A DNA stretch of 64,000 nt from Sphingobacterium sp. CZ-2 (GCF_004526235.1 NZ_CP038159.1:1-64000); one strand, 5' to 3'; shown: positions 1 through 64,000, counted from the first letter of the stretch. Notes: generated from the letters alone by a model not told the origin. A program made the numbers and translations.

Positions 1-19
1 CAAGTCTTTATTCTCTTAC

Positions 20-1447
20 CTAAGAAGCTTTCAGCTTCTTCTGTATATCCTGAACATACGTCTTAAATTTCTTATCCGTCTCAATCAAATCCTCTACCGT
101 CTGACAAGCATAAATCACCGTAGAATGATCCCTTCCACCAAAGAAATTACCAATACTCTTCAAGGATGATTTCGTATGGTTCTTCGCCAGGTACATGGAA
201 ATCTGTCTTGCCTGTACAATCTCCCTCTTCCTTACCTTCGATTTCACCATTTCCACAGGAACCTCAAAATATTCACAAACCAACTTCTGGATATACTCCA
301 TAGAAATCTCCTTATGCGTATTCTTCACAAAGTTCTTCAACATTGATTTGGCAAGATTCAAATCAATCTCCCGTTTATTCAATGTAGATTGCGCCAGTAA
401 AGAAACCATAGCACCTTCCAATTCCCTTACACTATTATCAATCTGATTCGCCACATATTCCACCACATTCTCCGGCAATTCAATACCATCCGAATACATT
501 TTCTTTTTCAAGATCGCCATTCTGGTCTCCAAATCTGGAACCTGAATATCGGCGGATAATCCCCATTTAAAACGGCTCAATAAACGCTCCTCTAATCCGG
601 ATAGATCTTTAGGTGCTTTATCTGATGTTAAAATGATCTGTTTTCCAGTTTGGTGTAGGTGATTGAATATATGGAAGAAAATATCCTGTGTCTTTTCCTT
701 ACCTGCAAAATTGTGCACATCATCCATAATGATCACATCCATCGCTTGATAGAAGTTCACAAAATCGTTGATAGTATTGTTCTTCAGGGAATCCACAAAT
801 TGTTGACAGAATTTCTCACAAGATACATAGATAACCAATTTGTCCGGTAAATTACGTTTGATCTCATTACCAATAGCCTGAGCCAGGTGGGTTTTTCCCA
901 ATCCTACATCACCATAGACCATCAGTGGGTTGAAAGAAGTACCTCCAGGCTTGTTTGCTACCGCAAAACCGGCAGAACGCGCCAAACGGTTACACTCACC
1001 TTCAATAAAATTATCAAATGTATAGTTTTGGTTTAATTGTGGATCCACATGCATCTTCTTCAACCCCGGGAATACAAATGGATTCTTGAAATCCTTATTG
1101 ATCGCTACAGGGATTGGAATAGATTGTTTCTTTCCTTCCGCACCATTTCCATTAGAAGGCATGTTCGTGGTATAAGGTGTGTTGGCAGAAGATTTCTCCA
1201 CCACAATATTATACTCCAAACGACCTTGCTCTCCTAAGAACTTTTTAACTGTTTTTCTGAGGATACCAACATAATGCTCTTCCAACCACTCGTAGAAAAA
1301 CAAACTTGGTACTTGAATAGTTAAAACGTTTCCTTCAAGACGTACAGCTTTAACGGGCTCGAACCATGTTTTAAAACTTTGCGTTGGAATGTTATCTTTT
1401 ATGACTGAAAGACAATTTTCCCAAACACTTGTACACGTTTTTTCCAT
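20..1447 (-). CDS. dnaA: Chromosomal replication initiator DnaA
   Basis: DnaA is the AAA+ ATPase that binds DnaA boxes and opens oriC. The 475-residue protein has an N-terminal helicase-interaction domain, a low-complexity linker (about residues 88-115), a Walker A motif GDVGLGKTH near residues 179-187, Walker B with DD near 242-243, and the C-terminal DnaA signature GGRDHSTV that reads DnaA boxes. The start is placed at 1447 (MEKTC) rather than 13 codons upstream at 1486, because related proteins begin with this MEKTC block. The 5' flank is a long AT-rich gap with only one imperfect DnaA box, so the origin is probably not here but near 11.6 kb. Family assignment is certain; the exact start is inferred. 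Confidence 0.97.
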   Translation of the reverse strand: MEKTCTSVWENCLSVIKDNIPTQSFKTWFEPVKAVRLEGNVLTIQVPSLFFYEWLEEHYVGILRKTVKKFLGEQGRLEYNIVVEKSSANTPYTTNMPSNGNGAEGKKQSIPIPVAINKDFKNPFVFPGLKKMHVDPQLNQNYTFDNFIEGECNRLARSAGFAVANKPGGTSFNPLMVYGDVGLGKTHLAQAIGNEIKRNLPDKLVIYVSCEKFCQQFVDSLKNNTINDFVNFYQAMDVIIMDDVHNFAGKEKTQDIFFHIFNHLHQTGKQIILTSDKAPKDLSGLEERLLSRFKWGLSADIQVPDLETRMAILKKKMYSDGIELPENVVEYVANQIDNSVRELEGAMVSLLAQSTLNKREIDLNLAKSMLKNFVKNTHKEISMEYIQKLVCEYFEVPVEMVKSKVRKREIVQARQISMYLAKNHTKSSLKSIGNFFGGRDHSTVIYACQTVEDLIETDKKFKTYVQDIQKKLKAS

Positions 1448-1801
1448 TCTGTTTTTGTTAATAACTTGATAACCAATATTTGACAAAAATCTTGTTTATA
1501 ACTTTTGCCTACAACGAATATGACAAAAAAATTTGAGCTAAAAAATTAAAAAATCAAAAAAACAAGATATCACTGTTATTCAATGAATTATAAGCATTTT
1601 TTAGCAATTTTCCCCTTAAAATGTTAAGCAAAATTATTTTATTAACATATTGAATTCCGATAAGAAATTTTTTACATTATAGATGAAAATTTAAGGCTGT
1701 AGATTTAGATTGTGGAAAACTTTTAACTTAAAAAAGGGGTACCAATGGCACCCCTTTCCTATATTTTCTAATTCTTTGAATAACCGCTTATTCTTAAGCA
1801 A
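1448..1801. other. AT-rich dnaA-dxs intergenic region
   Basis: This gap of about 350 bases lies between dxs and dnaA, both on the minus strand, and must hold the dnaA promoter. A TAATTTTG (-7 type) motif reads toward dnaA at 1629-1636. Only one degenerate DnaA box (TGTGGAAAA, from 1711) is visible, and there is no cluster of boxes. The dxs terminator lies at its right end. Confidence 0.5.
1728..1758 (-). terminator. Rho-independent terminator after dxs
   Basis: On the minus strand a GC-rich stem (aaggggtgcc / ggtacccctt) is followed by a run of T. It lies about 45 bases past the dxs stop codon. Confidence 0.8.
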
Positions 1802-3730
1802 TTATCCGACCAAACTTTCTGTTTTTATTCCTTTTGTCATTTTACGAACCTGCAATTCAATACCTGTGGCATCATAACCACAAATCTGCCATAGCTCGGC
1901 TTGCTCTCCATGCTCCACAATACCATCCGGGATACCCAAACGTACTACTTCGGCCTGGTAATGATGATCTACCATGAACTCCAGAATCGCCGATCCGATA
2001 CCGCCCGGTAAACAACCGTCCTCTACCGTAATCACCTTTTTATATTTCTTGAATACTTCGTGCAATAATTCCTCGTCCAACGGTTTGGCAAAACGCATAT
2101 CGTAATGCGCAGGATGTATACCGTCCTCTCTTAATCTTACTATGGCTTTGCAGGCCTCATTTCCGATACTTCCGAAACTCAGGATAGCAATCTCCTCACC
2201 ATCGCATATTTTACGGCCCTTACCAACTTCAATTTCTTTGAAAGGAAGTTTCCAGTCGGGCATCACCCCATTACCTCTAGGATAACGGATGGTAAATGGT
2301 CCTTTATCCGGCAATTGTGCAGTGTACATTAAATTACGTAGTTCTTCTTCATTCATCGGCGAAGAAACTACCATATTAGGTATACAACGCATATAAGCAA
2401 TGTCATAAGCGCCATGATGGGTTGGACCATCAGCGCCTACCAATCCGGCACGATCCAAACAGAAGATTACATTCAGGTTCTGTAAGGCCACATCATGGAT
2501 CACCTGATCAAATGCCCTCTGCATAAAGGAGGAATAGATATTACAGAAAGGTACCAAGCCCTGGGCAGCAAGACCCGCACTGAACGTAACGGCATGTTGT
2601 TCTGCAATACCGACATCAAAGGCCCTTTCCGGCATCGCCTTCATCATGATGTTCATCGATGAACCGGAAGGCATTGCTGGGGTAATACCCATGATCTTAT
2701 CATTTTTCTCCGCCAATTCAACCAAGGTATGTCCAAAAACATCCTGATATTTTGGTGGCTGTGGCTTATCACTAACCGATTTCTTGATCTCACCGGTGAT
2801 CTTATCGAATAGACCTGGTGCATGCCACTTGGTCTGATCTTTTTCAGCCAAGGCATAGCCCTTTCCTTTCACCGTAACAACGTGTAAAAGTTTAGGTCCA
2901 TTGATATGTTTCAAATCCTCAATGGTTTTGACCAATTTATTCACATCATGTCCATCAACTGGACCGAAATACCTGAAATTTAATGATTCGAACAGGTTGG
3001 AGTTCTTCAATAAGGTGCCTTTGATGCTCAGCTCGAGCTTTTTCGCCCAACCATAGGCATTTGGACCGTTCTTAGAGATCTTCGCTAATACAGCTACCAG
3101 ATCGTCCCGAAAACGATTATAGCTCTTAGAAGTGGTAATACTGGTCAGGTATTCCTTCATTGCCCCAACATTGGGGTCGATCGACATGCAGTTGTCGTTC
3201 AGAATAACCAACAGGTTGGATTTTTCGATTCCGGCATGGTTTAATGCTTCGAAGGCCATACCGCCGGTCAATGCACCATCTCCAATGATGGCCACATGTT
3301 GGCGATCTGTCTCTCCTTTATACGCCGAAGCAACCGCCATTCCTAAAGCAGCAGAAATGGAAGTGGAAGAGTGGCCAACACCAAAAGCATCGTATTCACT
3401 CTCGCTACGTTTCGGAAAACCAGAGAGACCACCCAATATACGGTTGGTATGAAAATTATCCCTTCTACCGGTTAATATTTTGTGACCATAAGCCTGGTGG
3501 CCTACGTCAAAAAGTACCTGATCATAGGGCGTATTTAGGGCATAATGCAATGCTACGGTCAACTCCACAACACCTAAACTCGCCGCAAAATGTCCGCCAT
3601 TTACGGATACAATATCTATAATATATTGCCTTAACTCTTTACAAACCTCTTCTAAATCAGACTCTTTAAACTGCCTAAGATCAGAAGGGTATTGAATTTT
3701 CTGTAATAGCGGTCCTGCTTCTACCTGCAT
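1802..3730 (-). CDS. dxs: 1-deoxy-D-xylulose-5-phosphate synthase
   Basis: Dxs condenses pyruvate and glyceraldehyde 3-phosphate to DXP, the first step of the MEP isoprenoid pathway, which also feeds thiamine and pyridoxal synthesis. At 642 residues it has the usual family length. Visible features are the N-terminal [12 protein letters not shown] and [10 protein letters not shown] blocks, the thiamine-diphosphate motif [13 protein letters not shown], the transketolase pyrimidine-binding block with FCLDRAG and GPTHHG, and a C-terminal transketolase domain. It is a stand-alone unit with its own terminator, downstream of dnaA on the same strand. The assignment is firm. Confidence 0.97.
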
Positions 3731-3823
3731 AACGTGAAAATTTTCGAAATAAGTTACAAAGTAACAATTAATTCCATTAACATACGGTATATATATACAA
3801 TTTTATAATCCTGTTTGTTTTCT

Positions 3824-3831
3824 TAATTTTG
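3824..3831 (+). promoter_or_regulatory. TAnnTTTG promoter of scpA
   Basis: TAATTTTG matches the Bacteroidota -7 consensus and lies 10 bases before the scpA ATG. No clear -33 element is seen. Confidence 0.5.
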
Positions 3832-3841
3832 ATGCCAATTC

Positions 3842-4591
3842 ATGGATACGACAAACTACGAGATCAAACTGGAACAATTTGAAGGTCCTTTCGACCTGTT
3901 GTTATTCTTCATCGAACGCGATGAACTGGATATCCATGAAATCCCCATATCAAAAATTACGGACGATTTCCTGGAATATATCCAGCATATGCAGTCCCTG
4001 AACATTGAATTGGCTTCCGAATTTATTTTTGTGGCTTCTACCCTAATGCGTATCAAGGCCAAAATGCTCCTTCCAAGACCGGATCTCGATGAAAATGAGA
4101 ATGAAATCGATCTTAAAAAGGAATTGGTGCAGAAGCTTTTGCTCTATAAACAGTTCAAAGAAGTCTGTGAGGAGCTAAAAATCATGGAAGAGAATCGCAC
4201 GAAACTTTATGAACGGGGAAATACGGCTTTCGACCTTAAATTGGCCAATACCGGCATTCGTTCCATTGAAGAAGATCTGGCTTCCTTTGACCTGTACAAA
4301 CTGATGTTGGTCTATGAACGCCTGATGTATACCTATTCGCACAAGATCCAAGAGGTAAAACATACCGTCATCAAATATCCTTATACCATTGAACAGCAGA
4401 AAAAAGCCATTGCTGAGCTCATTGACATCAACAATACCATGGATTTTTCTGCCCTAAAAGCAAATTCTGAAAATAAAGTTCAATTTGTCTATAATTTCCT
4501 AGCGGTTCTGGAAATGCTCCAACAAAAGATATTGGATATTCAGATCGGATTGGGCTATAATAATTTCTGGATAGAAAAACGCGTCTCCTAA
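3842..4591 (+). CDS. scpA: Segregation and condensation protein A
   Basis: ScpA is the kleisin subunit that bridges the SMC heads in the bacterial condensin complex and acts in chromosome compaction and segregation. The 249-residue protein starts with the conserved EQFEGPFDLLLFFIE block and continues with the helical IPISKITDDFLEYI and ASEFIFVASTLMRIKAKMLL segments, which are diagnostic of the family. Its length is typical. The scpB partner is not adjacent in this window. The gene is convergent with the enoyl-CoA hydratase gene, and the two 3' ends overlap by four bases. The assignment is firm. Confidence 0.95.
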   Translation: MDTTNYEIKLEQFEGPFDLLLFFIERDELDIHEIPISKITDDFLEYIQHMQSLNIELASEFIFVASTLMRIKAKMLLPRPDLDENENEIDLKKELVQKLLLYKQFKEVCEELKIMEENRTKLYERGNTAFDLKLANTGIRSIEEDLASFDLYKLMLVYERLMYTYSHKIQEVKHTVIKYPYTIEQQKKAIAELIDINNTMDFSALKANSENKVQFVYNFLAVLEMLQQKILDIQIGLGYNNFWIEKRVS

Positions 4592-5334
4592 GGTTTCTTG
4601 ATTCCTGATTGGATCTGCTGCTTCACTTCTTCCCGATCTTTCAATTGCTCTAGGCAGGACAACAGATAATCGTATTGCTTCGCACTTTCCATATCGCGGA
4701 TCGCCTTTAGCGCATCGGCTCCAGCCTGCATCGCAAAGGTACTTTTCTGCGCAAATGATGCAATAAATTCCTGTATTTCCTCATCGGATTTGATACCATC
4801 CAATATGCCGAATTCCATCGCCTTTTCACTTCCAAAAGCGTTAGGGTCAAGACATAGCTGCATGATCTTTTTTTCGGACATGACCCGTGATAGACTGGCC
4901 ATAACCTGGAAAGGAAATATGCCAAACGATAGTTCTGGGAGTTTGAATTGCACTTCTTTTTTGGCAAAAACATAGGTACAGCCCAAAATATAGAGAAACC
5001 CTCCGGCGATCACATCACCATCCAAGATGGCAATGGAGGGTTTGTTGAATTGATCAAAAACCTCACCCAAGGATATATTTTTATTTTCAATAGCTGGATT
5101 CAATTGATCCAAGCTTCTGTCCTGATAGGTCTTCAGATCCATTCCAGCACAGAAAACAGGTCCTTTAGCCTGTAATACCAATAAATTGACCGTCGGATTT
5201 TGTTTTGCCTCTTCTAGCGCATAAGCCAACTCATTGACCATCGTAGGCGTAAAGGCATTGCGTTTGGCCTCTCTATCCAAGGTCAGGTAAAAGACATGGC
5301 CCTCAACTTTTGTGGAAATAAAATTATACTTCAT
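4588..5334 (-). CDS. Enoyl-CoA hydratase/isomerase family protein
   Basis: This 248-residue crotonase-fold protein has the oxyanion-hole region FCAGMDLKTY (about residues 61-70) and the second conserved block around AGGFLYILGCTYVFA, followed by PELSFGIFPF. It overlaps the end of the HMG-CoA lyase gene by 11 bases, so the two are translationally coupled. The neighbouring lyase, acyl-CoA dehydrogenase and carboxyltransferase suggest a role in leucine/isovalerate degradation (methylglutaconyl-CoA hydration), but substrate cannot be read from sequence in this family. Family certain, specific reaction inferred. Confidence 0.88.
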   Translation of the reverse strand: MKYNFISTKVEGHVFYLTLDREAKRNAFTPTMVNELAYALEEAKQNPTVNLLVLQAKGPVFCAGMDLKTYQDRSLDQLNPAIENKNISLGEVFDQFNKPSIAILDGDVIAGGFLYILGCTYVFAKKEVQFKLPELSFGIFPFQVMASLSRVMSEKKIMQLCLDPNAFGSEKAMEFGILDGIKSDEEIQEFIASFAQKSTFAMQAGADALKAIRDMESAKQYDYLLSCLEQLKDREEVKQQIQSGIKKP

Positions 5335-6175
5335 TGTTTATCAAATCTTGGAATCCCTGCATCAATTTCGCTGCCTGCTCAAAGGTACCTTTCTGGAAAC
5401 GATCGATCAATAATTCCGTCGGAATATTACCTACCAGGTCATCCTTGGCAAAAGGACATCCACCATATCCCAAAATAGCCCCTTCAAAACGTCTGCATCC
5501 CGCATCAAAGGCCGCATTGACCTTCAACAAGGCATTTTCTATGGCAGAATGTAGGTGTGCACTGAATGGAATTTCTTGAAATTCTTGTTTCAACTTCAGG
5601 AAAAGATCTTTTACTACCTCTGGTGTGGCTTCAGCAGTGGTATCCGCAATGGAGAAATTCTTCACTCCAGCATGCTTCAGCTTATTGACCCAATCCAATA
5701 CCAGGTCGGTATCCCAATGATCTTGATAAGGATTACCAAAAGCCATCGATATATACACCACCAACTCCTGGTTCCCTTTGGAAGCCAATAAATCCTGTAT
5801 ACTTCTCACAGTATCAAAAGCCTGCGCTATCGTACTGTTCGTGTTGTTCCTTTGGAATGTTTCAGAAATAGAAAAGGGATAGCCTAAATAATCTATCCTT
5901 CCCAATTCTACGCCTCTTTCAGCTCCTTTATAGTTTGCAATAATGGCCAACAATTTCGTGTCAGAAGGGTTCAATCCTTCCAACACTTCTTGGGTATCCG
6001 CCATTTGAGGTACTGCTTTCGGAGATACGAGACTTCCAAAATCAATACAATCAAATAGCTTGCTTTCCAACAAGCTATTGATGTATGTTATCTTTTTTGA
6101 GGTAGGAATCTGCACCTTCATGCCTTGAATGGCATCTCGAGGACAGTCTACCAAACTAATGGATTGATTAAGCAT
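5324..6175 (-). CDS. Hydroxymethylglutaryl-CoA lyase
   Basis: This enzyme cleaves HMG-CoA to acetyl-CoA and acetoacetate, the last step of leucine catabolism. The HMGL-like TIM barrel shows the catalytic Arg block CPRDAIQG near the N terminus, the metal-binding HxH in SAHLH, and the C-terminal active-site loop GGCPFAK with its catalytic cysteine. The usual DTxG after HxH is replaced (HLHSAIEN), a variation from the textbook enzyme. The start at 6175 (MLNQSIS) is preferred over 6196; both overlap the acyl-CoA dehydrogenase 3' end. It is the middle gene of a three-gene minus-strand operon. Confidence 0.87.
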
Positions 6176-7316
6176 CTTTCTTGATTTCTCTTGCAATCAC
6201 CATCCGCTGAATGGAACTTGTTCCTTCACCAATGGTACATAATTTTGCATCCCTAAAATATTTCTCAGCCGGGAAATCCTTGGTAAAACCATATCCCCCC
6301 AATATCTGAACACCATCATTGGATACTTCAACAGCAACTTCAGAAGCAAAAAGTTTCGCCATAGCGCCTTCTTTTGTTACTTTTTTACCATGATCTTTCA
6401 GATAACCTGCCTGGCGGATCAATAATTCCGAAGCATTGATCTTGGTCGCCATATCCGCTAAATTAAAACCAACCGCTTGAAAATCAAAAATCTTAGTTTG
6501 GAACTGTTCTCTTTCATTGGCATATTTCAACGCGCATTCGTAGGCGCCACGGGCAATACCCAAGGATAAAGCAGCAATGGAAATACGACCTCCATCCAAT
6601 AATTTCAAGGCCTGTACAAAACCATCCCCAATCTCACCGATCAACTGATCTTTGTGTATACGACAATCTTCGAAGAACAAACTACCGGTTTCTGAAGCAC
6701 GCATGCCTAATTTATCCATTTTAGCTCCAGCAGAAAAACCTGGTGTTCCTTTTTCAACGATAAAAGCAGAAATTCCTTTTTTATCTCCTTTTTCACCGGT
6801 TCTCGCCATCACCACAGCCACATCACCTGATATAGCGTGGGTGATAAATGTTTTATCGCCATTCAATACGAAATAATCTCCATCAGCTACCGCTACGGTA
6901 TTCATACCGCCTGCATCAGATCCAGATCCAGGTTCTGTTAATCCCCAAGCTCCTAGCCATTCTCCGCTAGCCAACTTCGGTAAATATTTCTTTTTCTGCT
7001 CTTCGTTCGCAAAACTTAAGATATGGTTTGTACAAAGGGAATTATGGGCAGCAACGGATAATCCGATCGATCCACAAACCTTAGATATTTCATCTAAAAT
7101 CGTGATGTACTCCTGGTAACTAAGGCCTGAACCACCATATTGTTCAGGAACAATAATACCCATGAATCCATGCTCACCAAGCTTTTTGAATAAATCTTTA
7201 GGGAAAATCTGTGCCTCATCCCATTCCATCACATGGGGTTTAATGTAGGTGTTCGCAAAATTACGCGCACTTTCCTTTACCATTGACAATTGTTCGTCAG
7301 AATCAACGTAATGCAT
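6168..7316 (-). CDS. Acyl-CoA dehydrogenase
   Basis: A 382-residue FAD-dependent acyl-CoA dehydrogenase that passes electrons to ETF. Seen: the FAD/substrate block [14 protein letters not shown] in the middle domain, the conserved [13 protein letters not shown] helix, and a C-terminal [11 protein letters not shown]. The Glu of that last motif sits where the catalytic base of short/medium-chain enzymes lies, whereas classical isovaleryl-CoA dehydrogenase uses a Glu elsewhere. The neighbours suggest branched-chain acyl-CoA, but the active site leaves the substrate open. First gene of the operon with the HMG-CoA lyase and crotonase; divergent from the carboxyltransferase gene. Confidence 0.9.
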
Positions 7317-7450
7317 AATATTATTTTATTTTAGTTTATATTTGGGTTCTAATTATTTTTTACAAATATTATAAAAAACAAATTATATTTTATGATATTT
7401 AAAATAATTTAACGCTATAAACCTTTATATTTTATATAATTTCAATCGAA

Positions 7451-9058
7451 ATGCAACAACTTTTAGATGAACTTCGTAGGAAGCACGAGGACCTTGTTTT
7501 AGGTGGAGGATTAGATAAAATCCAAAAACAAAAGGAAAAGGGAAAAATGTCTGCTTGGGAGCGAATTGCCTATTTAATCGACGATGAGAGCCCATATGTA
7601 GAGATTGGAAGCTTCGCAGCAGATGGGCAATACCTGGAACATGGAGGCTGCCCGAACGCAGGTGTTGTCGTCGTGATGGGCTATGTAAAAGGAAGATTAT
7701 GTATCGTGGTTTCTAATGATGCAACCGTAAAAGCTGGAGCATGGTTTCCCATGACCTGTAAGAAGAACCTCCGAGCGCAGGAAATTGCGATGGAAAATCA
7801 TTTACCCATCATTTATTTGGTGGATTCTGCCGGGGTTTACCTACCGATGCAGGATGAAATATTTCCAGATAAGGAACATTTTGGACGAATTTTCAGGAAT
7901 AATGCCAAGATTTCAGCGATGGGGATTCCCCAGATTGCTGCAATCATGGGATCATGTGTTGCCGGTGGTGCCTACCTTCCGATCATGTCAGATTATGCCT
8001 TAATCGTGGAAGGTACGGGTTCGGTGTTTTTGGCGGGTTCTTACCTGGTGAAATCTTCTATTGGTGAGGTAATCGATAATGAAACATTGGGTGGGGCATC
8101 TACGCATTCTGAAATATCAGGTGTTACAGATAATAAATATCCGGATGATGAATCCTGCTTGGATGCCATTCGGAATATCGTGGATAAATTTGGAGAGGAA
8201 CCTAGGTATAAGTTTTCCAGAACTGAAGCTTTGGCACCGGAATATCCGGTGGAAAAGATCTATCAATATTTACCCGAAGACCGCTTAAAGCCTTATAATA
8301 TGTTGGAAATATTGAAGGCTATTGTGGATGAGGGAAGTATTGAGGAATATAAAAAGGATTATGGAAAGACGTTGATCTGTGCATTGGCACGGGTTGATGG
8401 TTGGGCGGTAGGTATTGTTGCCAATCAACGGGAAGTGGTGAAGGCGAAGAAGCCAGGAAATGCAACGGAAATGCAGATGGGAGGGGTTATCTATTCGGAT
8501 TCTGCGGATAAGGCAGCTCGGTTTATCATGAACTGTAATCAGCAGAAGATTCCTTTGGTATTCTTTCAGGATATAACGGGTTTTATGGTGGGTTCGAGAT
8601 CGGAACATGGCGGTATCATTAAAGATGGTGCTAAAATGGTGAATGCGATGGCGAATTCGGTAGTTCCAAAATTTACGTTTATGGTAGGGAATAGCTATGG
8701 AGCAGGAAATTATGCGATGTGTGGAAAAGCTTATGATCCAAGGTTGATCTATGCTTGGCCAACGGCGCAGATTGCGGTAATGAGTGGAGCATCTGCAGGA
8801 AAAACTTTATTGCAGATCCAGGAAGCAGCCTTGAAATCAAAGAATGTTACCCTTTCGGAAGAGGATAAGAATAAGTTATTGGCGGATATAGAAGCGAAAT
8901 ACAAGGCGCAGTTGAGTCCGTATTATGCGGCTAGTAGATTATGGGTTGATGGGGTGATTGATCCCGCAGAGACGCGGAAAATCATTTCTATGGGGATAGA
9001 AGCAGCTAGTCATAATGCTGACATGGGAAAATATAATGTTGGGGTGATACAGGTGTAG
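7451..9058 (+). CDS. Acyl-CoA carboxylase beta (carboxyltransferase) subunit
   Basis: A 535-residue carboxyltransferase subunit of a biotin-dependent acyl-CoA carboxylase. It has both halves of the crotonase-type fold: the N half with GGCPNAGVV and IPQIAAIMGSCVAGGAY, the C half with FFQDITGFMVGS and FMVGNSYGAGNYAMCG. Its closest recognisable type is methylcrotonoyl-CoA carboxylase beta, which fits the divergent leucine-catabolism operon. The biotin carboxylase/BCCP alpha subunit is not in this window, so the holoenzyme partner must be encoded elsewhere. Propionyl- or geranyl-CoA carboxylase are alternatives. Confidence 0.9.
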   Translation: MQQLLDELRRKHEDLVLGGGLDKIQKQKEKGKMSAWERIAYLIDDESPYVEIGSFAADGQYLEHGGCPNAGVVVVMGYVKGRLCIVVSNDATVKAGAWFPMTCKKNLRAQEIAMENHLPIIYLVDSAGVYLPMQDEIFPDKEHFGRIFRNNAKISAMGIPQIAAIMGSCVAGGAYLPIMSDYALIVEGTGSVFLAGSYLVKSSIGEVIDNETLGGASTHSEISGVTDNKYPDDESCLDAIRNIVDKFGEEPRYKFSRTEALAPEYPVEKIYQYLPEDRLKPYNMLEILKAIVDEGSIEEYKKDYGKTLICALARVDGWAVGIVANQREVVKAKKPGNATEMQMGGVIYSDSADKAARFIMNCNQQKIPLVFFQDITGFMVGSRSEHGGIIKDGAKMVNAMANSVVPKFTFMVGNSYGAGNYAMCGKAYDPRLIYAWPTAQIAVMSGASAGKTLLQIQEAALKSKNVTLSEEDKNKLLADIEAKYKAQLSPYYAASRLWVDGVIDPAETRKIISMGIEAASHNADMGKYNVGVIQV

Positions 9059-9061
9059 TTT

Positions 9062-9378
9062 TTAGATGATAGATATTAGATGATAGACCTGGTCCTTGGG
9101 AACCATTCGTCCTTGCCACTAGTCCGTCATTACCACTATTACGTCGTTGCCACTATTTCGTCATTGCGAGGAACGAAGCAATCTTTGGACTTTGTCATCC
9201 TGAGCTGTCTTTGTCATCCTGAGCGGAGTCGAAGGATCTGTACGGTTGTACAGCAACAGATGGTTCGACTACGCTCACCATGACATGCGGGAAGATTGCT
9301 TCGTCGTACCTCCTCGCAATGACGGGATATCGCAAAGTCAGGGAAAGGTCTATAATCTATAATCTAACATCTATAATC
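9062..9378. repeat. Composite intergenic repeat cassette
   Basis: The whole gap between the carboxyltransferase gene and thiL is repeat sequence. Imperfect outer inverted repeats (..atagacct at 9083-9090 against aggtctat.. near 9346) enclose a 17-bp tandem array, a dispersed repeat beginning cgtcattgcgaggaac (9159-9185), a second known-style repeat around tcatcctgagcggag (from 9213), and an inverted degenerate copy of the first (9292-9324). No gene is seen. It resembles a miniature or REP-like insertion. Confidence 0.7.
9108..9175 (+). repeat. Four 17-bp tandem repeat units
   Basis: Units start at 9108, 9125, 9142 and 9159, each with cgtc followed by a ttgccactatt-like tail. The last unit runs into the dispersed repeat. 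There are no spacers, so this is not CRISPR. Confidence 0.75.
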
Positions 9379-9379
9379 T

Positions 9380-10417
9380 TTAACTGAAAGCATTCCAGCC
9401 TTGAGCTGTAATATCATGCACATTCCCTGATTTAGAAATCATCTGGCATCCTGCTGATGCCTCCGTAATATGTCCAATCACGGAAATATCCAGCTGTCCT
9501 TTTACCTTATCATAATCCGATTGAGAAATGGTAAACAACAACTCATAATCTTCACCACCACTTAATGCACAAACCGTAGGATCCAATCCAAATTCCCTTG
9601 CCGTTTCATAGGTCATCGGATCAATAGGAATCTTCTCCTCATACAGTTTACAACCAACATTCGAAGCCTTACAGATATGCAAGATTTCCGATGCCAAGCC
9701 ATCCGAAACATCGATCATCGCATGCGGCTGGATCTCCAGATCCGCCAACAACTGCACAATATCCTTTCTGGCATCCGGCTTCAGCTGCCTTTCAATAATA
9801 TAATCTTTTCCTTCCAGATCAGGCTGTATACCAGGATTTTCCAAGAAAATCTGCTTTTCTCTTTCCAATAACTGCAGGCCAACATACGCTCCACCAAGAT
9901 CCCCAGAAACACATACCAAATCTCCTTCTTTCGCTCCAGAACGATAAGCAATCTTAGCTTCCTCTGCATAGCCCATACTGGTCACCGAAATCACCAATCC
10001 CTGCGCTGAAGTAGACGTATCCCCACCAATCAAATCCACATTATAATTCTGGCAAGCGATCAAAGCACCTTCATAAATTTCCTCCACCGCTTCCAAAGGA
10101 AACTTAGAGGATAATCCAATGGAAAAAGTAACCTGTGAAGCCATACCATTCATGGCATAAATATCACTCAGGTTAACCTGTATCGCCTTATATCCCAAAT
10201 GTTTAAGCGGGACATACCGTAAATCAAAATGAACATTCTCCAGCAAGAGATCCGTAGAAACCAAAACCTTCTGATTGGAAAAATCCAATACAGCGGCATC
10301 ATCTCCTACACCCTTGATGGTACTTTTTTGGGTGAGCTGAATATTCTTGGTCAGATGCTCGATCAGACCAAATTCACCCATTTCATTCAGATTTGTTTTT
10401 TCAATATTATCGAACAT
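9380..10417 (-). CDS. thiL: Thiamine-monophosphate kinase
   Basis: ThiL phosphorylates thiamine monophosphate to the active cofactor thiamine diphosphate. The 345-residue protein has the AIR-synthase/ThiL layout: N-terminal GVGDDAAVLDF ATP-Mg block, VSTDLLLENVHFDL, GGDTS, and CVSGDLGGAYVGLQLLE, then IDVSDGLASEI in the C half and SGGEDYELLF. It starts two bases after the nadA stop codon, so the two form an operon joining thiamine and NAD cofactor synthesis. The assignment is firm. Confidence 0.95.
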   Translation of the reverse strand: MFDNIEKTNLNEMGEFGLIEHLTKNIQLTQKSTIKGVGDDAAVLDFSNQKVLVSTDLLLENVHFDLRYVPLKHLGYKAIQVNLSDIYAMNGMASQVTFSIGLSSKFPLEAVEEIYEGALIACQNYNVDLIGGDTSTSAQGLVISVTSMGYAEEAKIAYRSGAKEGDLVCVSGDLGGAYVGLQLLEREKQIFLENPGIQPDLEGKDYIIERQLKPDARKDIVQLLADLEIQPHAMIDVSDGLASEILHICKASNVGCKLYEEKIPIDPMTYETAREFGLDPTVCALSGGEDYELLFTISQSDYDKVKGQLDISVIGHITEASAGCQMISKSGNVHDITAQGWNAFS

Positions 10418-10419
10418 AG

Positions 10420-11418
10420 TTATAATCCCAATTTTGCAGAAATATCCAACATCCTTTCAATAGGTCGCTGAGCCCGTTTGATGATATCCTCTGGAAGAAT
10501 GATCTCTGGCTGCTCGTAATACAAGCAATTGTATAATTTTTCCAGGGTATTCAATTTCATATGCGGACAATCATTACAAGCACACATGTTGTTTGGTGGC
10601 GCTGGAATGAACGTCTTAGAAGGAGAGGCCTTCTGCATCTGATGTAGGATTCCTGATTCTGTAGCGACGATAAAGGTATCTGCCGCATCCTCGATCGTAA
10701 ATTTCAACATCCCTGAGGTAGAACCGATGTAATCCGCCTGTGCAAGGATGTGTTCCTCACATTCTGGATGTGCAATAAACTTCGCATCTGGATATTCTGC
10801 GCGCAAGGCATCGATCCTTTCCTGCGAGAAGATCTCGTGCACCATACACGCACCGTTCCAAAGCACTAGATCCCTACCCGTTTTCTTCTTCACATAATCC
10901 CCTAGATTACGGTCAGGACCAAAGATGATCTTCTGATCCTCCGGTAAACTTTCCACAATCTGCACCGCATTACTGGAAGTACAAACGATATCGGATAAAG
11001 CCTTCAGTTCAGCCGTACAGTTCACATAGGTGATCACCAAGTGATCCGGATATTTCTCTTTGAATTTTGCAAATAAATGTGGTGGACAACTATCTGATAA
11101 AGAGCATCCTGCCTTTAGATCAGGTAACAATACTTTCTTACTTGGAGAAAGTATCTTCGCTGTTTCTGCCATGAAATGAACACCGGCAAATACAATCACC
11201 TCCGCATCCGTCTTTGCAGCCTGTTGCGATAAGCCCAAACTGTCGCCAATATAATCAGCAAGATCCTGAATCTCAGATTCCTGATAATAATGGGCTAGGA
11301 TAACGGCATTCTTCTCTTTCTTCAGCTTATTGATTTCTGCAACCAGATCGATGGTCGGGTCTATCGCCACATCAATATAGCCCTTCGCCTCCAAGTCGTA
11401 TTCAAAAGTTTTATTCAT
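10420..11418 (-). CDS. nadA: Quinolinate synthase A
   Basis: NadA condenses iminoaspartate with dihydroxyacetone phosphate to quinolinate, using a [4Fe-4S] cluster. The 332-residue protein shows the repeated NadA blocks: [43 protein letters not shown], a Cys in [10 protein letters not shown], and the C-terminal [10 protein letters not shown] with the cluster cysteines. The start is placed at 11418 (MNKTFEYD). An in-frame ATG 27 codons upstream would give a leader with no family similarity. It is divergent from nadB, which makes the iminoaspartate substrate, across the proposed replication origin. Confidence 0.95.
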
Positions 11419-11499
11419 TTGGTTTCGATTAATTGACAAATGTGATTTCATTGATCGATTACACAAAAGTAAACAAAGAAAATGAAACGAAATCCACAT

Positions 11500-11921
11500 T
11501 CCTTTTTTTCAATAATTAATAACTCTTTTTTTAAAAGAAGAATCTTGTTGTTTATTAGCATGTGGATAATGGGGATAATTTTAGGATTTTTAATTTTATT
11601 TAATGGATATTCTCTATTTATTCACAAGTTATCCACAGGTCTAAAAGCCTTATCTCTTGATTTTCAGTCCGCTCATTTTTGACCCTTTATTTTTTCCATA
11701 TTTTTTTGTGAAATGTTTGTTTGTGGGGAATTGTTAATATTACATTCATTTGCTCTTAATATTTTGGTAATAATTGTGTGGAAATTGATAGCGATGTTGA
11801 TTTTTGAGAAGTTTTCAATTTTATTCCACGAGTTATTTACAGGTTTTCCACATATTTTGTTAATTTGTTGGTTTATTAGGTATTAATAAAGGATATAACA
11901 GTAAACATAGGTTGTGGATAG
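11500..11921. other. Candidate chromosomal origin (oriC) with DnaA boxes
   Basis: The AT-rich nadA-nadB gap has consensus DnaA boxes TTATNCACA at 11561-11569 (reverse), 11618-11626 and 11629-11637. Weaker ones lie at 11833-11841 (TTATTTACA), 11844-11852 (TTTTCCACA) and 11913-11921 (reverse, overlapping the nadB start). Long T/A-rich stretches between them could unwind. Gene polarity diverges around it (mostly minus to the left, largely plus to the right), and parS sites lie 6 kb away. No protein is predicted here; a 66-codon frame through it looks accidental. Confidence 0.7.
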
Positions 11922-13503
11922 AAAAGTTGATTTTTTAGTCGTAGGATCAGGAATTGCAGGCTTGAGTTTTGCGCTCAAAGCTGCTAAGCTAGGAAAAGTG
12001 CTTATCGTAACGAAAGCCAATGAGGATGAGTCGAATACAAAATATGCTCAGGGTGGGGTTGCCGTCGTAACGGATGAAACCGATAGCTTTGAAAAACATA
12101 TTGAAGATACCCTGATCGCAGGAGATGGTCTATGTGATACCCAGGTTGTGGAAAACGTGGTGAAAGAAGGGCCTGCTCGTATAAATGAGCTGATTGCTTA
12201 TGGTACTTCTTTCGATAAGGAAGATTCCGGCGAATATGATCTGGCCCGTGAAGGTGGTCATTCCATGCATAGGATCCTTCATTATAAGGACATTACAGGC
12301 TATGAGATCGAAAGGGCGCTATTGGATCAAATCCATGCGAATCCTAATATTGAGATATTAACACATTATTTCGCCGTTGATCTAATTACTCAACACCATT
12401 TGGGTATACATGTGGATAAACGTTCAGAAAACATCAATTGCTATGGTATCTACGCGTTAAATACAAAAAGCAAGGTGGTGGAAAAGATCCTTTCAAAGGT
12501 TACCTTGATGGCAACTGGTGGAGCTGGACATGTGTATTCCAGTACAACGAACCCTACCATTGCCACAGGTGATGGTATTGCCATGGTCTATCGTGCAAAA
12601 GGTAAAGTTCGTAATATGGAATTTATACAGTTCCATCCAACGGCTTTATATAATCCAAGGGAATATCCCGCATTTTTGATTTCTGAAGCTGTGCGTGGTT
12701 TCGGTGGTATTTTGAGACGTGCGAATGGGGAATCCTTTATGGAAGAATACGATGAACGCGGATCGCTGGCGCCGAGGGATATTGTGGCCCGTGCTATTGA
12801 TGCGGAGATGAAGAAATCCGGATTGGATTATGTGTATTTAGATATTACCCATCGATCCAAAGCCGATATTCTTTCCCATTTTCCTAATATCTACGAAAAA
12901 TGCCTGTCCGTTGGTTTGGATATGACCAAGGATTTTATTCCGGTATCACCTGCTGCGCATTATTTATGTGGTGGTATTATGGTGGATGAATACGGAGCTA
13001 CCAGTATAAAAAGTTTATATGCATGTGGAGAATGTTCTTCAACAGGCTTACATGGAGCCAATCGATTGGCATCCAACTCTTTATTAGAAGCAGCTGTATA
13101 TGCACACCGGATTTTTGAAGATGCAAGTAAAATTGTTGGATCTATCGACTATCAGGAAGACATTCCTTCTTGGGATGATTCCAATACCCAATTGAGTAAT
13201 GAGGATATTTTGGTGACCCACAACCTTCGTGAAACACAAAAGTTGATGAGCGATTATGTGGGAATTGTTCGTTCTGATTTTAGGTTAGAACGTGCGATGC
13301 GTAGATTGGGATTACTCCATGAAGAAACGGAATCCTTCTATAAGAACACCAAATTGTCGGTTAAGCTATGTGAGCTTCGGAATGTCATTCAGGTGGCTTA
13401 TCTCGTGGTTAAATCAGCTACACAGCGAAAAGAGAGTAGGGGATTGCATTACACCACAGATTATCCGCAACATGCTAATATATTAGAAGATACGATCCTT
13501 TAA
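11914..13503 (+). CDS. nadB: L-aspartate oxidase
   Basis: NadB oxidises L-aspartate to iminoaspartate with FAD, feeding NadA in de novo NAD synthesis. The 529-residue protein opens with the dinucleotide-binding VVGSGIAGLSFALKAA and KYAQGGVAVV. It also has the active-site region REGGHSMHRILH, the GGAGHVYSSTTNP block, and FIQFHPTAL shared with fumarate reductase flavoproteins, plus a C-terminal helical domain. It uses a GTG start inside a near-consensus DnaA box. The gene is followed after nine bases by a gamma carbonic anhydrase gene, likely co-transcribed. Confidence 0.95.
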   Translation: MDRKVDFLVVGSGIAGLSFALKAAKLGKVLIVTKANEDESNTKYAQGGVAVVTDETDSFEKHIEDTLIAGDGLCDTQVVENVVKEGPARINELIAYGTSFDKEDSGEYDLAREGGHSMHRILHYKDITGYEIERALLDQIHANPNIEILTHYFAVDLITQHHLGIHVDKRSENINCYGIYALNTKSKVVEKILSKVTLMATGGAGHVYSSTTNPTIATGDGIAMVYRAKGKVRNMEFIQFHPTALYNPREYPAFLISEAVRGFGGILRRANGESFMEEYDERGSLAPRDIVARAIDAEMKKSGLDYVYLDITHRSKADILSHFPNIYEKCLSVGLDMTKDFIPVSPAAHYLCGGIMVDEYGATSIKSLYACGECSSTGLHGANRLASNSLLEAAVYAHRIFEDASKIVGSIDYQEDIPSWDDSNTQLSNEDILVTHNLRETQKLMSDYVGIVRSDFRLERAMRRLGLLHEETESFYKNTKLSVKLCELRNVIQVAYLVVKSATQRKESRGLHYTTDYPQHANILEDTIL

Positions 13504-13512
13504 ACCCAATCT

Positions 13513-14031
13513 ATGGCAACTATACTTCCTGTTAAGGACAAACAACCTATTATTGCTGAAAACTGCTTTGTAGCGCCCAATTGTACCATTGTCGGTGATG
13601 TGGAAATTGCGGAACATTGCTCAATCTGGTTCAATGCCGTGATCAGAGGGGATGTGAATTATATACGTATTGGCAAGTATTCCAATATACAGGATAATGT
13701 GACCATCCACGGAACCTATCTGAAGAATGGTACCGATATTGGAAATTATGTGAACATCGGGCATAATGCCATTGTACATGGCTGTATTATAGATGATTAT
13801 GTACTTATCGGGATGGGGGCTATAGTCATGGATAAAGCCCATATTCAGAGCAATGTGATCATTGCAGCCGGAGCTGTGGTATTGGAGAACAGTATCTGTG
13901 AATCGGGATTCCTGTATGCTGGTGTTCCTGCCAAAAAAATAAAGCCGCTCACGGAGGAGCAGCTTAATCTCTTAAAAAAATTACCACATAATTATGTGCT
14001 ATATTCTTCTTGGTTCCAGGAAGAAAACTAA
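13513..14031 (+). CDS. Gamma carbonic anhydrase family protein
   Basis: A 172-residue left-handed beta-helix (hexapeptide repeat) protein. The imperfect hexapeptides run through almost the whole length, and three His residues in TIHGTY and IGHNAIVHG match the gamma-CA zinc site. Members include CamH/YrdA-type proteins whose carbonic anhydrase activity is often weak or unproven. It lies just downstream of nadB on the same strand and is convergent with the lipoprotein gene. Family certain; biochemical role uncertain. Confidence 0.88.
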   Translation: MATILPVKDKQPIIAENCFVAPNCTIVGDVEIAEHCSIWFNAVIRGDVNYIRIGKYSNIQDNVTIHGTYLKNGTDIGNYVNIGHNAIVHGCIIDDYVLIGMGAIVMDKAHIQSNVIIAAGAVVLENSICESGFLYAGVPAKKIKPLTEEQLNLLKKLPHNYVLYSSWFQEEN

Positions 14032-14058
14032 ATTTTGAATCGGAACCATTGATTTAGG

Positions 14059-15735
14059 CTAAGGAAAGTTTACTTCAATGGTTTCGTTCTGTTCCCAGTT
14101 TGCCCTGATGGTAAACGTCCTATCCAGGTACCATATTCTTTCCGCTTGTTTTCGCGCATAAACATCCGCTGGATCCCATTTTCCATTTGCATTGCTGTCC
14201 TCGATTATCCGCAGACTGTATTTACCTCCAGGAAATTTAATGTAGGAAAGTTTGTGATCGGCCGGTAATATTTTCTTATCAAAGATCTTATCCTTTTTCT
14301 CGTCAATAAGTTCGATAATATAACTTTTGCCTGTATCCAATCCATTGAACGTCAAGTTGATATCCCCGTAATTATCGGCTTCGTTCAACGTGAAACTTGT
14401 CTTACTTTCTTTGTTGAATTCATCGAAAGGTCCTAAGATGGCTTTCTCCTGTAGAACTAATTCATAATTCTTATTTGGCCGCCAATTGAAACGGATATGA
14501 TAAAGTTCTTTATCAATAGAATCCTGTTGCAATTGAAAATTTCTACGTGATACCGAGTCCTCTGTTAGGAGGATCTTGTTCTTATCAACGGATGCAATTG
14601 GTGTTTTAGCACTCAATTGGATATGCTTTACCCGATCTACTTTGGTACTGATGTTCAGGATTGGTTGTATATGCTGATCAACCTTGATATTTCTTGCCTT
14701 TCTAAACTTCAGGGTATCCAATACCTGGTTATTTTCGGATAATTCAACCCGCACAGAATCGTAATCAATAGAAGAGGTATATATCCTCAGGGTATCATTT
14801 TCGGGACTTAATCGGATGATCTTATCCGCATCCAGGTTAGCGGGTTCCAAGATCCGCACCGTTGGATTATTGATGCTTCTATTGAATGTGAATAACATGG
14901 AACCATCAGTATCCATCTTTTTTTCCAGGTTTCTGAAGATGGTCGGATGGGATTGGGTATATTCTAGTTTGATGCCTGATACATTCTCCTGTAATACAAT
15001 GCTATCATTCTGGAACCCTATCCAATCATCCCCATTGAAGATTTTATCGTTGTTGATGTCTTTGATAGCGTATACCCGGTAGGTATCTTCTCGCAGGTTA
15101 TTGAACTTAAAATTTCCAGATGAATCCACACTGGTGTAATAGGAGGCTTTTTTCTTACCGAAAATAGAATCTTTGCTCGTCGGAATCAAAATAGCTATGA
15201 CTTCTTTGTCCTTGCTCAGATCGAATTCTTTGGTATAGCCATTCATCACCGATCCTTCTATGGTTAAGGAATCCAATTTGTCACCTGTAGAGAAAACATA
15301 GGTATAGTTCATCAATGGATTGCTCTCGTTGTAATCGACCAAGCCTTTTCCAAAATTGATGGTATACGTGGTGTTGGCATCTAATGAATCTGGTAGGGTA
15401 ATGATCAGATTCTTCTTCTTGACTTTTGGTTGGATAGAAGTACTGGCATCGGGGGAGAGGTTGAACTCGCGCTGCCAATTGGCCAATTTGATATATTCAT
15501 CAAAAGTGATGACGATTTCCTTATCCTTAAAATTTCGGGAAAGGTTTGCCGGCGACTCATTCAGAATTTTTGGTGGAATGGAATCCTTGGGTCCTCCAGT
15601 TGGTCTTTGCATGTTCGCACACTGCATAAAACTCAAACTCAGCATAAAAATAAAGCATAAAAAAGCTATTCTTTGAAATAAGGTGCTTTTTAATTGATCT
15701 GACGGGTTTTTATCTTTTTTTGAATCCTGAGTCAT
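14059..15735 (-). CDS. Ig-like (Big_5) domain lipoprotein
   Basis: A 558-residue exported protein. A basic cytoplasmic stretch precedes a hydrophobic segment and a lipobox-like end (SFMQCANMQ, Cys about 39), then the block GGPKDSIPPKIL followed by an N-terminal Big_5-type Ig domain with FDEYIKL. The remainder is beta-rich, and the C terminus has a calcium-binding-like DSNANGKWDPADVY stretch. Such proteins are common, highly conserved surface or periplasmic lipoproteins of Bacteroidota with no known function. The start could be internal, nearer the hydrophobic segment. Confidence 0.78.
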   Translation of the reverse strand: MTQDSKKDKNPSDQLKSTLFQRIAFLCFIFMLSLSFMQCANMQRPTGGPKDSIPPKILNESPANLSRNFKDKEIVITFDEYIKLANWQREFNLSPDASTSIQPKVKKKNLIITLPDSLDANTTYTINFGKGLVDYNESNPLMNYTYVFSTGDKLDSLTIEGSVMNGYTKEFDLSKDKEVIAILIPTSKDSIFGKKKASYYTSVDSSGNFKFNNLREDTYRVYAIKDINNDKIFNGDDWIGFQNDSIVLQENVSGIKLEYTQSHPTIFRNLEKKMDTDGSMLFTFNRSINNPTVRILEPANLDADKIIRLSPENDTLRIYTSSIDYDSVRVELSENNQVLDTLKFRKARNIKVDQHIQPILNISTKVDRVKHIQLSAKTPIASVDKNKILLTEDSVSRRNFQLQQDSIDKELYHIRFNWRPNKNYELVLQEKAILGPFDEFNKESKTSFTLNEADNYGDINLTFNGLDTGKSYIIELIDEKKDKIFDKKILPADHKLSYIKFPGGKYSLRIIEDSNANGKWDPADVYARKQAERIWYLDRTFTIRANWEQNETIEVNFP

Positions 15736-15812
15736 AAATTTTAAAATAATGTCTTAAATCGCTTTATTTTACTTCGTTTCTTTATTTAATTAAATAACTG
15801 ATATTCAGTATT

Positions 15813-17672
15813 TTAACTCATATGTACCATTAAAACACTGATATCCGCAGGAGAAACACCCGAAATCCGGGAAGCTTGGCCTAATGTTCTAGGTTTTACT
15901 TTTAATAGTTTTTGTCTTGCTTCGATCGATAATGAAGTTAAGGAATTATAATCAAATTCTGGATTGATTTCTTTGTCCTCCATTTTCTTCATCTTGTTCA
16001 CAATTTCCATTTCCTTCTCAAAGTAACTATCGTATTTCACTTTGATCTCTGCTTGTTCAATAGTTTCCTTATCAAATTGCGATAAGTAGTTTGCTAAGGT
16101 TTTATCCGCTCTGATGATGTCATTCATCTCGACTTGTGGTCTACTTAGGATATTGAACAATCTTGTTTTTTGACTGATAGAACTGCTTCCTTTTTCGGCC
16201 AACACTTGGTTCATGTTGTCGATGGAAACTGAATTTGTTTTTAGGAACTCCACGATATCATCCGAGTTTTTTACTTTATCATTTACGATCTGTAATCTTT
16301 CATCGGATACCAATCCTAATTTATGGGCGATAGGGGTAAGGCGAATATCCGCATTATCCTGTCTCAATAATAGGCGGTGTTCTGCTCTGGAAGTGAACAT
16401 CCGATAAGGCTCGTCTGTACCTTTTGTTACCAGGTCATCCACCAATACGCCGATATAAGATTCCGATCTTTTCAATATTAATTCATGCAGATCGTTGATG
16501 CGTTGATGCGCATTGATCCCTGCCAAGAAACCCTGTGCTCCTGCTTCTTCATATCCCGTGGTGCCATTGATCTGTCCTGCAAAGAAAAGGTGTTTTACCT
16601 TTAGCGTTTCCAAGGTTAGATCCAATTGCATCGGTGGGAAAAAATCGTATTCAATGGCGTATCCCGGTCTGTACATTTTCGCCTGCTCAAATCCTGGGAT
16701 TAATTGCAACGCTTTTAATTGTACGTCCTCCGGAAGGGAAGTAGAGAATCCATTAACATAAATTTCCACCGTACGGAATCCTTCGGGTTCAACAAAAATC
16801 TGATGCCTTTCGCGCTCCGCAAAACGGTTGATTTTATCTTCGATCGATGGACAATAACGTGGTCCCAAACCTTTGATTCTTCCGGTGAACATAGGAGATT
16901 TTTCAAATCCTGTTTTCAAAACCTCATGTACTTTATCGTTCGTATAGGTAATCCAACAACAGCGTTGTTCGGTTGGAACCTCTACATTGGTATAGGAAAA
17001 ACGTCCGCGATTTTCATCACCCCATTGCTCTTCCATCCGTTCATAATTCAGACTTCTTCCATCTACACGGGGAGGAGTACCAGTCTTCATTCTACCGGAT
17101 TCAAAACCTAAAGACACCAACTGTTCGGTCAATCCTGTCGCCGCTTTTTCCCCAGTTCTACCGCCACCAAATTTCTTTTCGCCCACATGGATTACCCCAT
17201 TAAGGAACGTTCCATTAGTAAGCACTACAGCATCACTTTCTATACGGATACCCATTGACGTAATCACTCCTGCAGCTTTTCCGTTTTCTACGATGACTTC
17301 TTTTACCGTATCCTGCCACATATCCAAATTAGGAATGGACTCTAATTGCCAACGCCATTCTTCAGCAAAGCGCATACGGTCATTCTGTGTTCTTGGGCTC
17401 CACATGGCTGGACCTTTGGAAAGGTTCAACATGCGGAATTGTATAGTAGATTTATCAGCAATGATACCAGTATATCCACCCATAGCATCAATCTCTCTTA
17501 CGATTTGACCTTTTGCCACACCACCGATAGCCGGGTTACAGCTCATCTGTGCGATCACCCCCATGTTCATGGTGATGAGCAAAACAGAGGAACCCAGGTT
17601 AGCCGCTGCTGCTGCTGCCTCACATCCGGCATGGCCGGCCCCAACTACAATTACATTATATTTTTTAAACAT
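15813..17672 (-). CDS. mnmG: tRNA uridine-5-carboxymethylaminomethyl modification enzyme MnmG
   Basis: MnmG (GidA) works with MnmE and FAD to install carboxymethylaminomethyl groups on the wobble uridine of several tRNAs. At 619 residues it has the usual length, with the N-terminal FAD site VVGAGHAGCEAA, the CNPAIGG block, RMKTGTPPRVDGR, the AGQINGTTGYEEAGAQG signature, and a C-terminal helical MnmE-binding domain. Two parS sites lie immediately upstream, as expected for the origin-proximal gidA neighbourhood of many bacteria. The assignment is firm. Confidence 0.97.
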   Translation of the reverse strand: MFKKYNVIVVGAGHAGCEAAAAAANLGSSVLLITMNMGVIAQMSCNPAIGGVAKGQIVREIDAMGGYTGIIADKSTIQFRMLNLSKGPAMWSPRTQNDRMRFAEEWRWQLESIPNLDMWQDTVKEVIVENGKAAGVITSMGIRIESDAVVLTNGTFLNGVIHVGEKKFGGGRTGEKAATGLTEQLVSLGFESGRMKTGTPPRVDGRSLNYERMEEQWGDENRGRFSYTNVEVPTEQRCCWITYTNDKVHEVLKTGFEKSPMFTGRIKGLGPRYCPSIEDKINRFAERERHQIFVEPEGFRTVEIYVNGFSTSLPEDVQLKALQLIPGFEQAKMYRPGYAIEYDFFPPMQLDLTLETLKVKHLFFAGQINGTTGYEEAGAQGFLAGINAHQRINDLHELILKRSESYIGVLVDDLVTKGTDEPYRMFTSRAEHRLLLRQDNADIRLTPIAHKLGLVSDERLQIVNDKVKNSDDIVEFLKTNSVSIDNMNQVLAEKGSSSISQKTRLFNILSRPQVEMNDIIRADKTLANYLSQFDKETIEQAEIKVKYDSYFEKEMEIVNKMKKMEDKEINPEFDYNSLTSLSIEARQKLLKVKPRTLGQASRISGVSPADISVLMVHMS

Positions 17673-17685
17673 AGATTATTCTCAA

Positions 17686-17699
17686 GTTTCACGTGGAAC
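17686..17699. promoter_or_regulatory. parS-like site (one mismatch)
   Basis: gtttcacgtggaac differs at one base from the ParB-binding palindrome. It sits 14 bases upstream of the mnmG start. Confidence 0.75.
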
Positions 17700-17709
17700 T
17701 GATAAAGGA

Positions 17710-17723
17710 GTTTCACGTGAAAC
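17710..17723. promoter_or_regulatory. parS site, perfect 14-bp palindrome
   Basis: gtttcacgtgaaac is the perfect parS core recognised by ParB/Spo0J for chromosome segregation. It is 24 bases from the imperfect copy and four bases past the stop codon of the ABC-F gene. Such sites cluster near oriC, which supports an origin nearby. Confidence 0.9.
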
Positions 17724-17726
17724 GTA

Positions 17727-19574
17727 TTATATAAATTCTGCCAACTCCATCCAGCGTTCTGTTTTGCTGTCAAGACTGGTCTTGCTCTTTTCTATCTCTT
17801 CCGCTATTTCCTGAAGCTCCACATGGTTCGTTGTGCTCGAAAGTTTTTCGGTCAACACACTCACCTGGTTCTCCAAGGTTTCGATTTCCTTTTCCAAGGA
17901 CTCGAACTCATGCTGTTCCTTGAAGCTTAGCTTCTTCTTTTTCTCTTGAACCGGTTGAACTTTTTCAACCTTCTTCTCTACCTTTTTCTCTACGGCTTCC
18001 TGCTCCAATTTGAAGTCGGCATAGTTACCATTATAGATCACTACCTCGGCATCTCCTTTGAAGACGAACAATTGTTCCGTCAGTTTGTCTATCAAGTAAC
18101 GGTCGTGGGAAACTAAGATCAATACCCCATGGTACTCCTCTAAAAATTCTTCCAGGATATTCAAGGTATCAATATCCAGATCATTGGATGGCTCATCGAG
18201 TATCAGGAAGTTCGGATTGGCCATCAACACCCGCATCAATTGCAACCTCTTTTTTTCTCCACCACTCAGTTTGCTTACCAAACCAAATTGCTTCTCCGGT
18301 GGAAATAAAAATTTAGTCAATAATTGGGAAGCCGTGATCACTTCTCCACTTTTCATCTCGATGAAATCGGCCACATTCTTGACAATGTCCAACACGCGCT
18401 CATCCGTCGAGAAGCTCAAACCTTCCTGTTTATAGTAACCATATTTGGTCGTCTCGCCCACATCAATTTTACCTGAAGTAGGAAGGAGGATGCCTGTAAT
18501 CAAATTCAAAAAAGTAGACTTACCACTTCCGTTCTTTCCGGCTAGACCAATTCGGTCTCCCTTCTTGAATATGTAGGAAAAATCCTTAATGATGTCTTTA
18601 CCGGCTACAGCAAATCCAACCTTATCTAATTCCAAGATTTTATTTCCCTGGCGGGAAACTTTAACCGAAAGCTCCACATTATCTTTCTTCCTCGGACCCT
18701 TGGATCGCTCCTCTAAGTCGTAGAAAGATTCAATTCTCGCCTTCGCTTTAGTACCCCTTGCCTGTGGCTGACGGCGCATCCAATCGAGCTCCTTCCTCCA
18801 TAGGTTTCTGGCCTTATCCGCCGCCGCAATTTCTGTTGCTTCACGCTCGGCTTTCTTCTCCAAGAAGTAGGCGTAATTTCCTTTATAGGAATAGACCTGC
18901 CCTTTATCCAACTCCCTAATTTCTGTACAGATATTATCGAGAAAATAACGGTCGTGGGAAACCAACAATACCGTCTTCTGTCCGGTGGTCAATAGTTTTT
19001 CCAACCATTCAATGGTCTCAATGTCCAAGTGGTTGGTCGGCTCATCCAATACATAGATATCCGGTTCATCAATCAAGAGCTTCGCCAAAGCCAAGCGTTT
19101 CTTTTGGCCTCCACTCAAGGATGCGATCTGCTGATTGAAGTTTTTGATCTGGAACCTATTAAGGATGGTCTTGATGTTGTTTTCATATTCCCAAGCGTTC
19201 AAGTTGGTCAACCTTTCGGTGATATCCATGAAATGTTTTGAGTTAAAATCTTGATTTTCAACTAATTGTTCGTATTCTTTGATTAATTGTTGCTGCTCAT
19301 TATCCAAGCTGAATATGAAATCATTGATGGTATTCAGGTAGGAGAAATCGGGTTCTTGTGGTAGATAACCAATTCGGAGTCCGCGCTCTTTAACAACCCT
19401 ACCTTTTGTAGGGACGACTAGTTCGGCCAATATCTTCAATAAGGTAGATTTTCCGGTACCATTGATACCGACCAATGCTACACGGTCGCCTTTCTGTAAA
19501 GCAAAATGTAAATCTTGAAATAACCAGCGATCATTAAATGAATGGCTAACTTGTTCTGTGCTTAAAATACTCAC
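17727..19574 (-). CDS. ABC-F family ATPase (Uup-like)
   Basis: A 615-residue soluble protein with two ABC ATPase domains in one chain and no membrane segments. Walker A motifs are GINGTGKST (about residue 36) and GKNGSGKST (about residue 340). The signature motifs are LSGGQKKRLALAKLL and LSGGEKKRLQLMRVL, each followed by LDEPTNHLD or LDEPSNDLD. A basic inter-domain linker and a C-terminal Lys/Glu-rich coiled coil (about residues 530-610) match the Uup branch, which acts on ribosomes or branched DNA. Specific role not provable here. It lies upstream of mnmG on the same strand. Confidence 0.92.
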   Translation of the reverse strand: MSILSTEQVSHSFNDRWLFQDLHFALQKGDRVALVGINGTGKSTLLKILAELVVPTKGRVVKERGLRIGYLPQEPDFSYLNTINDFIFSLDNEQQQLIKEYEQLVENQDFNSKHFMDITERLTNLNAWEYENNIKTILNRFQIKNFNQQIASLSGGQKKRLALAKLLIDEPDIYVLDEPTNHLDIETIEWLEKLLTTGQKTVLLVSHDRYFLDNICTEIRELDKGQVYSYKGNYAYFLEKKAEREATEIAAADKARNLWRKELDWMRRQPQARGTKAKARIESFYDLEERSKGPRKKDNVELSVKVSRQGNKILELDKVGFAVAGKDIIKDFSYIFKKGDRIGLAGKNGSGKSTFLNLITGILLPTSGKIDVGETTKYGYYKQEGLSFSTDERVLDIVKNVADFIEMKSGEVITASQLLTKFLFPPEKQFGLVSKLSGGEKKRLQLMRVLMANPNFLILDEPSNDLDIDTLNILEEFLEEYHGVLILVSHDRYLIDKLTEQLFVFKGDAEVVIYNGNYADFKLEQEAVEKKVEKKVEKVQPVQEKKKKLSFKEQHEFESLEKEIETLENQVSVLTEKLSSTTNHVELQEIAEEIEKSKTSLDSKTERWMELAEFI

Positions 19575-19677
19575 CTAGATGTTTTGACGTAAAATTCCAA
19601 GCACAAAATTATTAAATATTTGTTACTCCTTAACCCTTAAATATGAAATGTGTACTTATACTGATAAAAGTGTCCCA

Positions 19678-20064
19678 TTAATTCAGCCTGTAGGAGGCAA
19701 TCAGGTTGAAACGAGGGATGTGAACATGGAAAATGGAATTGTCGATCTCCCGGATCATTTCATAATATCCTTCCATAAAACCAAGGTCACTTTTGAGGTT
19801 GCAGCCCGACACATATTGATGGCTTTCACCCGGAGCTAAAATGGGTTGCTCGCCAACCACACCATCGCCGTCCACCTGTTTGATATCGCCGGTAGAATCA
19901 AAGATGTTCCAATGTCTTCTTAATAATTGCACCGTGTATTCACTGTTATTTTCAATCGTGATACGATAGGCAAACATAAAATGCTCGTTATCAGGATTGG
20001 AATACTCGGATTGATAAGTAGACTCAACGGAAATTTTCACGCCAGATGTAGTTTGTGTCGTCAT
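19678..20064 (-). CDS. apaG: ApaG family protein
   Basis: A 128-residue single-domain beta-sandwich protein of the ApaG/FBX3 family. Seen: the conserved VSVESTYQSEYSNP-like opening, YRITIENNSEYTVQLLRRHW, VDGDGVVGEQPILAPGE and YVSGCNLKSDLGFMEG-Y, which are the family hallmarks. ApaG has been linked to divalent cation handling, but its molecular role is unsettled. It stands alone between an ABC-F gene and a large hairpin repeat. Confidence 0.92.
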   Translation of the reverse strand: MTTQTTSGVKISVESTYQSEYSNPDNEHFMFAYRITIENNSEYTVQLLRRHWNIFDSTGDIKQVDGDGVVGEQPILAPGESHQYVSGCNLKSDLGFMEGYYEMIREIDNSIFHVHIPRFNLIASYRLN

Positions 20065-20221
20065 TGCTTCAAATATATTAATTTACCCTAGATGCACAAC
20101 TATCTTCAACCATTGTACTAGTTAAATTACGTTTTTTAGACAAATAAATTACATAATCCCTTGAAATTTAATGTTTAAAACCCATTTTTTCTTCAAACTT
20201 TTTTCAGATTGTAGACGGGCT

Positions 20222-20310
20222 GGAAGTGAGATTTAAGTGAGGTGTAAGTGAGTTGTAAGTGCTAAAAGGCACTTACAACTCACTTACATGTCACTTGCAC
20301 CCTACTTGCC
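20222..20310. repeat. Long inverted repeat built from AAGTGAG tandem units
   Basis: Each arm of about 40 bases contains four spaced copies of an aagtgag-like unit. The inner 19 bases of the arms (20244-20262 and 20269-20287) pair perfectly around the loop taaaag, and the outer part pairs imperfectly. It has no T-run, so it is not a simple terminator. It lies in the divergent apaG/methylase promoter gap. Confidence 0.8.
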
Positions 20311-20344
20311 GCAAGAAGTCAACCTGAATTTCTCTAAAATTGAT

Positions 20345-20352
20345 TAGGTTTG
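20345..20352 (+). promoter_or_regulatory. TAnnTTTG promoter of the RsmI-like gene
   Basis: TAGGTTTG lies four bases before the ATG at 20357, implying a leaderless or nearly leaderless mRNA. Confidence 0.6.
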
Positions 20353-20356
20353 TAAC

Positions 20357-21070
20357 ATGGCAAAAGGCTCTTTGTATTTAATCCCTGTACCCTTGGCTCA
20401 GGAAGCTGAGAAAGCATCTTATACCTTATTACATGCGGATATAATCAACCATATCAAGGAATATGTGGTAGAGAACGAAAAAACAGCTCGAAAATTCCTG
20501 AAAGAAGCGGGTTTGAAACGTCCGCAGCAGGAACTGATCATCCATGATTATGGCAAGCATCAGCGGGAGAAGATCAATTACCATGAAATATTCAAGAATG
20601 CGGTTGCTGGCGAAGATATCGGCTTGATGTCGGAAGCCGGTTGCCCGGCCATAGCGGATCCGGGTTCGGATGTGGTGGCCGAAGCCCACAAAAGAGGCAT
20701 CCGGGTAATTCCCATGGTGGGACCGAATTCCATTCTGATGAGCTTGATGGCTTCAGGCTTCAACGGACAACACTTTAGTTTTCTGGGTTATCTGCCCATT
20801 GATAAATCAGCGAGGTCTAAAAAAATAAAAGATATCGAACAGATAAGTCAGCGAGAGAAATCCACACAGATTTTTATCGAAACGCCTTTCCGGAATAATC
20901 AATTGTTAGCAGAACTTTTAAAGAGCTGTAAACCGCAAACAAAACTTTGTATTGCCTGTAATATTACAGCAGGGGATGAATATATTTTCACCCAATCCAT
21001 CAGTCAATGGAAGGATACGAAAATAGATCTCCATAAGAAACCCTGTATTTTTCTATTATTTGCTGGGTAA
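20357..21070 (+). CDS. RsmI-like SAM-dependent methyltransferase
   Basis: A 237-residue tetrapyrrole-methylase-fold protein. The RsmI hallmarks are GLMSEAGCPAIADPGSDVV (about residues 92-110), IPMVGPNSILMSLMASG and the C-terminal FIETPFRNNQLL. RsmI 2'-O-methylates C1402 of 16S rRNA. This protein is shorter than E. coli RsmI and lacks its C-terminal extension, so the target could be different. It is followed by a membrane protein and a Nif3-family gene on the same strand. Confidence 0.82.
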   Translation: MAKGSLYLIPVPLAQEAEKASYTLLHADIINHIKEYVVENEKTARKFLKEAGLKRPQQELIIHDYGKHQREKINYHEIFKNAVAGEDIGLMSEAGCPAIADPGSDVVAEAHKRGIRVIPMVGPNSILMSLMASGFNGQHFSFLGYLPIDKSARSKKIKDIEQISQREKSTQIFIETPFRNNQLLAELLKSCKPQTKLCIACNITAGDEYIFTQSISQWKDTKIDLHKKPCIFLLFAG

Positions 21071-21117
21071 ATCGTAATTTTAATATTTTAGTGCGGATCA
21101 ATATAACAGAACATTAA

Positions 21118-21603
21118 ATGCCAGAAACCCTATCTCCTGAGTTGATAGATGAGTTATATAGACTCAGTATATTCGTTTTTATTTTCACCCTAATTGTATG
21201 GGCACTATATGCCAATACCATACGCAAAACATTAGCCTTAATAGCACCGGAAAATCAGTTCATAAAGCCCAATCAGGCTTGGATCCTTGTGATTCCATTC
21301 ATCAATGTATATTGGAATTTTGAAGTAGCAAGGAAGCTTTCCTATTCCCTCAACAATGAATTTTTTGATCGTAAAATAGAAGTGGAAGAAAATCCGGCAC
21401 TCAAAGCAGGATTAGCCTATGCCTGGTCATTTCTGATCTATCTCACACCGTTCGGACTATTTTTTCCAATTCCGGTCTTTGTGACTTTTGTGATTTTCTT
21501 TGTCATGCTGATCTATTTCATCAGTTATTGGTATAAAGTCAATCAATTCAGGGAGTTGATCATCGAACATAATAAATGGAAGGATAATCAAACCAACAAC
21601 TAA
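21118..21603 (+). CDS. Small multi-pass membrane protein
   Basis: A 161-residue hydrophobic protein of no recognised family. Hydrophobic segments run at about residues 14-34, 55-70, 98-118 and 120-142, giving three or four membrane spans, with a hydrophilic loop (residues 70-95, including EVEENPALKAG). The stop codon is one base before the Nif3 ATG, so it is probably co-transcribed with that gene. Function unknown. Confidence 0.7.
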   Translation: MPETLSPELIDELYRLSIFVFIFTLIVWALYANTIRKTLALIAPENQFIKPNQAWILVIPFINVYWNFEVARKLSYSLNNEFFDRKIEVEENPALKAGLAYAWSFLIYLTPFGLFFPIPVFVTFVIFFVMLIYFISYWYKVNQFRELIIEHNKWKDNQTNN

Positions 21604-21604
21604 C

Positions 21605-22702
21605 ATGAAAATCAAAGATATAACCCAGTTTTTGGAAGAATTGGCGCCATCCAATTACCAGGAGAGCTATGATAACTCCGGTTTGATCGTGGGCGACCCA
21701 AATAAGGAGGTCCACAAGGCGCTGATCTCCTTGGATTGTACCGAAGCCGTGGTAGAAGATGCCATAGAAAAAGGATGCGATATCATCATTTCCCATCATC
21801 CCATTGTGTTCTCAGGGATGAAGCGATTTAATGGTAAAAACTATGTCGAAAGAACGATTATAAAGGCGATAAAGCATGATATTGCGCTATATGCCATCCA
21901 TACCAACCTGGACAATATTGCCGGAGGGGTAAGCAGCAAGATGGCCGACAAATTAGGACTGGAAAACCAGGCCATTTTACGGCCTAAGGCAGGATTGTTA
22001 AAGAAATTGGTGGTCTATGTGCCCCGCACGCATGTGGAGGAAGTGCGAAATGCGCTATTCGAAGCTGGTGCCGGAGCCATCGGCGATTACGACGAATGCA
22101 GCTACAATACAGTAGGATATGGAACGTTTAGGCCATTGGAAGGAGCCAATCCAGCGATTGGCGCTGTGGGTAGCCAGGAAAGGGTAGAGGAGACCAAAAT
22201 AGAAGTGATCTTTCCCGTACAGCGCGAAAGAAAGATCTTGGTTTCCATGTTGGCCGCACATCCCTATGAGGAAGTGGCCTATCATATCATCAGCCTGGAT
22301 AACAGCCTTTCATCGGTAGGATCCGGAGCGATCGGAAACCTAAAAACGCCCATGCGTGAGGAGGAATTCCTAGCCTTTTTGAAAGAACAGTTTCAATTAC
22401 AGGTCATCCGCCATACCAGTTTATCCGGTAAACCGATAAAAAGAGTGGCGCTCTGTGGTGGTGCCGGAGGGTTCCTGTTGAACGATGCAAAGCGATCTGG
22501 TGCAGATATTTTCATCACCGCAGACTATAAATACCATGAGTTTTTTGATGCCGAAGAAGAAATCGTCATCGCTGATATCGGACATTTTGAAAGTGAACAA
22601 TTTACTCAAGAATTATTGTTGGAAGTAATTACGAAAAAATTTGCTAACTTTGCTGTCCTATTGACAGAAATAGATACAAATCCTATAAAATACTACATAT
22701 AA
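21605..22702 (+). CDS. Nif3-like dinuclear metal centre protein
   Basis: A 365-residue protein of the Nif3/YqfO family, hexameric rings with a two-metal site of unknown substrate; GTP cyclohydrolase IB-like activity has been suggested for relatives. The N half has YDNSGLIVGD and the metal-binding HHP in IIISHHPIVFSG, plus AIHTNLDN. The middle carries the CutA-like YqfO insertion (KLVVYVPRTHVEEVRNALFEAGAG). The C half has the DIGHFESEQF metal-ligand block. In Bacteroidota this gene is usually followed by the zinc-ribbon gene that here lies 8 kb away past the mobile element. Confidence 0.9.
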   Translation: MKIKDITQFLEELAPSNYQESYDNSGLIVGDPNKEVHKALISLDCTEAVVEDAIEKGCDIIISHHPIVFSGMKRFNGKNYVERTIIKAIKHDIALYAIHTNLDNIAGGVSSKMADKLGLENQAILRPKAGLLKKLVVYVPRTHVEEVRNALFEAGAGAIGDYDECSYNTVGYGTFRPLEGANPAIGAVGSQERVEETKIEVIFPVQRERKILVSMLAAHPYEEVAYHIISLDNSLSSVGSGAIGNLKTPMREEEFLAFLKEQFQLQVIRHTSLSGKPIKRVALCGGAGGFLLNDAKRSGADIFITADYKYHEFFDAEEEIVIADIGHFESEQFTQELLLEVITKKFANFAVLLTEIDTNPIKYYI

Positions 22703-22718
22703 TAACGGTACTTTTTAG

Positions 22719-22726
22719 TATATTTG
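22719..22726 (+). promoter_or_regulatory. TAnnTTTG motif between Nif3 gene and attL
   Basis: TATATTTG, in the context ttagtatatttgagcct, closely resembles the element's right-end promoter at 30773-30780. It may be the original promoter of the zinc-ribbon gene; a terminator-like hairpin follows immediately. Confidence 0.45.
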
Positions 22727-22758
22727 AGCCTCTTAAAACATATTTAAGGGGCTTTTTT
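22727..22758 (+). terminator. Terminator or attenuator before attL
   Basis: Stem agcctcttaaa / tttaaggggct followed by six T. It would end Nif3-gene transcripts and limit read-through into the integrase. Confidence 0.8.
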
Positions 22759-22788
22759 AATGTTCGGATTTATTGAAATTATACATTC

Positions 22789-22809
22789 TGAACCAAAATT
22801 GATACCAAA
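22789..22809. repeat. attL, left 21-bp direct repeat
   Basis: The sequence tgaaccaaaattgatacc plus aaa is identical to the right copy at 30834-30854. It lies 10 bases before the integrase start. Confidence 0.88.
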
Positions 22810-22819
22810 AAATATAGCT

Positions 22820-24091
22820 ATGAAAGTTAATGAATTGAATCAAAAATATAGGTTTACAGAGCCTAGACACAGTTTTGAAGCTAAAGGTAATCTCTGCAAG
22901 GTATATGTTTATTATTATTTAGATGGTCAAAGACAGGTTTTAAAATACTCGGATGGATTAAATACTAAGTATTTTACTGTTACAAAAGACCTCAATAAAG
23001 CAGAAATTAAAAAAAGAAGTGAGGAACGGTTACGCCTAATTGCAGGCATAAAGGATAATTATCTACAATGGATTGAACATAGAGAATTTAATCCTACTAC
23101 CAAAGCATTTTTACTACCCTCAAATGAGTTAAGCCTACTTAGCTACTATCAGGATTTTATTGATTATAAAACTAAGGAGAAAATTAAACCAAGTACCTTA
23201 ATTCAATACCAAACTAAGTACAATACTTTTAGAGATTATTTAGTCTCAATCAATAATGAAAACATTACTCTATCCAATGCGGATAAGTATCTATATATAT
23301 CTTATTTCCAATACCTGAAAGCAAATAGCATATCGGACAGCTACTACAATGACCTGCTTAACTACCATCGGATGGTATACAATTTCATTATAGATATTCA
23401 AGAGCAAACGGTTAAAAACCCACTTAAAGTAATAAAGTCAATTACTCTTAATGAATCTGAAAAACATCAGGTTATCCATAGTGAAAACATATTAGAATCG
23501 TTTGAACAATTAAAAGAATACGGTAGTACGGAACTATCGCTAATGGCACAATTCATATTTTATACGCTTCATAGACCTGACACATTAGTAAAGTTACAAC
23601 TAAAGGATTTTAATCTTAATAATGAGACTCTACATATTCCTGCATCAAAGATTAAAACCAATAAGGCAGTCACAATACAATTGAATCCAAAACTTAAAAG
23701 TATCATTGTAGAATACTTAAATACTAATGATGTTAATGAGGATAGCTATTTGTTTGGCTATGATATGATAGATAGTATAAGAGGTCAAAAAAAGCAGTAT
23801 CAACTATTCGGAATAAATCAGTCTGATAGACAGGATTACACATTGAAATTTAATCATTTCAGGAATAAGCAAATCATTAAAGCATATAAAAATAATCCAT
23901 CATTAACTAGAATATTTGGTTCAGGTCAAAACCTATACGGTTATAAACATTCTAGTGTAGTATATCTTAGAGATAACAATTGGAGCATTGAGCAGGTAAT
24001 GGAATATACGGCTCATAAAAAAACAGAGATTGCAGAGATTTACGCAAGACAGTACAAGGCTAAGTTGCCTGCATTCCCATCCTTAAAATAA
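22820..24091 (+). CDS. Tyrosine-type site-specific integrase
   Basis: A 423-residue recombinase that would integrate and excise the element. The N half has an Arm/SAM-like DNA-binding region (about residues 110-200). The C half has the catalytic Arg in LHRPDTLVKLQL (residue about 252) and a Lys in SKIKTNKAV. Next come GYKHSSVVYL, TAHKKTEIAEIYAR with His about 399, and the nucleophile Tyr about 408. The usual HxLRH box reads YGYKH, so the second catalytic Arg is Lys and the first His is Tyr. The start is placed at 22820; an upstream in-frame ATG at 22760 would read across attL and so is unlikely to be native. Confidence 0.9.
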   Translation: MKVNELNQKYRFTEPRHSFEAKGNLCKVYVYYYLDGQRQVLKYSDGLNTKYFTVTKDLNKAEIKKRSEERLRLIAGIKDNYLQWIEHREFNPTTKAFLLPSNELSLLSYYQDFIDYKTKEKIKPSTLIQYQTKYNTFRDYLVSINNENITLSNADKYLYISYFQYLKANSISDSYYNDLLNYHRMVYNFIIDIQEQTVKNPLKVIKSITLNESEKHQVIHSENILESFEQLKEYGSTELSLMAQFIFYTLHRPDTLVKLQLKDFNLNNETLHIPASKIKTNKAVTIQLNPKLKSIIVEYLNTNDVNEDSYLFGYDMIDSIRGQKKQYQLFGINQSDRQDYTLKFNHFRNKQIIKAYKNNPSLTRIFGSGQNLYGYKHSSVVYLRDNNWSIEQVMEYTAHKKTEIAEIYARQYKAKLPAFPSLK

Positions 24092-24103
24092 CACATTGTA
24101 ATT

Positions 24104-24139
24104 GGGGGCTACATGGCGGAGCCATGTTATAAAGCCCCC
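24104..24139. repeat. Cruciform repeat, copy 1
   Basis: Nested palindrome: outer arms gggggct / agccccc, inner arms catggc / gccatg. Nearly identical to the copy at 25045-25080. It follows the integrase stop codon. Confidence 0.85.
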
Positions 24140-24144
24140 CCACT

Positions 24145-24285
24145 AAATAACCTTGTAATAACCTACCTAAAACCTGGTAATAACCCCTCTATTAGTACCC
24201 CTCTACCATTCATTATTTTCCCTATCTATTGTCACATTAATTACGGTATCCGCTTATTCGATACCATTAACACGGATTACGGTAT
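24145..24285 (+). repeat. Iteron-like block, copy 1
   Basis: Begins aaataaccttgtaata and ends with a 44-base stretch (24242-24285) that matches 29840-29883 at 38 of 44 positions. That stretch is bounded by two tacggtat octamers. Candidate Rep-binding or origin sequence. Confidence 0.65.
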
Positions 24286-24508
24286 TCGCTGAGGTGCCCT
24301 ATTTAAAGAAATTCGCTTTAAAAATTTTTTGGGAATTTTTTAGCCTGAAATTTTAGCCTACTAATTGTAGATGTTTTGTTACAAAAGTAATATCATTGAC
24401 AATCAACACGTTATACAATAAAATATAATTAATGGTTAAATAAATGTCGAAATACACTATTTATATATAAATGTTTAACACTTACTTAATATATATAGTT
24501 AAACAACA

Positions 24509-24775
24509 ATGGCACAAACAAACATAAGCGGAGTGTATGAATTAACAGTTAATCAGACATTCAATATTAACGGTCACGAATGGCAGATAAGGAATAAAGG
24601 AACAAGGAAATATATAATTGATAATACTACGGATAGTTATGTCAGTGGTCTATTTAGTGTAAAAGGCTTTGAGAATGAATTTAGCTCATTCGACTATGCA
24701 GGGGGGTACTACCTGCTAAGTATTGAGGATGGATATGCATACATCCAATTCGTGAACGAAAAAATTTTAAAATAA
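24509..24775 (+). CDS. Hypothetical 88-residue element protein
   Basis: Not recognised. A short, soluble, probably all-beta protein (alternating hydrophobic pattern, many Gly, Tyr and Asn residues; SSFDYAGGYYLLSIEDGYAYIQF near the end). Its codon use is AT-rich like the rest of the element. It is seven bases upstream of the ribbon-helix-helix-like gene, so the two are probably co-transcribed. It could be an accessory factor of the replication or integration module; that is only context. Confidence 0.6.
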   Translation: MAQTNISGVYELTVNQTFNINGHEWQIRNKGTRKYIIDNTTDSYVSGLFSVKGFENEFSSFDYAGGYYLLSIEDGYAYIQFVNEKILK

Positions 24776-24782
24776 AAAAAAT

Positions 24783-24968
24783 ATGATTAGAACCAAAAGA
24801 GCATCACAGGTAAGAGGATTAAGATTGAATGATTTTGAGTATTCAATAATCTCAAAGTATTTGAAAAATTACGGATACACGGATTTGAGGGATTACCTCA
24901 ACCAGTCAATTATTAATAATTACTTATCGGTTGCGGTTCACCGCATCCAGTCATTGAAAAAAAAGTAA
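24783..24968 (+). CDS. Small basic ribbon-helix-helix-like protein
   Basis: A 61-residue basic protein. The pattern RGLRLNDFEYSIISKYLKNYG, with a predicted short strand and two helices followed by a basic tail, resembles small ribbon-helix-helix or MobC-like DNA-binding proteins encoded beside replication and mobilisation genes. It lies just upstream of the HUH Rep gene, where a regulator or relaxosome accessory protein would be expected. Function inferred only from shape and place. Confidence 0.55.
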   Translation: MIRTKRASQVRGLRLNDFEYSIISKYLKNYGYTDLRDYLNQSIINNYLSVAVHRIQSLKKK

Positions 24969-25044
24969 GGTATCTAATTTGGGTTTCGGCAGTTGTTGAA
25001 ATATATTAGTCTAAAAACGGTTTACGGGGTAAGCCATAATACGA

Positions 25045-25080
25045 GGGGGCTACATGGCGAAGCCATGTTAAAAAGCCCCC
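25045..25080. repeat. Cruciform repeat, copy 2
   Basis: Same nested palindrome as copy 1, with two changed bases, between the small basic gene and the Rep gene. Confidence 0.85.
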
Positions 25081-25176
25081 CGACAATCACAGAGATTTTA
25101 AAATAAAATAAAAAAAAGGAACTGGCAATTATTCTACTAGTTTCTTTAGGTGTAAACAAACAGGTGGATATTAATT

Positions 25177-26103
25177 ATGACATTAAATTTAATTAAGAAT
25201 ATAAGTTGTATTTCAATATACAATGTAACCAATAACATTCTTAAAGTTAAAGGTAAAAAGAGATATATCTTACGTAATATACGGAGACGGAAATGCAGGA
25301 TTAGGGAAGTCGGTAGACCAATTGAGTTAACACCTGAACAAGCCAAAGAGAATCAAAAACAAGCTAATAAGAATTGGAAAAAGCTAACTACAGCTCTAAA
25401 AAATTGTAATAGTCTTGAACAAAAAGAAAACCTTAGCAACGGTATTATCGATACTATTACATTTAAGCCTAAGCCTTCAAATAAGATGCTAAGCTATTGG
25501 TTAATGAATATGTATTCAATGTTTGATTTTGATTATTTCCTGACTTTAAACCATACGGATAAATACATACTTAATAAGTTTGAAGCTAAAAAGACTAAAA
25601 CATTTGATGAGTATTTTTATAACATCCAACAGGATAAATACGTTAAGCAGGCTAATGTTAGCCTTGAATCATTAACGGAAAAAGTAAATGATTATATAGA
25701 CTACATAAAGAAAGAAAACAAGATTAAAATACATTATTACATCGTCAGGTATGAAAAGAATTTAAAGAACAATTGGCACGCTCATTTAGCATTAAAACTA
25801 GATAAGCCAAATGCTTTAAACATTCATAACTATTTAAATAATAGATGGCTTTACAGTAAGTTCAGAAAGAAGACAGTTAAGAAAATAGGTAATACTAAAC
25901 TTCAACCTAAGCATCAACAAATTAGAAATGTTTTAAGTTATATGTTTAAGAAATTAGACCATTACAATTCAAATGTAATTGAATATGAAGTATATGGAAT
26001 CAACGCCAATACGCCTATCTCTTTCATAGTGAAAAAAGATAATAGAGCTAACTACGACATGAGAATGTTTGAACAATTTTTAAATTTACCCTTAGCATCT
26101 TAA
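25177..26103 (+). CDS. HUH-type replication initiator (Rep) protein
   Basis: A 308-residue protein with the three motifs of rolling-circle HUH endonucleases in order. Motif 1 is YFLTLNH (120-126), motif 2 is the HUH metal site WHAHLALKL (200-208), and motif 3 has one tyrosine, NVLSYMFKK (Tyr255, Lys258/259). Spacing fits plasmid/phage-type Reps, in which the Tyr nicks the origin and stays covalently bound. The N-terminal 100 residues are basic. It could instead be a relaxase-like mobilisation nuclease. A terminator follows at 26163. The start is uncertain because the first 45 residues lack family features. Confidence 0.75.
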   Translation: MTLNLIKNISCISIYNVTNNILKVKGKKRYILRNIRRRKCRIREVGRPIELTPEQAKENQKQANKNWKKLTTALKNCNSLEQKENLSNGIIDTITFKPKPSNKMLSYWLMNMYSMFDFDYFLTLNHTDKYILNKFEAKKTKTFDEYFYNIQQDKYVKQANVSLESLTEKVNDYIDYIKKENKIKIHYYIVRYEKNLKNNWHAHLALKLDKPNALNIHNYLNNRWLYSKFRKKTVKKIGNTKLQPKHQQIRNVLSYMFKKLDHYNSNVIEYEVYGINANTPISFIVKKDNRANYDMRMFEQFLNLPLAS

Positions 26104-26162
26104 TACGCAATTTATCAAATAAATTATATATGTATTGGCAACAGTAATGCCTTATTTTCATT

Positions 26163-26195
26163 AAGCCTTACTATTAAATTAGTAGGGCTTTTTTA
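26163..26195 (+). terminator. Terminator after Rep gene
   Basis: Stem aagccttacta / tagtagggctt, 11 pairs with one G-U, followed by T-rich sequence. Confidence 0.8.
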
Positions 26196-26494
26196 TTTAG
26201 GAAAATTTTAAATTTATAGATTACTATGTCTTTTTTAATATTCTCAATTCTTCATTAAATAATACCCGCTAATTACGCTCACATAAAGCCTACAATCGCT
26301 TATTATTACGGATTAATAATGACGTTCATTCTTAATAATAGTATCTTAAAATTGTTATAATTGGCGTTAATGATTTCGCTTAATTAGGTACAAGTTAGCG
26401 AATAGCGAAGGCATGAAGTTGCGCCTCTGAAGATTTATTTAACTTCGTTACCATAGCAAGTATAAAAATTTAGAGATTCAATATATAATTATCG

Positions 26495-26502
26495 TAAATT
26501 TG
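26495..26502 (+). promoter_or_regulatory. TAnnTTTG promoter of the R-M operon
   Basis: TAAATTTG lies 26 bases before the ATG of the first methyltransferase gene. Confidence 0.5.
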
Positions 26503-26528
26503 AAAAGTATAGTTTAATAGAGATAAGA

Positions 26529-27434
26529 ATGAATGAAAATAAAAGAGCAAGACCGTTTCTTAAATGGGCTGGAGGAAAAACACAGCTTATAAACGATATA
26601 GAACGTAATTTGCCTACTAAAGTAACAAATAAAAACTTTACATATATCGAGCCTTTTGTTGGTAGTGGTGCAGTTTTATTTTGGATAACAGATAACTTTC
26701 CAAAACTTGAAAAGGCTGTAATTAATGATATCAACGAAGACTTAATAAACACATATAAAACCATTGCTTCAAATCCAAAAGAATTAATTTCAATTCTTGA
26801 AATTTTACAAAATGAATTTCATAATTTGGAAGGAAAAGAAGATGATAAAAAACTCTATTATTACCATAAAAGAGAATTGTACAATACAAGAAAAGAAGAA
26901 CAAAGCGTACAATCCGCTTTGTTCATTTTTCTAAATCGTACTTGTTTCAATGGTTTGTATAGAGTTAATAGCAAAAATTTATTCAATGTACCAATGGGCA
27001 GTTATAAAAGTCCAACCATTTGCGACAAAGAAAATATAATGGCTGTTAATAACGCTCTTCAAAAAGTAGAAATTCTAAAAGGAGATTATGAACAAACTTT
27101 GAACTACGCAAGTAGTAATTCGTTGTTTTACTTCGATCCGCCATACAAACCTTTAAGCGAAACTTCGAGTTTCAATTCATATGCAAAAGATGAGTTCAAT
27201 GATGAAGAACAAATTCGTTTAAAAGATTTTTGTTCAAAATTAGACGAATTAAATCATACTTGGATTTTAAGTAATTCTGATGTAAAAGGAAAAGATGTAA
27301 GTAATAATTTTTTTGACGACTTATATTCGGATTTCAACATTCAACGAGTTGATGCGAGAAGAAACATAAATGCAAAATCCGACAAAAGAGGAAAATTAAC
27401 AGAATTATTGATTACTAATAATAAAAATATTTAA
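26529..27434 (+). CDS. Dam-type adenine methyltransferase (M.DpnII-like)
   Basis: A 301-residue N6-adenine DNA methyltransferase of the Dam/D12 class. The N-terminal FLKWAGGKTQL (10-20) and EPFVGSGAVL (41-50) form the S-adenosylmethionine site, and FDPPY (202-206) is the catalytic motif IV. With the adjacent DpnII-family nuclease it would protect GATC on double-stranded DNA. It leads a four-gene operon (methylase, nuclease, small protein, second methylase) with gaps of 4 and 10 bases and one overlap. Target GATC is inferred from the nuclease family. Confidence 0.92.
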   Translation: MNENKRARPFLKWAGGKTQLINDIERNLPTKVTNKNFTYIEPFVGSGAVLFWITDNFPKLEKAVINDINEDLINTYKTIASNPKELISILEILQNEFHNLEGKEDDKKLYYYHKRELYNTRKEEQSVQSALFIFLNRTCFNGLYRVNSKNLFNVPMGSYKSPTICDKENIMAVNNALQKVEILKGDYEQTLNYASSNSLFYFDPPYKPLSETSSFNSYAKDEFNDEEQIRLKDFCSKLDELNHTWILSNSDVKGKDVSNNFFDDLYSDFNIQRVDARRNINAKSDKRGKLTELLITNNKNI

Positions 27435-27438
27435 ATAT

Positions 27439-28278
27439 ATGTCTGAGCAATTTAAACGTTTTCTATCACAGTTTTCAGAAACTAATGCTACGCTTGACTA
27501 TTTTACTGACTTTAAAAAAATTAAAAGAAACGTAAATAAAATATCTATTAAGCTTAATCAGTTGAATTATTTAATTGGTAAAGAAAATTTAAAAGAAGCT
27601 ATAAATGAACTTTACGAAGAAAACCCAAAAGTTTTTGAGGTTTTAGATATTTTGATTGCTATAAGAAAAAATAAAAAAGCAAAAACATTCAATAACAATG
27701 GAGAAATTGTATTACTTGATACGTATTTCAACTCACCTGAAGGAATTTTTGAATACATACATGAAACTGGTTTAGCAGAAGTGTTTAGAAATAAAGATGT
27801 AACAAATTTGGTTGATTACGTTTTTGGAATTGAGGTAGGATTAGATACTAATGCAAGAAAAAATAGAGGAGGTGATAATATGTCAAAAGCTGTTTCACTA
27901 ATTTTTGACAAGGCAGGAATCTTTTATAAAAAGGAAGTAAATAACACTATCTTTCCAGAAATTATAAGTTTGGGTGCTGATGTAAAAAGATTTGATTTTG
28001 TAATAAAAACAAAAGTTAAAACTTATTTAATTGAAACTAACTATTATAATAGTGGCGGTTCAAAATTAAATGAAACAGCAAGAGCTTATTCCGACGTTGC
28101 TCCAAAAATCAATCAATACAAAAATTATGAATTTGTTTGGATTACAGACGGACAAGGTTGGTTTTCTGCAAAAAACAAATTGGAAGAAGCGTTTAGTATA
28201 ATTTCAAGTTTGTATAATCTTATCACACTTGAAGAATTTATTAATAAAATTCAGGCAGAAGAAGTTTTAACTTTTTAA
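27439..28278 (+). CDS. DpnII-type restriction endonuclease
   Basis: A 279-residue type II restriction nuclease of the DpnII/MboI family, which cuts unmethylated GATC. Seen: the N-terminal family region with YFNSPEGIFEYIHETGLAEVF, the GLDTNARKNRGG motif (134-145), and a PD-(D/E)xK-like core with Asp186 in RFDFVI, Glu199-Thr-Asn in LIETNYYNSGGSKLNE, and FVWITDGQGW. The order methylase then nuclease, four bases apart, is typical and delays cutting until modification. The family call is strong; specificity is by homology. Confidence 0.9.
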   Translation: MSEQFKRFLSQFSETNATLDYFTDFKKIKRNVNKISIKLNQLNYLIGKENLKEAINELYEENPKVFEVLDILIAIRKNKKAKTFNNNGEIVLLDTYFNSPEGIFEYIHETGLAEVFRNKDVTNLVDYVFGIEVGLDTNARKNRGGDNMSKAVSLIFDKAGIFYKKEVNNTIFPEIISLGADVKRFDFVIKTKVKTYLIETNYYNSGGSKLNETARAYSDVAPKINQYKNYEFVWITDGQGWFSAKNKLEEAFSIISSLYNLITLEEFINKIQAEEVLTF

Positions 28279-28288
28279 AAATAAAAAT

Positions 28289-28555
28289 ATGGCTTGTAAT
28301 AAAATACACGATAATACTGATATTATAGTAAAAGATTTACCAATCGGACAAGAAGGTATTGGAAGACATAAATGTGCTTCTTGTGCTTACGAAATTGGTT
28401 ATCAACATGGTTTACAAAAAGCTGAAAATATCAATTTGGCTAATGTTTTAGATGAATTAGAAGAAAGTCAAAAGGGTGACAGAAGACATAGAAGTCCACA
28501 CGCTGCATATTCTTTAGGTTATTTTAATGGTGTTGTAGATAGTTATAAATGCTAA
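28289..28555 (+). CDS. 88-residue R-M accessory protein with duplicated RH-AY-GY-G motif
   Basis: No characterised family is recognised. Two copies of one motif lie exactly 40 residues apart: GRHKCASCAYEIGYQHG (25-41) and RRHRSPHAAYSLGYFNG (65-81). RH, AY, GY and the last G are in register. The first copy keeps a CxxC pair (Cys29, Cys32) that the second has lost. The gene sits between the nuclease and second methylase genes and overlaps the latter by seven bases, so it is a built-in part of the operon. A metal- or DNA-binding control role is possible but unproven. Confidence 0.7.
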   Translation: MACNKIHDNTDIIVKDLPIGQEGIGRHKCASCAYEIGYQHGLQKAENINLANVLDELEESQKGDRRHRSPHAAYSLGYFNGVVDSYKC

Positions 28556-29427
28556 GTCCCTTTTTCAAATCTAACGACAAAGATTTTTATCTTCTTCATG
28601 GAGACACAATGGAACTTTTGCCTCAAATTGAGCATAAATTCGATATGGTTTTTGCTGATCCACCATATTTTCTATCAAACAACGGACTCACTATACAAAA
28701 TGGCAAAATTGTAAGCGTAAATAAGGGTAAATGGGATAAATCAGAAGGATTTGAATTTATAAACGATTTTAATCGCAATTGGCTTTCATTGGTTAGAGAC
28801 AAAATGAAAGATGATGCTACAATTTGGATTAGCGGAACAATGCACAACATTTTTTCTATCGGTCAAATTTTAAATGATTTAGGTTTCAAAATTCTAAATG
28901 TCATTACGTGGGAAAAAACAAATCCTCCACCAAATTTTTCGTGTAGATATTTTACATATTCGACTGAACAAATAATTTGGGCAAGAAAAAATCCTAAAAT
29001 CCCACATTATTTCAATTATGAATTAATGAAAAAACTCAATGGAGATAAACAGATGAAGGATGTTTGGAAATTGCCAGCAATTGCACCTTGGGAAAAATCT
29101 TGTGGAAAACATCCAACACAAAAACCATTGTCAGTTTTAACAAGACTTATTTTGGCTTCAACAAAGCCGAACGCTTGGATTTTAGACCCTTTTACTGGAA
29201 GTTCAACAACTGGAATTGCCGCTAATCTTACGAACAGATGTTTTTTGGGAATTGATAAAGATGAGAATTTTTTAACAATAAGCAAAAATCGAAAAATTGA
29301 AATAGAGAATTTAGAAACGGTATTAAATTACAAACAAAAAATTAAAGATTTTAATATCAAAAACGAATTGGAATCATTTTTTGTTGAAAAATCTAATATA
29401 GAATATAAAAATGAATTATTACTCTAG
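28549..29427 (+). CDS. Second DNA adenine methyltransferase (DpnA/YhdJ-like)
   Basis: A 292-residue beta-class N4/N6 methyltransferase. DPPYFLSNNG (37-46) is the catalytic motif IV of the DpnA/CcrM group, and the S-adenosylmethionine motif LDPFTGSSTTGIAA lies in the C half, the permuted order expected for this class. GKHPTQKPLSVLTRL precedes it. In the classic DpnII system DpnA also methylates GATC on single-stranded DNA, protecting plasmid DNA during transfer; that would suit an element with an HUH Rep that passes through single-stranded intermediates. It overlaps the preceding small gene. Confidence 0.9.
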   Translation: MLSPFFKSNDKDFYLLHGDTMELLPQIEHKFDMVFADPPYFLSNNGLTIQNGKIVSVNKGKWDKSEGFEFINDFNRNWLSLVRDKMKDDATIWISGTMHNIFSIGQILNDLGFKILNVITWEKTNPPPNFSCRYFTYSTEQIIWARKNPKIPHYFNYELMKKLNGDKQMKDVWKLPAIAPWEKSCGKHPTQKPLSVLTRLILASTKPNAWILDPFTGSSTTGIAANLTNRCFLGIDKDENFLTISKNRKIEIENLETVLNYKQKIKDFNIKNELESFFVEKSNIEYKNELLL

Positions 29428-29546
29428 AATAAAGAACCTCTAGTGAATTGGATTATTTAGCAACGCAAAATATAACTGAGTTACTTTAGATACCTATGTA
29501 CATGATATCCAAAATATAAATCTTGAATACACTAAATATAATATTA

Positions 29547-29883
29547 AAATAACCTTGTAATACCCGAGGGCACTGAAAAAGTCTTCTTAAAAATTTAGAG
29601 GTTTCAAAATGCTTGAAAACCATGTGTTAAACCCTTTGAGAATCGAGTATCTGCGACTTAAAATATAGAAGCATTCAAATAGACAAAAGATAAGGGCTTA
29701 TGAACATAAAAATTCATAAGCCCTTTTTTAATGGATAGTTTTTCAGTGCCCTCTAATACCCCCCCCTCTTTTTAAAAATACCCCCTTTATATAGCCCCAG
29801 AACAGGCGCTTTTTTCATTCATTCAATTGTCATTTACAATACGGTATCCGCTTATTTAATACTATTTGCACGGTTTACGGTAT
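29547..29883 (+). repeat. Iteron-like block, copy 2, interrupted by MITE
   Basis: Starts aaataaccttgtaata exactly as copy 1 and ends with the matching 44-base stretch at 29840-29883, which again has two tacggtat octamers. The MITE sits inside, so this copy existed before that insertion. Confidence 0.65.
29566..29753. mobile_element. 188-bp MITE related to the IS1182-like element
   Basis: Terminal inverted repeats gagggcactgaaaaa are identical to those of the insertion sequence at 41150-42911. An 8-base direct repeat taataccc flanks it (29558-29565 and 29754-29761), the same length as the target duplication of that insertion sequence. It has no coding capacity. A strong hairpin with T-run (aagggcttatgaa / ttcataagccctt) lies near the right end. 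It is probably mobilised in trans by the full element. Confidence 0.88.
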
Positions 29884-30199
29884 AAACTGTAGTGGGTTTT
29901 TACAATAAAATAATCCTAAATAATTCATTTTCAGATAAATAAAATAACGGGATATCAAGGAATATTCTATGTTTTATTAGTTATTCAACTCCCAAATAAA
30001 CAATTACGGAATACGTCTACTACGGTTAACAATTTGAAAATCAATATCATATCTTAATCAACAATTGAATTAAAGGAGATGTTTGTGTCTATTTAACAAT
30101 CTCTAAAATCTCAAATAACACAACAGGTAAGCCCTACAATCAATTATTTTTATAAAATTATTAATGTATCCACACCTATAAATAACGTCTTAAAACGGC

Positions 30200-30207
30200 T
30201 ATATTTG
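30200..30207 (+). promoter_or_regulatory. TAnnTTTG promoter of the right-end gene
   Basis: TATATTTG, four bases before the ATG at 30212; a leaderless arrangement. Confidence 0.6.
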
Positions 30208-30211
30208 AGCT

Positions 30212-30772
30212 ATGAACAGCAGTTATGAAAATAGAGCTATTAGAATCCTATTGCAACCCTCAATACATCTTTATAATATTTTAAACTATTACAGTGATGA
30301 AAATAAAAATAAGATACTCTATTGTCTAGCGAATGAGCAAATAACTGAATTGGTTAGTTTTCTTAATGAATTAATAGAAAATAATAATGAATATTTAGAG
30401 GGGGCTCATGGCGAAGCCATGAATATAGCCCCCGACCAACAATTAGAATTGCTATCCTTACAATTACATATTAGATTATTTATTTCGGAACTAAGGGAGA
30501 GTTACGCTACGGTTAGAGACCTATTATATCACAAGGATGACAGCAATGTAATTAATATACTTAATATCGTCAATGATGTTTTAAATAAAGAATTGAAGAA
30601 TAATAATATTGTTATTCCTGACCACGTCCTTACTGGAATAAGGGACAAAGTACAGGAGGGAGTTAAGCAAGCATTAACACCCCCAAAAGATATGGCTAGT
30701 CAGGATAGTAAAAAAATTGTAAAAGCTAAAATGGAAGATAAAAACAATAAAAAACTATTCAACAAAAATTAG
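30212..30772 (+). CDS. Orphan right-end element protein, 186 residues
   Basis: Not recognised. Predicted to be largely helical and soluble, with an Asn/Lys-rich AT-type composition and a basic tail (KMEDKNNKKLFNKN). A copy of the element's cruciform repeat is embedded in frame and encodes an Ala/Gly-rich insertion near residues 63-74 (EGAHGEAMNIAP), probably a surface loop between helices. The stop codon abuts the outward promoter at the element's end. Its position just inside attR suggests a role in control or excision, but nothing in the sequence proves it. Confidence 0.65.
   Translation: MNSSYENRAIRILLQPSIHLYNILNYYSDENKNKILYCLANEQITELVSFLNELIENNNEYLEGAHGEAMNIAPDQQLELLSLQLHIRLFISELRESYATVRDLLYHKDDSNVINILNIVNDVLNKELKNNNIVIPDHVLTGIRDKVQEGVKQALTPPKDMASQDSKKIVKAKMEDKNNKKLFNKN
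30400..30433. repeat. Cruciform repeat, copy 3, inside a coding sequence
   Basis: Same outer arms gggggct / agccccc and inner catggc / gccatg as the two intergenic copies, but two bases shorter and read in frame by the right-end gene. Confidence 0.82.
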
Positions 30773-30780
30773 TATCTTTG
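30773..30780 (+). promoter_or_regulatory. Outward-facing TAnnTTTG promoter at the element's right end
   Basis: TATCTTTG starts at the base after the stop codon of the right-end gene and points across attR to the zinc-ribbon gene. In an excised circle the same promoter would lie about 84 bases upstream of the integrase ATG. Confidence 0.6.
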
Positions 30781-30833
30781 CACCTTATCCAATGTTCTGT
30801 TTTTGGAGTTAAAAATCAACTAAGAACTTAGTT

Positions 30834-30854
30834 TGAACCAAAATTGATACCAAA
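30834..30854. repeat. attR, right 21-bp direct repeat
   Basis: Identical to attL at 22789-22809; flanking bases differ on both sides. Located 71 bases before the zinc-ribbon gene. Confidence 0.88.
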
Positions 30855-30925
30855 GGATTTAAAAGCTAGCTGCATTTAGCTGTTTATTAACAAGTTACAA
30901 AATATCCTATTAAATACTACAGTTA

Positions 30926-31666
30926 ATGGAACAAACCGTAGAACAAAAATTAAAAGCTTTATGGGCGTGGCAATCAATTGAAACAAAAATTGATAAGATA
31001 CGCCAGGTACGTGGAGAGTTACCTATTGAGGTAGCAGACTTAGAGGATGAGATCGCAGGTCTTGACACCCGTATCGAAAAAATTCGCAATGAGTTGGATG
31101 AATTAGAAGACTCGATTGTGAAACGTAAAAACATGATCAAAGATGCGCAAGCTTCCATCAAAAAATACGAATCACAACTTAATGAAGTAAAAAACAACCG
31201 TGAATACGATGCTATTTCTAAAGAGATCGAAATTCAAGGATTGGAAATTCAGGTATGTGAAAAACGTATTCGTGAAGCTGAGTTCGAAATCAAGAACAAA
31301 ACAGAAGCTTATGATGCTACTGTGAAGAATGTTGATTTCAGCAAAGGCGAATTGGGCGGCAAAAAACAAGAATTGGAAACCATCACTTCGGAAACACAGA
31401 TTGAAGAAGATGATTTGTTGAAAGATGTTGCGGCAGCTGAAACCCAAATCGAAGAGCGTCTATTGAAGGTGATCAAGAAACTTCGTAAGTCTTTCCGTAA
31501 TGGATTGGCAGTCGTTTCTATCGAGCGTGATAGCTGTTCAGGTTGTCACAACAAGATTCCACCTCAATTGCAGTCAGAAATCCGTCAACGTAAGAAAATC
31601 ATCATCTGCGAACACTGTGGTCGTATCCTGGTTGATGAGGAAATTGCAAACGAAGAAGCATCGTAA
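30926..31666 (+). CDS. C4-type zinc-ribbon, coiled-coil protein (COG1579)
   Basis: A 246-residue protein with a long N-terminal coiled coil (about residues 10-180, Lys/Glu heptads) and a C-terminal C4 zinc ribbon: CSGCHNKIPP and ICEHCGRI supply the four cysteines. The family is conserved next to Nif3-type genes and is of uncertain, possibly nucleic-acid-linked, function. Here the Nif3 neighbour has been moved 8 kb away by the integrative element, so transcription probably now depends on the element's right-end promoter. Confidence 0.9.
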   Translation: MEQTVEQKLKALWAWQSIETKIDKIRQVRGELPIEVADLEDEIAGLDTRIEKIRNELDELEDSIVKRKNMIKDAQASIKKYESQLNEVKNNREYDAISKEIEIQGLEIQVCEKRIREAEFEIKNKTEAYDATVKNVDFSKGELGGKKQELETITSETQIEEDDLLKDVAAAETQIEERLLKVIKKLRKSFRNGLAVVSIERDSCSGCHNKIPPQLQSEIRQRKKIIICEHCGRILVDEEIANEEAS

Positions 31667-31688
31667 TTTGCTTTCAAATAATATTTTT

Positions 31689-31728
31689 AAGGGCTATCTG
31701 TTCATCAGGTAGCCCTTCTTTTTTTAAC
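31689..31728 (+). terminator. Terminator after zinc-ribbon gene
   Basis: Stem aagggctatctg / caggtagccctt with a following T-run. Confidence 0.85.
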
Positions 31729-31811
31729 AATTAGGTAATATTTAAGATATAGAACCGCCTGAATAACAATAAACAGTCTAATTTTCCTATTTTTAGGCTT
31801 CATTCCAAATC

Positions 31812-34800
31812 ATGAATATGTTAAAATCAATATTAACCATTCTTGCACTTTCGGCAGGTCAATTAGTTATGGCCCAACAAGCTGGAGAGACCTTATTATT
31901 ACGGAATCCCAGTATAAGTGACAAGCACATTACCTTTGTATATGGAGGTGATATATGGGTAGCGGATAAAAACGGCCAGAACCCAAGAAGACTAACGGTA
32001 AACCCAGCAGTCGAACAGAACCCAATGTTCTCTCCCGATGGAAACCAAATCGCATTTACGGGAAACTACGATGGTAATACCGATGTTTATGTGGTTTCAG
32101 TACAAGGAGGAGCACCAAAGAGAATCACCAGCCATCCGGCATCAGATGTCTTGAGGGGTTGGATCTCCAATGACGAGGTTTACTTCACTACCCAAAGAGA
32201 GCTTACCTATTCCCTAGGAAGCCGTCTTTACAAATCCAAGATCAATGCTTCCGTAGATTATCCTTTGCCTATGCCAGAGGCCTACCAGGGTTCACCATCG
32301 GCAGATGGTCGTTATTGGGCATACATCAAAAACAGCGATCCTACTGAACGCGACCGTGTGGCTTTCAAGCGTTATCGCGGTGGTGGTATGCCTTCTATCT
32401 GGATCTTTGATACCAAAACCAACGATATTCAGATCGTTCCAGGTGAAAAATGTAATGATGTAAAACCGGTTTGGTTGGGCGATAAAGTCTATTTCCTTTC
32501 TGATCGGGATAAAACAGTAAACATTTTCAGCTATGACGTGAAGAGCAAACAGGTGGAGAAACTAACGAAGTTTGCTGATTATGATGTCAGGACCTTGAAC
32601 GGAAATGGTGCTGAACTGGTGTTCGAACAGGCTGGTAAACTCCATATCATGAATTTAGCGAGTAAAAAACAACAACCGATCAGCATCAGCCTGAATGCGG
32701 ACGCAATGTACAAACGCTCCAGATATGCGGATCTGAATGAAAGTATCCGTGGTTGGGAGATTTCCCCAACTGGGCAGCGAGCGTTGTTCGAATCCAGGGG
32801 CGAGATCTTCTCGGTACCAAAAGATAAGGGTGATGCCCGTAATATCTCCAATTCTCCAGGAAGCCATGAGCGTTTTCCGGCTTGGTCTCCAAATGGAAAA
32901 TGGATTTCCTACCTTTCTGACAAGAATGGAAAATATGAATTGGTATTGCGTGATCAAAAGGCTGTGGACGAGCCGATCCATATCAAATTAGGAGAAACCA
33001 ATTTCTATTTTCAACCAACATGGTCGCCTGATAGCAAGAAGTTATTCTTCAATGATTCACATCTTAACCTTTATTATGTAGATGTCAATACCAAGAAGGT
33101 GGTAAAAGTGGCTGATGATTATTTAGGCTCCCATACCGGACGTTCCTATAACATGTTCCAACCTAGCTGGTCGCCAGATTCCAAATGGCTTTCTTTTGTA
33201 AAAACATTGCCTAATGGTGTTTCTGCAGTGAACATGTATAACCTGGAAACCAAGCAGACCCAACAGATCACAGACGGCATGAGCAATGTGTCTTCTCCGA
33301 TCTTTACCAAAGACGGTAAATACCTGGTATTCCTGAGCAGTACTGATGTAGGTTTGACCAATTCCGGACTGCACATGACCGCATACGACCGTCGTCCGCA
33401 ATACAATGCTTACGCTTTCCTATTATCCAGCGAAACGCCTTCCATTTTCAAGAACGAAAGTGATGAAGAAACGGTAAAATCGGATGAACCGAAGAAAGAG
33501 GAAAAGAAGGAGCAAGAGAATAAGGATGCAAAAGACAGTAAGTCTAATGGAAAATCAGCTGATAAAAAAGGTGCTGATCCTAAATCATCGGATGCTAAAA
33601 ACGAGAAATCCAAAGATATCAAGGTAGATTTCGCCAACATTAATAGCAGAATCATGGCTTTACCGATCCCTGCGGGATCCTATGGCTTTGATGGGCATGT
33701 GGAGAATCAATTGATCTATACACGCGATCGTACTATCTATGCCTTCGATTTGAATAAACTGGAAGAGAAATCGTTGGTAGAGAACGCCGGCGGATTTACC
33801 ATCTCTGCAGATGGAAAACAGATGTTGTACAGCAACCGTCAAGGTTATTACATCGTGAATGCGGGTCAGAAACCTCAGGGTGAAAGTGGTAAACTGAAAT
33901 TGGATAACATCAAATTATTGGTAGAACCAGAACAGGAGTGGAAACAGATCTACAATGAGGTTTGGAACATGCAGCAGGATTTCTTCTATGTGGAGAACAT
34001 GCATGGTGCGGATTGGGCAGCTGTAAAGAAAAAATATGAGAAATTCCTTCCTTATGTAAACCACCGTTCGGACCTGGGTTACCTATTGAACGAAATGATG
34101 GGCGAGTTGGTTGTTGGGCATAGTTATATCTATCCTGGCGATGAACCATCTGCACCTTCTGTTTCTTCGGGAGTTTTGGGCGCGGATTATATGATCGAGA
34201 ATAACCGTTATAAGATTTCCAAAATCTATAACCGTATGGACTGGAACCCTTCTTTTAAAGCGCCATTGGCAGAGCCTGGTTTGAACATTTATGAAGGTAT
34301 GTATATCTTGGCTGTAAATGGTAAGGAACTGACAGCAGATATCGATATCTATAGCTTATTCGATAATACGGTTGGAAAACAGGTCAACCTGAAGGTGAAT
34401 GATAAACCAAGTCTTTCCGGTGCGAAGGATGTGGTGGTAAAACCGATCTCTTTTGGCAACGAAGTTGGTCTTCGTCGTCAAGAATGGGTAGAAAGAAACC
34501 GCAAAAAAGTAGACCAGCTGAGCAATAACCAGATTGCTTATGTTTATATGCCAAATACAGGTAGAGAGGGATATGTCTCTTTCAACAGGTATTATTTCTC
34601 GCAAATGGACAAGAAAGCGCTTTTATTGGACGAACGTAACAATGGTGGAGGTTCGGTGGCCGATTATGTGATCGACCTATTATCGAGGGATCTGATTGCC
34701 GGTTGGGGAATCCGTGATGGAAAAAGCTTCACGACTCCAGGTAATGGAATTTTTGGACCTAAAGCGATGATCATCAATGAAAATGCTGGTTCTGGAGGAG

Positions 34801-35132
34801 ATATGATGCCGTATATGTTCCGCCATAAAGGTTTGGGAAAATTGGTTGGTCGGACTACTATGGGAATCTTGGTCGGTATCAGTGGTTACCCGCCATTGTT
34901 GGATGGAGGAAGTGTTACAGCACCTAATTTCGGGGTATTTGACCTAAATGGAAACTATATCATCGAGAATGAAGGGGTAGCACCGGATATCTTTATCGAG
35001 CAGACGCCGAAGGACCTGATCGAAGGTAGAGACCCACAATTGGAAAAAACAGTTCAATTGTTGTTGGAGGAAATGAAAACTTATCCATACAAGGAACTTA
35101 AAAAACCAAAAGATCCGGTTCGGGTGAATTAA
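31812..35132 (+). CDS. Tricorn-like S41 family peptidase
   Basis: A 1106-residue exported protease resembling archaeal tricorn. A signal peptide (cleavage near MAQQA) precedes WD40/PD40-type beta-propeller repeats (about residues 30-540, motifs such as FSPDGNQIAF, WSPDSKKLFF). After a Lys/Glu/Asp-rich low-complexity insertion (about 555-600) come a second propeller-like part, a PDZ-like region and the C-terminal S41 domain. The catalytic serine is Ser994 in NAGSGGDMMPY. It would trim peptides in the periplasm. Monocistronic between two terminators. Confidence 0.92.
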   Translation: MNMLKSILTILALSAGQLVMAQQAGETLLLRNPSISDKHITFVYGGDIWVADKNGQNPRRLTVNPAVEQNPMFSPDGNQIAFTGNYDGNTDVYVVSVQGGAPKRITSHPASDVLRGWISNDEVYFTTQRELTYSLGSRLYKSKINASVDYPLPMPEAYQGSPSADGRYWAYIKNSDPTERDRVAFKRYRGGGMPSIWIFDTKTNDIQIVPGEKCNDVKPVWLGDKVYFLSDRDKTVNIFSYDVKSKQVEKLTKFADYDVRTLNGNGAELVFEQAGKLHIMNLASKKQQPISISLNADAMYKRSRYADLNESIRGWEISPTGQRALFESRGEIFSVPKDKGDARNISNSPGSHERFPAWSPNGKWISYLSDKNGKYELVLRDQKAVDEPIHIKLGETNFYFQPTWSPDSKKLFFNDSHLNLYYVDVNTKKVVKVADDYLGSHTGRSYNMFQPSWSPDSKWLSFVKTLPNGVSAVNMYNLETKQTQQITDGMSNVSSPIFTKDGKYLVFLSSTDVGLTNSGLHMTAYDRRPQYNAYAFLLSSETPSIFKNESDEETVKSDEPKKEEKKEQENKDAKDSKSNGKSADKKGADPKSSDAKNEKSKDIKVDFANINSRIMALPIPAGSYGFDGHVENQLIYTRDRTIYAFDLNKLEEKSLVENAGGFTISADGKQMLYSNRQGYYIVNAGQKPQGESGKLKLDNIKLLVEPEQEWKQIYNEVWNMQQDFFYVENMHGADWAAVKKKYEKFLPYVNHRSDLGYLLNEMMGELVVGHSYIYPGDEPSAPSVSSGVLGADYMIENNRYKISKIYNRMDWNPSFKAPLAEPGLNIYEGMYILAVNGKELTADIDIYSLFDNTVGKQVNLKVNDKPSLSGAKDVVVKPISFGNEVGLRRQEWVERNRKKVDQLSNNQIAYVYMPNTGREGYVSFNRYYFSQMDKKALLLDERNNGGGSVADYVIDLLSRDLIAGWGIRDGKSFTTPGNGIFGPKAMIINENAGSGGDMMPYMFRHKGLGKLVGRTTMGILVGISGYPPLLDGGSVTAPNFGVFDLNGNYIIENEGVAPDIFIEQTPKDLIEGRDPQLEKTVQLLLEEMKTYPYKELKKPKDPVRVN

Positions 35133-35152
35133 TATATTTTAATAAATAAGGA

Positions 35153-35185
35153 GAAGCCATATCCGTTTGGGGTATGGCTTCTTTT
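35153..35185 (+). terminator. Terminator after the tricorn-like gene
   Basis: Stem gaagccatatcc / ggtatggcttc followed by TTTT. Confidence 0.75.
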
Positions 35186-35250
35186 GTTGGGTATCCGTTG
35201 CTTTGTTGGATCCAAATTGCTTTGTTTTTCCAGATACTGGGAAATCTTGC

Positions 35251-35258
35251 TAAATTTG
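35251..35258 (+). promoter_or_regulatory. TAnnTTTG promoter of the DsbA-family gene
   Basis: TAAATTTG lies three bases before the ATG at 35262, and supports that start rather than the in-frame ATG at 35184. Confidence 0.6.
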
Positions 35259-35261
35259 AGT

Positions 35262-35927
35262 ATGCTAATAGAAATCTGGTCAGACATTATGTGTCCCTTT
35301 TGTTATATCGGGAAACATCAATTTGATAAAGCCTTAAATGCTTTACCATTCAAGGAGGATATTGAAGTGCAATATAAGAGCTATCAATTGAACCCGGAAT
35401 ATACCCATGTGGAAGGCGATAGTACCTATGGGTTTTTAAGCCGTTCCAAGGGGATCAGTATGGAACAAGCGAAGGATATGACCAATCATGTGGTACAAAT
35501 GGGGAAACAGGCAGGCGTGGATATTAATTTTGATACCAATATTCCTGCAAATACCTTTAAATCCCATGAGTTGATCCATTTTGCGGCATCCAAGGGGAAA
35601 GCCAAGGAAATGAAGGAACGCTTGTTCGAGGCCCATTTTACAGAGGGTCTGAACATAGAGAAACAGGAGGTTTTGGTACAGTTGGCTACTGAGGTGGGAT
35701 TATTAGCAGAAGAAGCCAAAGAGGCTTTACAGACGGATAGGTATGCAACGGCGGTAAGGCAGGATCTGCACGAGGCCATACAGATCGGTATCCGCGGCGT
35801 ACCATTCTTTCTCTTTGATCGTAAATATGCTGTTTCTGGCGCCCAAGGCGTAGAAGCATTTACAGAGGTCTTGGAAAAGAGTTTTCAGGAATGGAAGGAT
35901 AACAAACCAGAAATCACGAATAATTAA
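35262..35927 (+). CDS. DsbA family (FrnE-like) oxidoreductase
   Basis: A 221-residue thioredoxin-fold protein with the active-site motif CPFC (Cys11, Cys14) in SDIMCPFCYIGK and the C-terminal cis-Pro loop IRGVPFFLFDRKYAVSGAQ, typical of the FrnE/2-hydroxychromene-isomerase-like cytoplasmic branch. It has no signal peptide. The start is chosen at 35262 because the family begins with this strand and a -7 promoter motif lies directly before it. The stop codon shares one base with the next ATG, so it heads a five-gene operon ending with the DUF2461 gene. Confidence 0.9.
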   Translation: MLIEIWSDIMCPFCYIGKHQFDKALNALPFKEDIEVQYKSYQLNPEYTHVEGDSTYGFLSRSKGISMEQAKDMTNHVVQMGKQAGVDINFDTNIPANTFKSHELIHFAASKGKAKEMKERLFEAHFTEGLNIEKQEVLVQLATEVGLLAEEAKEALQTDRYATAVRQDLHEAIQIGIRGVPFFLFDRKYAVSGAQGVEAFTEVLEKSFQEWKDNKPEITNN

Positions 35928-36856
35928 TGGATTACCAAAAGCAGGGCTCAGCCTGGCAATCACTGTTCCTTTTATTGATCTTGACATTGGTATGTGCCTT
36001 TGTCACCCAATTTATTGCGGTAATTGGCTATCTGCTGTTTTCAGGTGATTTTAGATCCATCCTGCAAAGTCAGGATATGAGCAGCGTCATGGGTTCCAAG
36101 GGTTTCCTTTATACCTCATTGATGGTGAGCAGCCTCGGAACATTCTTGTTTCCAGCCTTGTTGCTCCAACAACGTGAAAAACAGGTCTTCGATTATTTTC
36201 CTACCGAAAGGACACATATATTCAAATTGCTTTTATTGACGCTTTTGTTTCTGCTGGCCTTTAATCCCAGCATGGAATGGATCAGCCGTTTGAACCAGCA
36301 AATGATGTTGCCGGATTCGCTTGGAGGCGTAGAGGAATGGATGCGGGATAAGGAAGACAGCATGGCCGATTTGACCGAAAATATTGTTATGGTGGATAAT
36401 ATTCCTGGCCTACTGTTGAATATTTTGGTCATGGCGATTGTACCGGCCATTGTGGAGGAATATTATTTCCGTGGGGCATTGCAGGGTATTCTGGGACGGA
36501 TCATTCCCAATATGCATGTTGCCATCTGGTTAACCGCCATCATCTTCTCGGCCATCCATGTGCAATTCTATGGTTTCTTTCCAAGGATGATCCTCGGATT
36601 GATCTTTGGCTATGCCTTTTATTGGAGTAAAAACATCTGGGTGCCGATATTTGGCCATTTTATCAATAACTTTACCGTGACTTTGGTCGCCTACTATTAT
36701 CAGAAACAAGGAAAATCTTTTCAAGATTTACAGAACATGGAATCCTATTCCACTGTTTATTATATATTGAGTGTGGTATTTAGCATAGCATTGGGCTATT
36801 ATTTTTATCAGGTTACCCATAAAAAGAAAATCTATGAGCAATCCCAATTGGGTTAA
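35927..36856 (+). CDS. CPBP family intramembrane metalloprotease
   Basis: A 309-residue polytopic membrane protein with about eight spans. The Abi/CAAX-protease motifs are EEYYFRG (first metal-binding motif, about residue 182), a His in AIHVQFYGF, and HFINN (third motif). The family includes prenyl-protein proteases and poorly understood membrane proteases; substrate unknown here. It overlaps the DUF2007 gene by 23 bases and so is translationally coupled. Confidence 0.88.
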   Translation: MDYQKQGSAWQSLFLLLILTLVCAFVTQFIAVIGYLLFSGDFRSILQSQDMSSVMGSKGFLYTSLMVSSLGTFLFPALLLQQREKQVFDYFPTERTHIFKLLLLTLLFLLAFNPSMEWISRLNQQMMLPDSLGGVEEWMRDKEDSMADLTENIVMVDNIPGLLLNILVMAIVPAIVEEYYFRGALQGILGRIIPNMHVAIWLTAIIFSAIHVQFYGFFPRMILGLIFGYAFYWSKNIWVPIFGHFINNFTVTLVAYYYQKQGKSFQDLQNMESYSTVYYILSVVFSIALGYYFYQVTHKKKIYEQSQLG

Positions 36857-37064
36857 AATAAGGACCTATACAGACCGGGTCCGGGCAGAGATCGTGAAAC
36901 AGATGCTGGTTGAAAATGATATTCCGGCCGTATTGATGAACAAACAGGATTCTTCTTATCCTGTTTTTGGAAACATTGAACTGCTTGTTGATAGGGAACA
37001 TCAATTGGAGGCCGTTGCCCTTATCGATAGTTTCTCCGAAGAAGACCTAGAGCATGAAGACTAG
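36834..37064 (+). CDS. DUF2007 putative signal-transducing protein
   Basis: A 76-residue ACT/PII-like alpha-beta protein. The pattern WVKIRTYTDRVRAEIVKQML, ENDIPAVLMNKQD, IELLVDREHQLEAVALI matches DUF2007, small proteins thought to bind ligands or partners. It overlaps both the CPBP protease gene upstream and cdsA downstream (11 bases), which suggests coordinated synthesis with these membrane proteins. Function unknown. Confidence 0.85.
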   Translation: MSNPNWVKIRTYTDRVRAEIVKQMLVENDIPAVLMNKQDSSYPVFGNIELLVDREHQLEAVALIDSFSEEDLEHED

Positions 37065-37851
37065 AGCGATTACCGGTTTCTTTTTTGTGCTGGTTCTGGT
37101 GGCAGCAACCATCTTCAATGCCTATGTTTTTGCGGCCTTTTTTTCTTTGTTGGGGGTTTTTTCCGCAAGGGAGTTCTTCGGGATCTGCAAAACGGCGGAT
37201 ACCAAACCGCTGATGTGGATAGGAACGATCTGCGCAGCAGTAATGGCGCTATTGGCTTCGGCGGTCTTTTTGGGTCAGCTTCAGCCCTTGAGCCTGTTAT
37301 TGGCGGTTCCTTTGGTTTCGCTCCTATTCATCTCTTCCCTGTACCTCAAAAGGGAAAAACCTTTCCATGATATTGCTTATACCGTTTTGGGATTATGGTA
37401 TGGCTGTGTTCCTTTTCTGTTTTTTATCGGGTTGGGATTTTTGGATACAACCTTCAATCCGAATATCCCGATGGGATTTTTGATCATGCTTTGGTCCAAT
37501 GATACGGGCGCTTACCTATCGGGCAGAGCATTAGGAAAACATAAATTATTTGAACGTATCAGCCCGAATAAAACCTGGGAAGGCTTTATCGGAGGGGTAG
37601 TCCTGGCAATTTTGGTTTCCTTATTACTGAACCATTATTTTGTAGGACTAACGCAGATCCAATGGATCTCTATGGCCTTGATCATCGGGATTTTTGGAAC
37701 CTTAGGTGACCTGGTGGAGTCCATGTTGAAAAGAAGCTTAGGCATTAAGGATTCCGGACAGATCTTGCCTGGCCATGGTGGTTTTCTGGATCGTTTTGAT
37801 GGACTGCTGATCGCTGCACCATTGGTTTTTATCGTACTGACTTTATTTTAA
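37054..37851 (+). CDS. cdsA: Phosphatidate cytidylyltransferase
   Basis: CdsA makes CDP-diacylglycerol from phosphatidic acid and CTP, the branch point of phospholipid synthesis in the inner membrane. The 265-residue protein has about seven or eight membrane segments and the C-terminal CDS signature: GDLVESMLKRSLGIKDSG followed by GHGGFLDRFDGLL. SNDTGAYLSGRALGKHK, PNKTWEGFIGG and the signature form the active site. It is in operon with the DUF2007 and DUF2461 genes. Confidence 0.95.
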   Translation: MKTRAITGFFFVLVLVAATIFNAYVFAAFFSLLGVFSAREFFGICKTADTKPLMWIGTICAAVMALLASAVFLGQLQPLSLLLAVPLVSLLFISSLYLKREKPFHDIAYTVLGLWYGCVPFLFFIGLGFLDTTFNPNIPMGFLIMLWSNDTGAYLSGRALGKHKLFERISPNKTWEGFIGGVVLAILVSLLLNHYFVGLTQIQWISMALIIGIFGTLGDLVESMLKRSLGIKDSGQILPGHGGFLDRFDGLLIAAPLVFIVLTLF

Positions 37852-37855
37852 TAGC

Positions 37856-38518
37856 ATGAAGATCGAAAAATCTACTTTTGATTTCTTGAACAACCTGAAA
37901 GAGAACAACAACAGAGAGTGGTTCCAGGAAAATAAACCGGCTTATGAGGCTGCTTTAGCGAATGTAACGGCATTTATTGAGGCGATCATTTTGGAGCTTT
38001 CAAAATTGGATCCCCACATCAATACGGATATCTCTGCAAAGAAATGCTTGTTCCGGATTTACAGGGATGTTCGGTTTTCAAAGAATAAGGATCCTTATAA
38101 ATCCTGGTTTGCAGCGGGTATTTCCATTGATGGCCGAAAATTGGCCGGGCCGGAATATTATATCCATATTGAACCGGAAGGAACTTTTTTGGCGGTAGGC
38201 TATTGGAGGCCAGAAAAGCAACATTTGGATTCCATTCGTCAGGAGATCGATTACAGTGCGGAGGAATTGTTCAAGGCATTGGAAAAAGGGGGCTGGAAAG
38301 CGGAGGAAATGTCTGCAGAAGATAGATTGCAGCGACCTCCTGCAGGATATGCGGCAGATAACCCGAATATAGACCTTTTAAAGCACCGAAGCTTTATCTT
38401 GCATAAGAATATTAGCAGAAAGGAAATGGAGTCTCCTAAGGCTTTAAATACGGTAATTGAGACCTATTCCTCGATGATTCCTTTTAAGGATTTTATTCAT
38501 CAGGCGATTGAGCAATAA
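37856..38518 (+). CDS. DUF2461 domain-containing protein
   Basis: A 220-residue cytosolic protein of the DUF2461 family: FDFLNNLKENNNREWFQENK at the N terminus, KKCLFRIYRDVRFSKNKDPYK in the middle, and YYIHIEPEGTFLAVGYW, all diagnostic. The family is widespread in Bacteroidota and has no known activity. Last gene of the operon, four bases after cdsA. Confidence 0.9.
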   Translation: MKIEKSTFDFLNNLKENNNREWFQENKPAYEAALANVTAFIEAIILELSKLDPHINTDISAKKCLFRIYRDVRFSKNKDPYKSWFAAGISIDGRKLAGPEYYIHIEPEGTFLAVGYWRPEKQHLDSIRQEIDYSAEELFKALEKGGWKAEEMSAEDRLQRPPAGYAADNPNIDLLKHRSFILHKNISRKEMESPKALNTVIETYSSMIPFKDFIHQAIEQ

Positions 38519-38600
38519 TAAAGCAGTTTAATCCGTCTATTAGAGTTTATCTATCAGAGGTTATAAACATCAAAAAGCGCTTATTACTATCAAACAGCAC

Positions 38601-39794
38601 TTATAAAGGGAGGCTGATCTTTCCCATACAGACAGCAGGGGAGTTCTTGATGTTTTTCACATCTTCTGGATTACCTGCTACGGTTTCATTGGCCAGCACC
38701 GCAAATAGACAAGCCTCCTTGGCATCAGGATTTATTCCTAAATTGGAGAAAGACTGAACCTGATTAGGAAAGGTCTCTTCCAGCTGTTTCATCAACAGCG
38801 GATTATGGAGTCCGCCACCACTTACATACACCTGAAAACTTTCCAGTTCTGCAGTGGCTTTTTGGATTCCCAGTATCATGGTCTTGGCCGAGAAGGTATT
38901 GAGCGTTGCCATGATATCCTCCTTGGAAAGCTTTTCCAGATCTTTATCTTTTATTTTCTTTTCCAGGTAGGCGAGGTTGAACAACTCTGGACCGGTGGTT
39001 TTTGGAAAACCCAGGCTCAGGAAGGGTTCATTCAGCAATAGATCTAGCAGTTCGGACTGTACTTTCCCTTTGTTGGCCATCTCAGCATCCTTGTCCATTT
39101 CCAATCCGAAATGTTGGTGCATGAACTGGTTCATTATGGTGTTTCCAGGACCCAGATCGGTAGCATAGGCTTTTTGTTCCGAACCGATGCTTGGAAGGAA
39201 GGTAAAGTTGGAGATACCTCCAATATTCAATAAGATCCTGTTTTCTTTAGGGTCGCTAAAGAGCAGGTAATCGCCATAAGCGGCTAGAGGAGCACCTTCG
39301 CCACCGGCGGCAATATGTTTCTGCCGGAAGTCGGATAGGGTGATGATACCTGTTTTAACAGCAATATGATCCGCATCTCCGATCTGTAGGGTGCTATTGG
39401 GTAAGCGATGGTCTTTTGTCAGGGATTGAGGCGCATGAAAGACGGTTTGCCCATGGCTGGCGATCAAGTCTATATCCGCAGGAGCTAAGCCCCAAGAAGC
39501 TAATGCTTCAAGGATTAAAGCAGCGTGTGTGCTGCCTACATAAGCATTTATTCCGCAGAGTAGCTGTTGATCAATCTGCCTTTTGGCGAATATTTCCCTA
39601 ATCCAGTTCCGGAAATCATCCTGATAATCCAGGGTTATAAATTTTTCAAGTGAGATTTTAGAGCTTGGGCCAGAACCACTGATGCGGCAAAGCGCGATAT
39701 CTAGACCATCAAGGGAAGTTCCGGACATTAATCCGAGGATCAAACGTTCCTTTTTCTGGGCGATGCGGTAAAGGCTTTCGATGCAGGTATTCAT
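38601..39794 (-). CDS. anmK: Anhydro-N-acetylmuramic acid kinase
   Basis: AnmK opens the 1,6-anhydro ring of anhydro-MurNAc and phosphorylates it, recycling peptidoglycan fragments. The protein (397 residues from this start) has the family opening LIGLMSGTSLDGLD-type block, ASHGQTVFHAPQ, LQIGDADHIA, RILLNIGGISNFT, ATDLGPGNTIMNQ and the C-terminal VYVSGGGLHNPLL. The start at 39794 (MNTCIESL) is preferred over the ATG at 39809 by family comparison. It is divergent from gcvH. Confidence 0.93.
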   Translation of the reverse strand: MNTCIESLYRIAQKKERLILGLMSGTSLDGLDIALCRISGSGPSSKISLEKFITLDYQDDFRNWIREIFAKRQIDQQLLCGINAYVGSTHAALILEALASWGLAPADIDLIASHGQTVFHAPQSLTKDHRLPNSTLQIGDADHIAVKTGIITLSDFRQKHIAAGGEGAPLAAYGDYLLFSDPKENRILLNIGGISNFTFLPSIGSEQKAYATDLGPGNTIMNQFMHQHFGLEMDKDAEMANKGKVQSELLDLLLNEPFLSLGFPKTTGPELFNLAYLEKKIKDKDLEKLSKEDIMATLNTFSAKTMILGIQKATAELESFQVYVSGGGLHNPLLMKQLEETFPNQVQSFSNLGINPDAKEACLFAVLANETVAGNPEDVKNIKNSPAVCMGKISLPL

Positions 39795-39837
39795 AGGATA
39801 AAAATACATTTAAATTTGTAATATGCATTCTTAATCC

Positions 39838-39845
39838 TATTTTTG
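39838..39845 (+). promoter_or_regulatory. TAnnTTTG promoter of gcvH
   Basis: TATTTTTG, 23 bases before the gcvH ATG. Confidence 0.5.
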
Positions 39846-39868
39846 AAGGAAAAACAAATAATTACGAC

Positions 39869-40249
39869 ATGAATTTTCCTTCAGAATTAAAGTACACCAA
39901 AGACCACGAATGGATTCGTGTGGAAGGTGATGAAGCTGTTATTGGTATTACAGACTTCGCGCAACGCGAATTAGGCGATATCGTATTCGTTGATATCAAT
40001 ACTGTTGGTGAAGAGGTTGCTGCTAATGAGGTTTTCGGAACTATCGAAGCGGTAAAAACTGTATCTGATCTTTTTATGCCTGTTAATGCAGAAGTATTGG
40101 CAGTAAACGATGCGATCGATGCATCTCCAGAATTGGTTAACTCTGATCCTTACGGTGAAGGATGGATTATCCGTGTTAAATTAAGCAATGTTGCTGATGT
40201 TGATGGCTTGCTTTCTGCTGATCAATATAAATCAGAAGTTAACGCATAA
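39869..40249 (+). CDS. gcvH: Glycine cleavage system H protein
   Basis: GcvH shuttles the aminomethyl group on a lipoyl arm between the P, T and L proteins of glycine cleavage. At 126 residues it has the normal length; the lipoylated lysine is Lys63 in [13 protein letters not shown], and [21 protein letters not shown] opens the domain. It is a single-gene unit with a strong bidirectional terminator behind it. Other glycine-cleavage genes are not in the window. Confidence 0.97.
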
Positions 40250-40263
40250 GTATTTTAATACAT

Positions 40264-40302
40264 AAAAAAAGAGGCAGATCCACGGATCTGCCTCTTTTTT
40301 TA
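40264..40302. terminator. Bidirectional terminator between gcvH and the DUF6263-like gene
   Basis: Stem gaggcagatcc / ggatctgcctc, flanked by A-run and T-run, serving the two convergent genes. Confidence 0.9.
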
Positions 40303-40310
40303 TGGGAAGG

Positions 40311-41051
40311 TTATAAACCTTGGACGATATTGTTCAAATCTAAATTGATGGTTTGCCCATCTTGATCCAATTTCATTTTTATTGTCATTACTTTTGGGTA
40401 ATGGGTGTTGGTATCTAATATGTAGGTACCTGAATAATTACCTATTTTGGTATTTGATGAATCTTGGATATCTCCTGTAAATTCAAAATTGTATCCCTCT
40501 GCTGTTTTGGAAAGATATTTAGCATTCCTAATTACTGTCATTTCATTTGCAGTTTCCTTGGTTGTCCATGTATATCCTGGAGCCGCTGGTTTATCCGGTA
40601 ATACAGATCCAGAAGTTAGGTTTTCAAAAGGGCTAAGAGCGGTTGTCCCTTCATCTTCGCTGCTCACTGCGCCCGCTTCGGTCATTTTCGTTGCCATCTT
40701 TTTACCAAGTAATGGTTCAAACTGTGCCGCGAAGATGGTTCCAATTTCATCGTCTGAAGGGTTTTCAGAATCATAACTTCCTTGTGCCATACCTGCATCA
40801 AGATCAATTTTTACCGCTTTTATGACGTTATCAACGGTGTAAATATTGTTTTCCAATTTGCTGGCCGTCATTTCTGTCTTGATATTCATATCCATTATAG
40901 TTCCTCCAGTTCCTCCTTCCACATCAATTTTGGCTTTTGCAACTTGGGTAAACGTTTTGTTTAATGGCAGTTTGATTTTAAATTCGGTAGTCTGTGCACT
41001 CACTGTGGAAACAGCTGTTCCCAACAGAAATAATAAGAATAATTTTCTCAT
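40311..41051 (-). CDS. Secreted hypothetical protein (DUF6263-like)
   Basis: A 246-residue exported protein with a clear signal peptide (MRKLFLLFLLGTAVSTVSAQ). The mature part is beta-rich and repetitive in style (TTEFKIKLPLNKTF, MNIKTEMTASKLENN, and a C-terminal YSGTYILDTNTHYPKVMTI-type strand), like DUF6263 periplasmic proteins of Bacteroidota. Function unknown. Its promoter lies between 41052 and the insertion sequence that starts at 41150. Confidence 0.75.
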   Translation of the reverse strand: MRKLFLLFLLGTAVSTVSAQTTEFKIKLPLNKTFTQVAKAKIDVEGGTGGTIMDMNIKTEMTASKLENNIYTVDNVIKAVKIDLDAGMAQGSYDSENPSDDEIGTIFAAQFEPLLGKKMATKMTEAGAVSSEDEGTTALSPFENLTSGSVLPDKPAAPGYTWTTKETANEMTVIRNAKYLSKTAEGYNFEFTGDIQDSSNTKIGNYSGTYILDTNTHYPKVMTIKMKLDQDGQTINLDLNNIVQGL

Positions 41052-41149
41052 GAATTATGGTTAATAGTAATCTGATTTTTAAAAGTTCTCTTTAAATATA
41101 AAGAATAATCAGCAAATATTGTTAAAATAAAAAGGCCTCAACACGAATG

Positions 41150-42911
41150 GAGGGCACTGAAAAAGTCTCAACTTTTTAATGAGATTTAAAGAAATGACTG
41201 AGTACAAGATTTATCTTACTCGGTCATTTTTGTTCTAAGGATTTCTGAAAATTTGTTTTTTAATGGTTTTATTGAAGGTTTAATCGACCATGAGTGGCTA
41301 TTTAGGCTTTCAGAATCTCAAATCCATTGATTTTGAGGTAATATTCCTCCTTTTTAGATCAATTTCGGGATTCTTTTCAAGTTTACCGTGAAGATGGCCA
41401 TTGCACCCTGCATTTCCATATTTTGGATGCCATAGGAATCTGCTCTTCCATAACCATGGACATTCTTGAGCTCACTGTTCTTTGCCTCGATCTTATACCT
41501 TTCCTTAGACTTGCTCCGGTAATGATAGGTTTGCTGGAAAGCCATCTGCTCTTTATGGAGTTCGGATTTAATGGTTATCGAATAGGTCTTTGTTTTTGAC
41601 CCATCCTTATAACATCCTTCCCTGAGAGGGCAAACTTTACATCTATCCACATCGAAGTAATACGTGTCTGCTTGATTTTTACCTATGTTCTTTTTGCCCT
41701 GACGGGCCTTCCGGATTGCTAGATGGCCAGCTGGACAGACAAACATCCCCGCATCTTTATTGTAGTGAAAGTGATCGCTTTCTTTCCTGGATCCCTGGCT
41801 GACTGCCGGTTTCAATTTAGCGATGATATCAATGTTCTGTTCTTTTGCCAGCCGTAGATTGTCCTTTCCAGAATATGCGGCATCGCCTATAATCGTGTCC
41901 ACTTCCATTCCATTCTGCTGGCTGATCTCCAATAATCGGGGCAGTTCCGGACCATCACCTTTCTCGCCTGTAGTAACGACCGCTGCTGTGATGATGCGTT
42001 CCTCGGTCATTGCCAGATGTGTTTTATAGCCAAAGAAACTGCTGTCCATTGATTTATGTCCAAGCCTGGCTTCACCATCTTTTGAGAGCAGATAGTATTC
42101 CTTTGTGTCCTCGATGGTTTCCTTCAACAGGTTCAACTTCTCTTTTACAGCCGGTATTTCACTGATAGATTGATCCTGATCCAGCACTCTCTGTAATTCC
42201 CTGCAATAGGCAAGCTCTTGGTCCAGGTCGTTGGACTCGTTCTTTTGTGGTAGGCGCCCTTTGTAGTCCTCATCGATCTGATATATTGCTTTCCTCAACA
42301 GCTTGGATCGTTCCTTTAGCACTTCCTGTGCTGTGTATGGGTTCGATCTGGAATGGGTATGTGTGGCATCTACGATGATGGACCTTGATTTTATAATACC
42401 CTTTTCAAGAGCGATCGTTACGGTCTTATTGATCAACAGGTTCAATAGGTCCATGTCCTTTAACCGTAGCTTACGGAATTTGGTGAGCGAACTTGGATTG
42501 ATCACATCCTCCTCAGGGGCCATTTCCAGAAAGTATTTAAAGGACATGTCATATCTGGAACGCTCAACAACATCAACATCCGAAACGGTGTAGATCGTCT
42601 TTAACAGAAGGTACTTGAACATCTTGATGGGGCTCTCTGCTGTACGCCCATTGGTCTGGCAATACTTCTCCAAAAGTTCCTCATGTATAAAACTGAAATC
42701 GATAAGATCGTTGATTTTGCGAAGTAGATTGTCTTTTGGAACAATGATATCGTACAATCCCGAATAGGAACTGAACTGAATTTTTTGTTGGGTAGAAAGC
42801 ATCCTGATATCCGTTAAAGCCTACTTTAAGATAAGAAAAAAGGAGCAGAAAACTGTTGTTTTCCACTCCTTTTTTTAGCCCATTCTAAAAGGGGACTTTT
42901 TCAGTGCCCTC
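41150..42911 (-). mobile_element. Complete IS1182-like insertion sequence, 1762 bp
   Basis: Perfect 18-bp terminal inverted repeats gagggcactgaaaaagtc are flanked by an 8-bp target duplication cacgaatg (41142-41149 and 42912-42919). It has a single transposase gene. Each end has a hairpin with T-run facing inward (about 41195-41234 and 42838-42877), which would shield the transposase from outside transcription. It appears intact and recent, since the duplication is perfect. It disrupts no coding sequence. Confidence 0.92.
41354..42802 (-). CDS. IS1182-family-like DDE transposase
   Basis: A 482-residue transposase with the N-terminal DUF772-type domain (residues 50-120, PIKMFKYLLLKTIY and SSLTKFRKLRL), then a DDE catalytic core. 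Likely acids are Asp145 in SIIVDATHTHSRSN, the Asp in TIIGDAAYSG, and the Glu in YKIEAKNSELKNVHGYGRA. An inserted cysteine-rich region (CPAGH, CKVCPLREGCY) is typical of this family. It is intact and probably active. Confidence 0.92.
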   Translation of the reverse strand: MLSTQQKIQFSSYSGLYDIIVPKDNLLRKINDLIDFSFIHEELLEKYCQTNGRTAESPIKMFKYLLLKTIYTVSDVDVVERSRYDMSFKYFLEMAPEEDVINPSSLTKFRKLRLKDMDLLNLLINKTVTIALEKGIIKSRSIIVDATHTHSRSNPYTAQEVLKERSKLLRKAIYQIDEDYKGRLPQKNESNDLDQELAYCRELQRVLDQDQSISEIPAVKEKLNLLKETIEDTKEYYLLSKDGEARLGHKSMDSSFFGYKTHLAMTEERIITAAVVTTGEKGDGPELPRLLEISQQNGMEVDTIIGDAAYSGKDNLRLAKEQNIDIIAKLKPAVSQGSRKESDHFHYNKDAGMFVCPAGHLAIRKARQGKKNIGKNQADTYYFDVDRCKVCPLREGCYKDGSKTKTYSITIKSELHKEQMAFQQTYHYRSKSKERYKIEAKNSELKNVHGYGRADSYGIQNMEMQGAMAIFTVNLKRIPKLI

Positions 42912-42948
42912 CACGAATGCTAAGGCCTTTTCTATAGAGAAGCTAAAA

Positions 42949-43935
42949 TTACTTCTTGATATAAGATACTTCTTTAACGGCTTTCACCACTTTAGCGATG
43001 CTAGGAAGTGAAGCTTCTACCAACGTTGGTGCATAGCCCAAAGGTACATCTGCAGATGTAACACGGATAATAGGTGCATCTAAGTAATCAAATGCATTCT
43101 TTTGCACATTGAAAGTGATTTCTGAAGAGATGGAAGCCAATGGCCAAGCCTCTTCTACGATCACCAAACGGTTGGTTTTCTTAACAGACTCAATGATCGC
43201 TGCATAATCGATAGGACGTACGGAACGTAAGTCGATCAATTCTACGCTGATACCTTCTTTTTTCAATTCTTCCACTGCAGGAATAACCACACGAGGAATC
43301 ATCTTACCAAAAGATACAATCGTTACATCCGTACCTTCTTGGATGGTATTCGCTTTACCAATCTCTAAGTAATACTCTTCTTCAGGAACTTCTCCTTTAT
43401 CACCATACATCACCTCAGACTCCATGAAGATCACTGGATCTGGATCGATGATAGATGATTTTAAAAGTCCTTTAGCATCGTATGGGTTTGATGGAACAAC
43501 CACTTTTAATCCTGGGGTATTTGCATACCAGTTTTCAAAGTTTTGGGAGTGTTGAGCACCTAGTTGTCCCGCATTACCGGTTGGGCCTCTGAAAACGATC
43601 GGACAAGAGAATTGTCCACCGCTCATCTGGTGAAGCTTTGCTGCGGCATTGATCACCTGGTCAATAGCAACCAAGGAAAAGTTGAATGTCATGAACTCAA
43701 TGATTGGTTTTAGACCATTCATGGCTGCACCAACACCAATACCAGCAAAACCAAGCTCTGCAATAGGCGTGTCAATTATACGTTTAGCGCCAAATTCGTC
43801 AAGCATACCCTGACTTACTTTGTAAGCACCATTATATTCAGCGACTTCCTCGCCCATTAAAAAGATTGTTTCGTCTTTGCGCATTTCTTCGTTCATCGCT
43901 TCACGAAGTGCTTCTCTGAATTGTATTTCTCTCAT
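42949..43935 (-). CDS. pdhB: Pyruvate dehydrogenase E1 component, beta subunit
   Basis: A 328-residue E1-beta subunit of a 2-oxo-acid dehydrogenase complex, which with E1-alpha and thiamine diphosphate decarboxylates pyruvate. Seen: REIQFREALREAMNEEM, MGEEVAEYNGAYKVSQGM, DTPIAELGFAGIGVGAAM, HSQNFENWYANTPGLKVV and the C-terminal EEAWPLASISSEI. The alpha subunit is not adjacent, as in some Bacteroidota. Its terminator has been split by the insertion sequence just downstream. Confidence 0.92.
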   Translation of the reverse strand: MREIQFREALREAMNEEMRKDETIFLMGEEVAEYNGAYKVSQGMLDEFGAKRIIDTPIAELGFAGIGVGAAMNGLKPIIEFMTFNFSLVAIDQVINAAAKLHQMSGGQFSCPIVFRGPTGNAGQLGAQHSQNFENWYANTPGLKVVVPSNPYDAKGLLKSSIIDPDPVIFMESEVMYGDKGEVPEEEYYLEIGKANTIQEGTDVTIVSFGKMIPRVVIPAVEELKKEGISVELIDLRSVRPIDYAAIIESVKKTNRLVIVEEAWPLASISSEITFNVQKNAFDYLDAPIIRVTSADVPLGYAPTLVEASLPSIAKVVKAVKEVSYIKK

Positions 43936-44011
43936 CAGTATACCGATAATGTCGTTTGTTTAGATTAGGCAAAAATACTATTATTTCTTGAATTTCCGTA
44001 GCGGCATTGTA

Positions 44012-44638
44012 CTATTTTCGATGCAAACGTAGAAAACCCTGCAGCCAACTGTTGAGTTCTTGAAGGGCTTTCGGGATGTCCCAGTGGGATACATTGCGTT
44101 GTTCCACCAAATTGGAGATCGAACGGACCTGTATGGCAGGGCAGTTCTGCTCCTCCGCAACATAGAAAAAAGCAGCGCCTTCCATGCTCTCCAAACAATC
44201 AAGGGGTAAGGTTTTTCTGAGCTGTTCAATGCTGGAATTCCGACCATGCACCCTGTTAACAGTTATAGCAGTTGATTTCTTTAACGATTCAAAGGACTGA
44301 CCTAATGAAATACCTGGCAGCCGCTCCTGAAAGATCGATTTGCCAAAGCCCATTTCCTCGATCGGCATAAAGCCATCTTTGGTTTCGGCACCCAGATCAA
44401 AGATGCGGTCGGACACAATCCGTTTTACAGTTCCCATTTCATCCGCAGGATTGAAGGTGCCGGCTATGCCCACATTCAACAAAAGATCGTACTTGTTGTT
44501 GGCCAGGTGCTTACCCATCGCATAGGCCGTAGCGACCATGCCAACCCCGGTAACCAAATAATCCGTATCGAATTCTTGAATGCTGGAAATGGAATCTGCA
44601 ATTTCAAGCTCTGTGGCAGCAACTAGCAGTATCTTCAT
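44012..44638 (-). CDS. mqnB: Futalosine hydrolase
   Basis: A 208-residue nucleoside-phosphorylase-fold hydrolase that removes hypoxanthine from futalosine in the alternative menaquinone pathway. Visible: LLVAATELEIADSI, TGVGMVATAYAMGKHL, LLNVGIAGTFNP and the C-half ESMEGAAFFYVAEEQNCPAIQVRSISN. It could be confused with MTA/SAH nucleosidases; the length and ADEMGTVKRIVSDRIFDLGAE pattern favour MqnB. Divergent from queD. Confidence 0.88.
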   Translation of the reverse strand: MKILLVAATELEIADSISSIQEFDTDYLVTGVGMVATAYAMGKHLANNKYDLLLNVGIAGTFNPADEMGTVKRIVSDRIFDLGAETKDGFMPIEEMGFGKSIFQERLPGISLGQSFESLKKSTAITVNRVHGRNSSIEQLRKTLPLDCLESMEGAAFFYVAEEQNCPAIQVRSISNLVEQRNVSHWDIPKALQELNSWLQGFLRLHRK

Positions 44639-44675
44639 ATATTATCTGAAAGTACTAAATTACGTTTATTTGCCT

Positions 44676-44683
44676 TATCTTTG
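44676..44683 (+). promoter_or_regulatory. TAnnTTTG promoter of queD
   Basis: TATCTTTG, four bases before the ATG at 44688; it fixes the start there and implies a leaderless mRNA. Confidence 0.65.
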
Positions 44684-44687
44684 TACT

Positions 44688-45101
44688 ATGATTTATATTA
44701 CACGACGCGAACGCTTTAACGCCGCCCATAAATTGTACCGTGAAGACTGGTCTCCAGAGGAAAACGAGCGTGTATTTGGCAACTGTTCCAATCCCAATTG
44801 GCACGGCCATAATTACGACCTTTTTGTGACTGTGAAGGGACATATCAACCCGGAAACAGGCTTCCTGATTGACCTGAAACGCATGAAAGACATCATCATC
44901 AGAGAGATCATCAATAAATTGGACCATAAGAACGTTAACCTTGATGTGGATTTCATGAAAGACAAGATGGCTTCCACCGAAGTGATCGCTGTGGAGATCT
45001 TCAACATCCTTAAGCCGTTTTTTGAGCAAGAGAAGGTGTTTCTACATGCCGTCCGTCTGCATGAAACGGAAAACAACTATGTCGAATATTTCGGCGAATA
45101 A
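44688..45101 (+). CDS. queD: 6-carboxytetrahydropterin synthase
   Basis: QueD converts dihydroneopterin triphosphate to 6-carboxytetrahydropterin in queuosine/7-deazaguanine synthesis. The 137-residue protein has zinc ligands His14 (NAAHKLY), His39 and His41 (NWHGHNYDL), with Cys33 before them and a C-terminal Glu in RLHETENNY. The start is placed at 44688, since an upstream in-frame ATG would include promoter sequence. It is followed by folE, which makes its substrate, 21 bases later. Confidence 0.93.
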   Translation: MIYITRRERFNAAHKLYREDWSPEENERVFGNCSNPNWHGHNYDLFVTVKGHINPETGFLIDLKRMKDIIIREIINKLDHKNVNLDVDFMKDKMASTEVIAVEIFNILKPFFEQEKVFLHAVRLHETENNYVEYFGE

Positions 45102-45122
45102 TCCCCAAATTTAAATTACGAA

Positions 45123-45755
45123 ATGAGCAAATTTCAACAATTTGAAGAGGCCGAGCAAGATGGCTATCTTAAAATAGATCAGTACAACGAGAAAAATGTT
45201 GAACGAATTGCCGCACATTATGTGGATATATTAGAGGCTATCGGCGAAAATCCTAAGCGTGAAGGTTTAGAGAAGACCCCGGAGCGTGTTGCCAAGGCTT
45301 TACAGTTTCTTACCCATGGCTATGATGTGGATCCTGCGGAAGTATTGCGTGGAGCCATGTTCCAAGAGGAATATAGCCAGATGGTCGTGGTGAAGGATAT
45401 CGAAGTGTATTCGATGTGTGAGCACCATATGTTGCCATTCTTTGGAAAGGCCCATATCGCCTATATCCCTAACGGACATATTGTGGGTCTGAGCAAAATC
45501 CCGCGTGTGGTGGATATCTTCGCTAGAAGATTACAGGTTCAGGAGCGTTTGACCAACGAAATCCGCGACTGTATTCAAGAAACCCTAAACCCTGCGGGGG
45601 TAGCGGTAGTGATTGAATGTAAGCACATGTGTATGGCGATGCGTGGGGTACAAAAGCAAAACTCCGTAACCACAACTTCTGCTTTTACCGGTGCATTCCA
45701 AAACGATGTAACCCGTTCTGAATTCATCCGATTGATCACGGCTTCTTTGGATTAA
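45123..45755 (+). CDS. folE: GTP cyclohydrolase I
   Basis: FolE converts GTP to dihydroneopterin triphosphate, the first step to folate and, with QueD, to queuosine. The 210-residue protein has the zinc ligands Cys99 and His102 (MCEHHMLPF) and Cys170 ([10 protein letters not shown]), the [23 protein letters not shown] signature and KTPERVAKA. It shares an operon with queD and ends at a hairpin terminator. Confidence 0.96.
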
Positions 45756-45782
45756 GATTTAAAGAAGATTTAATAAATATTT

Positions 45783-45808
45783 AACCCGCCATATGGTGGG
45801 TTTTTTTA
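45783..45808 (+). terminator. Terminator after folE
   Basis: Stem aacccgcc / ggtgggtt with loop atat and a seven-T run. Confidence 0.85.
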
Positions 45809-45950
45809 TGATCTTTTCACTTTTTCCACAATTGGTATAAAAATAAAAAATCCCGTTTTAAGGCAAATTTGGACATCCTTTGTTACTTAGCAAGATTTTG
45901 ATAATGAGTGTGTTAATAAAAATTGCTTGGAATGGTAAGGCCCTAATTCC

Positions 45951-45958
45951 TATCTTTG
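45951..45958 (+). promoter_or_regulatory. TAnnTTTG promoter of the O-methyltransferase gene
   Basis: TATCTTTG, six bases before the ATG at 45965. Confidence 0.62.
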
Positions 45959-45964
45959 CCCGGT

Positions 45965-46600
45965 ATGTTTGAAGAATCTGAACGCTTAGAAGCCTATTTG
46001 GAAGATACTACGGACGGTGAAAATTCGTTGTTGAAAAGGGTCAATCGAGAGACCTACTTGAGAGAAACCATGCCCCATATGTTATCGGGACATTATCAAG
46101 GTAGAGTCCTTTCGATGTTGAGCAAATTGGTCCAACCGAGCTTAGCCTTAGAGATAGGCACCTTTACAGGATACGCCACGTTATGTCTAGTAGAGGGGTT
46201 AGCCGAAGGAGGAAAACTTCATACCATTGATATCAATGAGGAACAACAGGAACGCGTTCAAGGGTATTTTGATGAATCACCCTATACGGACCAGATTGTA
46301 TATCATATAGGAGATGCAGCCGATGTGATCGCGAAGATCGAAGGTATATTCGATTTAGTATTTATTGATGCAGATAAGAAGCGGAATCTATACTATTTCA
46401 ATGAACTGATTGACCGGGTAAGACCGGGAGGATTATTGTTAATTGACAATGTCTTATGGAAGGGCAAGGTTTTTGATGATAAGCCGGACAATCAAACAAA
46501 ACAAATAATTGAATTAAATCAAACACTGGCAAGTGACGATAGGGTAGAGAAGTTGATATTGCCAATCAGAGATGGGCTTTTTGTGCTACGCAAGAAGTAG
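45965..46600 (+). CDS. Class I SAM-dependent O-methyltransferase
   Basis: A 211-residue methyltransferase of the catechol/caffeoyl-CoA O-methyltransferase-like family: SAM motif LEIGTFTGYATLCLVEG, acidic motif IDINEEQQERV, and metal-associated FIDADKKRNLYYFNELIDRVRPGG with LIDNVLW. Some relatives hydroxylate or modify tRNA wobble uridine (TrmR-type); substrate cannot be fixed. The ATG at 45965 is chosen because a -7 promoter motif overlaps the alternative TTG start. Followed 21 bases later by a glucosaminidase gene. Confidence 0.88.
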   Translation: MFEESERLEAYLEDTTDGENSLLKRVNRETYLRETMPHMLSGHYQGRVLSMLSKLVQPSLALEIGTFTGYATLCLVEGLAEGGKLHTIDINEEQQERVQGYFDESPYTDQIVYHIGDAADVIAKIEGIFDLVFIDADKKRNLYYFNELIDRVRPGGLLLIDNVLWKGKVFDDKPDNQTKQIIELNQTLASDDRVEKLILPIRDGLFVLRKK

Positions 46601-46621
46601 TGTTAAACTAAAACAGGTTTT

Positions 46622-47128
46622 ATGCTAAATTATTGTAGAAAGATTTTTGTGGTATGTATACTTACTACATTGACATCTATGAGCGTATTCGCTCAAGACT
46701 ACACGACAAAATCGTATATCGCTAAGCACAGCCCGGCTGCGCAGAAGCTTATGCGTGAAACAGGGGTACCAGCTTCTGTTATCTTGGCGGTTGCCATCCA
46801 TGAAAGTGCATATGGCAATAGCCGTATCGCACGTTATCTCAACAACCATTTTGGAATCAAAGGGAAGAACAACAGCACGAAGATCCGTTCCGCTTATAAG
46901 GGATACGATTCAGCGAGTGAATCTTACCGTGATTTCGTAGGGCTGTTGCAGCGTAGAAAGGCGACTCAACCTTTGTTCAAGAAGCATGATTCGAAGGATT
47001 ATCAATCTTGGGTAAAAGGGATTGCACGTTCTGGCTATTCGGAAACGAGTGATTGGTCGAGGAAAGTTATTTCCACGATCGACCGTTACGATCTGGAGAA
47101 GTACGACGAAAAAACAAACCTTAATTAA
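46622..47128 (+). CDS. Secreted glucosaminidase (FlgJ-like), no LysM
   Basis: A 168-residue exported peptidoglycan hydrolase. A signal peptide (to about SVFAQ) is followed by one glucosaminidase domain, with the catalytic Glu in VAIHESAYGNSRIA, NHFGIKG, and YRDFVGLLQ. It would cleave the glycan backbone of peptidoglycan. It is a close paralogue of the next gene, which adds a LysM domain; the pair looks like a tandem duplication. Confidence 0.88.
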   Translation: MLNYCRKIFVVCILTTLTSMSVFAQDYTTKSYIAKHSPAAQKLMRETGVPASVILAVAIHESAYGNSRIARYLNNHFGIKGKNNSTKIRSAYKGYDSASESYRDFVGLLQRRKATQPLFKKHDSKDYQSWVKGIARSGYSETSDWSRKVISTIDRYDLEKYDEKTNLN

Positions 47129-47138
47129 TTTCTTTTAG

Positions 47139-47990
47139 ATGAAGAAGGTATGGCTGGCCAGTTTAATATTGGCCTTATTTTTTGTTTCATGTGGAACGAA
47201 GAGGGGATCGGTGGTGAAAAGTCCGCAAGGCAAATCGCAAGGCACCATAACCTCCTCCACGGGTAGGACAGGAACGACTTCTGGTAACCGAGGAACCTCT
47301 GTCTCTGGCTTATTCTATATCGAAAAATACAAAGGAATTGCCATCGAAGAGATGAACAAATATGGTATACCGGCGAGTATCAAACTTGCCCAAGCCATCT
47401 TGGAATCCGGAAATGGAAACAGCGACCTTGCTACTCGTGCGAACAATCACTTCGGAATCAAATGCGGAGGAACCTGGAGCGGAAGATCAGTTACCAAATC
47501 GGATGACAATCCCAACGATTGCTTTCGTGTCTATGACAATCCTGAACAATCCTTCAGAGACCATTCCCAATTCTTATTGAGAAAACGCTATGAGAAACTT
47601 TTCCAACTGAGTAAGAACGACTATAAAGGTTGGGCGAGGGGATTGAAGGATGCGGGCTATGCTACGAATCCGAGGTATCCACAGCTTCTGATCGATCTGA
47701 TCGAACGGTACAACCTGCAGCAATATGATATTCCGGAACGCAAAACGGAAGTTGTGGCCAGGGCCGAAAAGGTAGACCAGATCATTGAGAAGAAGGCTGA
47801 AGTAGAGCCTCCTGTTCCCGTAGAGGAAATCAAGAAGCCAGTGGCCATGAAGATCTATGAAGTCAAAGCTTCGGACACACTAACCGCTATCGCGACTAAA
47901 AACAACCTTACAGTTGCTGCATTGAAGGAAATGAACGGGCTTACAGGCGATGCCGTGTCGGTCGGGCAATTGTTGGTCGTATCAAAATAG
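47139..47990 (+). CDS. Glucosaminidase lipoprotein with LysM domain
   Basis: A 283-residue lipoprotein (lipobox FFVSCGTKRG, Cys about 18), with a Ser/Thr/Gly-rich linker, a glucosaminidase domain (about 55-195, catalytic Glu in AILESGNGNSDLA and NHFGIKC) and a C-terminal LysM repeat (about 238-282, ASDTLTAIATKNNLTVAAL) that binds peptidoglycan. It follows its shorter paralogue after 10 bases. Confidence 0.92.
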   Translation: MKKVWLASLILALFFVSCGTKRGSVVKSPQGKSQGTITSSTGRTGTTSGNRGTSVSGLFYIEKYKGIAIEEMNKYGIPASIKLAQAILESGNGNSDLATRANNHFGIKCGGTWSGRSVTKSDDNPNDCFRVYDNPEQSFRDHSQFLLRKRYEKLFQLSKNDYKGWARGLKDAGYATNPRYPQLLIDLIERYNLQQYDIPERKTEVVARAEKVDQIIEKKAEVEPPVPVEEIKKPVAMKIYEVKASDTLTAIATKNNLTVAALKEMNGLTGDAVSVGQLLVVSK

Positions 47991-48056
47991 TTACAAGAGC
48001 TATTAAAAGATGTTAAATATTAGCATCCTATTCATCTATCATGTAGTTTTATAGGA

Positions 48057-48818
48057 GTGAAACCGCTATTACTTTTTCTTTTATTCGGACTTTTTATTAT
48101 TCCGCACTCAGGCTTTGCTCAGCGAAGGTTGGAAGGTATTGTGTATGATGCCTTCAATAAGCAACGCGTGGGAGAGGTCTTGATCCGGAATGTGAATACC
48201 AATCAGAAATCCTATAACGATTCCAGGGGCGAGTTTGATATCCTGGTCAGTCCGGGAGACCAGCTGATCATTCGGAAAACCGGTTATATTTCAGACACCA
48301 TTGAAATCAAGGAACAACCAGCCTTGATCATCTATTTAAAGGAAGCTGTCAAACAAATTCAGGAGATTCGTGTTGTAGGGCGTAGGAATCCGGATGATGT
48401 GCTGGATGAGATGAAGCGCGATTATAAAAAAGCCTTTGATCTGGCAGCACCTCGGGAAGCACTTTCCGTTGGTCCATCAGGGGCGGGTCTGAGCATAGAC
48501 TATCTCTATAGCAAGATCAGTAAAGAGGCCAAGAATGCCCGAAGATTTACCACACATATCGGTCAACTGCATGAGCAGAACGTAGTAGAATATGTTTTTA
48601 CACCCGATTTTGTGCACAATCTGATTGGATTGGAAGGGGAGGATTTACAGGTGTTCATGAAAATCTTTAAACCATCCTATGAGCAAATATCAACGATGAG
48701 CAAGGAAGAGTTGGGTATACATGTAAAAAAAATGTACGAAGTCTATAAACTACACCCAAATTTACGACCTTTGCGAGAATTGCCAGATATAAAAATGGAT
48801 GTCAAAAAAGAAAATTAA
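48057..48818 (+). CDS. Exported carboxypeptidase-regulatory-like domain protein
   Basis: A 253-residue exported protein (signal peptide to about GFAQ) with an N-terminal CarboxypepD_reg-like beta-sandwich: RRLEGIVYDAFNKQRVGEVLIRN, GEFDILVSPGDQLIIRKTGY. This is the domain that precedes TonB-dependent receptors, but no barrel follows. The C half is helical and charged. It uses a GTG start. Its 3' end abuts the DUF3078 gene, so the two are probably co-expressed envelope proteins. Confidence 0.8.
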   Translation: MKPLLLFLLFGLFIIPHSGFAQRRLEGIVYDAFNKQRVGEVLIRNVNTNQKSYNDSRGEFDILVSPGDQLIIRKTGYISDTIEIKEQPALIIYLKEAVKQIQEIRVVGRRNPDDVLDEMKRDYKKAFDLAAPREALSVGPSGAGLSIDYLYSKISKEAKNARRFTTHIGQLHEQNVVEYVFTPDFVHNLIGLEGEDLQVFMKIFKPSYEQISTMSKEELGIHVKKMYEVYKLHPNLRPLRELPDIKMDVKKEN

Positions 48819-48819
48819 T

Positions 48820-49869
48820 ATGAGAATAAAATTTTACCTATTACCTGTTTTCATTTTTGTTTTAGGGGTTACCCAGATGCATGCTCAAGATCTAAAGGAG
48901 CTGCGTGTAAAACCAGATTCTAGCATCAGCGAACAAGAAAAACAAAAAGCCCTGAATATTAAGAATATCAATGTTCCCATTCCTAAGTTAGACCTGAAAG
49001 TAAACTATTGGAAACACTGGACCAAACTGGGATTGAACTTCAACCAGGCACAGTTCAGCGAATCCTGGCAATTAGGGGGATTGAACTCCTGGGCATTAAT
49101 GGGTCTATTCTGGCACAAATCAGAATTCAATAGAAACAACTTCAACTTTACCACCGAGGTGGACATGAAATACGGTAAGCTGAAAAACGAAGACCAGATG
49201 CCAAGACCGAACAATGATAGGTTGTTCTGGGATAATAAGCTTTCCTACAAATTATCGAAGAGCTGGGCGATCTATACCTCGATCACGGTGGAAACGCAGT
49301 TTGACAACGCTTATAACTACGGTAGAGATAAAGAAACAGGCAAGGACACCATTACAAGTGTTAAATCCTCTTTCATGTCGCCGGGTTATTTCACGGAGTC
49401 TGTCGGTTTGGAGTATAAGCCAAACAAGGAATTCTCCCTACGTTTTGGTACAGGTACAGCCCGTCAGACCTTGATCTTGGATCAGCGTATCAGACCACGT
49501 TCAGGACAGGGCTACTACGACCGATATGGCGAATACCTAAACCCATCCAATCCTGATAAAGGAACGGGTCCTCGTTATGGTGTAGAAGAAGATAAGAACT
49601 TTAAAAATGAACTGGCATTCCAGCTAACAGCAAATTTGGATAAGAACATCGCCAAGAACATCAATCTGAAAGCACGTTATAACCTTTTTGCAGATTACCT
49701 GGACCTGAATGATCCATCACATCGTTTGGATATGACCTTCAGCTCAAGGATTACCTCCTTGATCAATGTTTCCTTAGGCGGTACCATGATCTATGATAAC
49801 AATATGATCGGCAAAGTGCAGTGGAGTGAATCGTTGGCCTTGGGAATCCTATTAAATTTACCTAAATAA
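48820..49869 (+). CDS. DUF3078 outer-membrane-like protein
   Basis: A protein of about 349 residues with a signal peptide (to about MHAQ). WKHWTKLGLNFNQAQFSESWQLGGLNSW is the DUF3078 hallmark. The rest is amphipathic beta strands ending in a hydrophobic terminal strand (SLALGILLNLPK), as in an outer-membrane beta-barrel. Function unknown. The start is taken at 48820, since the in-frame ATG at 48799 precedes the preceding gene's stop and adds only basic residues. Confidence 0.85.
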   Translation: MRIKFYLLPVFIFVLGVTQMHAQDLKELRVKPDSSISEQEKQKALNIKNINVPIPKLDLKVNYWKHWTKLGLNFNQAQFSESWQLGGLNSWALMGLFWHKSEFNRNNFNFTTEVDMKYGKLKNEDQMPRPNNDRLFWDNKLSYKLSKSWAIYTSITVETQFDNAYNYGRDKETGKDTITSVKSSFMSPGYFTESVGLEYKPNKEFSLRFGTGTARQTLILDQRIRPRSGQGYYDRYGEYLNPSNPDKGTGPRYGVEEDKNFKNELAFQLTANLDKNIAKNINLKARYNLFADYLDLNDPSHRLDMTFSSRITSLINVSLGGTMIYDNNMIGKVQWSESLALGILLNLPK

Positions 49870-49874
49870 GATAG

Positions 49875-50795
49875 ATGCTAAAAAATACAGGACGATTGGT
49901 TGTTGCGGTGTGTGGGGTGATCTTTTTGATCGGTTGTTCAACCGCAAAAAAGACAAAGGTTTTACAGCAACCAACAACTTCTGTCATTACCCCCTCCAAG
50001 ATAGTTGAGAGTACCGTGGTGAACGTGGATACCTTGTTGGAAGAAACAAAGGTAGATTCACAGCGCCAAATGGTTCAAGTGGTTGCACCATTGACCCCAG
50101 AAGAGATTGCCTGGAATATGTTCCGTGCGGGGATCAATAAACAAACGGATTTTGCAGCAGCCATGCATTACGATGTGCGGAAGCCGCATTTCGTGATGAT
50201 CCACCATACCTCTCAAACCAGTATGGCACAGACCATCCGTACTTTTCAGGTGCCACATAGCAAGGTGAGCAGCCATTATGTGATCGGTAGGGACGGTCGT
50301 GTGGTTCAGATGTTGAACGATTACCTGCGTGGCTGGCATGCCGGTCGTGGATCCTGGGGGAATATCACCGATATGAACTCTGTGTCCATTGGTATCGAGC
50401 TGGACAACAATGGGAATGAACCCTTTCCAGAAGCACAGATCAAGTCCCTCATGGTTTTATTGGATACCTTAAAGACGAAATATACCATTCCTCAAAAGAA
50501 CTTTATCGGACACAGTGATTTTGCACCGGGCAGAAAGGATGATCCAAGTGCTTTCTTCCCTTGGGAAAGATTGGCCCAACGTGGATTCGGCATCTGGTAC
50601 AATCCGAATGCCTTAATGCCTGCCCCGGCCAATTTTAATCCTATGGATGCACTGAAACTGATGGGCTATGATATGACCAGGCCAGAATCGGTCATTCGGG
50701 TATTCAAGCAGAAATATATCAAGAATGATCGGACACTTGTCCTCACGGAATACGATAAAATGGTCCTCTACGACCTCTATCGGAAATACTATTAA
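49875..50795 (+). CDS. N-acetylmuramoyl-L-alanine amidase lipoprotein
   Basis: A 306-residue lipoprotein (lipobox LIGCSTAK) with an amidase_2/PGRP domain. Zinc ligands are His in MIHHTSQT and His/Asp in GHSDFAPGRKDDPSAFF, with VIGRDGRVVQMLNDYLRGWHAG between. A C-terminal helical peptidoglycan-binding-like part follows (MDALKLMGYDM). It cuts the peptide from muramic acid and complements the two glucosaminidases upstream. It is convergent with the symporter gene; the two ends overlap by four bases. Confidence 0.92.
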   Translation: MLKNTGRLVVAVCGVIFLIGCSTAKKTKVLQQPTTSVITPSKIVESTVVNVDTLLEETKVDSQRQMVQVVAPLTPEEIAWNMFRAGINKQTDFAAAMHYDVRKPHFVMIHHTSQTSMAQTIRTFQVPHSKVSSHYVIGRDGRVVQMLNDYLRGWHAGRGSWGNITDMNSVSIGIELDNNGNEPFPEAQIKSLMVLLDTLKTKYTIPQKNFIGHSDFAPGRKDDPSAFFPWERLAQRGFGIWYNPNALMPAPANFNPMDALKLMGYDMTRPESVIRVFKQKYIKNDRTLVLTEYDKMVLYDLYRKYY

Positions 50796-52486
50796 GCGAT
50801 TTCTTTTCTTGGGAAAGCAGATTGTAGAAGTAGGCCGATGATGATGACCAAGGCGCAGCCGATCAGGTTGAGCCAGAGAAAAGCAACGATATCAAGCTTC
50901 CAGATTCCGATGATGATGGCCTCAGTAATAACCGCCGACCAGAATACCGCTTTACCCCCAATCTGTTTAACATAGAAAGCCACGAGGAAGATCCCTAGGA
51001 TAGTGCCGTAGAAAAGGGAACCCAGGATGTTCACAGCTTCCAACAAATTTCCCAGCCTATTGGCATATAGGGCGATAATCACCGTGAAAATACCCCAACA
51101 TAGGGTGCTGATGCGGGATGCGCGCAGGTAAAGGGCATCATCTCCATCCTTGCGGACAAAGCGTTTATAGATATCGATGACGGTGGTAGAGGAAAGAGAA
51201 TTGATCGCACTTGCAGTGGCTCCCATAGAAGCCAGGAATATAATCGCTATCAATAGCCCAATCAAGCCTTTAGGGAACACATCGATCACGAACTTAAGGA
51301 AGATATAGTTATTGTCGTTCGTGTCTGCTTGCTCGTCGTTTTTCTTGATGAGGGATACGACATCCGCCTTCAATGCTTTTTCTTTTTCGCCGAATGCAGA
51401 TAGTTTATCTCGGCTGGCGTCAATAATATCCTGGTTATCGGTCGATAAGGCATCGGTCAATTGGTTGACGACCAAAGTTTTTTCTTGGCTGAGCTGTTGG
51501 TGCTCCTGCATAATCTGCCGGTATTCCCCCGCATATTGGCTCTGCTCCAATTTCAGGGTTTCCTTCTCGTTGAAGAAAAGGGGCGGTGTATGGTACTGAT
51601 AATAGGCAAATACCAATATCCCGATCAATAGGATACAGAACTGCATCGGCACTTTCAAAAGCCCGTTCATCAACAGCCCCATTCGGCTTTCCTTTACGGA
51701 AGCTCCTGTAAGGTAGCGGCCGACCTGGCTTTGATCCGTTCCGAAATAGGAAAGCTGCAGGAAGAATCCACCAATCAAACCCGTCCAAACGGTATATTGG
51801 TTGTCAAGGTCAAATTTAAAATCTATGGCATTGGCCTTGCCGGATTTTCCGGCAATATGCAAGGCCTCTTTAAAACCAATGTTCTGGGGCAATAGATGCA
51901 CCACCAGAACACCCGCCAATAACAGGCCGGCGAAAATAATCCCCATCTGCAGCAATTGGGTATAGGAAACCGCCTTGGTTCCTCCATAAACCGTATAGAT
52001 GATCACAAGCGCCCCAATCCCTAAGGTCGTCAGTGTGAGGTCGACATGTAGCACACTGGATAGGATGATGGAAGGCGCGAAGATGGTAATTCCGGTAGAG
52101 ATCCCCCGTTGTATCAGGAACAAAAAAGCCGTTAGCACCCTTGTTTTCACATCGAACCGCTTCTCGAGGAATTCGTAGGCCGTATAGACCTTCAGTTTAT
52201 GAAAAATGGGGATGAACGTGACACAGAGGACGATCATGGCCAGTGGAAGTCCGAAATAGAACTGCACGAAGCTCATGCCCGATGTATAGGCTAGGCCAGG
52301 AGCGGAAAGAAAGGTGATGGCGCTGGCTTGTGTTGCCATGACCGATAACCCTACGGTATACCAAGGTAAGGAGCGGTCACTAAGGATATAGCCGTCAATA
52401 CTTTTGACGTTTTTGCTCTTATAGATCCCATAGGCGACGATCAAGAGCAAGGTAAGGATGAGTACTATCCAATCGATACTACTCAT
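50792..52486 (-). CDS. Sodium:solute symporter
   Basis: A 564-residue SSS-family membrane transporter with about 13 hydrophobic spans: SVMATQASAITFLSAPG (family block), the Na-site helix region GTDQSQVGRYLTGAS, and FLASMGATASAINSLSSTTVIDIYKRF. A hydrophilic, Glu/Gln/Lys-rich insertion of about 75 residues lies near residues 305-385. Substrate is not deducible. It is the last gene of an operon with a PIG-L deacetylase and two micro-membrane proteins; its start overlaps the preceding stop by four bases. Confidence 0.92.
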   Translation of the reverse strand: MSSIDWIVLILTLLLIVAYGIYKSKNVKSIDGYILSDRSLPWYTVGLSVMATQASAITFLSAPGLAYTSGMSFVQFYFGLPLAMIVLCVTFIPIFHKLKVYTAYEFLEKRFDVKTRVLTAFLFLIQRGISTGITIFAPSIILSSVLHVDLTLTTLGIGALVIIYTVYGGTKAVSYTQLLQMGIIFAGLLLAGVLVVHLLPQNIGFKEALHIAGKSGKANAIDFKFDLDNQYTVWTGLIGGFFLQLSYFGTDQSQVGRYLTGASVKESRMGLLMNGLLKVPMQFCILLIGILVFAYYQYHTPPLFFNEKETLKLEQSQYAGEYRQIMQEHQQLSQEKTLVVNQLTDALSTDNQDIIDASRDKLSAFGEKEKALKADVVSLIKKNDEQADTNDNNYIFLKFVIDVFPKGLIGLLIAIIFLASMGATASAINSLSSTTVIDIYKRFVRKDGDDALYLRASRISTLCWGIFTVIIALYANRLGNLLEAVNILGSLFYGTILGIFLVAFYVKQIGGKAVFWSAVITEAIIIGIWKLDIVAFLWLNLIGCALVIIIGLLLQSAFPRKEIA

Positions 52487-52602
52487 CCCAAGTATCTAGT
52501 AAAGAAATACATCAATACAATGCATACGATTAACCAGAGTACAATTAACCAATAGAATTGTCTCCAGCTACGTACAAATGGAGGAAGTCCATTATCTGTC
52601 AT
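52483..52602 (-). CDS. 39-residue single-span membrane microprotein
   Basis: A protein with a short N-terminal soluble part (MTDNGLPPFVRSWRQFY) and one membrane span (LIVLWLIVCIVLMYFF). It overlaps the upstream 65-residue gene by 11 bases and the symporter start by four, so it is translationally coupled on both sides. It could be an accessory subunit of the symporter. Not a known family to me; reality is supported by tight packing and hydrophobicity. Confidence 0.65.
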   Translation of the reverse strand: MTDNGLPPFVRSWRQFYWLIVLWLIVCIVLMYFFTRYLG

Positions 52603-52789
52603 GCGGTTTATTCGGCAACAAGGCAGTAATGAAGATGATGGCAAAAACCAATGCCGCAACCGTTCCACCGATCACACCTAAAAATGTTCCTGTAGCAATC
52701 CATGCTGTTAAACCACCTAAGATTACAGCGGTTAACAAGATAATTCCTTTTACATTAATTTCTTTTGAGTTGTCGATTTGATTTTCCAT
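52592..52789 (-). CDS. 65-residue membrane protein
   Basis: A small protein with a charged N terminus and two close hydrophobic, glycine-rich segments (GIILLTAVILGGLTAWIATG and GGTVAALVFAIIFITALL), so probably two membrane spans. It starts 12 bases after the PIG-L stop and overlaps the 39-residue gene. No recognised family; probably part of the symporter unit. Confidence 0.65.
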   Translation of the reverse strand: MENQIDNSKEINVKGIILLTAVILGGLTAWIATGTFLGVIGGTVAALVFAIIFITALLPNKPHDR

Positions 52790-52801
52790 TATATTATTCT
52801 A

Positions 52802-55243
52802 TTATTTTTCTTCTTTAGTCAACAAATTTACAAATAATCTAGTAGCTCCGGGCACTCCAGCGGGCAATTGTCTGAAAAATGCCAAAGAAGTATATACAAA
52901 TTTCCCTTTTCCATAATTGGCGATCAACAAGGACCCCTTGTTGGGGCTTTCGTTCTTGTCGGAAAAAGTGAGCGGAGTACGGTATTTCGCATCAATTTGA
53001 TCCGCAAAGTATAAGCCTCTTTCCTGTACCCAGCCATCAAAATCAGCGACTGTAATTTTGTTGGGATAATTTAGCACCGGGTCGTTTTTATCGTTGAAGA
53101 CCACCTTGGCATCTTCTTCTGTTACCCGGCTTCGGTTGATCTGGAAGGGGTAAGGTCCAAGCTGCGTTATTCCCATTTTGGAATTGACATTGTACTGCAC
53201 CAAGGCTACACCACCTTCTTCCACATATTTCAACAGCTCCGGCATCCAACGTTGGATATGCTTGCTAACGTTATACGCCCGTACGCCAACCACAACGGCA
53301 TCGTAGTTTTTAAGGCTGGAAGACGTAATAAGCTGCTCCGTTAATTGATCCACCTGAATCCCGATATTCTCCAGGGAGGAAGGGATAAGGTCGCCTGCAC
53401 CGGCAATAAACGCTACTTTTTTGATCGGATTGACCAGATCCAGTTTCTTAACCTGAAGGGTCAATGCCGGAAACCAAGTGATGCTTGGGATGTGGGGGTA
53501 GTTAATGTTTTTATAGCCGCTCAATGTTTCGCCATTGAACTGCAGATTTACCGTGCTATTGGCGGTATTTTTAGGGTTTTTGATGCTGATCTGTCCAGAC
53601 CAGCTTTGTCCTGCCGGAATTTCCACCGCTATCTTATTCGGGTGGATCTCTAGCCCATTGCTCTGGGTAAAGGTCAGGTTGCCCTTTTCGGTTTTTGGAC
53701 CATGGTTCATCACCGTGATTCCAATGGTTTTCTCTTCGTTTTCCTGGATCAGGAGGTTATTGCTGGTAAATGCTGCGGTAAACTTCGGACTGATGCTGAT
53801 GGGCTGAAGGATCTCGCCATCTACTGGATCTACATACCTGTATTTGATCGGTTTCTTAACCGGTATATCGACACCCGCCACCTGGAACACAAGCTCCACA
53901 CTAATGGGGTCCAAGTTCTCCGGTTTTCCAAAATTACGTTCCTCCACCTCAAATTTCCCTAGGGAATGAGGTTTTATCAACCAATAGGGTTGGGAGCTTT
54001 GGCCGGCGGTTATTTGACCATCTACGGTTACCGGTTTATTGTAGGTAAGTAGCTTGTTTGCCGGTTTTCCATTGATGCTTTTCAAACTGGCGTTGGCCTC
54101 TTCCGATCTGGAAATGATATCCAGACTAAATGGTACTGCCTCAGCAATGACAGCACCTGGTTTGTTGCTGGTGGCTTCCACATACATACCGGCACAAGCC
54201 AGCAGCAGGCCTTCCACTTCTTTTATTTTTTGGGATTTCCAAAAGGAGTTTTTCAGTTTTTGGATATCCTGGTGAAGCTTTGCCAAGGCTGGGATACTCT
54301 TGCCGGGATGGTTCGGGTCGAAGCTGTTTTGCAGGCTTTTAATTTCCTGTTCGATCGGTTGGGTAAGCCCTGGTTCATTTAATCGGCTCCAATCGGTTTT
54401 TATTCCCTCGAACAGGTCGCTTTGCGCTTTATCACCCGCTACATGATCAAAATATTCGATAACATCTCCACGTTGGGTGGCTGCGCCAAATCCCTGGCTT
54501 TTATGCTGGGATCTGCTGAGCGCTGATATTTCGCCATAGGAATATCCGATAAGGGGATTGTAGGCGCCTATATTGACTTTTAATTGATCTTCGGAAGTGT
54601 TGTTCATGCCCCCAAAATTGGCGGTGTTCCAAACGAGGCGTTTGGCCTGCCAAGGTTTTAGGGTTTTCAGTTGTTCTGGAAATCGTTTGGGGTCAGCAGC
54701 TGCGAGGAAAGCTTCATGGGCAAACATGGCTGAAGCCTGGTGATGGCCATGTCCGCCACGGCTGTCGGGCGGAAAGCGGTTAATGATCACATCCGGTTGC
54801 AATTGGCGGATGAGGTACACCGCTTCGCGCAGGGTTTCTTCCTTTTTCCAAAAGGAAAAGGTTTCTTCATGGGTCTTACTGAAACCGAAATCGTAGGCAG
54901 AAGTAAAATATTGTTCCCCTTTATCGATGCTGCGGGCAGCAAGTAGTTCCTGTGTTCTGATCAATCCCAGGTCGATTCCCTGCTCGGTACCCAATAGATT
55001 CTGTCCGCCATCACCACGGGTAAGGGAAAGGTAGGCGGTTTTGAACTTCTTTTCGTTGGCCAGCCAAGCGATCAATCTGGTGTTTTCATCATCCGGATGG
55101 GCCGCAAAATACAGCACCGAACCGAGACTGTTCAATTTATCGATCTGCAGTTTGATCTGCGCAGAAGATAGGGCTTGCTGAGCCTGAAGGGTTGGGATTT
55201 GAAGGACTAGGAATATAAGTAGACTAAGGATTCGTAGGATCAT
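52802..55243 (-). CDS. PIG-L family deacetylase, large
   Basis: An 813-residue exported LmbE/PIG-L zinc deacetylase. Signal peptide (to about LQAQQ), zinc motif AHPDDE (48-53) with YLSLTRGDGGQNLLGTEQ, and the third ligand in GGHGHH (163-168). The C-terminal half carries beta-sandwich domains resembling NEW3/Ig-like parts and a glutamine-amidotransferase-like segment with VVGVRAYNVSKHIQ. It would de-N-acetylate a sugar, perhaps the ligand imported by the symporter encoded downstream in the same operon. Confidence 0.9.
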   Translation of the reverse strand: MILRILSLLIFLVLQIPTLQAQQALSSAQIKLQIDKLNSLGSVLYFAAHPDDENTRLIAWLANEKKFKTAYLSLTRGDGGQNLLGTEQGIDLGLIRTQELLAARSIDKGEQYFTSAYDFGFSKTHEETFSFWKKEETLREAVYLIRQLQPDVIINRFPPDSRGGHGHHQASAMFAHEAFLAAADPKRFPEQLKTLKPWQAKRLVWNTANFGGMNNTSEDQLKVNIGAYNPLIGYSYGEISALSRSQHKSQGFGAATQRGDVIEYFDHVAGDKAQSDLFEGIKTDWSRLNEPGLTQPIEQEIKSLQNSFDPNHPGKSIPALAKLHQDIQKLKNSFWKSQKIKEVEGLLLACAGMYVEATSNKPGAVIAEAVPFSLDIISRSEEANASLKSINGKPANKLLTYNKPVTVDGQITAGQSSQPYWLIKPHSLGKFEVEERNFGKPENLDPISVELVFQVAGVDIPVKKPIKYRYVDPVDGEILQPISISPKFTAAFTSNNLLIQENEEKTIGITVMNHGPKTEKGNLTFTQSNGLEIHPNKIAVEIPAGQSWSGQISIKNPKNTANSTVNLQFNGETLSGYKNINYPHIPSITWFPALTLQVKKLDLVNPIKKVAFIAGAGDLIPSSLENIGIQVDQLTEQLITSSSLKNYDAVVVGVRAYNVSKHIQRWMPELLKYVEEGGVALVQYNVNSKMGITQLGPYPFQINRSRVTEEDAKVVFNDKNDPVLNYPNKITVADFDGWVQERGLYFADQIDAKYRTPLTFSDKNESPNKGSLLIANYGKGKFVYTSLAFFRQLPAGVPGATRLFVNLLTKEEK

Positions 55244-55275
55244 AGCCTAAAAATAAGGAAGTTTGCCTTAAAAAT

Positions 55276-55305
55276 AAAAGGAATCAAATTAATTTGATTC
55301 CTTTT
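55276..55305. repeat. Perfect 30-bp palindrome
   Basis: The arm aaaaggaatcaaatt is followed directly by its exact complement. It lies about 30 bases upstream of the PIG-L start, so operator or terminator are both possible. Confidence 0.65.
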
Positions 55306-55450
55306 ACCAACAATTAAAAATCTTTTGACGTTAAACCCCGTGATCCAATCATGGGTTCAATTGGCAGGATGATGCGCTAATTTGGTCTAACCTTTAATGA
55401 ATATAAAAGTAAGATAAATAGAATGGAATATGGGGGCATGATAAAAAAAA

Positions 55451-55494
55451 CTTTTCCACAAAAACCGAGTTATACACAGGTTTTTGTGGAAAAG
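55451..55494 (-). terminator. Inverted repeat carrying three DnaA boxes, terminator-like
   Basis: A perfect 16-bp inverted repeat (cttttccacaaaaacc and complement) has a 12-base centre containing TTATACACA. The arms carry TTTTCCACA and its complement. Read on the minus strand, a T-run follows, so it can terminate the thioredoxin/small-protein transcript. Confidence 0.7.
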
Positions 55495-55535
55495 AAAATA
55501 TAATTTACTGCAAGAAGGGCAGGTAAATTTCTGAT

Positions 55536-55793
55536 TTATTTGTCGATGGAGCCTAAAACACGCTTCATAAAGGTGTTCAGGGCATCTTTTTGTGGTGTTC
55601 CATCTTGGATAAGTTTGTTTACCTCGATGGCACCGTACATATTTGAAATCAATTCACCGATGACGTCAAGTTCTTCATCTTTCAGTTGCGAAACTTCGGT
55701 CAGGGATTCCAATGTTTCAATGGTTTCCAATACGAAATCGGCATCATTTTCTTTGATGAACTCAACGAGGTGTTTAATTACTGGTAACTTCAT
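55536..55793 (-). CDS. Small acidic helical protein (DUF6952-like)
   Basis: An 85-residue acidic, all-helical protein (KHLVEFIKENDADFVLETIETLESL). It resembles the small conserved proteins encoded after thioredoxin in many Bacteroidota (DUF6952). Its start overlaps the thioredoxin gene's end by 20 bases, so the two are translationally coupled and may work together. No known function. Confidence 0.72.
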   Translation of the reverse strand: MKLPVIKHLVEFIKENDADFVLETIETLESLTEVSQLKDEELDVIGELISNMYGAIEVNKLIQDGTPQKDALNTFMKRVLGSIDK

Positions 55794-56088
55794 TTAATAA
55801 TTCTGTTAATCCTTCGATTTTATTTGTTTGAACCTGGTTTACCAATTTACCGTTTTTGAAAGCGGCAAATGTAGGCAGGTTATTTACGTTCGCTAATTTT
55901 CTTGACTCTGGAAACTTTTCTGCATCCACGATAACGAATTCTACATTTTCGTTCTCTGTAGAAAGTTTCTTGAATTTTGGTTTCATGATACGGCAATTGC
56001 CACACCAAGAAGCTGAAAATTGTACCATCACAACATCATTGCTGTTGACTACTTCTTGTAGATTGTCTGCGCTTAATTCTTGTAACAT
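55774..56088 (-). CDS. Thioredoxin family protein with CGNC active site
   Basis: A 104-residue thioredoxin-fold protein: active site WCGNC (Cys29, Cys32) instead of the classic WCGPC, then RIMKPKFKKLS, VEFVIVDAEKFPESRKLA and the cis-Pro loop NLPTFAAFKNGK. No signal peptide, so cytoplasmic. It is coupled to a small acidic protein downstream and lies just downstream of a peroxiredoxin gene, for which it may be the reductant. Confidence 0.9.
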   Translation of the reverse strand: MLQELSADNLQEVVNSNDVVMVQFSASWCGNCRIMKPKFKKLSTENENVEFVIVDAEKFPESRKLANVNNLPTFAAFKNGKLVNQVQTNKIEGLTELLNEVTSN

Positions 56089-56117
56089 GATAGATTGATT
56101 TATAGATGTATTTATAA

Positions 56118-56150
56118 AAAGAAAGAGGAGGTTTTGGCCTCCTCTTTTTT
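56118..56150 (-). terminator. Terminator after peroxiredoxin
   Basis: Stem aaagaggagg / cctcctcttt with T-rich tail on the minus strand; it separates the peroxiredoxin transcript from the thioredoxin unit. Confidence 0.8.
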
Positions 56151-56161
56151 AAAGGGGGGTC

Positions 56162-56794
56162 TTAGTTTTGTGCTAAGTAAGAAGCAACGCCTTCGCGTGT
56201 AGCGTTCATAGCGTCTTTACCTTCTTCCCAGTTTGCCGGACAAACTTCACCGTGTTTTTGAACATGGGTGTAAGCGTCTACCAAACGGATGTATTCTTTA
56301 ACGTTACGGCCTAGAGGCATATCGTTTACCGACTCATGGAATACTTTACCAGTTTCGTCGATCAAGTAAGTTGCGCGGTAAGATACAGCTGATCCTTCCA
56401 CCAAAGTACCGTACTCTGGGTGCTCAACTTCTTTCATTTCTAAAATTCCCAATACACTGGAAAGGTTACGGTTGGTATCTGCAATGATAGGGTATTCCAC
56501 ACCTTCGATACCGCCGTTATCTTTTGCTGTGTTTAACCAAGCAAAGTGTACTTCTGCCGAGTCACATGATGCACCGATAACGATGGTGTTCCTTTTTTCG
56601 AATTCAGCAACTGCTTCTTGGAAAGCATGTAATTCTGTAGGACATACAAAAGTAAAGTCTTTTGGATACCAGAATAACAAGATCTTTTTGTTTTCTTGCT
56701 GAGCTTTTTCGAATAAGTTCAACGTGAAGTTGTCGCCTAAATAATCGATCGCATCTACTGTAATGTTCGGGAAATTTTTACCTGTAAAACTCAT
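56162..56794 (-). CDS. 2-Cys peroxiredoxin (AhpC/Prx1 type)
   Basis: A 210-residue peroxidase that reduces H2O2 and organic peroxides. The peroxidatic Cys51 is in FTFVCPTEL and the resolving Cys185 in GEVCPANW, with TYLIDETGKVFHESVND between. The start at 56794 (MSFTGKNFPN) is preferred to the upstream ATG at 56875, which would place the promoter inside the gene. Own promoter and terminator. Confidence 0.94.
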   Translation of the reverse strand: MSFTGKNFPNITVDAIDYLGDNFTLNLFEKAQQENKKILLFWYPKDFTFVCPTELHAFQEAVAEFEKRNTIVIGASCDSAEVHFAWLNTAKDNGGIEGVEYPIIADTNRNLSSVLGILEMKEVEHPEYGTLVEGSAVSYRATYLIDETGKVFHESVNDMPLGRNVKEYIRLVDAYTHVQKHGEVCPANWEEGKDAMNATREGVASYLAQN

Positions 56795-56820
56795 AATATT
56801 TTCTTTTCTTTTTCTTGGTA

Positions 56821-56828
56821 CAAAGGTA
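56821..56828 (-). promoter_or_regulatory. TAnnTTTG promoter of the peroxiredoxin gene
   Basis: TACCTTTG on the minus strand, 26 bases before the ATG at 56794; supports that start. Confidence 0.6.
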
Positions 56829-56939
56829 AGGTTTTTTAAGCCTGAAAAGTATTGATATTGTTTATTGAGTATCATTTTTGTCTATATGTGATGGGGATTA
56901 TTTATAGATGTGATTTATATTATTATCCAATTATCTCTG

Positions 56940-56965
56940 CGTCATTGCGAGGAACGAAGCAATCT
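56940..56965 (+). repeat. Dispersed repeat, copy 2
   Basis: Starts cgtcattgcgaggaacgaag, identical over about 25 bases to the copy at 9159-9185. Confidence 0.8.
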
Positions 56966-57007
56966 TCCAAACCACTGTTCATTGCTCGGTTTGTCTATGC
57001 CCGCTGT

Positions 57008-57032
57008 GTCATTGCGAGGAACGAAGCAATCT
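57008..57032 (+). repeat. Dispersed repeat, copy 3
   Basis: Same repeat, in the same orientation, 68 bases after copy 2. Confidence 0.8.
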
Positions 57033-57197
57033 ACTATCCAACCGTAATTGCTAAAAATAAAAACGTACATTTCAGTATGTAAAAAGCATGTTTTCAAGTT
57101 GAAATCGTGCTTAAAACATACTTAAACCAAGAAAAAAGCATGCTAAACTAACCATTACATACATTTTGCATACTTTCACCTTGCTTTCACTATGGTT

Positions 57198-57428
57198 TCA
57201 GAGCGAAGAAACTCCTCGCCTCATGCAATTTCCACAAGGTCTATAACCGGCCTCCAAAGCTTCCTCTTCATCCTTAAAAAACACCCTATTCTCTCGTTTC
57301 ATTCTCTTCCCAGAACCGCAGCCTAATTTTCCATAGATCTTCAATTTTCTATTCCCACCGAACAGGATTTCCTTTCTACGGATCATCCCATGCAGTTCTT
57401 GCGGACTTATATTGACATGCTCAATCAT
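57198..57428 (-). CDS. Stand-alone Ada-type metal-binding domain protein
   Basis: A 76-residue protein equal to the N-terminal zinc domain of Ada: KLGCGSGKRMKRENRVFF and EEALEAGYRPCGNCMRR supply the cysteine cluster. In Ada one of these cysteines takes methyl groups from phosphotriesters and switches on the repair regulon; here there is no regulator or methyltransferase domain. It follows the oxygenase gene on the same strand after about 25 bases. Confidence 0.82.
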   Translation of the reverse strand: MIEHVNISPQELHGMIRRKEILFGGNRKLKIYGKLGCGSGKRMKRENRVFFKDEEEALEAGYRPCGNCMRRGVSSL

Positions 57429-57452
57429 CTTTATAAATATTTATAAACTAAA

Positions 57453-58175
57453 TCAACTCAACGCATCATGAAAAATAATTCCCAGAGTATATCTTTCCCC
57501 AGATTTCACCTCACTGACCCCATGCTTCATATTAATCCGATAATAACCCTTAGTACCTTTCTCTGGCCTAAAATTCGTGGTAAACAATAATGCATCTCCT
57601 TTTTTTGGACGTAGGACTGTCGCTTTGGACTGTGCTCTTGGAATTTGTTGGGTGAGCACAAATTCTCCACCCGTATAATCCTCATCTGCCTCATTCAAAA
57701 AGAGTACCATCTGGATCGGGAAATAAACATCACCATAAAGATCTTGGTGCAGGGTATTAAATCCTCCTTTTCCATATTTTAGGATTAATGGTGTTGCTTT
57801 TAATTGTTCATTATCATGGCATTCTTTTAGAAATTCGGAATGGCTGTTGGGGTATTGCCTATTTATTTTCAAGACCTGAAACCAAAGGTTGGCGATGGCA
57901 GCCAAATGCGGGTAAATGGCTGTTCTTACTTCTTGGATAATGTTTGGCAGGGGATAATTGAAGTACTTGTACTCTCCCAATCCGAAGCGATATCTTGCCA
58001 TGTTGACGGTCTTTCTATATAGGGATGGGTTATCGTAATTTTGGATGAGCTCTTCGCAATTTTGGGAAGTGAAAAGGCTTGGGATAAGGGCAAAGCCCTG
58101 TTGATTCATGGATTCGTTGATGGTGGACCAATCAAGTTGTGCGATTTTCTCTGGTATGTTGGTGTTGTTCATCAT
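57453..58175 (-). CDS. 2-oxoglutarate-Fe(II) oxygenase
   Basis: A 240-residue P4H-type dioxygenase. Iron ligands are His and Asp in NTLHQDLYGD and a distal His in MKHGVSEV, with Arg in GERYTLGI binding 2-oxoglutarate; LFLNEADEDYTGGEFVL is the typical core strand. Substrate unknown. It heads a two-gene unit with the Ada-type zinc protein, so an alkylation-damage role is a possibility; protein hydroxylation is the alternative. Confidence 0.88.
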   Translation of the reverse strand: MMNNTNIPEKIAQLDWSTINESMNQQGFALIPSLFTSQNCEELIQNYDNPSLYRKTVNMARYRFGLGEYKYFNYPLPNIIQEVRTAIYPHLAAIANLWFQVLKINRQYPNSHSEFLKECHDNEQLKATPLILKYGKGGFNTLHQDLYGDVYFPIQMVLFLNEADEDYTGGEFVLTQQIPRAQSKATVLRPKKGDALLFTTNFRPEKGTKGYYRINMKHGVSEVKSGERYTLGIIFHDALS

Positions 58176-58267
58176 TTTGGTAGTGGGGCTTGATGTTACT
58201 ATAAAGTTCCAAAATTGAGGACAAAGAAAAAATCCAGATGTTGCTAAGTTTTTTGGTGGTAAAATAT

Positions 58268-58275
58268 TAGATTTG
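58268..58275 (+). promoter_or_regulatory. TAnnTTTG promoter of tRNA-Arg
   Basis: TAGATTTG, six bases before the mature tRNA 5' end. Confidence 0.65.
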
Positions 58276-58281
58276 CAGCAC

Positions 58282-58353
58282 GGCCTCGTAGTTCAACGGA
58301 TAGAATAGATGTTTCCTAAACATTTGATAGCAGTTCGATTCTGCTCGAGGCTA
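58282..58353 (+). tRNA. tRNA-Arg (CCU)
   Basis: A full cloverleaf folds: acceptor ggcctcg / cgaggct, D arm gttc / gaat, anticodon arm gatgt / acatt with loop ttcctaa (anticodon CCU, reading AGG), and T arm agcag / ctgct with loop ttcgatt. CCA is not encoded. It has its own promoter and a strong terminator. tRNA genes are common integration sites, and the AT-richer sialic acid block begins just after it. Confidence 0.93.
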
Positions 58354-58356
58354 CAG

Positions 58357-58390
58357 AAAAAGAGCATCATTTGATGCTCTTTTCGTTTTT
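58357..58390 (+). terminator. Terminator after tRNA-Arg
   Basis: Stem aaaagagcatca / tgatgctctttt and T-rich tail. Confidence 0.85.
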
Positions 58391-58419
58391 TTATAAAGTT
58401 TATAATTGATAAATCTCTA

Positions 58420-59823
58420 TTAAAATCCCCAACTATCTGTGCGAAATGGAGAAACAGGTAGACCTGTTGAAGAAAATAAATTAGGCATAGAAGTATTACT
58501 GAACCCAAACCTTACTGCAATAGGTTTGGGGACCTCTTTAGAATAAACCAGCAATTCATTATTTTCAATTTTGAAATTGGCAGGTTTAAAAACATGATCG
58601 TTTCCCGCAATATATAATCCCGTCATTTCTTTATCTTTGACTCGTAACTTTCCTTCAGCGTGGTAAAATCGAATTCTTATTTTATCATCTTCAATGATAT
58701 AGTCTTTATAAATGGGTGATTGATAATCTTTTTTTTGGAAACCGTAATCATTTACTAATGCTAAATCGGCAAGTCGTAGAGCTACAGCTCTTTTCTTTTG
58801 GGGGTGAATATCTTTTATATTATCTACCAAATCGGTAGTTACGACCATACCTGTTTTTGAAATACTTATTGCAGTTTTGGCTTGTTGCTCTCTAAGTAAT
58901 GCTGCATTTGGTTTTTCGTATTTATAAGAATGTGGTGCTATTTGAACAAAATAGAAGGGGAATTCTTTATTCCAAGCTTTTCTCCAGGAACTTATTAAGG
59001 TTTGCATTAAACGATCATAGCCCCAATAAGAGATTGTATTATCCTCTCCTTGATACCACAAAGCTCCTGCAATATTATAGCCCGCGAAAGGGTGAATCAT
59101 ACTATTCCATAAAACACCGGGTTGGTATGGTTTTCTTGGTGCAATTTTTTGCAATTTTGAATTTTTAAACAACTCTGGATCATTTAATATATCTTCTTTA
59201 GGAACCCAATATTCTGCCGCCGATCCTCCCCAGCTTGTATTTATTATCCCTATTGGAATATCTAAATTTTTATTTAAGTTTTCAGCAAAGAAATAACCTA
59301 TTGCTGAGAAAGCTTCTGCACTTTTTGGATCGCATTCTGTCCATTTATCATATATATCATTTTGTGGGTTTTGTGCAGCAATATTACTTATTTGTAAAAA
59401 GCGGATATTTTTATTAGAAATGCTAGGTAATGCTTCTTTCATTTCTTTAACATTATTAAGGGCTGACCATTGCATGTTAGACTGACCAGAGCACAGCCAT
59501 ACCTCACCAACCATAACATTTTCTAAGGTTATTTCTTGATCTTGAGATTGAAACCAGATTTTATATGGCCCCCCCGCTATAGGGGTTAAAATAGATGTTT
59601 TCCATTCAGCATCTCCAGAAGTTATAGTTTTTATAGTATCTTTTGACCAAGAGGCTAAAATTTTTACCTCTTGCCCAGCTCTTGCCCAACCCCAAAAATT
59701 AACATTTTCCTGCTGCTGTAAAACCATGTTTTTTGAAAAAAAAGATGGAAGACGTAATTTCTGTGCCTGAACTTTATAAATCCCTATAAAAAATATAAGC
59801 GTAAAAAAAATAGTCTTATTCAT
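58420..59823 (-). CDS. Sialate O-acetylesterase
   Basis: A 467-residue exported SGNH/GDSL-type esterase that removes O-acetyl groups from sialic acids so the lyase can use them. Signal peptide (to about KVQAQ), then a beta domain, the nucleophile Ser115 in CSGQSNMQW, the conserved ALWYQGEDN and the Asp/His pair in DNIKDIHPQKK, and a C-terminal beta domain. It is the last gene of the sialic acid operon, nine bases after the MFS transporter gene. Confidence 0.92.
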   Translation of the reverse strand: MNKTIFFTLIFFIGIYKVQAQKLRLPSFFSKNMVLQQQENVNFWGWARAGQEVKILASWSKDTIKTITSGDAEWKTSILTPIAGGPYKIWFQSQDQEITLENVMVGEVWLCSGQSNMQWSALNNVKEMKEALPSISNKNIRFLQISNIAAQNPQNDIYDKWTECDPKSAEAFSAIGYFFAENLNKNLDIPIGIINTSWGGSAAEYWVPKEDILNDPELFKNSKLQKIAPRKPYQPGVLWNSMIHPFAGYNIAGALWYQGEDNTISYWGYDRLMQTLISSWRKAWNKEFPFYFVQIAPHSYKYEKPNAALLREQQAKTAISISKTGMVVTTDLVDNIKDIHPQKKRAVALRLADLALVNDYGFQKKDYQSPIYKDYIIEDDKIRIRFYHAEGKLRVKDKEMTGLYIAGNDHVFKPANFKIENNELLVYSKEVPKPIAVRFGFSNTSMPNLFSSTGLPVSPFRTDSWGF

Positions 59824-59832
59824 GAATTTTGT

Positions 59833-61092
59833 TTAAGGTGAATTAGTCTTTTTTATCTGAACCCAAGTTAATGATAATGAAACCAATAACAGAATAACAG
59901 CAATTATTTGATATATAATGGAAAGGCTAATATTCGCATCTTTTAAAGCACCTCCTAAGTACACCATGACGCCCCCCACAATCGTGCTCAAGAAATTCAG
60001 GAAACCATAAGCGGTTGCAATATATCGTTCATTAACCACTTGTCTAAGTAATGGCATTAAATTAGCATCGTTAAAACCTCTGGCAAGGCCGTATATCAAC
60101 ATCGCAACTATGGCCACAGCAAACATTTGAGTAGATGCCATAATGAAAAGAAACGGTGCCCCTATACAAAAGCCAATAATCATTACATTCACTCTTCCTT
60201 TCGGATTTTTTTGTGCCCAGCGATCTGCTACAATGCCACCCAATATTACTCCTACAAAAGAACCAACTTGCATATACCCTGTTGCGGAAATTCCTGCAGT
60301 TCCCAGATCTAAATGAAACTGTTCTTTAAGAAACGTAGGGAGCCATCCTGCGACAAACCAGTTGGCCATTCCTAATACAGCAAAATAAAATAGGATTAGG
60401 TAAAATGAAGGAAGTTTGAATAAGGATATTAAAATCTCTTTCACCGAATACTTTTCGGAAATTTCATCTTTTTCTAATTGAAAATTTAATTCACTTGGAT
60501 TGATTGTGTTTTGATTTACTTCCTTTTTGTCACGAATAAAATATATTAAAACAAAAGAATAAACGATTCCAAATAAACCAAATACATGGAAACCATATCG
60601 CCATCCCCAATATTCCGCAATAAATCCGCCCAAGCCCCCCAGAGCTAGTCCAGTATATAACCCACACATATGTAAACCTGTAGCTAAGGAGCGTGTTTTT
60701 CCAGAATGATAATCGGTGATTAAAGCTAATGCTGCAGGGATGTAACAGGCCTCACTTATACCCATGAGCAGGCGTGTAATTAAAATTTCCTCAAAAGAAT
60801 TAGCATAGCCAGTCCATAAAGTAACTGCTGACCAAATTAAAACAGATAAAACGATGACTTTTTTCCGAGAATATTTGTCAGCTAGGAAGCCGCCGAAGGG
60901 ACTTACAATTCCATATGACCATAGAAAAACTGAAGTTAATAGACCGAATTGAGAATCATTCAAATTAAAATCTGACACGATTGGATCCCGCATAGAAGTG
61001 ATTAGAATCCTATCAAAATAATTTAAAAATGCCACCACCCAAAGTAGGCCTACCAATAACCAGCTGTATCCTTTAGAAGCTGTATTTATCAT
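59833..61092 (-). CDS. MFS transporter, probable sialic acid importer
   Basis: A 419-residue major facilitator with 12 spans. The loop 2-3 motif reads GGFLADKYSRKKV and that of the second half GGIVADRWAQKNP; FDRILITSMRDPIVSDF in helix 1 resembles the anion:cation (ACS) branch. Its place between mutarotase and esterase genes implies transport of N-acetylneuraminate. The start at 61092 (MINTASKG) is chosen because the upstream in-frame ATG at 61182 lies inside the mutarotase gene. Confidence 0.88.
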   Translation of the reverse strand: MINTASKGYSWLLVGLLWVVAFLNYFDRILITSMRDPIVSDFNLNDSQFGLLTSVFLWSYGIVSPFGGFLADKYSRKKVIVLSVLIWSAVTLWTGYANSFEEILITRLLMGISEACYIPAALALITDYHSGKTRSLATGLHMCGLYTGLALGGLGGFIAEYWGWRYGFHVFGLFGIVYSFVLIYFIRDKKEVNQNTINPSELNFQLEKDEISEKYSVKEILISLFKLPSFYLILFYFAVLGMANWFVAGWLPTFLKEQFHLDLGTAGISATGYMQVGSFVGVILGGIVADRWAQKNPKGRVNVMIIGFCIGAPFLFIMASTQMFAVAIVAMLIYGLARGFNDANLMPLLRQVVNERYIATAYGFLNFLSTIVGGVMVYLGGALKDANISLSIIYQIIAVILLLVSLSLTWVQIKKTNSP

Positions 61093-61094
61093 GA

Positions 61095-62177
61095 TTATTT
61101 TGTTATATGACCAACCAAAACTTTTGGACTTCTGATTCCAGGTCGAATCTCTCCTGTCGGAATAATAAGGCTTCCTCGCCAATAGGTAGTGCCAGTCGTA
61201 ACTGGAAGCCAGACTTTATCTAAAGTTTCCATCTTTACTATTGATTTATTATTCCACTCTTTTCCATCATATATGAAAATTCTATTCGAAAACCCTGGAT
61301 GATCATGATTTGGAGTAGTTTTTGCCAAGCGGCCATCATCTCCACCAATTACAAATAGATTTTTGCTAAAGGCATCATAAAATGCAGGTCCAGCTGCCGC
61401 GGCAAAAGATGTTGGAAGATTAGTTTTTTGAATCCACTCTCCATCATCATTAAGTTCATATACATCTTTTAAGTAATTTCGAACGCCATTTATTAAGGAA
61501 ACACCGGACATGATTAATAACTTTCCATTGAAATTTGCAGCTACTGCAAGCATCCTACCTTCTGCTGGCAATTTGGTACAGATTTCCCATCCATTATGAG
61601 GGTTTTGAAGATCTAACCTCCAACAGTTATTTTCAGCTTCTTTAGAATTTGGTGACTTTAAACCTCCAAGGATATACCAAAAATTGTTAATTCTTACAGA
61701 AGCACAATTTGCAATAGGGCTGGGTAATTTAGCTATGGATTGATAGGCTATTGAATTTTTAGTGTTATCCCAAAATATTTCATATACAGAATCCAAATGC
61801 TGGTTTTCATCACTTCCTCCAGCGATGTACATTTTATTATTATAAGAAACCGTAGCGCCATATCCCATGACTCGGGGAAGTTTAGTTGATTCTGACCAAT
61901 TGCCCGCTTTTTCTTTTAACACGAACAATTTATCTGTCCAAACTTTTTCACCTCCTTCCCATGGAGCTTTTCCATCTGGGAAATTTGCTCCACCAGCAAC
62001 AATCAAAAAATCATTTACAACGCCGACATATGCCCCTGCATAACCAATTGCATCAGGAATTGGCTTTAGGTAAACCCATTCCCATTTTAATTTTGTTTCC
62101 TGTCCTAAAACAGCGGTTGGAATCAACATAAAAATCAAGATTTTAAGTGCATAAAACAGCATAGCATTTTTTAACAA
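61095..62177 (-). CDS. nanM: N-acetylneuraminate mutarotase-like Kelch protein
   Basis: A 360-residue exported six-bladed Kelch propeller. After a signal peptide (to about VLGQE), repeated blades such as FLIVAGGANFP, KMYIAGGSDEN, FWYILGGLKSP, KLLIMSGVS and NLFVIGGDDGR follow. It matches cyclically permuted mutarotases that speed alpha-to-beta conversion of sialic acid before uptake. It overlaps the lyase gene's end by seven bases. Confidence 0.86.
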   Translation of the reverse strand: MLKNAMLFYALKILIFMLIPTAVLGQETKLKWEWVYLKPIPDAIGYAGAYVGVVNDFLIVAGGANFPDGKAPWEGGEKVWTDKLFVLKEKAGNWSESTKLPRVMGYGATVSYNNKMYIAGGSDENQHLDSVYEIFWDNTKNSIAYQSIAKLPSPIANCASVRINNFWYILGGLKSPNSKEAENNCWRLDLQNPHNGWEICTKLPAEGRMLAVAANFNGKLLIMSGVSLINGVRNYLKDVYELNDDGEWIQKTNLPTSFAAAAGPAFYDAFSKNLFVIGGDDGRLAKTTPNHDHPGFSNRIFIYDGKEWNNKSIVKMETLDKVWLPVTTGTTYWRGSLIIPTGEIRPGIRSPKVLVGHITK

Positions 62178-63082
62178 GAGGCTACAATATCTAAAAATTC
62201 TGAATATTCAAGTTCTTTGTAAAGATTTGAAATATTTTCTTGGGAAAGATTAGCTAATGGTAGTCGTGAATTTCCTAAAAATACGCCTGTTTTTTCCATA
62301 ATAGCTCTTTGGGTGGGAATTGGACCATATTTAACCAATAAGCGAATCATTTCAACAGCTTTAAAATGAAGTTTTTCTGCTTCTTCGTGTTTACCTTCAT
62401 GAAAGAGTTGAACAACCTTATTGTATAATTTAGCAGCATAGTTATAAGTGCTTCCAATAGCTCCTTTTGCTCCAACAGCTAAAGCGGGCAATAACAATTC
62501 ATCATAGCCGAACAAGATGTCATATTTTCTATTTTTATAATTCAAGCATGCTTGATATTCGTGAATAGTGGAAGCTGTATATTTGATTCCAGCAAGGGTA
62601 GGTATTTGTGCCTCTGCAAGAGTTAGGAATTCAATTAGATCTAATTGTATGCCAGTAACTGCTGGGATATGATAGTAAAAGAATGGAGTTTTAGGAGCAG
62701 CAGAAGCAATATTGGCCATGCAGTCCACTAGATTTTGAGCCGAGCTAGGTTTAAAGTAAAACGCAGAAACAGAAGAAATATAATCTGCACCATTTAATTC
62801 CGCATGCGTGGCCAATTTTCTAGCTTCTTCAATTGAACTATGACCAACATGGACTAAAACTAATATTCTACCAGCGACACATTCTAGATACCGTTCAGTT
62901 ATTTGCATTCGTTCTTCAGTGCTCAAACTTGGACCTTCTCCATTTGTTCCACAAATGAATACACCCACGACCTTTTGGTTGATTAACATATCAACATAGC
63001 TTGGAATACTCTCTAAATCAATAGAGCCGTCTGCTTTAAAGGCAGCAAAGGTTGCTGCAATCAGTCCATTTATTTTATTCAT
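62171..63082 (-). CDS. nanA: N-acetylneuraminate lyase
   Basis: A 303-residue class I aldolase of the DapA/NanA superfamily that splits Neu5Ac into ManNAc and pyruvate. Schiff-base Lys167 is in LAGIKYTAS, catalytic Tyr137 in FFYYHIPAVTG, and GTNGEGPSLSTEER is the pyruvate-carboxylate loop. The YYHIPA pattern and the operon favour the lyase over dihydrodipicolinate synthase. It lies between the sialidase and mutarotase genes. Confidence 0.92.
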   Translation of the reverse strand: MNKINGLIAATFAAFKADGSIDLESIPSYVDMLINQKVVGVFICGTNGEGPSLSTEERMQITERYLECVAGRILVLVHVGHSSIEEARKLATHAELNGADYISSVSAFYFKPSSAQNLVDCMANIASAAPKTPFFYYHIPAVTGIQLDLIEFLTLAEAQIPTLAGIKYTASTIHEYQACLNYKNRKYDILFGYDELLLPALAVGAKGAIGSTYNYAAKLYNKVVQLFHEGKHEEAEKLHFKAVEMIRLLVKYGPIPTQRAIMEKTGVFLGNSRLPLANLSQENISNLYKELEYSEFLDIVASC

Positions 63083-63094
63083 TTTCTATAATTT

Positions 63095-64000
63095 TTACAA
63101 TAATTCTTTAAGAGAAACTTGTTGGAAAACAAGGTCGGCCTGACTACTTTCGTATAAAATTCCAATTGTGTTCTTGTCAATAGAAGTAATACATGAATAT
63201 CCCCTTCCTTTTCCTTCATCCAGTAATGTTTTTGTAATCCATGTATTGCCGTTGTCTTTGCTGATTTTCAATGAAATATTAACCCTTTCATATTTTGAGT
63301 TTGGATTACAGAAAACAAGAAGAGTTTTTTCATTTCCAGATTCAAAATAATGATGTTTATGGATACTTGCCATACAGGTTGGTTCAATTAATGCATGGTG
63401 AGATGTAGGATGTTCAATCCAAGTTTTTCCCATGTCGTTTGTTGTAGCAACAGCTCTTCCGTTTTTTTCTCCCTTTTCTGTGCTATTTAGGTTTGATCGC
63501 ATATTTAACATGATTCGTCCATCCTCAAGTTCAACTGCCATACATTCTGTTGTGGATCTTGGCAAAGCCGGATTAGATGTTAACCAAGTTTTCCCTCCAT
63601 CTTTACTATAAGTAATATTTGAAAATGCTTTTCCAGAATTGTCTCTACCTTGGGTAGGCATTACTAAGGTGCCATTTTTCATGGTAAGGCCATGTCCTGG
63701 GGCAGGAGCCCATAGCCACCAATCCTCTTTTTTGCACATTTCTGTTAGATTAATAGGTTTTGACCAGGTTTTACCGTTATCTTGACTCCTAACCATAAGA
63801 AATTGAGAAGTTTCCTTTATGCCGAATCCAGGCTGAGAACCCTTGGTTTTCCATTGATGATTCCAAATTTCTTTTCCATCTTTTATTCCAGGGTACCAAG
63901 TTCCGGTTTCATCAATTACGCCGTGCATCCATAATCCAGCAACGAAAATTTCTCCATTGTTTTCGTTTATAATAATATTTGGATCAGATACGCCATTCCA
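63095..64000 (-). CDS. nanH: Sialidase (neuraminidase), 5' part beyond window
   Basis: The C-terminal part (302 residues visible) of an exo-alpha-sialidase. Four Asp-box repeats are visible: SQDNGKTW, SKDGGKTW, TNDMGKTW and SKDNGNTW, plus catalytic-type Arg and Glu in LNMRSNLN and ILYESSQ. The frame stays open past the window end (WNGVSDPNIII at the edge), so the start and signal peptide are missing. It would release sialic acid from host glycans for the genes downstream. Confidence 0.9.
   Translation of the reverse strand, partial: WNGVSDPNIIINENNGEIFVAGLWMHGVIDETGTWYPGIKDGKEIWNHQWKTKGSQPGFGIKETSQFLMVRSQDNGKTWSKPINLTEMCKKEDWWLWAPAPGHGLTMKNGTLVMPTQGRDNSGKAFSNITYSKDGGKTWLTSNPALPRSTTECMAVELEDGRIMLNMRSNLNSTEKGEKNGRAVATTNDMGKTWIEHPTSHHALIEPTCMASIHKHHYFESGNEKTLLVFCNPNSKYERVNISLKISKDNGNTWITKTLLDEGKGRGYSCITSIDKNTIGILYESSQADLVFQQVSLKELL

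Follow-up and report, generated by a model that had tools for sequence, protein, structure and literature searches.

A tyrosine-recombinase element at the 3′ end of nif3 in Sphingobacterium sp. CZ-2 probably carries a substitute promoter for the displaced zinc-ribbon gene

An integrative element separates nif3 from znr

The DNA analyzed here (the window) is a stretch of 64,000 nucleotides from Sphingobacterium sp. CZ-2 (GCF_004526235.1, NZ_CP038159.1:1-64000). Within it, nif3 is followed by an integrase gene, small genes, a weakly Rep-like gene, a DpnII-type restriction-modification cluster, a last element gene and znr, in this order. The main genes and the two attachment cores were as follows.

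21605..22702, + strand: nif3 (DUF34/NIF3; Pfam PF01784); uninterrupted relatives end ..AAATACTACAGTTAATGG
22688..22697, no strand: attL core AAATACTACA, with similarity to 22680; identified from the direct repeat and uninterrupted relatives
22820..24091, + strand: tyrosine integrase gene (PF00589, 7.2e-9); ATG at 22820, a start supported by the alignment with the 69% identical integrase of Sphingobacterium paludis
30212..30772, + strand: last element gene, function unassigned; its stop TAG abuts the right-end motif, and a 51% identical gene lies at the same place in S. paludis
30912..30921, no strand: attR core AAATACTACA, with similarity to 30904; identified as for attL
30926..31666, + strand: znr, a C4-type zinc-ribbon/coiled-coil gene (FlgZ/CdsZ-like; PF02591) natively coupled to nif3; ATG at 30926

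The nif3-zinc-ribbon gene order is already known (PMC3372290). In 29/29 sampled uninterrupted congeners, the nif3 stop adjoined or overlapped the znr start (..AAATACTACAGTTAATGG..). The preliminary description of this DNA had proposed that such loci be inspected for the native leader; no intergenic leader lies between the two genes in these relatives. The sequence AAATACTACA was present at both element ends and at the nif3 end of uninterrupted relatives, representing one attB, and it sits inside a longer match that is 17/18 identical (22680-22697 and 30904-30921). The left copy in the window reads ATCCTATAAAATACTACATATAATAA and the right copy ATCCTATTAAATACTACAGTTAATGG. Together with the adjoining genes of the relatives, these copies indicate that recombination took place within AAATACTACA, in the last codons of nif3. 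The element extends from about 22698 to 30921 (8,224 bp). It supplies the last codon and stop of nif3 (ATA TAA), the protein ending in YYI* instead of YYS*. An integrase with a phage-integrase domain at one end of the element is the arrangement of a site-specific tyrosine-recombinase element; the window integrase had no NCBIfam match. Our literature search returned no report of integration at nif3 or of a promoter embedded in this gene.

The preliminary description had taken a 21-bp repeat, TGAACCAAAATTGATACCAAA, as the attachment site. This candidate was rejected, as the repeat is located inside the element and is absent from uninterrupted relatives. Its two copies are listed below.

22789..22809, + strand: left copy of TGAACCAAAATTGATACCAAA, candidate arm-type integrase-binding site; repeated, and related repeats flank the core elsewhere
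30834..30854, + strand: right copy of TGAACCAAAATTGATACCAAA, candidate arm-type site; repeated

In other elements, related direct repeats with element-specific sequence flank the core at the same places, and for this reason the 21-bp repeats look like arm-type integrase sites.

At least eight elements were found at the nif3/znr site in two genera, with part of the family sampled and few candidates scored per genome. They comprise the window element, one in S. paludis with a 69% identical integrase in the same site, and six further elements that follow nif3 directly in another genus of the family (the second genus) and whose integrases share 23-26% identity with that of the window. Their sizes differ, from about 5 kb between nif3 and znr in one genome (G383) to roughly 85 kb in another (G150); in a third (G234) the two element ends lie on separate contigs. 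The genome-contig search for integrase relatives returned S. paludis only, and none was confirmed in two scans of IMG/VR. The nif3/znr arrangement in the wider family was read among the matches listed.

A conserved motif is embedded in nif3

Upstream of the att core, the coding sequence of nif3 contains a motif of promoter type.

22645..22652, + strand: TAACTTTG in the nif3 coding sequence; probable -7 box of the native znr promoter, separated from znr by the insertion

In Bacteroidota, the sigma-A -7 box reads TAnnTTTG and spans -12 to -5 (PMC9723704; the box also in PMC7366714). The form TAnCTTTG was found inside nif3 in 53/53 uninterrupted loci of 11 genera (29 congeners, four of the second genus and 20 genomes from nine further genera), 54-61 nt and usually 57 nt before znr. 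The residues encoded at this place vary (A/V/P/S then N/T/I) while the DNA motif is constant. Among 30 nif3 genes, the third base was invariant in only 15 of 364 codon columns, and the longest run of invariant third bases, six codons (344-349), covers AAAAAATTTnnTAACTTTG. Moreover, the asparagine codon AAC was used in 30/30 genes at the motif, whereas AAT is the usual Asn codon elsewhere (396:99). Many other families of the class, though not all, have a similar motif at this place of nif3. These results suggest that the embedded TAnCTTTG is probably a znr promoter inside nif3. Since the att core lies downstream of the motif, every insertion cuts znr off from it; read from the nif3/znr junction and the embedded motif, the insertion would part the host gene from its native promoter.

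The right end carries an invariant box facing znr

At the other end of the element, a second motif of this type reads toward znr.

30773..30780, + strand: predicted right-end promoter -7 box TATCTTTG, reading into znr; start predicted at 30785, given a box spanning -12 to -5

As the preliminary description stated, TATCTTTG comes right after the TAG of the last gene and points to the zinc-ribbon gene. TAnnTTTG occurred 71 times in the window versus 70.7 expected from shuffles, and the motif alone is unremarkable; its significance comes from conservation in eight elements, not from window counts. The word TATCTTTGC was found in 8/8 elements, which share ancestry and do not represent eight independent events, so that conservation counts are not independent trials. 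It is located 0-12 nt downstream of the last gene's stop codon and 131-155 nt upstream of the znr ATG. No other part of the right ends is as well conserved: its conservation is 1.0, versus a mean of 0.55 in the ungapped, motif-anchored region, whereas the right ends are 39-76% identical in the pairs compared. In all eight, the element end next to the host gene carries a conserved promoter sequence, as in promoter replacement of the dusA/prfC type. A -33 box was not recognisable at the right end, and a generic sigma-70 scan gave no excess. The preliminary description had also suggested that the element copies the leader it interrupts. This did not hold as argued, the wrong motif and the wrong attachment site having been used, but another version of it stands, in which TATCTTTGC would take the place of the nif3-internal TAACTTTGC (22645-22653).

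It was also considered whether znr transcripts simply continue from the last element gene by read-through, with the motif being incidental. That gene is co-directional with znr and ends about 150 nt before it, no terminator was found between the two, and a cousin element at another site seems to rely on read-through. The invariance of the motif where the flanking DNA has diverged argues against this explanation, which we regard as very unlikely. The cousin in question (L048 8140-8260, genome G288) appears, as read from the translated sequence, to be inserted in the 5′ end of polA. There, polA would gain a new start codon and be parted from a TACCTTTG-type promoter, and the right-end TAnnTTTG box of the element is absent, which indicates that read-through can suffice in some cases and counts against promoter replacement. 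In favor of promoter replacement at nif3/znr, none of the three cousins at other sites (L046, L047 and L048) had a TAnnTTTG in the last 320 nt before its right att.

Two decoupled genomes have a leader box and no integrase match

In two further genomes, nif3 and znr are decoupled, with 1.45 kb between them in G196 and 159 bp in G011. The family genome search gave no integrase match in either. Boxes were found in both leaders, TATCTTTG at 151 nt before znr in G196 and TACCTTTG at 123 nt in G011. The embedded nif3 motif is absent in both genomes and is kept in all eight element-bearing genomes. The G196 leader resembles the element right ends above shuffles (the score being reached by 0 or 1 of 1000), a resemblance that rests on about 20 bp around the motif, and it may be a fossil element right end. 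For G011, the resemblance was not above shuffles, and the comparison did not support derivation of its leader from an element right end. The 1.45-kb insert of G196 (L054) contains a collagen-like (G-rich repeat), lipoprotein-like ORF.

These leaders bear on another explanation, that the right-end word is part of the recombination site, bound by the integrase or a directionality factor, and not a promoter. Its near-fixed distance from znr, and so a similar one from the core, in all eight elements would fit such a role, and direct-repeat arm sites also lie in that region. On the other hand, the word is an exact match to the sigma-A -7 box, related elements integrated elsewhere do not have it, and a similar box precedes znr in the genomes without an integrase match. 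Integrase binding is more plausibly assigned to the arm repeats, whose sequence differs between elements. We therefore consider a recombination-site role highly improbable and retain the reading of the word as a promoter of znr.

The left end and the circular form

Two features precede the integrase gene.

22719..22726, + strand: left-end TATATTTG, candidate integrase promoter of the element, start predicted at 22731 from TAnnTTTG at -12 to -5 (PMC9723704); conserved in the S. paludis element
22727..22758, + strand: predicted intrinsic terminator at the element's left end; -12.7 kcal/mol, or -2.5 if RNA starts at 22731

The terminator proposed earlier at this place was confirmed as a terminator-like hairpin at 22727-22752 with a T run to about 22758. 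The stretch 22716-22726 around TATATTTG had been read as the displaced host leader, sharing an 'aatgttc' word with the right end. Uninterrupted relatives and the S. paludis element led us to discard this reading: motif plus hairpin (22719-22758) is element DNA, and the sister element keeps TATATTTG together with the hairpin, with stem and loop changed. The 'aatgttc' word is absent from the sister element and is a chance match. A transcript from 22731 is predicted to be without much of the hairpin's 5′ arm. We infer that the left TATATTTG is the integrase promoter, arranged such that upstream transcripts terminate and its own transcripts escape. In the second genus, a separate TAnnTTTG lies 12-26 nt upstream of the integrase start, and no convincing hairpin-plus-T-run terminator was seen.

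The preliminary description had assigned a dual role to the right-end promoter, driving the host gene when integrated and the integrase when circular, with about 84 bases and no hairpin between promoter and integrase in the circle. When the circle was closed via the true core, the right-end motif lay 263 nt before the integrase ATG, with the hairpin between. The terminator thus stands in the way of transcription from the outward promoter into the integrase gene, and the circle-promoter claim fails for the window element. The first half of the dual role received strong comparative support from the box in 8/8 elements, from the embedded motif in 53/53 uninterrupted loci, which the insertion displaces, and from G196 and G011, where the embedded motif is lost and a new one precedes znr.

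An outward promoter serving mainly the integrase of the excised circle, with znr transcription as a side effect, has a precedent in ICEclc, whose outward Pcirc drives intB13 (PMC2892462, PMC9286271). In the circle, the right-end motif does point at the integrase across attP, and the six second-genus elements have no convincing terminator in the way; in these elements, it is possible that the right-end promoter contributes to the integrase. However, an intrinsic terminator stands between in both the window element and S. paludis, and a TAnnTTTG of its own precedes the integrase in every element. Moreover, G196 and G011 have the motif before znr although no integrase of the family was found there, and the cousins at other sites are without the right-end motif. 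We judge this explanation unlikely, and the supply of a promoter to znr remains the preferred reading.

Proposed mechanism and relation to known systems

Comparison of the loci established where the element inserted, that it split the operon and displaced the embedded motif, that the right-end box is conserved and that the embedded motif is absent from the two decoupled genomes, and promoter replacement is well supported on this basis. In the proposed mechanism, znr would natively be served by the embedded promoter and the nif3 operon. The tyrosine-recombinase element would integrate at the 3′ end of nif3, between the embedded promoter and the coupled znr. Its left end would restore the nif3 stop codon, host transcription would end at the hairpin, and the right-end -7 box TATCTTTGC would start transcription anew about 140 nt upstream of the znr ATG. 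The motifs are taken to be active promoters, with znr presumably dependent on the right-end box. Likewise, nif3 transcripts would be stopped by the hairpin, and the integrase would be expressed from TATATTTG, with a predicted start inside the hairpin's 5′ arm. To this explanation as a whole, that the element splits nif3 and znr between embedded promoter and znr and supplies a substitute promoter, we assign a probability of about 0.8.

The supply of a promoter to a displaced host gene is already known at dusA and prfC, in both cases with 5′-end insertion, and the 3′-end form at nif3 is strongly supported by sequence comparison as a new variant. For IMEVchUSA3 at dusA, lacZ fusions showed that the element supplies the promoter for the displaced host gene (PMC8409611), and the window element resembles this and other dusA-specific genomic islands in providing such a promoter. 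However, the dusA islands enter dusA at its 5′ end and substitute both the promoter and the N-terminus, whereas the window element inserts at the 3′ end of the upstream operon gene. In this case znr itself stays intact and nif3 acquires a new stop, and the promoter that is displaced would lie within the coding sequence of nif3; the phylum and the promoter type also differ. ICE SXT/R391 provides a new promoter for prfC (stated in PMC8409611), where its site is the 5′ end (PMC2791158); it differs by this 5′-end insertion, by its gammaproteobacterial hosts and in being a conjugative element. Pcirc of ICEclc is an outward constitutive promoter to which the integrase transcript is assigned (PMC2892462, PMC9286271), whereas in the window element a terminator separates promoter and integrase in the circle, and comparison ties the promoter to the host gene. 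Within Bacteroidota, the IMEs NBU1 and Tn4555 are integrative elements with tyrosine integrases (PMC5704250). The window element differs from them in that no relaxase was recognised, a Rep-like protein is weakly indicated and the site is nif3.

Elements in two genera and two decoupled genomes suggest that a coupled operon can be split without silencing its downstream gene. The comparison also points to a probable promoter within nif3 that is conserved throughout the host's family. This would explain how a tight operon junction can be a durable integration site, and how insertions can rewire operons. A more complete scheme would be full operon insulation, combining the new upstream stop, a terminator with the integrase start in its 5′ arm and the substitute downstream promoter, with decayed copies leaving the promoter only and rewiring the operon permanently, after which the embedded promoter is lost. 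If true, upstream and circle transcripts would stop while integrase transcripts escape. We put this scheme forward tentatively and lean toward doubting it in full.

Cargo and repeats of the element

The gene at 25177-26103 gave a weak Rep-like match only (PF23343, E 0.057), and no relaxase or conjugation family was matched among the element genes. The restriction-modification cluster (26529-29427) consists of a Dam methylase, a DpnII endonuclease, a small cysteine-containing ORF and a second N6 methylase; as it was not found in the S. paludis sister element, it is regarded as cargo. Another Sphingobacterium genome harbors, at a different site, an element (L047 8084-9730) that has the Rep-like gene (80%), orf61 and orf88 in common with the window element. 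The integrase of this element is 29% identical, pointing to module exchange between elements.

Several repeats were also observed. A 188-bp MITE-like unit (29566-29753) has 28-nt terminal inverted repeats that are 82% complementary and start with GAGGGCACTGAAAAAG; it is apparently flanked by an 8-bp duplication, TAATACCC, and contains a strong internal hairpin (29692-29725). A hairpin-forming repeat (GGGGGCTACATGGCGAAGCCATG...AGCCCCC) is present in three copies in the element (24105-24143, 25046-25081 and 30400-30434), the last of which sits in the coding frame of the last element gene. Finally, an 87-bp direct repeat, 72% identical and containing TACGGTATCCGCTTATT words, lies near both element ends (24225-24311 and 29823-29909), and its copies are possibly replication or transfer iterons.
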